DNA from: Saccoglossus kowalevskii
Lineage: Eukaryota; Hemichordata; Enteropneusta; Harrimaniidae
DNA length: 42,737 nucleotides
Assembly: GCF_000003605.2 (NCBI RefSeq)
Contig: NW_003121911.1
Span: 1,305,618-1,348,354, forward strand
Direction: 5' to 3'
Notes under the pieces: model-generated
Seen by the model: only the letters and a program-made list of their open reading frames with translations
Told to the model about the DNA's origin: nothing
The model's database searches: none
Shown: positions 1 through 42,737 of the stretch, piece by piece
Numbering within the stretch: position 1 is the stretch's first letter
How the letters are laid out: each line of letters starts with the position of its first letter
Program-made: the position numbers and the translations under genes

Positions 1-2955
1 AGGATCTGCTAAATTGTCTATCTGGCACAAGTGATTGATGAATAAGGCTTGAATAGTTGAACGTGGCAACTGCAACACACCTATTTCCTATTTAATTAAT
101 AAAATGACGTAAATGGGTGAAGGCAGTGTCACTCAAATTGACAACTGTGTTTAGGTATCGTCTAGAATATATTGAAATCTCTTAAAAACACAATGTTAAT
201 TGACGGAAGAATACAGGTATGCTCCAGATTTGTTGTTGATCAGATTCAAAATGACTGACTACCTGAAAATCTGCTGTTTATACATGTGGAAAATTAACTC
301 CAAGTTGTGCAGGGTGATTCCATTCAAACTTATTGGTAACATCTGTTGGCATACTGAGGCACATCCATTATTTTTTAGGATGACTGACTGGCGGCCATTT
401 TGTATGTCAAAAATATTTATTTTGGGTTATATGTGCCATTTATTTGACAAAAATCAGTACAGGGTAATTAAGGTAGGTTGATACCTTGCTGACGTCATCC
501 CAGTACATCAGGTTTTGTGTTCAGCCCCTTGACCATTTGTGTTACACCCAAAGTTTGAGTATTAAACTGTGAAATTTTGAAGTAAACTATGATAACAGCA
601 TGAAATAACTGAAGAAAATCTCTCAACAAGGCCGACGAAATTTCACATTGGTGACACGCTAACATTGTCTGTGACAGCACTTGTACTCTTTTTTTCGAAA
701 ACCGCTCGAACTAAAACAATTTGTTTTTTGCATGAATCAATGCTTAATCAATTGGAATAGTTTTCTGAGAATTTATTTGAAAATTCATCATTTATATATT
801 TCATGAAATAAACACATCATATTTTGTTTTTAATACATTTTGCCAACATTAGAGACTCACACAAATTAAATTGTCATGCAATCCAAAACATTAATAGTTC
901 ATAGCGCAATGAATTTATACATGCACTTGTACAAAACAGAGCATATAAATGCTGATGTTTCATTTGTCATATAATAAAGTACAAGAACAGAGAGAGCAGT
1001 GACATTCTCAAAATTACTCCCAAAAAAACACAGTAATTTTGCAACTTTTGAGATGCTGTATCTTTTAATTGTGTTATGGATAATATTGAATTGCCATATT
1101 TATTGCAATTTTAGTTCAGAAAATGAAAAATTCAAGAAAGTACTGTTGTCATGACAACCTGCCTCTAGGAAATCAATTTTTTTTAGTCAGTGCTCTGATC
1201 ACAAAAATTACAATTTCAGCATGGTAAATTGTTGACATGGCAACCTGAAATCAAAGGTTTGGAGGTCCATATAGATTGGTAAATAACCATGTTACCTTGG
1301 AAACGAGACTGTTTAAGTGATAAATGTAATGTGTTTACGTCAAATGTGGATACACCATTATGATCTGTGAAACCTAACCTTGTATAAGTTTATAGAAAAA
1401 CACCCATGACGTCATGCCACTCTAGTCTTAGCTTGTTTTTTAGCTCCGTTGTCGACTTCATCGAGCGGAGCTAGTCATATTACTGATTGTCTATAATCGG
1501 CCGTGTCATTTTTTCCAACTTCTTCTTTAAAACTGAAAGTTTGATTGCTTTGATACAAATGTACTTGGTGTAGACCTCTCTTACATTTATTGATTTTGTG
1601 ATGATATCTTTAAAAAGTAACGTGTTACTTGAAAACAGGATAGGTAAAAAGCTGATTTTAACATTAGGGCTTTATGGAAAAGATGCGCTCTCCACAGTCC
1701 AATGTTCTATCCCCCAATCCTTTGCAAAATCCGATATGGAGTTACACATTTCTTCCTCTCTCAGATTTATTCATTTGATATCTTCAATTCTCTGATTGAA
1801 ATATGCTTTGCTGACAACGGAGCTATCTCAGTCTAAAAGATGCTTGTTTTTGTATTCTGTACAGTTTCCTTTATTGGATTAAAATGACATGGTATATAAT
1901 GTGCTACTTGTGTATAGTAGTTTATAATCTATCTCTCAGTGCATGACACCAAGCAATATTCGCGTGTTTGAACTGTTATCATCTTGACTTGCTATATCGT
2001 ACATGAATATTTTTTTAAAAACATTAGCTATGGTTTACTTCTTCTGGTGTCGTTCCATTTGGTTAACAGGAGGACAGTTTCATGATGTGATGAAAACATT
2101 TTTGTCAGCAACAGCTCAAGTCAATTGTTCATCCTTACACGTTTAGATTTCACAACTGGATTCCCAGTATGCCAGTAAAATAAGGGCTAATTAATACTCT
2201 GGTTTTGTTTGGTACAAATGATGTTGCAGTCAAAAATGAAACAAAATCACTACTACAAAAGGTCACCAATGAGAATGTTGACATGTGTCTTTTGCAGTTA
2301 CATACATGCTTCTACTCTCCTTGGGTCAGCATGGTTCTGTTGAGGTCAGAACGATCGTTTGTGGTTACACACGCAGAATGTCTGGTGATGCTGAATAGAC
2401 CATTTTCTATTCACTACGAGAGCCGGCATTATGCGTGAAAACAAACATAAAAAAAACGGACAAACAAAGATCAAAATATCTTGTGGGATACATGAGATTA
2501 GTTCATGGGTATTTTCTAGCATAATAATAATGTGCTATAGACATCGGATGATGAATTAAGGGTATATGTTCTCTGAAAGGTCGGCATTTCAACATTGAGC
2601 TTTAAAAATTTAGCCTCATCATCAAATCCTTTGATTTTTGCTGAGGCGTTTGGCCAGCAGCTTTCACACAATGCGCGAGATCTTGCCGTGAACGAAAATC
2701 ACCTTTTATATATAACGTCTGTTCTAGTGTAACTATAGCTAATATTATTTTCAAGCTAATCCTTGAAATGTGAATAGAAAGAATACTCATCCATTCCCAT
2801 ATGTAGTTCATATTACAAGTTCTTGGAATGAAGACTGTTAACTACTTGGACACGCTGCATTAACTTTGTCTTAATTTCCGGTCTTTAACACTCCAACCTC
2901 CGAGTGCTATGAGATCCTGAAAATATTTTTAAATTTACTGTTCTTTTGTTTTTAG
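1..2955 (+). other. intron of PDE6 (upstream part)
   Basis: AT-rich, with no exon of GAF-A recognisable. It holds repeat copy 1 (1434-1851) and two fragments (about 240-265 and 378-405) related to the GACTGGC core of the 20833 repeat. The short frames look random. Confidence 0.7.
1434..1851 (-). mobile_element. HINE/Helentron-like element, copy 1 (short, inverted)
   Basis: Same termini as the two larger copies but reversed. The hairpin end TTAGCTCCGTTGTCGAC is at the left and the ACAAGCA end at the right. It has about one core unit and is more diverged. Confidence 0.75.
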
Positions 2956-3096
2956 ATGCTGCTTAATCTAGCCCGTGGCATCTTTGAAGAACAATCATCC
3001 TTACACAAAGTAGTACACAAAATAATGTTGGAGGCAATAGCTTTATTGAAATGTGAACGTGTCTTGGTGTTTATTCTAGAAGAACACGAAGAAGGG
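2956..3096 (+). CDS. PDE6: PDE6 exon: start of GAF-B
   Basis: 47 codons, phase 0 to 0. The acceptor is ttgtttttag and the donor is GGG|gtatgt. It reads [20 protein letters not shown] and ends [11 protein letters not shown]. This matches the helix and first strand that open GAF-B in PDE5/6/11 (the usual LLDLA..IFEEQ..L pattern). The Met at the first codon is internal to the protein, not a start. No upstream exon of GAF-A is recognisable in 1-2955. Confidence 0.9.
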
Positions 3097-6000
3097 GTAT
3101 GTACAAAAACTTCCTCTCACTTATATGTTCACTGTGCTATAGTTTATGATTTAGTTTTAGATTGGAGACTGCACTTGTTTATGTTTTACGCATATGTGTG
3201 TACACAGTGACTTGTTAGCTGTATGGCTGTTTGTGTCCCAGTCAATAAAACATTTTGTGGGCAACGTTGTCACAGCAGATTGCGAGCTGGTGCCGATCTG
3301 TGCAAGACATTATATATATACGTACATGTATACTGGTTGTCGAAAATGTAAACAAGTGATGTCACAGTGTGCTTGACCTATAGCGCTGATGAATTAATTA
3401 TTCAAAATGTCTCGTACATTGATGAGAGTACCTTCTTCAAGGAAGAGAAATATGACACTTGATTTAAAAGATGAGACACGTTTTGAACAGTTCCTTCACA
3501 GCCTTGATTATTTTAATTTGTTAGTTTCAGGTACGTGGTGAAATGGAATGTATTTCTAGACTTGACTGTTGTTTACTGTACTGTACACTTTTTAGTATTA
3601 GTTAGTTTCCTAAAATGTAGCATTCTTATTAATGTACATTATTTATCAAACTTACACTTCCAAGTTCTTTTTTTTTTTATTTAATAAACACATTGCGGAT
3701 TTTTCCACCTGTAAATTCAGTTATTTATTTTAAAGCATGACAACAAATCTTTCTTCAATTCTGAGTTTATTTCCTTAGGATGTTGGCATGCTGATTCTCA
3801 AATTCAATAAAATATGGTTAAAATATTTTAATTCTGTAACGATATCTTGTTTTGGTTTTGCTAAAAGAAAAATCTATGTCTATGCCTCAAAAATATGCAC
3901 CCTGATGCTCTTGCTCATTATTCTAAATTAATTATATCCATTGTATGTTAATATCAAGTGCATGATTGACCTATAAATTGATGTGTTAACTGTTTTTTCA
4001 ATTGCAGATGTCCATATTTGAACGCATGGGAAAGAAATTTAATCAGGTTATTCCCTCTCCCAATCATCATAGCTTCTTTTGATGGCATTTTTTTTTTAAT
4101 TTTATTTCTGGCGCTCAGCATGCCATATATACACTGCTCCTTGATTTTGCATTGTGTCTTTAAATCCCTCACACAGTGAGCCATTCTAGATTCACATTTT
4201 TTTTTTAACCTTGCAAGCTCACTCATCAGTTTCTAATTTTTTTGGTGTTTATTTCCTCTCTTCTTAACTACTATTAAAGTCACCAGTTTTTGTGCACACT
4301 TTGCACACTTGACATCACGTTCATTGCAGCTGCTTGTCATTCTAATCCTAAACCATTATAAAGGGTAGATTTCTAATAAACTTACAGGATACATCAAATT
4401 TATATTATATATTTTGTAATTGGGTGCCCACATCCTACCTTGTTGAAATTAACTCTAGAAAGTGTATAGTTTAACTAATGCATTATGACACTAACAAGAT
4501 AGAAACTTTTTCCAATGTAGTTCTGGCAGGTTGCAGTCACCACTCCATGTGATGTATTGTATCTCATTTTGCTCATTTTTTTAATCAATTTTTTTTTTAA
4601 ACATAATAACACTGCACACTGAGTTACTAACATTTTTTTTTTACATGAATGTAGAGACAAGAATTGTCTTTTTTTGCACTATAGGTGGCATTTTATACAG
4701 ATACATTTTATTTGTGTCTTACTTCTATGGCTGTGTAGAATAGCGAAATCCAGTGACTTTTCATAACTAGACTTGTACTATAAAAAGATTATTAACTATA
4801 CTGGGTTTCAATTCTCACCATATTATTGGCCACTTAATGCGTTAAATTAAAACCAAGAGTATATGTATTAAAATTTGGCAAGCGTATTCAAGTGGTCAAA
4901 TCCCCAGTGAACATTAATCTTTTTAAAGTACACTGACCAGTCAGATTCACAAGATTTTCATTGTTATGTATGTACGTATGAGAACTGGCATTTTTAGATA
5001 AATCTGTCTGATTATGTACATGCATGAGAAGTTTTCATGCGGATTTACATATTTGTACTTTCAATCAATGAAATTGGACTATCGGTCTATGTATATATCA
5101 GTATGCTAATCCGATAAAAAAGTGTAAGCTTTTTTTCAAATTGGTTGATTCAGATATTGCCTTTATCTGCTAAATAAATTGATGAAAACTATCATGCAAA
5201 GGCGTGAATCCATGATGAATATGACTAATCTCTACACAGTCATGCAGATATCTGTTTACTTGTTATATAAATTAATCTATTGTGGCTCGTTTTTAATTTA
5301 TACCTTAGCGTGGCATGGCTTTTACTAGCTGCTACTATTTTTCCCACAACTGATTTATTATAATGTCGATCTCTGTGGTTTCTTCATACATGCTCTATCC
5401 ACCCTGGGCATTTCCGTAATATAATTCACTGCACACTGATTGAATTAGTTATTGAAAAAAAAAAAAAAACATATAATATCACCTTGCTTTTTACTGAAAC
5501 TATCAAACAATGTTAATAAAATCATTTTCATAGTTGGCCACTTTTAATTCTCACCAGTGTGCTTTCCAGCAATGTGACTCCAAGATCTATAGACTGGCGC
5601 AGTTGGGGCGATTAATTTGTTTTTGTAGTTTGAATAAAATAATAAAATTCACGAAATGGAGGTGTTAGCGCGAAATCACCCCGATTGGTTTATTCTGCAG
5701 GAAATTCATTGCTATTAAATATTCATGAATGCACATATTATAATGAGGTGGGTGCTGAAATACGAGGAATAATGAGGTCAACATGGTAAAGGTCACACTG
5801 CAGACCCAACATGGCGGCACGCTGAAATTTGAGTTTGTCGTCGTCGTCGTAAATAGACTTAAAAAGACTTAAAAAGTAACTCGTACTAGTCGTAGAATTT
5901 AAAAACAAGCAGCCTCTCGGCTGAGATAGCTCCGCTGTTAGCAATGCACATTTCAATTAAAGAACAGAAGATATCATTAGAAAATGAACGATATGTATAG

Positions 6001-9000
6001 TATCAAAACAATCAGACTTGCAGTTTTCAACAAGAAGTGGAAAATATCACTTTTTACCAAAAATTACAAAAATATTTATCAAATTTAGAGAAGTGAAGAT
6101 ATCATCATGAAATGAACAAATCTGAGTTAGAACCACACGTAGTACCTATATATGTAATATCAAAGCAATTGGACTTGAGGTTTTTAACAAGAATTTGAAA
6201 ATATCACTTTTTACCAAAAATTACAAAAATATTCACCAAAATTAGAAAATTAAAGATATCATTATAAAATGAACAAATCTGAGAGAGGTCCACATGTAGT
6301 ACCTATATATGTAATATCAAAGCAATTGGACTTGCGGTTTTTAACAAGAAGTTGAAAATATCACTTTTTACCAAAAATGACAAAAATATTCACCAAAATT
6401 AGAGAATTGAAGATATCATCACAAAATAAACAAATCTGAGAAAGGTCCACATGTAGTACCTATATATGTAATATCAAAGCAATCGGACTTACAGTTTTTA
6501 ACAAGAAGTTGAAAATATCACTTTTTACCAAAAATGACACAAATATTCACCAAAATTAGAGAATTGAAGATATGATCATGAAATGAACAAATCTGAGAGA
6601 GGTCTACCCAAGGTACATATACACCAAGTATCAAAGCATTCAGGCTTGTAGTTTTCAAGAAGAAGTCGAAAAAGTAAAACATTGACACGAACGACGACGG
6701 ACAATCACTCATATGATAAGCTCCGCTCGACAAAGTCGACAGCGGAGCTAAAAAATGGGCCGCTACAATCAGTCGACGTCTTTTCGGTCAGAGGTCAGTT
6801 GAAGAGACGTTGTGATTGGCTTAGATGATTGTCAATTAGAACACTCATTAACATAATTACCTGTTGAAAAATCAACAAGTTCCTGCAGTGTCGATAGAGG
6901 GCCATGCAGAGTCGGGGTGATTTCGCGCTAACACCTCCATTTCGCAATTTTTTTTATTTTATTTAAACTACAAAAGCAAATTAATCGCCCCGACTGCGCC
7001 AGTCTACAAGATCTAGTACAATGCCACTGTATTACATTTATTTTAAGCTAAATGTCATGCAGTGTATGTATGTATGTCTGGTACGTCAAATTGCTTGGAA
7101 AGTACACTGGTGTCACGTATCATGCAACCCCACAAATATATATCCAAACAGTTAACATTTTTTCTGAACTGCATTACATTATAGACCCAAGGGTCTACGA
7201 TATTATACCTTTTCTTGTCTGTTTCCATGGATATAGTAGTGTAGTCTGATGATTTAGATATTAGGAAATACCATATAAACAGGAATGCAGGGTGGATGGG
7301 TGTAAATTCATCCCAGATTAACCAGTTTATTCCCAGACAGTGTTAATCACTTCTTTACAAGTAGCTTGCTATATTACAGATAACAAACAAACAAACAGAA
7401 ATTAACAATAGGGAGGACATTTAAAAGAAATGTTGTCCTGATATCCAAAATTGTCACAGCTTATCGAGATTTTGTACCCATATTCGGGCATCTAATATTC
7501 CTGTGTTTGCCATGCTCATCATCATGTATGTCAGAGATTAATGAGGTGATATAGATGACAAGTGTTGATTCAGCAGTGTGTCTTGTGATTTTCAAATTTA
7601 TCCCCAGATGTGATTCCATCAGTATTGAATATCATCTTGGCTCATTTGCATTCTACATTCATTATTAAACCATTATTATTTCAAAGACAGTATCTAGATT
7701 GTCTTTGATTATTATAAATGGCAGTATCAGTTTATGATCGTCCATCAGTGTTTGGTTTAAAATCATCATCATCTCAAGTTAGCTTGAATATAACTCATGG
7801 TTTGGTTCCCTATCCGTAGACATGTGATGGTCATTTCTGTTAATTTGTTCATGTTCTGAGATTTACTATGAACATTTTGCAAAGAAGTAGATTATTAAAA
7901 ATATATGATAGCTGAAGTGTTGTTTCAGTAAAATATCTTTTAATACTTGTGTAACTCAAAAATTGGTTATACTTTCAACCATAAATAACAATTTGAAAGG
8001 TTTGGATATAACAGATTATTATATAACCAATAATAATAGTGTGCCATAAAAAGCTGTATTTGCACACTTTCAAACATTATTTCTACTGTTGCAATGTTTG
8101 AAATTTCTTCCATTTGGGGTAAACTATGCCACCAAATTATATATGCCACATTTGAATACTTTCCATCGAGCACGGCAGAAATACAGCATGTGACGGAAAT
8201 TCTAAAAATGTGTATGGGCATGGCTTCACAGGAATTATTTGGTCATCAAGATAAGGATTCATTTCATTGTGTTGTTTCATTACCCCCACCATTCCTGCTT
8301 GCCTGTATCGTCAATCCTCCATTTGCATGTCAGTAATATTTCTTTTTGTATTATTTTTTGCATGATTTCCATTTGTAGGGCATGTGCAATCCCCTTTTAA
8401 AACAGCCAGCTAGTTTACATCAGAACAGTAAAATCAAGATGTTGAGACATGAGGTAACAGCAGTATAGAGTAGGATAAAGTGCAAACTTTGCTCCTAATT
8501 ACAACATCTTCTTTACCCAGTCTTTTTCTATTTTCTTTTGCTAACTTTACTTATTTTCTCTTCTCCTCGGTTACAACATTATATTATTGTATAATCATAG
8601 GATGTGCACAAGGTAATTTTTTTGTACCCTTGTCCATAAGTGAGAATATGTCAATCTCAAACAACCCCCACCATTCCTAAAATACATGTGTTTTTTTTTC
8701 CCAATACTTGCAAGCATGGTGATTACTGTATCTAACCCTTCCCACCAATTCTACCTACCACCTGCCTCAATTCTCCCCTCAATTCAAGTACTGCAAAGTA
8801 GCAATCGTTTTTCTAATTATCTTGAAGCAGAACTAGCATTTAACTTTCAAACTTTCTGTTTTTTTTCGCTTTTGAAAGCAATCTGATTCAGTAAGCGATC
8901 TAATTCAGAAGTTAGTACTGTCATGCTTTTTGGAACTTATTTGACATTGAACTAATGATATACTTTTTAATTATCTCGTCAAAAAAAGTATGTTAATTAC

Positions 9001-12000
9001 TTTGATTATTGTAAGCGTAGTCTCCTCCTATGTGCCTGATAGCACTTCGCTCCAAGATAAATATTGAATAAAAGATACAAGTAGAAATGAAAGTTACATT
9101 ACAAATATTACATTATGAGATCAATTTCAAAATATTCCTAGTCTACAAATGAGGTTATGTGACCCACTCAGTCTTTCTTTGATCATTGCCTGCAGGTATT
9201 GGGAAAAAAAGAAAACAATATAATTTATTTGTCTTGCATGCCTATTACTTTTCAGATGTTTCACCTTTCTTTAGTGTCTAGTCTATACTTAGATTTAGTA
9301 CTGTAACAGTAAAAATATATGTATTTATTAAGGCCTTGAATTTATTGTGCATCAAAAAAGAGAAATATATTAGTCTTCTCCTGTTTCGGCACACACTTGT
9401 TTCTGCTAACAAATATCTGTGTACTGAGTTCAAGGTACACTACTGTAGCTCACAGTAGAATGAAATCAAAGACAGTTTCATGTCACTTAAATATCAACTA
9501 TAAAATGGTATCTGTGTGAGTTAATTCAGATTACTGAGTTTGTAGTTCATATTAAGTCTTGTTTATCACACATGTTCATCTGTGAAAAATAAAAAATACC
9601 ACAGTGCATTCTAATACATTGTGCATATAAAGTCTTTAGTACTGTAATGTAAATTACTGAAGCTATAGCAACTTAATGACTTATATATTCTTGCTTTCTC
9701 TTCTCTTCTTGCATTTATTTCTTCTGTTATATCTATTCTGAAAAAAAAATTTGTTTCTGGTGACACACATTTTCATTTCATTGAAAAAAGTATAGATGTA
9801 TTAACTGCAATTTTCAATTGAAATCTGTGAATAAGAACAGCTGTCTAATTTATTACCTTGCCCGTACCATCAAAGATGGAAGGGAAAGGTATATTAAGGG
9901 GAAAATTTTGTCCGGCGTTGTCGCTGTTGTCGTTGTCGTTAATAATTGTTATTGTGTGCATAATAACTTTACTAATTCTATTCCAAACTTCACCAAACTT
10001 GGTCACCTTATTCATCAGTATAAAGTCTTCCCTGTTTCCACTGAGTGTTCAATCAAGGCTGTATACATGTATATGTAATTACAGGACAAATACATAATGT
10101 ACAAGTTCGGATATGGAATTCTGTTTCCTTTTATTTGGCGTCAGCTTTTGTGATATTAGGTATTTCACTGGCAAGGTGCAACTACGTGACCCGTTTGTGA
10201 GTTTGGTACAATACATTGAATATAATTACTGACTAATTCAATCTCTGAGATCATTGATAAAAACTTTTTTTGGAGTCTTTGGACTTTTGTATGCCACATT
10301 TGACGCTATGAATATACACAAATTTCAGGAAATATTTGAGTATCCTTGTGATTTTTTATGAATCTACACACATTGGAATATTTATATTTACAAGTTAGTG
10401 TTGACAAATGAATTAATGACTTAATAATAGAAGAATCATAAAATATAATGTGAAGCTGAAACATTCATTCAACATTCTGACATAGAAAATTGAACATGTA
10501 GAACATATTTCCCACAATTTGTGTAAATTCATCGCATAATACACAGGTCACAGGACCACAATATAGAAAGCGTTATAAATGATCCCAAAGCACACCTTTA
10601 AATACATTCTTAATTTCCCATTGATCACAGTCCATTTATCAATTACCCCTGGTAAGCGTGATTTTGAAAAGCTTCTGGACTACTGTGATTGAAATTATTG
10701 AGTTTCAGTGGATGAATTAAGACTTATTTTTCTCCTTATACCATGTTGGCCATGCATGCGAGTTAGACTTTTTTTAATGCAACGACGAGATTCAAAGACA
10801 GCCAAGCTGAGATGAATGAATTGCATGGTTGATTGATTGATTGGAGTCTACACAGGAATGACTAAATGAACATATGCATGGATGGGTTTCCTTGATTTGC
10901 TCACATCTTGGATTAGATGACATGTGCAATTGAATGATTTCAGAGAAGGTATAGGTGGAGGCTATTACTAATACGCTATATGAACGCAAACATGTGTGTT
11001 AATACCAAAAAGGTTCTAGTCCTTTGGCGTAGATGGAATAAAGACATTAGATGGGAAATATATGTAAAGAGGAGTTATGTATGTACATACATGTATGTTA
11101 AGATGGGATGAGGTTCTATATTGAAATGATAGTAGAAGCAAAGTATGTTTTCTGGGTGAGTAAATATTCTTTTCAGTGGGTGGATAAATGAGTCAACTGA
11201 AGGGTAATTATATGGGAAAATACATATGTTTGCAGAGGGATGATGATCTATATTCAATGACAAATAAACAAGTTCGCTGAGGGTTCGTTTCGGAGATGAA
11301 GTAAAGCGTAGCTGGACTGTAAACAATGCCATGGTGGGTAAAAAATATATTAGGTAATGATTATATCACACTCCGTGAGCAGTTAAATGTATTAGCCTGG
11401 GTGTTTTCTGACACAGACGATATGGTATTATTACGTGTCGTAATAACATTAAACATCAAGGGAATAATGAATGAGTTCTGTACATTTCAAGTTAGTCAGT
11501 TGTAGTCGCTACTGAGCTGCATTATAGCATGCACCTGGGTGTTACCGTAATTCTGCGATGGAAGTGTGGGGTACGTGATTAGACATTAGTAAGACTGTTG
11601 TGGCTGTTTTTCACAAGTTTAATAGAGTGCCTTGTTGGTTGTCCCTCTGAAGTACATATATCCAGAAATATTTTACAATGATTTATATATGCACCAAATA
11701 TTTTGTAAACTTTAAATTTGAAAAAACCCTAGATGCACGTACTAGCAACATACATTGTAGCCTAGCAACAACGAAAACAAGCAGCCTATCGGCTGAGATA
11801 GCTCCGCTGTTAGCAATGCACATTTCAATTAAAGAACTGAAGACATCATTAGAAAATTAACAATATGTATAGTATCAAAGCAATCGGACTTACAGTTTTT
11901 AACAAGAAGTCGAAAATATCACTTTTTACCAAAAATGACAAAAATATTCACCAAAATTAGAGAATTGAAGATATAATCACAAATTGAACAAATCTGAGAA

Positions 12001-15000
12001 AGGTCTACATGTAGTATCTATATATGTAATATCAAAGCAATTGAACTATTGGTTTTTAACAAGAAGTCGAAAATATCACTTTTTACCAAAAATGACAAAA
12101 ATATTCACCAAAATTAGAGAATTGAAGATATCATCACAAAATGAACATTTCTGAGAGAGGTCCACATGCAGTACTTATATATGTATTATCAAAGCAATCG
12201 GACTTGCGGTTTTTAACAAGGAGTCGAAAATATCACTTTTTACCAAAAATGACAAAAATATTCACCAAAATTAGAGAATTGAAGATATCAACATGAAATG
12301 AACAAATCTGAGAGAGGTCTACCCAAGGTACATATACACCAAGTATCAAAGCATTCAGGCTTGTAGTTTTCAAGAAGAAGTCGAAAAAGTAAAACATTGA
12401 CACGGACGACGGACGATGATGGACAATCACTCATATGACAAGCTCCGCTCAACAAAGTCGACAGCGGAGCTAAAAAGCGTATATTAGGAAGGATTTCTGA
12501 ATTTACTGAGTTAATCCTCGCTAATAGAAAGACGACGGAGCCGCTTAGTAGTTCAAGGATATTAATAGACAATGCACAATAATGCGATATAGTTATATGG
12601 TTTCTTTCACTGCGAGTCAGTTCGGGAGGATTTAGAGCAATTTTAATACTCTTGAATTACAGAGACATTAATAAGGTAGATACATTGCTCTGTTCTTTGA
12701 GATGAATACGCACACTAAATGAGAAAAGATATAGAATAAAATCTTTACTACTCTCATTTAGTCCTATTTTGGTTTAAAACAGAATATTATTTGTTAGCCA
12801 TGATAAAATTGAAAGTTTCCACAATGATGTAGTTGGAATTAAGTTGACCAGTATAAAACTAATAGCTAAGTAATGAATGCCCTCCGGGTGAGTTTAGCTT
12901 TAAATATAAAGGATGGTTTCAAAGAAAATTATTTTTCTTCGTCACTTCCTGATGGTCAAGCCATACAAATTTATTTTGCACACAGCTACGTGGTTGCACT
13001 GTTTGTTTTTTAAGAAATGTATTATCTTATTTCAAATTTAATGGAATCAATGATGGTTGTTATGCTTCTCAAACCCAAGAAATTGTTCAACTATACGTCC
13101 ATCTATAGTAATCAAGAATAATTGTTTATCTCGTGCAGGGCTATGTTTTATTCCATTGATGATTGCAAATGGGTTAATGATAGTATGTTCTATCCATGGG
13201 AGAAAAAATTGGTTTCTATTACAAATTGTGGATAAATGGATTATGTTTTTATAAAATACTGTAAAATACTTTATTTTACCTGGAATTAATTTACGCTGAA
13301 AATGCTTTTTGGCTGGTTATATGGAATTTATTCACTGATTTTTGATTAGTTTAATGTAAAAAAATGGGTATATTTACTGGATTTTATTTTCACTGAATCA
13401 TTCCTTCAGCAAAAATAGCGAAAATAAATTCTAAGCAGAAATAAAAGTATTTTACAGTAGGTAATTGAAAATGTTGATGATTGCATCTAATTTGTGAGAT
13501 TTGGTCATTCTGAATTAAAATATGACGTTACATGTAATCCCTATTACAGTGTACAAGTATAATTGGCTGCCTTGACACTATCTCTCTCTCTATTTCTTTT
13601 TTTATTTATAATAATATGTAACTTAATTTCCGCATCTTTTCAACCTTAACTCAATTCTTCAAATAACTTCTTCAATTGACTTTTCAACTGAAGATGTGTT
13701 CATATTACAAACTGTACTCTCAATTGTATCTTTTCTCATACTTTTTTTCTGACTCAATTCCCAATAGGAGGAGGTGGAGTTTGCGATGGCGTTTGATTTA
13801 CTTGCCAAAAACAAGAACACGGAAGTTAAGGAACCAAGGTATGGTGTCTTTACTTGATAAATGTAATGTTTAAGGGTAGTAGTTATCGGCTTGCGTGTGC
13901 ACAAGATATTGGTTTTATATGAACAAAGATGGCGACTTTGACTATTGCACAGACCAGTGGGTATAAACTTAGATCTTGCCAAGCTTTCACTAGATAATTC
14001 CTTTGGTGATTGGAATGTCACCGGCATTAATTTGTTCATGCCGCACACAGGTCAAAACCCCTACCCATAATTTCCATCAGAAGAGCGCATTGGATTGTGG
14101 GAAAATTAATATTTATCAACACAAATGTTCCTGTGCGATGACCACCACCCTTTAACAGGACTCAGTTAGAACTTGAATTCTTTTTCAGTTCCTATAAATT
14201 CATAAGTATTCTGTCCAATTTGTACTTAATAAAACTAGGATAAAAAATGCATGGTTGCATGCTTTAGGAATTTTAATTGAATACTGCCTTAGAGGTTAAG
14301 CTGCTGTCAATTTATAAACACATTGAGTGTTATTCTGATGGAATATACTCCATATGTTATCAAGTCTTGATGTCCTCCAGGAGAATATTCTACTTGAGAC
14401 TATGCCAACCCAAAATTTGTTTTTGATTACCCTGTTATTTGTCAAATAGCTGCACTGACAGACATTTCTTGTCAATATAAAGACAATTATTAAAACTGTA
14501 AGTTCAACAATTCGAAATTATAAATGCCTTGGAGTCATTTGAAACTAATTGTGCTCTATTTTTGACTGTGTATTACTTACTCAGACCATTTAGGTCAGTA
14601 CATGTTTTGCGATAAATATTCTGATTGGCTGTTCACCACGAGCCATGATTAGATGCTGTAACGCAGACTCTCAACGCTCTGCAAAGACACTTTCACAAAT
14701 GTGCACGATTGACGTGATGTGGGTTATTAATACCAGTGCATACATACAGGGCCCTCACAGAGGTCCCCGGCAGATCTGTGCTTACACTGCAGGCTTAGGT
14801 GGTGATATGACATGCTCTTCCAAAGTGGCCTTAACAATCTCAATGTAAGATTGTGGGGTAACTGATGGGGACTTGGGTGATTAATGAATCGCACTTCGTA
14901 ACAAGACAAACTCTTATAGTCAAGAATATTTCCATTCATCAATAAAATTTCACTCAAAGGGGTAGCATTTGCAACAATAGTCTTAAGACATGTCGACTCT

Positions 15001-18000
15001 CTATGCTGTTTGAACCTGAGAGGTAACAGAGCATGATGTCTCTTTTACCAAGAATTTACTGTCCACGATGAGGTCTGATTTTCAGAAAGCCTTGATGAAA
15101 AGACTGATAAACAGTCAGCTTTCTTTTTATGCTTGGCGACTCTTCATCGAATTCTTAGCAGCAGTTTCAATAGATCTTTGTTCATTGATGTTCCACTTGT
15201 CCCAAGTCCCAAGTGATACATAAACCACATAGTCTTCAATTTTGTAACCAGAAAAATGAAATTCATTGTTTTGTCAGTTTTGAAACCTATATTATTGGTT
15301 CTGTTGATAAAGGCATCTTCCCATATCTCAAATTTGTGTGTGGTAATATGATAAAAAATGTATATATTATGACTGACTTAATAGAAATAGGTTATAAGCA
15401 TGGATAACACTGGTATCCAGTCCACTGGTATAATGTTATAATGTTCTGGTATATCTTACATATTCTAATGAGCTTGTTTTTCTGTCTTTACACAGCAAAG
15501 ATACCATGGCTTGGACAACTGAGAACGGTATTGCCAAACACGTAGCAACGACAGGAGAGGTAATTAAGATATATACATATAAGTTGTATCAATCCTCAAG
15601 TCCAAAGCTTGTAGTTTGGGGTTATATTGATCCATGTGTGGATCGATCTATGCAGTTTTCACATTGTATGTACAGTGATTTTTTTTTTTTTTTCGTACAT
15701 AGATCAAACAATCCATACAGCCCTAGTATTGATAATGACGGAAGTGTATATAGCAAATAATATAATTAATCCAAGCCTGTCAATATCTGCTGTCTGTTTC
15801 CCATCATAGAGCTATAAAGGTTATAAACAACATACATTGCATAGACATGCTGGGAAATTACTGTTATGTACAACTGATCATGTTGTATTATTTCCCCGGA
15901 GGGATATCATCCCAATTACTGTGTTTGTAGTTTTTCTGTCTGGTAATTAAAGTAACAGCCTTGCAGTGAAATCAATTACTCCCTGGAAATGGACAGTTGC
16001 TATTGATGATTGGAATGTTTCCTTTAAGTTAGAGGGTCCTTTGTCAGTGTTCTTGAAGTGGATGCTATCCTAGACTCATATGATGCAGTCAAAAATATTT
16101 TTATGAATCATGAAAATTAAATCACTGTGATATTGTTCATGCTCACTTTCCTCTAGACATTGAATATTGAAGATGCAGAGAACGATAAGAGATTTCCTGT
16201 CGGTATTGATCCGGGAACCGATTTCAAACCTCGCACATTACTATGCATGCCAATTTACAACAGTGAGCATAAAATCATTGGAGTAACTCAGCTACTGAAT
16301 AAAACCAATGAACAACCCTTCAATGAGCAAGACATCAATATCTTTGAGGTGATATAATTATTTTGTTTTTACGGTTATCATTGTGTGTTATTCACAGTCA
16401 ATGTCTGTAAAAGTACTATGGCTATATTACCGGTATTACATGCATGTCACATTACTAGAGCTCTCGTTATTTTTCCACACTTTGTTTGGTGCAAATGTGC
16501 TCAGCACAATGCACATTTATTTTAGGCCTTGGAGTCAATGTCTGTTATTATTTATGTATTTTTGCTGTTCTCAGACAGACATTTTGAAATATGTACACCG
16601 ATTTTCAAAATATGCTTGTCATATTAAGTTGCCAGCTTGAGATCAAGATGTGTGGTCTTCAGAGTAGTGAATCAGTCAGTTTTGATTTTTTTTGATGGAC
16701 AATAAGTTCTTGGGGAAACCTGATAACATAAGTGTTATAAATTGCATTCCTGCTTCTAAATGGCATTCAAAATATTAAGAATCTGTCAGTAGGGAAGACA
16801 CATGTCAGTCAACTATCAAGCATAACATAACTTAACGGATCTTTATTTGATTCTTGAAAAAGAATTTGACACTCTGAGCAGTTAACATGCACTTGAAATG
16901 AAATGAAATATCAGACTGAATGTATGTAAGTTGTCTCTGTTGTTAAGTTGCGTTTGATGTACTGCTGCTAAATGTGATGTACACTACTATTAAATAGGCA
17001 GGTAGCCATAAGATATTTATAAAGGCTAAGATAAAATTCATGTTCTGTGCTCTTGGAGTAGCAGATACTGTTTAATTTAATTTTTGAAAACAGCAATATT
17101 TTGCTGATCATATAGTTTTTTGTTGAATACATCAATTTTATCATTAAGCTCATGAAGGCAGTTTGAACCAAATTCAAATTTTGCAATGTTTTGCATGTTA
17201 CTGCACATGTATGCAATGCATTATGGGAGATAACAATTGTAAATAATGGAAAACGAATATCACTCTGGAAACTCACTAGATTGTATGTCAATTTTTTTGA
17301 AATGTTCTAACTAGGATTCATATCATCGAGTAAAACTTTGAGATATGAAGAAATAATTTCACCATAGAAACCTGTGTTAATAAAGCCAATTTTGATCGTT
17401 TTCAATGACATTTGGGAGTCTTCTCTGGTGACCCCAATTTTGTATACGATGGAGATGACGTATAATAGTCTTCGATTTTGCTTGATGCTTCTCAAAACAT
17501 AATTCATTATGCTGTCAATTACATTTGGTTAGATACAAATAAATAGTCTGGCTAGGTCCCGACAAAATGAATGGTACTCAAGTCATGTCTCTGTTGTCAG
17601 CTGCAATACTTTTTCTGCATTTTTTATCCAGAAACATGTTGTGGTAATCTTTTGCGAGAAATCCGGAAATTTTGATTATGAATATGAAAATTCATATTTG
17701 AAAATATTTTTTCTAAAATACATACAGCCGACAGCACCATGACATGACCTACACAGAAGACACTAGACAGTACATCAATGTTGACCATTGTAGCCTGTAT
17801 AAACACCATCACTCTTGTAATATAAAACTCACTTGTTATGTTAGGTTTCCCTCAGCATAGCAGGACAACACGTCACAATTCCACACGTCGTTCACANNNN
17901 NNNNNNNNNNNNNNNNNNNNNNNNNNNNNNNNNNNNNNNNNNNNNNNNNNNNNNNNNNNNNNNNNNNNNNNNNNNNNNNNNNNNNNNNNNNNNNNNNNNN

Positions 18001-21000
18001 NNNNNNNNNNNNNNNNNNNNNNNNNNNNNNNNNNNNNNNNNNNNNNNNNNNNNNNNNNNNNNNNNNNNNNNNNNNNNNNNNNNNNNNNNNNNNNNNNNNN
18101 NNNNNNNNNNNNNNNNNNNNNNNNNNNNNNNNNNNNNNNNNNNNNNNNNNNNNNNNNNNNNNNNTTTTTGAGTTATATTTATACTACTGCTTGAAACAAT
18201 TTAGTTGTACATGAAACCCATTTTATACCATGAGTGGTTACAATTTTTCTGGTCGTGAAATTTTTAAGCTAAAGTGGTTATGCAATGCCACGAAGTAGTC
18301 TCAAAGAACTTTCATTGCGAGTAATTCATGCCGTTAAATTAAACATGTTTTTTCACTCTCAAATTGAATGTTGGGGCGAATGGCAGAGAGTACATGTATT
18401 CATCTGATATTATGTATATTGTATAAACAATGATATCACGTGATGCTGAAATCTGGGTGATGGTACAAAATATTTATATTTATATTTTTTTATTTCAGGC
18501 ATTTGCAATCTTTTGCGGTCTTGGTATGCATAATACCCAGATGTATGAGAATGCTTGTCAATTAATGGCGAAACAAACCGTGGCATTGGAAGTGCTCTCA
18601 TACCATGCAACTGCTCAGCCAGAGGAAACCCACAGACTTAAGGTAGACTCTACAAACTGTTTTCAAACAACTAGATTATTTAAGCTCAAGGGCAGCATAT
18701 AGGGAAAAATTTGTCGTCTAATTACAAGTTACTTCATATTGCCCCCAGGCTTTATTTTAATGGGAGACATCTAGTGTAATCCCTACATGATGCCTGCCTG
18801 TATCTAGATATTAATACTGGGTATTAAAATGTACTTCTTTTTTTTCAGACTGCAGTAATTCCATCTGCTGATCAGTTACAACTGTTCACCTTTAATTTTG
18901 ATGATCTGCAACTGAATGAAGATGAGACATTAACTGCCTCTATAAGGATGTTTCAAGAGTGTGATCTGATCAATTTGTTCCATGTGCCTTACGATGTAAG
19001 TATTTTGTTTTCTATGCTCAAAATAAATCTTGTATGTGTTGTGAATAAGAATACATTCCCGGGGAGAAATTTCTTATTTTCAAAGCTTTGTTTCTCAAAT
19101 AAGTTCCATAAAATCCAAAATTCCCTTGATGATTGAGATAATTGAGTTACTTCGATCCTCGCATACCAAAATTGTTTTTTTACAGTGGTTAACTCCCATA
19201 AACTTACCTGTAATAAAAGTCTTATTTTCACGAAAGTAGTCTGTATCAAATTCTATAGAACTGTATGGATTTCAGTAAAAATTTAACAAAATCTAGCAGT
19301 AATTTTATAGTAGAAGTTTATCAAATTTCCATGAAATTTTTAAATGTACATCAGAAAATTACTGGAATTTGAATAGAAGAGGTTTAAGAGCATATGAGCC
19401 TAGTGGCATATGGCAAGAATTAATCTTGCCTGATTTGTATGTCAGTGTATGCCCAGCAGCTTTTCAAGAATGACCAATGACAGCTTGATAATATTCAGGT
19501 GTCAAGAACTATGTCAAGCTTTGGGCTGGTAAATCCCCATGATTTTAAGCTTTAGTAGGACCAGTATGCGATGTCCTGATACAATGACGTCTTGATGATG
19601 TGCAGGAATAGATGAATAGGGATATGAACACCTCTATCTTGACTTAGCTTGTTGCCCAGTTTATTGACAGCACATCTAGTATCAGTTGGACAAGTTAGAT
19701 TGATATCAAGATCAATATGAAGCTTCTTATTGAGTGGGTCTAATGTTTGGCATTCACCCAGGTAAAAAGATCACCTGCATCAAAGTGATCAGTCCTATTT
19801 AGTAGGCTAAAAGCATTGATGACCAGATCAAAAAATTTAAAAACTGAAATTTAATGTCTGTTAATCCCACTAAATAAAGAGGGGGGGGGGAGCAAGGTCA
19901 CCAGCTAAATAATGACATGCTTTGCATCACAATTAACGAATATCAGGAAGACATTAAAGAAATGATAACTACTGATTTGCATAAGAAGATTAGTTTTGTC
20001 TTATTTGACAGATTGGAATTTTTGCAGTTGTGATTTATTTATAATTATTTTTGTGTCAACTAATTTATATAGGTGATCTGTCGCTGGCTTTTGAGTGTAA
20101 AGAAGAATTATCGTCCTGTGACTTATCATAATTGGAGACATGCTTTCAATGTGGCACAGACGATGTTTGCGATGATTAAGGTTTGTCAGAACAAATAACT
20201 TAAAATATAGATGTTACTGTATAAATTACTGGAGCAAGATTTTAAAAATAGAATAAATGAATTTTTAAATAGATGTATATATGTATGTCGTGCAAATTTG
20301 TCAGCTTGTATTAAAGACCTACCCTAAATTGAATTTGCATTTCAGAGTGGAGGTATGGAGGGAGTGGTTGGTGATTTGGAAGTGTTTGCACTGCTTGTAG
20401 CATGCCTGTGTCATGACTTAGATCACAGAGGAACCAACAATGCATTCCAACAGAAGTAAGTAATATACAGTAGCATGCTTCTGAAGTGTATTGTTGCTAA
20501 TCAAGGGTGACCAAATGTTTTGATTCATTTCTCTGCCTTATTAAACACAAGTGAGGCAGATAAAAAATAATGTCAAACAGTACAATCTTATATTGGTAGA
20601 GTTTTAGCGTACATTGTTTTTCTTCTTTAATCGATTTGTTGTTGAATATAATTTTCATTAAAGCATCATAAACAATATTGCGTGGCCTTGCAGATACATG
20701 CCTGTTTATGGCCCATAAGTCAAACGGGTTAGTTAGAGCCAGAATTTTGACCTTTTAACATGTAAGCTCTACTATCATGTAAGCTTATTTTCGATAATTT
20801 GTCAAGTTTGGTCGCATTGAAAAATATTATTAGTCCCCGTTCGGACGAAGTCCGAAAACGGGGACTTATAATTCGGTCTCCGTTCGTCCGTGTGTCCGTG
20901 CGTCCGTGTGTCCGTGCGTCCGTCCGGAGTCATATCTCAGAGTCCCTTGAACCGATTCCGTTCATTCTTTGCATGTGCCTAGTACTTTATGTGGGACATA

Positions 21001-24000
21001 TGCACATGCAGTGGTTTAGCGATTCGATTCAAAATGGCCGACTGGCAGCCATCTTGTTTTTTGAAAATGTTGTATTTTGGACATGTCAGTTTTCATTCAA
21101 ATTTAGTACATAGATCATACATGTTAGGATACATGTCCCCGACCGTCCGTGAGTCTGTCCGTCCGACCGTCCGTGTGCCCGTCTGTCCGTGCGTCAGTCT
21201 ATCCAACGTCATATTTCAGAATCCTGTGGACCGATTCCGTTCATTCTTTGCATGTGCCTAGTACCTTATGTGGGACATATGCACATGCAGTGGTTTAGCG
21301 ATTCGATTCAAAATGGCCGACTGGCAGCCATCTTGTTTTTTGAAAATGTTGTATTTTGGACATGCTTTGTCAGTTGTCATTCAAACTTGGTACATAGATT
21401 ATACATGTTAGGATACATGTCCATGATGAATCAAAGATGGTCGACTGGCAGGCATCTTGTTTTTGTTTTTTTATGCGGTATCTTGGACGTGCTCTGTCAG
21501 TTTTCATTCAAATTTGGCACATACATGTACTTTATACATGTTAGGATGCATATCCATGACAATTTGTTTCAAAATCTGGTCAAGGATGGCCGATTGACAG
21601 CCATCTGACTTTTTGGCCTTACTACTATATTTCCACAATTTATGTACCATTTTCATTCGTATTTGGCACATACATCATACATATCAGTGTGTTTCATAAT
21701 CAGATCAAAGATGGCTGAATAACGGCTGTTTTTATTTTGGCCATATTACTATGACACGAAACACGTGTTTTGATGTAAATAAACAATCTGTTGTATACGC
21801 CACTTGAAACTCAAGTTTCAAGGACACGCTCGCGACAACCCCTCCGCTTTAATATGACGAGCACAAAGAGAACTTAACGGGGACTGTGTCATTTTCAATG
21901 ACTTGTTTTGTTTAAATTTGTTTCCCAGTTGAGTTGAATAACAACTATAAGGGTGTTTGAGTCTTAGGGTCATGTCTACTTTGATTGCTTATCAGAGGTT
22001 TGTAAATATACTGATTTCTTTTGCTTGAAGGGCTGACTCTCCATTGGCAATACTTTATGGAACATCCACCATGGAGCATCATCATTTCGATCATTGCATC
22101 ATGATATTAAATAGTGAGGTAAATATATCGTAAAAATGTTTTTATTTTTTGAAGATTATGTCTGTTTCCAGGGTGGGTTTATTCAGATCTCTTTGCTGTA
22201 TGGAAGCAGCACGTTCATTGAAATGGAACAGAGTGATAAAACTTGATGCATGTCAGATTCAAAATGGCCGACTGGCTGCCATTTTGATTAAGCGAATTTT
22301 GTTCCAGAGACACATCTGGAATATTATTCATTATATTATTATTCTTAAACTTTATAACAGTGACTATCTAATGTAATTACCTGATCATTAATATTTGATG
22401 AATATCATAGCTTTTTCCATTCAAAGTCAAGGCATTTTGGGGGGTACTCAGTGGGCTATAGACACAACCAAAATTTATGTGGACGGGCTTAGGTTTTAAT
22501 TTATTGAAACAACATTTCCAGCACATTGAGAATTTACATTTTATTAATGATTTCATTCATTACTTAGATATTGATTATGTAAATGATGTCTGTTCATCTG
22601 CAGGGTAACAACATATTTGCCTCTCTTTCCCATGAAGACTATCGAAGAGCTATTAAAATACTAGAAAGTGCAATTTTATCTACAGATTTGGCACTTTACT
22701 TTCGGTAAGTTTAGATAGCGGTATTAAACTGTTTAACTGAGTACATACATTATTCTTTCAATGCCTAGGTAAGTTCAGTCATAAAACCAACTACAGGCCA
22801 ATGCATTGAATGTTCCATTTCATTGTTTCAGAAAACGTGGACAGTTTAGCAGTTTGGTGGAAAAGGGTGACTGTAAGTGGGACGATGATGAAAAGAAAGA
22901 TCTACTGAGGTGAGGAGCCATCATAAGTGGCAGATGTTTCTTGGAACAACATCCAAGATTTAGTACATTATTTTAAAGAAGTGTCGTTCTCAAATGTTCA
23001 TGAGATCATTAGCAGTGAAATTATGCAGTCAAAAAATGAACCATGGTACTGTTTAGAATGATATTAAATCCAAATTACCGAAATGCTTACACACAGGTTA
23101 CAGCCACAAACACCAGCAACTTTTAACCTGTATGACATTTTATTTGTGTAAATACATGTCAAACAATCAAAATGTCTTGTTCCTACTGTCTGATGTGTAG
23201 ACATGATTGTGTTTTAAATGTTGGAAAGTGGAAAACCAGAAAGATTGAGTCAAAATTGCAGAGGAAATGTATCAGTTTGAAAGACCTGTCTCTGATAAAG
23301 AACATTTGTACTTGAAACCAAATTGTGACAGCGATTGATTTTTCAAAAACGTATCCACTATCTTTGACCCATATACAGTACTTAGAAAACATTAATTACT
23401 GGTTCCTTTACTCAACTAAATGTACAAAAAACTTGATTTCTTTCTGCTTATAGGGGAATGATGATGACTGCATGTGACGTTTCTGCCATCACCAAACCAT
23501 GGGAAATTCAACATCGGGTTGCTGAAATGGTTGCTAGTGAATTCTTTGAACAAGGTGATCTAGAAAAAACTCAACTCGGTCAACAACCAATAGTAAGTTA
23601 TGCAAATTCAGTAAAATGATAGATTCCTTCTTTACTCAAAATGACATTAACATAACATTTTATTATAATATTCAATCAACAGTGACCAAGAAAAGTGTGA
23701 TAAAAATAGAATCATGTGACCTCATTGCATTACTGGTTTTTCATCCTATGAGAAACCTCTATGATGGCCATGTGACTCTATTCAACTGTTTGTTAATGCA
23801 AAATTGTTGTTGTGACTAGTTGTGAAAAACCTACACAAGTTGTACTGGTTCCCTCCCTTAGGCAATGATGGACCGTGAAAAGAAGGATGAACTTCCCAAG
23901 ATGCAAGTAGGCTTCATTGATGCAATCTGTACGCCAGTTTATAAGGTAAACATGGATTGTCAAGGAAATTGCAAAAATCAGGAATTCATTATATCGTGTT

Positions 24001-27000
24001 TTCCAGCCACTGAACATTTATTTAGAAGTGCCATTAATCATTTAGTTTTATTTATCAGTTGCATGTCAATAAACGTCACAACTAATGTTTTGATTCTCTG
24101 TATGTTTAGTAATCTACGTACCTCAGTTTTTATACTGACTTACAATTGACAATAAATATCTCTGTATACGTGTCACCACAATCTATCACAAGCCAAATTA
24201 GATTGTCACTAATCATTCTAAAATGTATTTGGGGCCTTGACATATTTCCCAGGAGTGCATTTCATTGAGTCTTTCATTAACTACAAGAAATTCATTGAAT
24301 TTTTTCCAATCTACCATAAATTCGATTTGTTTTTTCACCAGATTACTTCATTTGGCATTTCACCATTTTTTCTTTTACCAATTACTACAAATTCAATCAG
24401 ATCATAAGTATTGATTTGCATCTTCAACTCGTAAGCATCTTCAAATGTAAGCAATTTCATGATTTGATTGTTGTGAATTTGACTAAATTGTTGACAATCA
24501 CTAAAAATTCAGTCACATCAATCTCCAGAAATCCTGACATAATTACATAAAAATAAATATAAAAGTAATTTATTTTTTTTACATTTTTTGATAAGTGCAG
24601 GAAAGTCTCTCATACTTTATTCAGTTCTTTACTAATATAAGTTTTTAAAAATAAATTTTATTAAAATTGATATTTATCAATATATTCTTGTTAAAAACAT
24701 AAAAATAGCGTGAATGCTAGTTCCAGCTTTCACTCAAAACAACTTGCTGCACTTATTCAAAGATAGGGGGTGGTGATAAAAGACTAGATTTTTTATTTAA
24801 TTTAATTTATGAACTATGAAATTCTAGGGTTTTCCACTCATTTTATGTGTCTTATGAAATAAAGGCAATTTTTGTTCAATATTTATGATATTAGGTTACC
24901 CAATCTGTTATCACCATCGTTAAAAAATGTTGTTTTAAATAATATATATTATCTATCAGTATAGTTTAAGAAAGAATGATCCTGGATTGTTTACAAACTC
25001 CGCATCAGCTGACACCTCATCCTCTAAATGAAACTTTATGTTGACACACGTTGACATTCATGTTTTTTATACCTAAAAAATAAGACATCTGGCTCTTCCT
25101 GGAAATATGTCATTTGACTGTCATTTGCAAATATTTGCTGACAATTGTCATGTGTTTAGTCCACATGTTTTTATTTTATGATTAAATAGGGTATTTTATC
25201 CAGGATACCCAGTTCCAGAATGGTAGACATAAAAAAATGGCTGCCAGTCAGCCATCTTGAATTGGATTGCAAATGCATATGTGTGATATGATATACTATT
25301 TTTGCCAGAACAAGTTGAATTGATGTACACCTCAGAATCTGAATTGTCAATTTCCATCAACAGTTTCTTATGTATAAGAGCTAACTTTATTGACAAAAAA
25401 TTATAATTCCTTTATTAGAAGCTTGATCATTCAAGCTTACATTTCAGGTTGAAACATATTGCCAACATATTTAGATGATTATTTAGTCTAGGACTGTAGA
25501 TTTCAAAATGATTTGACAAGAACTTTGCATTTGTTGTTTATTCAAAACATTAAAAAAAATAGTTAAAAACACTTTGCCCAAAATCAGTATCGCATGTACC
25601 GGTAATTGTGTTAAATATCACCTTTTTAAATCATTTCCCCCAGAAAATCTACAGAAAATGATTGAAGTGAATGTAGAATGAAGTCTTACTAGTTATATTT
25701 CTAGCCGTCATGTTTTTTTCCGCATCAGACTGGTTTCCAATTTGGGGTGAAAATTTTGTGAAAGAACTGTTAAGTGACTCACCCAATAAAGTAGCAGTTA
25801 ATACTTATCATGTAATGTTGTCTAAACTTAAATCAGTCCAAGATATCAAGGATCATCCTTTCTTAATTTCAATCTTGAGAGTTTTTTTTGCTTTGTTCAC
25901 ATGTGAGTAAACTTTTAGCCAGTGGTAACGTAGTAGTAAACGCCAAAAGCCTAGCCATTTTAGACCACTGCATGGCACACAATAACAGACAAATATTTTT
26001 TGCTGGCTTTTGTCATCATTCCGCTCTGTCATACTGTTTTCGTTTGATTCATAAAATAATTTCATTTTCAGTTTATACTTTAAATCACTTTTTACTAACT
26101 GCATGTTCGTATCATTTTTAACCCTATATCTTTTTCATTGTTACTTGTAACATTTCTTTAGGCTTTAAAAACGTCAGCTTTGTATTTTTCCCACCTTTTT
26201 TTCAATTTATCATTAACTACAACTTCCTTGTACTAACAAGATTCAATCACATGGTTTCCATGGAAACCTACCTCATCATCACTTCTCTTGTTTTTCCTCT
26301 GATCATTTCTAGATGTTTGCAGATGTGTGGCCAGGGCTGATGCCACTCTATGACGGTGTTAAAACAAACAGAAATAACTGGCAGGCCTTGGCGGATGATC
26401 ATGAGCTTGAGGGTTAGAGTCAATTTATTGATTTTCTCTCACACACAGCTTCTTATTTATCCTATTCTTTATTTGTGTTATGTTTCTGTTATTTTCTCCA
26501 ATTTAGACTTTCGCAGACTTGGAGCCACTTCTGAAACCTCTTTTCGAGGGTTGTCTAAATAACCGCAGGAATTGGCAGTCTCTTGCGGAGCAACACGACA
26601 AGGATATGAGTGAGCACCCAAAGCTCTCTCAACCTGATAATGCAAAGACAAGCAAAGAGGATAAAAAGCAATCCAGTAAAACAGCTGGTGAGGTGACGTG
26701 CTAACTGATCTGAAACTCTAACTGTGTGCATATTTCTGCATGTATTCCATCTGACCTAATACACAACTATCCTCTAGGCAACATCACCTCCTCTATTGTT
26801 TTACTCGCAGACACCAGACACCATAAACAGTCCATATTTTGTTTGTACACAGACCATCTCACTCAAATTGTTTTAGTGTAACTAAGTAGTAGAACAAGAT
26901 AAACGTACAGTACCTTCACTTGACATGCATTTCTTTTCGTATGGGCCAGTTTAGCACCACAAAAAACAACTTGGTGGGGGGGGGGGGGGTAACAATACAA

Positions 27001-30000
27001 AAGCATCACATATCTAGCCTGTGAGGGCAGCCTTCAACCAACCACATCATCAGCATCACTTCTTAATTTGATGCAGTAGAAAGAAGCTTTTCCAAGATTG
27101 ATATTGCTGGACACCAATACAGTAATGCCATCAATGCCAACTGGAAAGTGGACTTTAATCAAGTACATCCAGCCGTAAAAATTCAATGCTTACCAACCTT
27201 ATCAGCTCAAAGTTGGACTCCATCATGAAGGGCTAAAAAAAATGTTTGAAAGACTGAAATAAAACCACTTTTCGCTGAAAGCTGGGAAAAAGCAACAAGG
27301 GCACAACAACTGAAGGGGCACCACAACCGAACAGATTCTTCTGTCAAGTGAACATACATTGAACATGTTTACAATGATTGATTTGTTTTAATAGCATTGG
27401 GAGAATATGAAATCAACTTGCCAGGCAACACACTTAACATCAATGACATTCAGGTATCCATCAAGAAGTTAATAATTATCTCAAATGCACAGTGTGTCAC
27501 TGTAAGCATCACAAATGACATATAGAATGGATGTAGTAACCCTAGTGTATAAGGATTGTGGTTTCCATTGCATGACCGACATAGTCAGGAGAATGGCATC
27601 CAGTTTGAGTATTGTTCCTGCCCTCCATGCATGTAAAATTAATATCACAGTACTCTTGTCATGGAATTCTGTGTGAAAACTCGATGCCATGAAGGCTGTG
27701 AAAAATAACCCTATGGCTATAATAACCTCTCGACAGTGCTATTGGCTATTTGTTGGTGTTTTGACAGAAGAAGACAACTTTTCTTCAGGAATGACAAAGT
27801 AACAATGTTGACAACAAATGTATGTGAATCCAAAAGATGTAACTGTATATAAAAAGTGGCTCTCTCATTTGGATGTGCATTTAAATGTACTGACTCTAGG
27901 TGATGCAGTTAGACGCCAAAAAAAAGAAATAGCTAGAGTTTCTGGTTCAATCATGTAATAATAATCTGTATTGATAAACGTATCCTTAATTGAGATATTG
28001 TTCATGATACAATAAAATAATGTATTTTTAGTCTGTAAGCAATTATTTGAGGACCATTGGATGGAAAGGAACATTGGATGCCAATAATATCACCCTAAAG
28101 ATATCTGATTTTTAACAATCTGACATGAAACAGTCTCAGGTCAAGGTGAAAAGGTTTGACATTCATGAGGGATGAAAAAAGAGAAGATTGTAACTAGCTA
28201 AGGACTGTGGCAGCAAAATCTACATCCGCTATTCCCTCCTCTTTCCAATGCATGACAATATCTTGGGTAAATATGAACACCCCCCCCTGTTTTGAATTTC
28301 AAAGGATTCATTCAGCACTGGACAAAACTTGGCAACATTGTCAGAAATGATTATAACGATGATAGCACTACAAGGAACAATCAGCTGAGTCATGGATAGG
28401 ACGGACCAATAAATGGAATTAATGGATAAAATGCCAACATGTCTCTAGGTCTCCCTCACCTGTTAACATAACGGGCAGGACTACACATAGCAATCATCAA
28501 GCAGGTGTCACTTGCAATTGCTGCAGAACAACACATTAGAACCATCAATGTACATGAGAACAGGCTTGCAACTTGCAATCCCCTTGGGAAGTTTGTCTAT
28601 TTAGTATAGGTAGCATGTCAAGTGAAGGAAAGTATGTTTTTTAGTAAAATAAGTAAATTGACAATTTATCGGCAAAACTGGTAAGTTTAATTTTCTGATG
28701 TTTTTTTTTTATCTTTCTAACCTATGATGTTAATAACGTTTCATATCTTCAATGACTACCTCCGCCAGATTGCACTCAGTCATCATGGGAATGGTCTTCA
28801 CAATTTGTTCATAAAGTTTTCTAATCTTAGTGAAGATTTTGTTAGTTCTCTTCTATGGAGAAGTATTATTTTCAACTTTCCTGAAACTGTGAGACAGATT
28901 GCTTGATTCATATATTTNNNNNNNNNNNNNNNNNNNNNNNNNNNNNNNNNNNNNNNNNNNNNNNNNNGTGGGTGAACAAATTTCTCACATTTCCCTTTCC
29001 CACTTTTGTTCATTCAAGTGTGTGGTACCACTCCTGAACATTAAAGCATGTGTACACAGTGTTGATACATTCAAGTTGTTTTAAAATGACTATTTGGATA
29101 TCAATCTAGCATTGGTTGATCAAATAACATAACATATCAGACCAGTTTCGGCTTGAATTCGTTTTGAGGCGAATAATATACATCAATGCTGTATTGAGAA
29201 TATCAAATGGTCATATATGTTTGTGAACAGTCAGAAATGGCTCATTAATTTTCATGAAAAACAAACCAATGCGGTTACAAAAACTAAACAAACTCTGCAT
29301 CTTTCGCTTCTTGCATATTATGTAATGGCTCACCTGCATAATGTAATGTACACAATACCTATACAAGTAATACATCTGTCAGTTAGTTGCACGTATCCAC
29401 CTCGCAGCTATGTTAAAATGTCTATTACCACCATTCTATTTAGTGAGTACTGTCACAGGTAATGTTTAGACTAGTTCTGGCTTTCTACTGTATTGTAGGC
29501 TTGGCTTGCTTATGCTCTTGCTTCTCATCTCGTCTGCTTGCATAAAAATTAATGTGTCTCATTGCTGTTTTCGTAAAGAGGAATATAAAATATGTGCTTT
29601 CATAAGGTCCTCTCCAAGTCTCCGTCTGTTTTATTTACTGATGATGATCGTAACCCCACACACTTTAATATTTATAAAGTAATTTGTTTACAGTGTCGTT
29701 TTAAAGGGCAAGAAATGCAAAATCATCACCAAATTGGACAATATTGTATTTGATAAATAAATTTTCAGAAAAAGTCTTTCATGTACAATTCTAACCCCCA
29801 CTCCATATCACCAGAAAAACCACTATTTCACTTTGTCACATAAGCCAAATCTTGCCACATTCATCTTCCTATTTCTAATTTTACATGAAAGGCTTAAAAC
29901 TGACACTAAAAACCATATTTGTTCTATTAGAAGTGTCTATGCTTGCATAAAAGACAGAAGCCAGTTTATGGTATAGTAAGTTATATTTTGGTAATCCAGT

Positions 30001-30814
30001 TTACAAGAGTTGCAAATTTTGGTTCACATGCGCTTCTAATAGAGCATATACGGTTGTCATTGTGAAAACTCCAAAAACTATATGACTTACCGCACATTGG
30101 TGGTTTTATTTGTACCAATGATGCCAATATATATTTTTATACAAAAAAACTGCGCTTATTTTCATCACTAGTAATTTTATTCATTGCAGTAATCATCCAG
30201 TGATATGTGGATTGGGGTTTAAGGATTATTAACTGCAATGCAATGCCATTTATAATGTTTGCATGAAGCATTTACAACACTGGGAATATCGCTGCACATG
30301 CTTACCTTGCTCCCATAATCTGTTGCTTGCAATTCCTCTTAAGGTGCTTGCCATCTCTTTCTTTATTTATTTTTTTATTTAGCTTCTGTGATTACAGTGA
30401 ATGTTGGTAATGAAGCTGTACAAATTACTAGCAGTAACTAATGCCAGAGCTTCTAACTCAAAAATACCATCTTTTCCCTCTTTTTGTTCCTATACCAACA
30501 CCATCACCACCACTACTACCAACCACCACCACTGTGGCTTCACAACCCCCCCATCCGCAGACAGCGAGGAAATAAAAGAAGTCAAAAAGTCTGAAGACAC
30601 GAAGGAGAAGCTGAAAGATGATATCAAGCAAAATGAAGTGATCACACCGAGGAAGAAATCGGAGACGTTAGACGATGGTGTGAATGTGGGGAAGCGCAAC
30701 AACAAGAACAAAAAAGAATCACTCAGCTTGGAGCGAAGGTCCAGTATTGTAAATAACCAAGAAAAAGAATCACTTGACTCAAAACAAAAAAGTAGTTTAT
30801 GTGTAGTACTCTGA
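2956..30814 (+). CDS. PDE6: PDE6-type cGMP phosphodiesterase, multi-exon, 5' part missing
   Basis: Gene-level entry. Joined exons: 2956-3096, 13768-13838, 15496-15559, 16157-16348, 18499-18642, 18849-18995, 20073-20180, 20346-20455, 22031-22118, 22604-22704, 22832-22909, 23454-23592, 23862-23945, then 26507-26687 (or 26313-26412), then 30561-30814. All junctions are AG/GT and all phases agree, giving 633 residues plus stop with exon 26507-26687. Seen: GAF-B (about residues 1-160); a catalytic domain with [24 protein letters not shown] and [12 protein letters not shown] (metal ligands H, H, D, D); QVGFID with the conserved nucleotide-binding Gln; and a C-terminal CaaX box. Family knowledge: such enzymes hydrolyse cGMP to GMP. 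The run [20 protein letters not shown] and the CaaX box point to PDE6 rather than PDE5 or PDE11. GAF-A and the start codon are outside the window. The catalytic identity is near certain. The PDE6 versus PDE5 label is an inference from recognised motifs, because no alignment was run. Confidence 0.93.
5582..7014. mobile_element. Inverted-repeat DNA transposon with 7-bp target duplication, hosting copy 2
   Basis: About 100-bp terminal inverted repeats (left from 5589, right to 7007), starting TAGACTGGCGCAGT and containing GGAGGTGTTAGCGCGAAATC. Direct repeats AAGATCT lie at 5582-5588 and 7008-7014, and the next base A also agrees in register, so the duplication is 7 or 8 bp. Length without the nested element is about 560 bp, with no open frame. 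An 8-bp duplication would fit hAT, but the family is not assigned. Confidence 0.82.
5901..6755 (+). mobile_element. HINE/Helentron-like element, copy 2 (four 157-bp cores)
   Basis: The left end is AACAAGCAGCCTCTCGGCTG, followed by the sub-terminal inverted repeat TAGCTCCGCTGT. A tandem array follows, with exact 157-bp spacing (ATATCACTTTTTACC at 6044, 6201, 6358 and 6515). The right end is a hairpin (AGCTCCGCT..GAC-AAA-GTC..AGCGGAGCT) followed by AAAAA. There is no coding sequence. The layout (short inverted repeats, central minisatellite, terminal palindrome) is that of non-autonomous Helentron relatives (HINE, DINE-1, bivalve 'pearl'). That assignment is inference. The boundaries come from comparing the copies. 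Confidence 0.8.
11774..12476 (+). mobile_element. HINE/Helentron-like element, copy 3 (three 157-bp cores)
   Basis: Same family as 5901-6755. The left end is AACAAGCAGCCTATCGGCTG. The core marker is at 11916, 12073 and 12230 (157-bp spacing). The right hairpin is followed by AAAAA. It lies in the 10.7-kb PDE6 intron. Confidence 0.8.
13259..13457. mobile_element. mariner-like MITE with TA duplication
   Basis: A perfect 14-bp inverted repeat, CTGTAAAATACTTT ... AAAGTATTTTACAG, flanked by TA on both sides (13257-13258 and 13458-13459). It is 199 bp, non-coding and AT-rich. It fits a Tc1/mariner-derived MITE. Confidence 0.7.
13768..13838 (+). CDS. PDE6: PDE6 exon: GAF-B strand 2 region
   Basis: 71 bp, phase 0 in and phase 2 out. 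The acceptor is caattcccaatag and the donor is CAAG|gtatgg. It encodes [20 protein letters not shown] then KEP plus two bases, which complete a Ser codon with the next exon. FAMAFDL matches the F.K.FDL strand of GAF-B. It was recognised from phase compatibility on both sides. A 129-codon antisense frame here is a shadow. Confidence 0.85.
13839..15495 (+). other. PDE6 intron
   Basis: It contains the 286-bp TTAA MITE at 13870. Otherwise no feature is seen. Confidence 0.75.
13870..14155. mobile_element. TTAA-flanked MITE, 286 bp
   Basis: Ends are TTAAGGGTAGTAGTTATCG and, reverse-complemented at the right, TTAAAGGGTGGTGGTCATCG, so the inverted repeats begin inside TTAA. TTAA targets fit piggyBac or Kolobok. 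The left end lies 31 bp after the PDE6 donor at 13838. Confidence 0.7.
15496..15559 (+). CDS. PDE6: PDE6 exon: GAF-B
   Basis: 64 bp, phase 2 in and 0 out. The acceptor is ctttacacag and the donor is GAG|gtaatt. After the split Ser codon it reads [20 protein letters not shown], then E. The NGIA..VA.TG segment is the conserved GAF helix of PDE5/6/11. Confidence 0.92.
16157..16348 (+). CDS. PDE6: PDE6 exon: GAF-B core
   Basis: 64 codons, phase 0 to 0, bounded by ctctag and GAG|gtgata. It carries the DAENDKRFP turn, the [17 protein letters not shown] strand pair and [14 protein letters not shown]. The last resembles the GAF motif N-K-(n)-F-xxx-D-E, with N, K, F and D present but Ile where the final acidic residue usually lies. 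Whether GAF-B binds cGMP cannot be told. In PDE5/6 the binding GAF is usually GAF-A, which is not in the window. Confidence 0.95.
16349..18498 (+). other. PDE6 intron with gap
   Basis: No coding or repeat feature recognised apart from the gap. The shorter intron 15560-16156 is likewise empty. Confidence 0.7.
17897..18164. other. assembly gap
   Basis: 268 unresolved bases in the intron before the exon at 18499. Confidence 0.99.
18499..18642 (+). CDS. PDE6: PDE6 exon: GAF-B last helix and linker helix
   Basis: 48 codons, phase 0 to 0, between tatttcag and AAG|gtagac. It opens [20 protein letters not shown], the closing GAF helix, and continues [20 protein letters not shown], the linker helix that leads to the catalytic domain in PDE5/6/11. 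The assembly gap 17897-18164 lies in the intron just upstream. Confidence 0.96.
18849..18995 (+). CDS. PDE6: PDE6 exon: start of catalytic domain
   Basis: 49 codons, phase 0 to 0, between tttttcag and GAT|gtaagt. It reads [20 protein letters not shown] and later [17 protein letters not shown]. The F.FDD.L and T...RMF patterns are the first helices of the PDE5/6/11 catalytic fold. Confidence 0.95.
18996..20072 (+). other. PDE6 intron
   Basis: No feature recognised except a short poly-G run near 19880. Confidence 0.7.
20073..20180 (+). CDS. PDE6: PDE6 exon: catalytic general-acid His motif
   Basis: 36 codons, phase 0 to 0, between tatatag and AAG|gtttgt. It contains [20 protein letters not shown] and then [16 protein letters not shown]. 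In YHNWRH the first His is the catalytic acid and the second a zinc ligand in class I phosphodiesterases. Confidence 0.97.
20346..20455 (+). CDS. PDE6: PDE6 exon: HD metal-binding motif
   Basis: 110 bp, phase 0 in and 2 out, between catttcag and CAGAA|gtaagt. It encodes [20 protein letters not shown] followed by NNAFQQ. HDLDH supplies the His-Asp metal ligands, and RGTNN is invariant in this family. Confidence 0.97.
20833..21884 (-). mobile_element. Hairpin-ended repeat with GTCCCCG termini
   Basis: One end is a hairpin of the type GTCCCCGTTCGGAC / GTCCGAAAACGGGGAC (20833-20865). The other end has a single AACGGGGAC sub-terminal repeat. Inside are clusters of CCGT/GTCC repeats and a near-duplicate block of about 300 bp (21000-21100 and 21273-21370), each with ATTCAAAATGGCCGACTGGC. 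The plan is as in the 157-bp-core family but the sequence is unrelated. The overlapping open frames (up to 139 codons) follow the internal duplication and are not genes. Confidence 0.75.
22031..22118 (+). CDS. PDE6: PDE6 exon: catalytic helix with EHHHF
   Basis: 88 bp, phase 2 in and 0 out, between ttgcttgaag and GAG|gtaaat. It completes a Lys codon and reads [20 protein letters not shown] then HCIMILNSE. The intron before it holds the 20833-21884 repeat. Confidence 0.96.
22119..22603 (+). other. PDE6 intron
   Basis: It holds a fragment at 22255-22285 (ATTCAAAATGGCCGACTGGC) shared with the 20833 repeat. The next intron of comparable size, 22910-23453, shows nothing. Confidence 0.7.
22604..22704 (+). 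CDS. PDE6: PDE6 exon: catalytic domain
   Basis: 101 bp, phase 0 in and 2 out, between catctgcag and TTTCG|gtaagt. It reads [20 protein letters not shown] and ends [11 protein letters not shown]. The I.ATDLALYF-type helix is diagnostic for PDE5/6/11. Confidence 0.96.
22832..22909 (+). CDS. PDE6: PDE6 exon: catalytic domain, variable loop
   Basis: 78 bp, phase 2 to 2, between ttgtttcag and CTGAG|gtgagg. It reads [20 protein letters not shown] then KKDLL. The K/RRG.F start is conserved. The acidic KWDDDEKK stretch is the variable loop before the metal-binding MMTACD helix. Confidence 0.95.
23454..23592 (+). CDS. PDE6: PDE6 exon: MMTACD helix
   Basis: 139 bp, phase 2 in and 0 out, between tgcttatag and ATA|gtaagt. 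[20 protein letters not shown] carries the metal-ligand Asp. [18 protein letters not shown] follows. The QQPI ending, joined to AMMDR in the next exon, resembles vertebrate PDE6 more than PDE5 or PDE11 in this segment. Confidence 0.97.
23862..23945 (+). CDS. PDE6: PDE6 exon: substrate-glutamine motif
   Basis: 28 codons, phase 0 to 0, between ccctccctta-g and AAG|gtaaac. It reads [20 protein letters not shown] and then AICTPVYK. The Gln of QVGFID is the invariant residue that contacts the purine. This is the last constitutive exon before the two alternative exons. Confidence 0.97.
23946..26312 (+). other. PDE6 intron before alternative exons
   Basis: An AT-rich tract at about 24240-24520 has loosely repeated ACTACAAATTCA-like words. 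A reversed GACTGGC-core fragment lies near 25235-25260. No further exon duplicate is convincing. Confidence 0.65.
26313..26412 (+). CDS. PDE6: PDE6 alternative exon 'a' for C-terminal helix
   Basis: 33 codons plus one base. The acceptor is strong (tttttcctctgatcatttctag), phase 0. It reads [20 protein letters not shown] then [13 protein letters not shown]. The matching position in exon 'b' shares 16 of 33 residues (F-A-D, P, L, P-L, G, N-R, N-W-Q, L-A, H). The donor GAGG|gttaga is weak but would leave phase 1, as in exon b. If unspliced, the frame ends at once after one Gly (stop at 26415-26417), giving a short C-terminus. Family knowledge: this is the last catalytic-domain helix (..NR..W..LA). 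Exon identity is very likely. Use of its donor is unproven. Confidence 0.85.
26507..26687 (+). CDS. PDE6: PDE6 alternative exon 'b' for C-terminal helix plus Lys-rich tail
   Basis: 60 codons plus one base. The acceptor is ttctccaatttag, phase 0. The donor GCTG|gtgagg is strong, phase 1. It reads [20 protein letters not shown] then [13 protein letters not shown], and continues into a Ser/Lys/Asp-rich tail ending KKQSSKTA. If the donor is not used, the frame runs five more codons (GEVTC) to a stop at 26702-26704. Only 94 bp separate it from exon a. It joins 30561 in phase, creating an Asp codon. It compares well with the C-terminal tail of vertebrate PDE6 catalytic subunits. Confidence 0.93.
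26913..28628. mobile_element. Candidate 1.7-kb element with 16-bp inverted repeats
   Basis: Perfect termini CCTTCACTTGACATGC and GCATGTCAAGTGAAGG. The interior is less T-rich than the surrounding introns but has no long frame. No target duplication is clear. It lies between PDE6 exon b and the CaaX exon. Confidence 0.45.
28918..28967. other. assembly gap
   Basis: 50 unresolved bases in the intron before the CaaX exon. Confidence 0.99.
29911..30055. repeat. Short fold-back repeat with CTATTAGAAG arms
   Basis: The left arm is AACCATATTTGTTCTATTAG. The right arm reads, reverse-complemented, AACCGTATATGCTCTATTAG. Arms are about 28 bp and total length 145 bp. Related half-arms occur near 40185 and 41637. 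Confidence 0.55.
30561..30814 (+). CDS. PDE6: PDE6 last exon: charged tail ending in CaaX box CVVL
   Basis: 254 bp, phase 1 in, after the polypyrimidine-poor acceptor ccccccatccgcag. It encodes 83 residues that are very hydrophilic ([20 protein letters not shown], later [18 protein letters not shown]) and ends KSSLCVVL then stop. C-V-V-L fits a CaaX prenylation box, and the final Leu favours geranylgeranyl transfer by the usual rule. Vertebrate PDE6 catalytic subunits and Drosophila PDE5/6 are also prenylated. Skipping both alternative exons would put this exon out of frame with a stop after four codons. The upstream extension of the frame to 30401 is intron, rich in CAC/ACC repeats. I place the 3' UTR after 30814, but no poly(A) signal can be chosen confidently. 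Confidence 0.9.
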
Positions 30815-33800
30815 TATATGTTTACTGTATATATTATAAATATATATATATATATGTTTGGTATTTGATGTTCATTTTTAAAGTCACCTTGTTGATTGGT
30901 CTAACCAGTGGTGCTGTTAATAAGAACACTGTGCATGCTCTGTTGCTAATTGCATTAAAAAAACAAAACAATCAAATTATATTTGCTGCAGTTGATTTTC
31001 TGTGGAGTACAAGATCGAGCACATAACCTATGCACTTTTAATTTTTAATGTCAATTTTGATTTGATCCAGACATTTGGTTTGGTTTATATTGATTGCGGC
31101 ATACAGATCTTCGAAGAATATGTTTCATACATAAAGGAACTATAATGTGCAGGAAATTGCTGTCTACGTGGAACCTTATTTTTATTGATATTGCCATTTT
31201 CTTAAAATATTTCTTTTAACAATGACATTAAATGCATGCGTCTTATTCAGTTAAGTCATGTACATTTGCTAAGATCAATTGCAAAATGTGGTGAATACTG
31301 TATTTTTAATTTTTAGCAAATTTCAGAGTGATGATTATTTGAGAAAGATTTATATAATTTTATACTGAAAGTGTGATTAGGTTATCAGGCCTCGGTACCT
31401 ATTGCTTGTTCTATTACACACATTTTAAGTAAATATTAGCAAGTGTTGCTCATTATTCTGCGGAGCTGGTTATTTTACTCCTGTTGTTATTGCGGCTGTT
31501 AAAGTTTAATTAACTGTATGTGAATTTTTACAGTTTATAAGTTTTTCATTGTTCTAAATTTACACTGCAAAAAATTGTACATTTTATAAATATATTCCAA
31601 ATATATTAATTATTGTGGCAGAAAATACTTTTTGTTCGTTTCCCCAAAGATTGTTTTTGTTATAATGGTAAAACTATATGAAATTTTTACACCCTTCATT
31701 GCAGGGGTGCCTTTTACCTAAAAGATTTTGCTATTAATGCCTGCCATGCTCTACCTTGGTAGGTCAGGTGAATATTTCAATATCAATACCCTTGATAAAT
31801 ATACAAAAAAGTTTAAATAGTATTACTTTGTGATATTAAAACAATTTCCAACAATCCACTGACATTTTGTCGCAGGAGATTATTGCATTCATTTACCTGC
31901 ACAAATTAATATGTATATTATTTGTTATGAGCACTTTCGACATTTTTTTTATTATCTTTTCCTAAAATGGGCTGGCAGAACAGATCACACAAGAGCATTT
32001 AGAAATGTACGCACTCAGTGTTGCGAATTTAGAAACAGTTCCCTAGGTGTAAGCATAAAGAATTACACAAGTAAACAAGGAGGTTTTTAAAGCCAACAAG
32101 AAGGTAATAATTGTTCACAAAAATTAAAAAGTTTGGATTATAAGCGTACTTGACTCTCATTCAATCGTAGGTCAGGAAGCGTCAATCCGGATATGTAGAG
32201 AAGCTTTGGATTTAAAAAAAAAATTGCAATTCACTTACAACAAGAATTGCTTTATTGTTGGCTGTAAAAGTGGTTTATCTCCAGTAGAGATGCAGTTCAT
32301 AGTATCAAATGCATTATACATTTTAGTGCTTCCCTACTTTTAGTACCTTGTCCGTCCATGTATCATTACATCTTTATTGAATCATGATCACAATTGTTAC
32401 ATAAGCCAGGTATTCAGTTAAGTTTCCCTTAGAGGCTGACTTTTCAAGTAATTACACAGGGTACTTCAATTTAATATGCCAGGCTGAACAAGGCTATTCA
32501 TCTACATTAATGTACGTCAAAATCTTTCAGACAAAATAGGCTGGCATTGTAAGCATTTTCAGACAAAATAAGCGAGCATTGTAAGCGGCTGTGAAATTGG
32601 TGTGAGATTGAAAAATCAAAATTTATTTTCATATTTCCTCTGGCTATATGTGTGGGTGGGCTACTAGCATCAAATTCATAATATTCTTAATTTTGGATTA
32701 AATGGAAATGATTATAATTAATTGTCCATTGATCAGTTCCTAATTATTGAAGATTCTCAACTAAGATTGAAAAAAATATTTATTTTATGAACAGCTACAC
32801 TATTTAGGCTTACAAAGGGTTAAGTTTGATCAATACAGTTTGAAGAGTTTTCACATTTATCGCCCATGCATTAGTATAGGGAAAACTATTTCAACTGCCT
32901 TATATTTACAAAAAATATAGTTTCTAACGCATTGTGTTATCCCAGGTTTCAAAATTGTGGAAACGTATTTTCTAATTGAAAGGGTGGTGTTTTAATTTAT
33001 ATGTGGTAACTCCATTATCAGCATAACGGTTAAAACATGTTTATAATCTGAAAGATTTGGTTTGTTATCTCAGTTTATGGCCCGCATATGACCTTGTCTA
33101 GCAATAAGCAATCTATTCGCAAAGTATCGGCAATTTCCAAAGATTTTTACGAAACTCTATTGATCAACCTAAAGGGGGGTTGACACTTATACAATTTTAT
33201 CAACTTTCTCAGGAAACATTGCTACACTCATTGATAACAGTTTCATTGCTTGTTCTTTCAAAGAAATGTGTCAATAACAAAACTATTTATACTTGTAATT
33301 CGCTATGCTATATTGGCCAGTTCCAAATAAAAATAATAACCGCAAAAAATTACTAGTACTGAAACATACCATTACCTCCTGCATTCATTCCAGTCCCAAC
33401 ACAAGCTAGATGCAAGCTAAAATCAAAGTAGAATCTCCTTGAATTTCTGCTGATTATTCAATGCCTTTCAATTTTTTTCAGTATTTCTCTAATTATAACA
33501 TACTATTTAAACCCCGATTAGAAAACACTGAAGGGAGGTGATGTTTATTTTGAAGAATACACTATAAATAAGGTTTATTTTCATTTTAATAATTCATGAC
33601 ATTTTCTGAAATGAAACCATAGAAAAAAAGAAACACAAATGAACTTATTGATCATTTTACTATTAAATATTAAAACCATACCTCAAAAAGTGAAATTAAA
33701 GACAAGGAACTTAATACTTTGATAACTCTGAATGTGGAATGCATGTTACATTTCTAAAACGGCCTTCGCATTCTTATGTTTTTATGCAAGCCCATAAGTA

Positions 33801-34968
33801 GAAATATGATTCACTGGAACCAGCTGACAGGTGTTTGGTATTGTACTCTCAAATTAGCTTTATATAATGTAACTACTTAAGTCTAATCACATTGAAAACC
33901 CTGGATTCTTGACTATATTTGATGCACTCTGCTTTGGTCACAGTACATTTTTTTTAAGTTACATGATATTGTAAATATTTTTTTTTATTTTCCAGAGCTC
34001 TATTTATTTTTATTTGTAATTTTATCAACACATTCCATGGGTCTCTTGGAAAATATTTATTATACCACATTCCTTCTATCCCCGAAGGTTTGTAATTGTA
34101 ATTATGATCATATAGGTCTATATCACTATTAAAACAAAACTATTCAAAACACGTCTGGTTCTATGTTGTCTTTGCGTCCAAGCCTTTGTTGGCGTACATG
34201 TACTTGAGTGTGAGGCTTGCTTCAGATTTCCATTCAAGCCACACATTGTGGCTAGCGCATGCAGAACTGTCAGATGGACCAGATGTTCTTTACAGAAACA
34301 TTGTATTGCCTATTATGTATCTTGATGGCTTTCATTTCACGGTACAGTGTATAGGTATGGAGAGAGAGAGCTGTATGTTCTACTCTAATGATAATCAAAA
34401 ATTGACACAATGTAATAGTTTGTTTATGGAATCTACAGCTAACTTCAGTTTTGAACTCAAGGAAAATACCTTGAGATTTTTCACATGACAATCACTGCAC
34501 AGTGATATCATGCTGTATTTATGAATTTTGACGAGCAGCAAATTTCGGCAGAAAAATTGGTTACATCATACATAGTTTCACAATCCATATAAATGTATGC
34601 TGTGGCACAAATACAGAGAATTTACTTCTTTTGGAACTATAAGCGAGGCTACACAAGGACAATAACTGATTTTTTGTAAAATTCATATAGTGAAGGTCAA
34701 AGAATGTTTCCCACAAACATTCACCAACAAATTTAAGAGAACACCACTTTTCTCACAAACTGCTAGAATAGTAAATTACTAAAGTTTGGGGTTTATTTCA
34801 CCATCTTTTCTGCACAATGACATTTACATTACAATTTGAATGTCTAATGGATCACAAATAATTAATAATGATCAACCTGAAGCCTTTGGGTGCCTTCGTT
34901 GTTCACAATATCGTGTGTGCCCTCAGGAAGTATTGATCTTTATAATATATGGCGCCCTCTGGAGACAG
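30815..34968. other. convergent intergenic region
   Basis: AT-rich sequence between the two stop codons, which must contain both 3' UTRs. It includes a TA run near 30838 and no convincing gene. A 100-codon frame at 34186 has no recognisable family. Confidence 0.7.
34792..34797 (-). promoter_or_regulatory. candidate poly(A) signal of FRA10AC1
   Basis: AATAAA on the minus strand about 172 nt after the FRA10AC1 stop. It is the first canonical hexamer seen downstream, but no transcript evidence is available. Confidence 0.4.
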
Positions 34969-35011
34969 TTACAGAAACATGTCTTCAAAGTAATCTGCAA
35001 ACTCTTCCTCT
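34969..35011 (-). CDS. FRA10AC1: FRA10AC1 last exon
   Basis: 43 bp of coding sequence, phase 2 in, after acceptor cgtcttccag. It encodes EEEFADYFEDMFL then TAA. This matches the family's invariant C-terminus EEEF.EYF.D.FL. It was found by searching for that ending with the required phase. Confidence 0.95.
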
Positions 35012-38000
35012 CTGGAAGACGGATAAATGTGAAATATGTTACTATAGCAGCACATCTCAAAACAGACAGCTTTCTAATCATGCAGTTATCCATGCTTTGA
35101 TGCACCATGCTGCAGTCTTACACAGTTTCTGCCAGTCATAGCGCAACATAAATTTATACATGTAGTAGTAATAGCAACAATACAGTCTACAATACTAGAA
35201 AATACCATTTTTAGGCCACTCGTATACATTTATGCAATTTCTTTACCCTTTAAAAGTTTTAAACATTTTTTGCGAATTATTTTTTGGCCTAAATTTTAGA
35301 CGGAACAGACATATTCCAATATTAATTTTATCATTTGATGAAAAAGTTTGACTATGTCACCAATTTGTGCAAAAGAACAGTAGCCAAATGGGTTATTTTG
35401 TAAATAGTGCCATGCGTTGACACTCCATGTGTTCATTTTTTGAATCCTCGATCAGTATTGTGCAGTGACAACAGTGAGTACCTAGCGATATAAAACATAC
35501 CTTGATTTCTCTTCTGTAAATTTGACTGGACCTCCCCAGGCTTCTTTTTCAGAAACATCAGTAGTATCTAAAAATACAAAACTGGATTATATTATCTAAA
35601 TGATAATTCTCTGAAAGTACATATAATTAGTTGGTATACAAACAATATAAATTTCTTGTCAAAAATGACTACCGGGGGTAATACCGATATAAGCATTTTT
35701 TTTTAATAAATGCATTATGCGAGTTATTACTGTTACAAACATTAATTTACGTCACACTTTACCCTTGGATGTGCTTGGATGACTACTGGCTTCAGAATCA
35801 CTGCCACTCTCAGAATCACTTGATTCCTTTTTTCTCCTTTTCTTCTTTTTATGGCTTTTATGTTTGTGTTTTCTTTTATGAGAAGTCTTTTCTTTTATTT
35901 TCTTCACCTGTTTTGTTACATCTTTTCTTCTGTGATGATAGTTCAGCTTGTATGAACAATCTGGACAAAGTCCTGGTGAAAATTTTCAAAATGTATACAA
36001 TGCAAGTTGTAGTCCATGGGGCCAAGGTAGATAAGTCATTGTCTATTGGACATAGTCTATTGAAGCCAACACTGTTAATTAAGGAAGACAAGTCATTGTC
36101 CATGGGGCTGACACCTAAGAGAACAAGTCCAAATATCAGTAGAACCATAACCATTATAACCTTAATTTGTATTCCTGAGCCTTATCTACATGTAGGTATC
36201 AAAACAAGATATACTGTATTTACAAGTTACTGAGTTTTACAACTTACTGAGTTTTACAACTTACTGAGTTTTACAACTTACTGAGTTTTACAACTTACTG
36301 AGTTTTACAACTTACTGAGTTTTACAACTTACTGAGTTTTACAAGGGCATTTTTCTTTTCTCCATGTTCAATATATCCAAAGTTAACTTCCCATGTCCTC
36401 AGTCCCTCTTCCTCTGTGCATTTTTTATTACCACAACTGAACTGACCTTTACCGTCCACCACTTCTTTCTCAACTCTCCATCTCAGAGCTACCTAGTAGA
36501 TTTAAAAAATTATGAAATCAGTTACTATTATTATTAAACCTTTGGGCACCAAAGTCGACTTCAGGCACCATCCACAAAATTTCAAATTTTTTCGATCAAA
36601 AACAAGAAGCAATGTCATGTTTTGTCATTCGGGTCCGAAATTATTATTGAATACTGTGAAAATTATCCTCAACAAATCTAAGAGAGGTTTACCTGAGGTA
36701 CCTATATGTATAGTATCAAAGCAATCATCACTTTTTACCAAAAATGACAAAATTCAACAAGATTAGAGAATTAAAGATACCATGAAATGAACAAATCTAA
36801 GAGAGGTCCTCCTTGAGATACCTATAAGTATAATATCAAAGCAATCAGAATTGCGGTTTTCAACAAGAAGTCGAAAATATCACTTTTTACCAAAAAATGC
36901 AAAAATATTCAACAAAATTACAAAATGAAAATGAAATGAACAATTCTAGGTGAGGTCTACCCAAAGTACATATACACAAGTATCAAAGCAATCAGGGTTG
37001 TAGTTTTCAAAAAGAAGTTGAAAAAGTAAAAAGTTGGCGCAGACGATGACGAACAATCACTCATATGATAAGCTCCACTCAACAAAGTTAATAGCGGTGC
37101 TAAAAATGTGAACAAATTTACCTGAATTTAAGCGGAAAAAATTTGGTGCTCAAAGAGTTAAGGTAGAAGTCTACTCACAAATTAAAATACCTAGAATTTT
37201 AGGATTGTACTCCTGGCCAAAATAAAGATATTGAATTTGGGGTCACCAGCCTCAAAAAAAACATTGGCCATTTTTCAGTATTAGAACATTTGTTCCTTAT
37301 GGTGGATATATTATGCCAGACCTCAAACTATTGGAACGTTGCACAGGAAGAAAAAAAGATACATCATGGTTGAAGGCGTTCTTTTCTTTTAACAATCTGG
37401 ATTTTAAATAATGACATTTTGTTTTAAAGGGTGGTGGTCATCGCGCTGTACATGTGCGAAATTTGTGTTAATAAACATTGATTTACCCACAATCCAATGC
37501 GCTCTTCTAATGGAAATCACAAGTATGACCTGGGCGCCACTTGCACTAATTACCTAATTAAGGTAGCAGAATAGTTTTTTTTTTCTCATTTTTTTGTGAA
37601 AATCACAAGCATAGCTCCATAAGGCATGCCACATACATTAGTGTATTTACTTTATTGAAAAAATAATATCTTGTACAAGTAAACTGGTTTTTTTCTTGTG
37701 TGCAAACAAATGGCCAAGTTTTTGTTTATCCAGTGTACACCCCACCAGTACTTCTCATTAATATTCATGCCTAACAAACATAACTGAACTGAGGCTAAGC
37801 TATTTACAAACAACTGATAAGATATCTGTTTGTAGTTTACACACAGCTGATAAGATATGTGCACTGCTTTGTTTCAAGAGAAGGAAGCTGTTGAATAAAC
37901 AAAAAGGTACATGAGTATATCACTCCAACGTATTGCCGGATTCTGCCGTAAATTCGCTTGGGCCGTTTAACGGTAGTTTGGGTTTTTTTAATTTTTTTAA

Positions 38001-41000
38001 ATATTTTGGAAAGTCTAGAGGAATTTACGTTCTAAATGGTTATTTTAAATCTGCAACAATCAATCTGCGTGAAATGATACACCATTGTGCGGGAACTCGG
38101 TTGTAGATTTTTTTTATATGTATCTTTTTATGACCAGATCATGGGAAAAGGCCTTGTTCATGTGGACGGCGCAATTGTTACAATCTCCTCGGCGTATATT
38201 TACACTCTAAGGAGCAAGCAAAGACGCTCATTTCCAAAATAATAATTTAATTAACAATGCCAATAAAAATAAAATAATCCCACATGTACATTGAATTTTA
38301 AAAATGGCAATACGTTTACAGTCGTACATTTCATTTGGTCATCTACAATGTTCGTCGGTATCATTCACAAATACTTGAAGGGCGTCTGTAATTTCTTCAC
38401 CTTCAAATTCTGGGTCACTGTCTTCGTCCAAAAAAATCAAATTCGTCATTTAGCTTCCCCAGCTAACACCTCTTGAAGTTTGCTGTTCAGTGACTCCACC
38501 ATTAGCGGCTTGGTATTCACAGCAGTTTTTCGTTTCCTTAGCGGCGGCACTTACAAAGGCCCGGTAAAGGATGTTTCCCAAGAAGGCGGACGACGCATTC
38601 ATTACGGAAGTGGAAAATATAAACAGACCAGAAAAGTTCGACTGAAGTGGCCAGTTCGCGGCAACAAAAAGTCACCTCGTAATGTCTCAGTTTGTACTAG
38701 TTGATCTGCGCAACAGCCATCTGTGTTTATACGAGACCCATTTTGCGCATGTGTGGCGCGACGACTACCGCCCTTTAACATAGAGTTTTATGGAATCATT
38801 CAACAAATAGATATGTTTGAATAATACCGGGTATTTGGAAAATTTACTACTACATGTACTATGAAACAATAGTTCAGTTCCATGCATGTACATAATAACC
38901 CATGTAATTTATGATCAACTTTATTTTAAATAATATGAACTGCTTACTGTAAATAACACCCCCCCCCCTTGATACCAAATGACCAATCACCTTACTTTAT
39001 TTTCTTTGTATCTACTAAGATCTGATATTGTGTATTCTTTGAATAATTTATCCCAGTATTTTTTGGATAGCTGTTGTGCCCAACTGTCAGCAGCTTCGTC
39101 TGACCACAGGAATCTATGGTTGTCTCTGATTACATCCAAGTCTGTCTTATCATTCACACTGTAATTGCAACATATAATAAATTCTTGTTAGAATACCAAG
39201 AAAAAAATATGTATGGAGATACGCTGAGAGTATTAATTTCTCCTGCATTGCCAATTACCATGGGTGGGGATTAGAGTATCTGGAGATTAGAGTATCTGGA
39301 CATCATCAAACACGAAACTCAATCTGATTAAAATATGACGTAGCTAGAGACACCCGATCACTTTTAATATACGAACAGCTGGTTTATTGCCGCTGATGTA
39401 CAAAGCTCAAATAAGATGAGACTCTTATATAGAAGGAAGATATTGCACTGGAATGTTGGATAAATTAACTACCCTGTAATTAATTTAAAAGAAAATATAT
39501 ATTGTCACAATAGGGTCATTGGCATTTATTGCATGGACTTCTAGTTGTTTTGAAAGTGATGCTGACAAAACAGGAGAAATTGGGCAAATACAACAAGAAA
39601 TTATGAGAAACCATGTGTGTAATTACATTATGGTAGCACAAGCTATTGAAATTCAGGACAAATAGTTCATGTAAAATTTAGTGATACAATTTTCAATTTA
39701 ATACAACCTCTGTAAGGATCACATACAGATTTACAGTAGTAGGAAATAATTTACAGTTTGCAATTAAATAAAAAGTGGAATTAGTCATGAAATACCCATG
39801 AATTAATCATTCAACATGTAAAGATCTAATAAAAACATCAACATGTACATAAAACAAGAGAACAGCTTAACTTGCCATAGAGGGCGCACATAATGACACA
39901 CTTAGATATAGATTTATGAGCAATTGTATACAGGAATTGTTTATAATACTTACGTAGATCTCTTGAAATCTGCTTTTGAACCACCATAATAAAGCATATA
40001 ATCGTTAACAAACTTTTTATGACGAGAGTACTGCAGACATGAATATAAGTTAAGAATTTCAAAACTTATGGCGGTACCGAATTTGATTTATTTAAAAGCA
40101 CATGTGCCTATGGTCAAAATAAATCATGTTACAGTAAATCTACTACAATACATGCAATTTTTTATTTATGTGCACTTCTATTGGAAATGCCTTCTAATAG
40201 AGCAAATGCAGATAAAACAAAATAAAACTGGTGTCTCAGTGTTCAATGATACATTACAGTAAAAAGGGAAAACTCAAATTGAAATAATACACACACAAAA
40301 AAAAAAAATGTATGCAAAAAGCACTTACCGGTAATGAGTGATTTGACATGGCACCCACAGCCCCTAATCACTTTAGCCACATAATCTAGCATGGCTTACA
40401 TTCGGCCACTCCACCCACCCACCCCCACAAAAGGATGCGTATTAACAGAACTTTTCCCATGCATGCAACCCAACATGACCAAATGAATACACAGAGTATA
40501 CTGATAGTGGCTCAGACCCTCCGAACCTGCCAGTCTGATTCACACATGTAGTGATTTATATAGCATTTATTTTTTGATATATTAATTTCTGGTTTATTTT
40601 GAATGATATCAGCAACGGTTTCAATTTCCCCCTTACTCAGTCATTATCATTGATATACAATGTATCTGCTGCTGGACATTTGCCATGGTCCATTGTATTA
40701 CTAGAAACCTGATACATTGTACTCATATTATATGTTGACATCAATACTAATGTGGATAAGGATACAGCATCTAGTCCTAGTATGTGGAATCTTTGATTTC
40801 TTCCTTCTTCTCTGAAATTTTGAGAAAAACAAACCAGAATTAGGTTTATGTTTTCACAGATTCATTGATATACAATTTATAGATACAGTATAAGATTTTA
40901 ATTGTGTAGCTTAGTTGACATGCGACAGCAGCTTCACAAAAGGCGCTATACATTCATTCACTAAGTCGACAATTGATTTAACAATGCTTACCTGTCGTAT

Positions 41001-42435
41001 TCATGTGCTACTTCACGTTTTGATGGAAGTCCTGTACATCGTTTGTGTTGTTTCGATGCTAGATCATGTCTATTTCTGAAACAAGATGAATGTGATCTGT
41101 AGTTACAAGTTTATATAGCAGTCCACACTAAAACTATTGCATAAGGTTGAAAACAGCAATGTGCCCTCCAAGCCGATACGATATTCAACTGACACACAAC
41201 GATACGCTGTGAGACAACTGGTTGTGCTCATTCAATGCTGCATCATTGACTCATAGAGCCATACTCTGATATATAGCAATCTTAAAAAAAAACATCTCAT
41301 CAATTTTGTTTGTGCCTCAAGTTATCTTACTCCAGCTGCAGAATGATTTACTAATTAAAATTTTAACCAATGAACACGCCACACCCAATTTCAGAGCACA
41401 GACGAATCGTATAGCAAATGTTCTGAAGTCAATATTTTTCGGTAGTGATGCAAAGAAAACACACAGCAGCTAGGGTACAGTTACCAAAAGTCACATCCAA
41501 TTTTTTTTGTTCTTGAAGATCAATCTTTCACCGCATTTACATAAGAATTACATCTCCAAGCGGGGTACATGTGTGCCCAAAATTGTTCTAGTGAGATTTT
41601 AAGGTTTCAGTACGTCATTATTTATGAGTCACGTGTGCTTCTAATAAACCGGGGTAACAAACACTGCATTCAGTACATCACTGACCCACTTTTCTGTTTA
41701 TTGCCAGAGAATTTTCAAGAAAAAACCGAAACAATTTGGAGATATAAAACTCTTCAAATAGTTTGACGATGTTACTGTTCCTGAAATACGACTATCAATA
41801 ATGTACAAATAATATATACAGTAATGCAATGAATATCATACATTGAGAAACAATAATATTTTTCTGATATGTAGCAAGCTTCAATTAACTTACAACTGTG
41901 ATAATAATAGCAATAAAGATTAGTTGTGATAACTACTGCTATAATTTCAGGAATGTTAATATAGCATATTGAGTGTCAATCTGAGTGTGCTCAGAGTAAA
42001 TCTGAAAGCCACTATGAGTTTCAACTTGAGTGGGGGATTTTGTTCACAGAGACAAAAAAAACAAAAAACATGCGGTGATAAGATGGGCAAGAAATGAAAA
42101 TGCCATCTGATATGTAACACTTGCTTTACCAATTAGCATTTTTTTTTCCTTTTATAGTAGTAGTTATCACAACTAATCTTTATTGCTATTAACTGATAGA
42201 AACATTGTATTTCTAAGGATGTAATAAAGTTATTATTATTATTATTACATTATTATTACATTCATGTGTGTGTCTCTCTCTCAAGAACTGATTTGATTGA
42301 CAACACACTGATATATACTAGTATTTATATACTACTGGTAGGAGTGTCTTTGATAATCTGTAGTACTCACGTTTTCTTCTTGTCTTCTTCACTATCAAAC
42401 TCAAATTCTGAACTTAAATCACCTCCGAGGAAAGC
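34969..42435 (-). CDS. FRA10AC1: FRA10AC1 homologue, nine exons, N-terminus outside window
   Basis: Gene-level entry. Exons in transcript order: 42435-42371, 41075-40992, 40811-40766, 40030-39954, 39158-38996, 36492-36333, 35972-35763, 35567-35501, 35011-34969. All are GT..AG and phase-consistent, and they join to 304 codons plus stop. Human FRA10AC1 is about 315 residues, so only the first few residues are missing. Seen: acidic N-terminus; RNQRFHILGLDA; the core NDKTDLDVIRDNHRFLW; KLFKEYTISDLSRYKENK; a Cys4 pair (SCGNKKC and LCPDC) likely to bind zinc; a Lys/Arg/Ser tail; and the C-terminal EEEFADYFEDMFL. Family knowledge: this is a conserved nuclear protein found with spliceosomal complexes, and in humans the gene lies at fragile site FRA10A. 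It is convergent with the PDE6 gene, with 4.15 kb between the stop codons. Confidence 0.95.
35501..35567 (-). CDS. FRA10AC1: FRA10AC1 penultimate exon
   Basis: 67 bp, phase 1 in and 2 out, between gtatttttag and TCAAG|gtatgt. It reads TTDVSEKEAWGGPVKFTEEK plus S. The W.GP segment corresponds to the conserved ELW.GPL motif near the C-terminus. Confidence 0.92.
35763..35972 (-). CDS. FRA10AC1: FRA10AC1 exon: second Cys pair and basic/Ser tail
   Basis: 210 bp, phase 1 to 1, between attttcaccag and AAGG|gtaaag. It starts LCPDCSYKLNYHHRRKDVTK, runs through a Lys/His/Arg stretch (KRKHKHKSHKKKKRRKK) and ends SSDSESGSDSEASSHPSTSK. The basic stretch suggests nuclear localisation. A 154-codon frame on the other strand is a shadow of its low complexity. 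Confidence 0.94.
36222..36344 (-). repeat. 17-bp minisatellite made of splice donors
   Basis: Seven copies (minus-strand unit TTGTAAAACTCAGTAAG, shared starts every 17 bp from 36231 to 36333). The exon-proximal copy straddles the FRA10AC1 exon/intron junction, so the last 12 exonic bases and the donor are themselves the repeat unit. Six copies carry CTCA|gtaag and the intron-distal one carries gtaact. Use of any donor but the first would read into TAA within the first extra unit. Confidence 0.97.
36333..36492 (-). CDS. FRA10AC1: FRA10AC1 exon: first half of Cys4 motif
   Basis: 160 bp, phase 0 in and 1 out, after acceptor tctactag. It reads VALRWRVEKEVVDGKGQFSC, GNKKCTEEEGLRTWEVNFGY and IEHGEKKNALVKL. 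The donor CTCA|gtaagt is the first of a row of seven near-identical donors at 17-bp spacing (see 36222-36344). Using the first one restores the Arg codon with the next exon (VKL-R-LCPDC). Confidence 0.97.
36660..37106 (+). mobile_element. HINE/Helentron-like element, copy 4 (decayed, left end lost)
   Basis: About two diverged core units, with a degenerate right-end hairpin (AGCTCCACTC..AGCGGTGCT) followed by AAAAA. It lies in a FRA10AC1 intron. The left boundary is uncertain because the terminal repeat is not seen. Confidence 0.65.
37424..38778. mobile_element. Longer TTAA-flanked relative of the 286-bp MITE
   Basis: The left end TTAAAGGGTGGTGGTCATCG and the right end (reverse complement TTAAAGGGCGGTAGTCGTCG) match the MITE at 13870. 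The first 100 bp also share CCCACAATCCAATGCGCTCT with it. Inside, on the minus strand near 38330-38440, is a short acidic frame with DEDSDPEFEGEEITDALQVF. This resembles the acidic N-terminus of piggyBac-type transposases but is preceded by a frame break. The two ends could also be independent insertions. Confidence 0.5.
38996..39158 (-). CDS. FRA10AC1: FRA10AC1 exon: core domain
   Basis: 163 bp, phase 2 in and 0 out, between gcaattacag and AAA|gtaagg. It reads VNDKTDLDVIRDNHRFLWSD, then ADSWAQQLSKKYWDKLFKEY and TISDLSRYKENK. This is the most conserved block of FRA10AC1, and it identified the gene. Confidence 0.97.
39954..40030 (-). CDS. FRA10AC1: FRA10AC1 exon
   Basis: 77 bp, phase 0 in and 2 out, between tgtctgcag and TCTAC|gtaagt. 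It reads YSRHKKFVNDYMLYYGGSKA then DFKRS plus two bases. FVNDY.LYYGG is a hallmark of the family. Confidence 0.95.
40766..40811 (-). CDS. FRA10AC1: FRA10AC1 small exon with RFH motif
   Basis: 46 bp, phase 2 in and 0 out, between caaaatttcag and GCT|gtatcc. It reads EEGRNQRFHILGLDA after a split Arg. This matches the conserved REEARNRRFH..AMDA segment. The donor gtatcc is weak, but phase and homology fix the boundary. Confidence 0.9.
40992..41075 (-). CDS. FRA10AC1: FRA10AC1 exon
   Basis: 84 bp, phase 2 to 2, between tcttgtttcag and GACAG|gtaagc. It encodes NRHDLASKQHKRCTGLPSKR then EVAHEYD. This basic, poorly conserved segment precedes the REE.RN.RFH motif. It is placed here by phase on both sides. 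Confidence 0.85.
41905..42192. repeat. Fold-back repeat with about 40-bp arms
   Basis: The left arm (41905-41946) contains AGCAATAAAGATTAGTTGTG. The right arm (42152-42192) carries its reverse complement, nearly perfect over about 38 bp, 200 bp apart. It lies in the first FRA10AC1 intron of the window. Confidence 0.7.
42222..42262. repeat. ATT microsatellite
   Basis: A run of ATT units (about 13, interrupted by ATTAC) in a FRA10AC1 intron. Confidence 0.85.
42371..42435 (-). CDS. FRA10AC1: FRA10AC1 exon (first in window), acidic N-terminus
   Basis: 65 bp after acceptor ctcattacag, donor AAAAC|gtgagt. It reads AFLGGDLSSEFEFDSEEDKK plus K, ending in phase 2. The SSEFEFDSEED run compares with the acidic N-terminus of the human protein. 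No in-frame Met is present in the exon, so the start codon lies in an exon further upstream, probably beyond 42737. Confidence 0.78.
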
Positions 42436-42737
42436 CTGTAATGAGACAATCGACCCAAGTGGAAAATAAAGTTGAAGGACAGTGCTCTGCCTAGAGAGTT
42501 CAACAATGGACTTTGAATATTTTAAATTCAAAATCATCATCATCACACATTTTCTTGGCGTGCAGTGATACCAAGTAAATGTTCAATTCAGGCAGAAGAC
42601 GTTAATAAACTGCATGATTAATCCCTTGTCAGAATTTCACATCTGTTCAATTTCCCGGAGAGTGGTAAGGTATGAATTATTCATTTATCCTAATGTGCCC
42701 TGTCTCGAAGTAATTCTGACTGTTGTGAGATCGACAA
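42436..42737 (-). other. upstream FRA10AC1 intron or 5' region
   Basis: No exon with the expected Met and acidic N-terminus could be identified. Confidence 0.5.

Follow-up and report, generated by a model that had tools for sequence, protein, structure and literature searches.

Can a single invertebrate phosphodiesterase gene encode two versions of its last catalytic helix? The question is raised by a window of 42,737 nt from Saccoglossus kowalevskii (NW_003121911.1, positions 1,305,618 to 1,348,354), the whole stretch of DNA analysed here. A sequence-only reading had proposed that this DNA carries a PDE6 gene with two tandem, mutually exclusive exons, a and b, for the C-terminal helix of the catalytic domain. 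The present analysis makes it likely that a tandem exon duplication is indeed used here as a mutually exclusive pair, with one gene probably giving rise to two versions of a membrane-anchored enzyme.

Gene model and catalytic domain

Open frames were joined at AG/GT borders into a plus-strand gene model with AG and GT at all inner boundaries, in which the catalytic-domain exons e1 to e9 (18499-23945) are followed collinearly by either a or b and then by a final exon. Exons e1 to e4 (18499-18642, 18849-18995, 20073-20180 and 20346-20455) and e5 to e8 (22031-22118, 22604-22704, 22832-22909 and 23454-23592) are open frames with AG/GT borders, and e9 (23862-23945) encodes the QVGFID segment with the invariant glutamine, which aligns with Gln817 of PDE5A (this residue and Trp853 are numbered from the 875-residue PDE5A chain 9lss_A). 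The final exon (30561-30814) encodes a charged tail that ends in the CaaX box CVVL and a stop, from which prenylation is predicted. Counted from e1 (18499), the isoforms are 450 aa long with a and 477 aa long with b, and match PDEase_I at 296.2 and 297.2 bits, respectively (cut-off 24.8).

Upstream and in the same orientation, an exon at 16158-16348 (bounds approximate) matches the GAF domain at 30.6 bits (cut-off 22.4). It is the one exon upstream of the catalytic domain with a GAF match above the cut-off, the exon at 2956 having given none in the profile search, and it lies, as do the other upstream exons, outside the joined model. The predicted gene product is a cGMP phosphodiesterase of PDE5/6-like type that combines a GAF domain with a CaaX end for prenylation.

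A run of 50 N at 28918-28967 falls within the intron 3' of exon b, so a further exon is possible there; a second assembly gap occupies 17897-18164. Elsewhere in the window, 20766-21720 is repetitive, with recurring segments in several frames, and looks transposon-derived, and a minus-strand open frame at 35755-35985 is rich in Lys, His and Ser (KHKSHKKKKRRKKESS...) and matches no Pfam family above cut-off.

Relationship to PDE5 and PDE6

The name PDE6 proved too specific, as PDE5A scores higher than the PDE6 subunits over the catalytic domain. By bit score alone, on which the assignment is based, full-length PDE5A is the best solved relative (458 bits over query residues 1-365), and over similar spans PDE5A constructs (query residues 41/42-362) reach 394-395 bits and PDE6 subunits 341-352 bits; the last 107-134 residues taken alone favour PDE6 over PDE5. 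"PDE5/6-like with a CaaX end" therefore appears the safer name. PDE5A, the best match to the catalytic domain, has to our knowledge no CaaX end, unlike this gene. Among invertebrate relatives near the PDE5/PDE6 split, the Drosophila PDE5/6 enzyme does carry one. The cnidarian 'PDE6-like' genes, relatives near the same split, are presented without mention of a tandem exon in the available text of PMC9776813.

The catalytic PDE6 ancestor has been placed in tunicates and vertebrates, with none reported in amphioxus, and PDE6-gamma is described as found only in vertebrates (PMC4906994, available text). A genome search for PDE6-gamma with the PF04868 profile returned 0 candidates; since the 14 control genomes lack a positive control from an animal, a small, split gamma gene could have escaped detection. 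A search for the PDE family gave 21 matches on 6 contigs, and the gene's own exons gave three matches at the locus, plus four of lower strength (33-48%) on other PDE contigs; by motif these other genes look like PDE1, 4, 7, 8 and 9. Only the best candidates are scored in the genome search, so a PDE11 or PDE5 gene elsewhere could be missed.

A mitochondrial contig (9001 of 17037 bases) carries COX1 on the strand opposite to COX2, ND1 and ND2, an unusual order. The contig uses TGA for Trp, and by eye AAA falls on Lys, AGA on Ser and ATA on Met positions. This usage agrees with the invertebrate mitochondrial code and argues against vertebrates, echinoderms and sea squirts.

Homology and divergence of the two exons

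Exon a (26313-26412, 100 nt) encodes the C-terminal helix and exon b (26507-26687, 181 nt) the same helix followed by a Lys/Ser-rich tail, both on the plus strand. Their position between the QVGFID and CaaX exons was given exactly in the sequence-only reading, and alignment bears out its description of them as diverged duplicates, with 16 of 33 helix residues identical. A tblastn search of the window with the b helix found exon a at E = 4e-9; the next match, at 39560-39610 (E = 0.011), contains a stop, looks like chance and was rejected as a third exon copy. No copy besides a and b was found in the window, nor among the 3 scored candidates in the 572-Mb genome. When 585 cassettes (open AG...GT stretches of 70-199 nt on the plus strand, with a length of 1 mod 3) were compared with b, a had 16 identities and the best cassette outside the a and b exons had 7. 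Alleles, haplotypes or a stitched assembly are argued against by the nucleotide identity of 59% between a and b and by the single locus.

Each exon searched alone against 177635 distinct solved sequences (E<=10) matched only PDE5 or PDE6 chains: all 21 hits of a (lowest E-value 0.0021, to rod PDE6 alpha) and all 22 of b (lowest E-value 0.00072, to PDE5A). Searches with the helix and its flanking exons, at 141.4 and 140.9 bits for the two isoforms, are less informative, as 73 residues are common to both. A division into a PDE6-like a and a PDE5-like b, to which phmmer leans, was rejected: one PDE5A chain gives a score of 20.3 with a, and identities out of 31 (13 to PDE5A and 12 to PDE6A for a; 12 to PDE5A and 11 to the best PDE6 for b) do not separate the two flavours.

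The exons differ at 41 nucleotides, distributed 10/10/21 over the three codon positions (one-sided permutation p 0.0015), with an NG86 dN of 0.48 and a dS of 1.45 that is near saturation. The concentration of differences at third positions indicates that both a and b evolved as coding sequence, and on these alignments they are the diverged products of an old tandem duplication. This coding-type constraint is, however, history as read from substitutions and no proof of present use; if a was lost from use only recently, no damage need be visible. Exon a would then be a formerly used duplicate, now dying or silent, with b alone in use, a possibility with which the weak donor of a (see below) agrees. 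Against it, the frame, acceptor and phase of a are all intact, and in 20,000 simulations of neutral drift from b with an equal number of changes the frame stayed open in 30% and at least 16 residues were kept in only 0.1%; we regard the loss of a from use as very unlikely.

Reading frame and exclusivity

Joining of the model confirmed that both exons are entered in phase 0 and left in phase 1, from which two failures follow, both anticipated in the earlier reading. With a joined to b, the frame runs into TAA at 26560-26562, 125 nt before the junction of b with the final exon; with both skipped, the final exon reads T-A-R-K-stop, ending at TAA 30573-30575. Phases and failure modes together support a frame lock in which exactly one of a and b leads to the CaaX end.

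Under mutually exclusive use, the old tandem duplication would have copied the exon that encodes the final catalytic helix, and each transcript would take a or b. Transcripts that skip both would lose helix, tail and CaaX box, and those that join a to b are predicted to undergo nonsense-mediated decay, given the distance of the stop from the next junction, so that decay would enforce exclusivity. Decay of double-inclusion transcripts is a known route to exclusivity (PMC6071210, available text). In FGFR2 IIIb/IIIc, as cited there, inclusion of both exons likewise leads to a premature stop and decay, although FGFR2 is a receptor in which this has been established experimentally, whereas in the present gene it would follow from the frame only.

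The same premature stop might instead make a a poison exon, one that reduces expression by triggering decay when included together with b and whose protein product is unimportant. A poison exon has no need of a conserved helix, whereas a alone matches PDE5/6 chains and has diverged from b in the manner of coding sequence, making this explanation extremely improbable.

Splice sites and the choice between exons

With 94 nt, the intron between a and b (26413-26506, plus strand) is shorter than all others of the 11 modelled, which measure 127-3873 nt. Its donor (gttaga) is unlike the U12 consensus, and a U12-type intron was rejected. Scored with a donor matrix, this site is the weakest of 11 at 0.68, little below e3 (0.72) and e1 (0.88); the internal donor of b scores 1.08 and its main donor 7.19. 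A score of 0.68 or more is reached by 6.8% of the 2410 GT sites in the window. These scores suggest that b, whose donor is strong, is probably the default exon and that a is probably the regulated choice. The pyrimidine fraction of the acceptor is 0.82 for a and 0.76 for b (range of the others 0.53-0.82).

A weak donor with an in-frame TAG directly behind it (26415-26417) sustains a live rival, in which a serves as an alternative last exon. The donor of a would stay unspliced and the TAG would end the protein (ELEG), giving a soluble enzyme that lacks both tail and CaaX box, while transcripts with b would yield the prenylated form, the choice being one between soluble and membrane-bound enzyme. 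An AATAAA is present downstream at 27258, but between a and b there is neither AATAAA nor ATTAAA, and the first hexamer comes 846 nt past the donor of a, so b would ride along as untranslated sequence. Exon a also has the AG/GT form, and entry and exit phases equal to those of b, as an internal exon should. In our judgement the soluble form is quite unlikely, and mutually exclusive use of the two exons is preferred.

Splicing of a to b may be hindered by the intron itself, which is perhaps too short. Branch-point candidates lie 42, 46 and 58 nt from the donor of a, in the AG-free stretch of the intron. For OGDH exons 4a/4b, a steric threshold of ~50 nt between donor and branch point has been described (PMC7969005, available text); the candidates at 42 and 46 nt, both YTNAY sites, fall below this value and that at 58 nt above it. 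Like a and b, OGDH 4a/4b go back to an ancient duplication within an enzyme gene, are separated by a short intron (118-131 nt in birds and mammals, against 94 nt in the present gene) and have branch points at about 50 nt or less from the donor (PMC7969005); the enzyme is unrelated, and its branch points and isoforms are experimental, whereas those described here are predicted. Mutually exclusive tandem exons are an arrangement of an already known type.

A possible RNA hairpin (arms 26675-26699 and 26781-26805, plus strand) spans the main donor of b. It has a z of -2.42, with 5 of 200 shuffles as good, at a site picked after the fact, and by duplex energy falls in the lowest 0.57% of 2297 GT sites. 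The openness of this donor in a 300-nt context is 0.28, not unusual beside the 0.13-0.66 of the others, and the predicted hairpin is a lead only.

Consequences for the protein

A tryptophan aligned with PDE5A Trp853 is kept in both a and b, so both isoforms should still be cGMP phosphodiesterases. Partner binding was considered and rejected: the two PDE6 phenylalanines of FVCTFVYK, which act with gamma in PDE6, are Ala and Pro here. No literature on the partner role of these phenylalanines was found among open-licence papers. Trp853 has been named as an inhibitor-energy residue (PMC11338870, available text), and a glutamine-switch reading, in which it would anchor the substrate glutamine, was set aside, since the available text of PMC3069055 argues against such a switch; the claim made here is limited to the residue being kept.

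The proposal that b adds a tail of 27 residues holds for its main donor, but the exon chosen does not fully dictate how long the tail is. An internal phase-1 donor in b (GTGAGC, 26610-26615, plus strand, with the cut at 26609|26610) would leave 1 tail residue and give a protein of 451 aa, against 450 aa for a, so the 27-residue tail may be optional. The isoforms would accordingly differ in the surface of the helix and in up to 27 tail residues before the common CaaX box, depending on the b donor used. By the rule quoted for PDE6, that a CaaX box ending in Leu directs geranylgeranylation (PMC9313453, available text), the CVVL end suggests geranylgeranylation of the gene product.

Implications for the PDE5/6 family

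No report of an exon pair of this kind in the PDE5/6 gene family was found in the open-licence literature. Vertebrate PDE6A, B and C resemble this gene in the catalytic domain and in a CaaX end, prenylated there and predicted to be so here, but owe their diversity to gene duplication and are inhibited by gamma, whereas here a single gene carries an exon pair and gamma was not found; the available text of PMC4906994 does not mention an exon pair.

A broader reading is that exon choice takes the place of this vertebrate gene duplication. It would combine one detectable PDE5/6/11-type gene, the failure to find gamma, and two prenylated cGMP phosphodiesterases, the a helix leaning to PDE6 and the b helix to PDE5, both with the tryptophan behind the substrate glutamine, and with a tail length set by the second b donor and perhaps gated by the hairpin. 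Taken as a whole, we consider it unlikely.

If both exons are used, the two PDE5/6-like enzymes made by this one invertebrate gene would be distinguished by their last catalytic helix, which lies between active site and membrane tether, and the pair would be a natural swap experiment on the role of this helix. In a genome in which no gamma was found, it would also represent an exon-level route to the kind of diversity that vertebrates reached through PDE6A, B and C.
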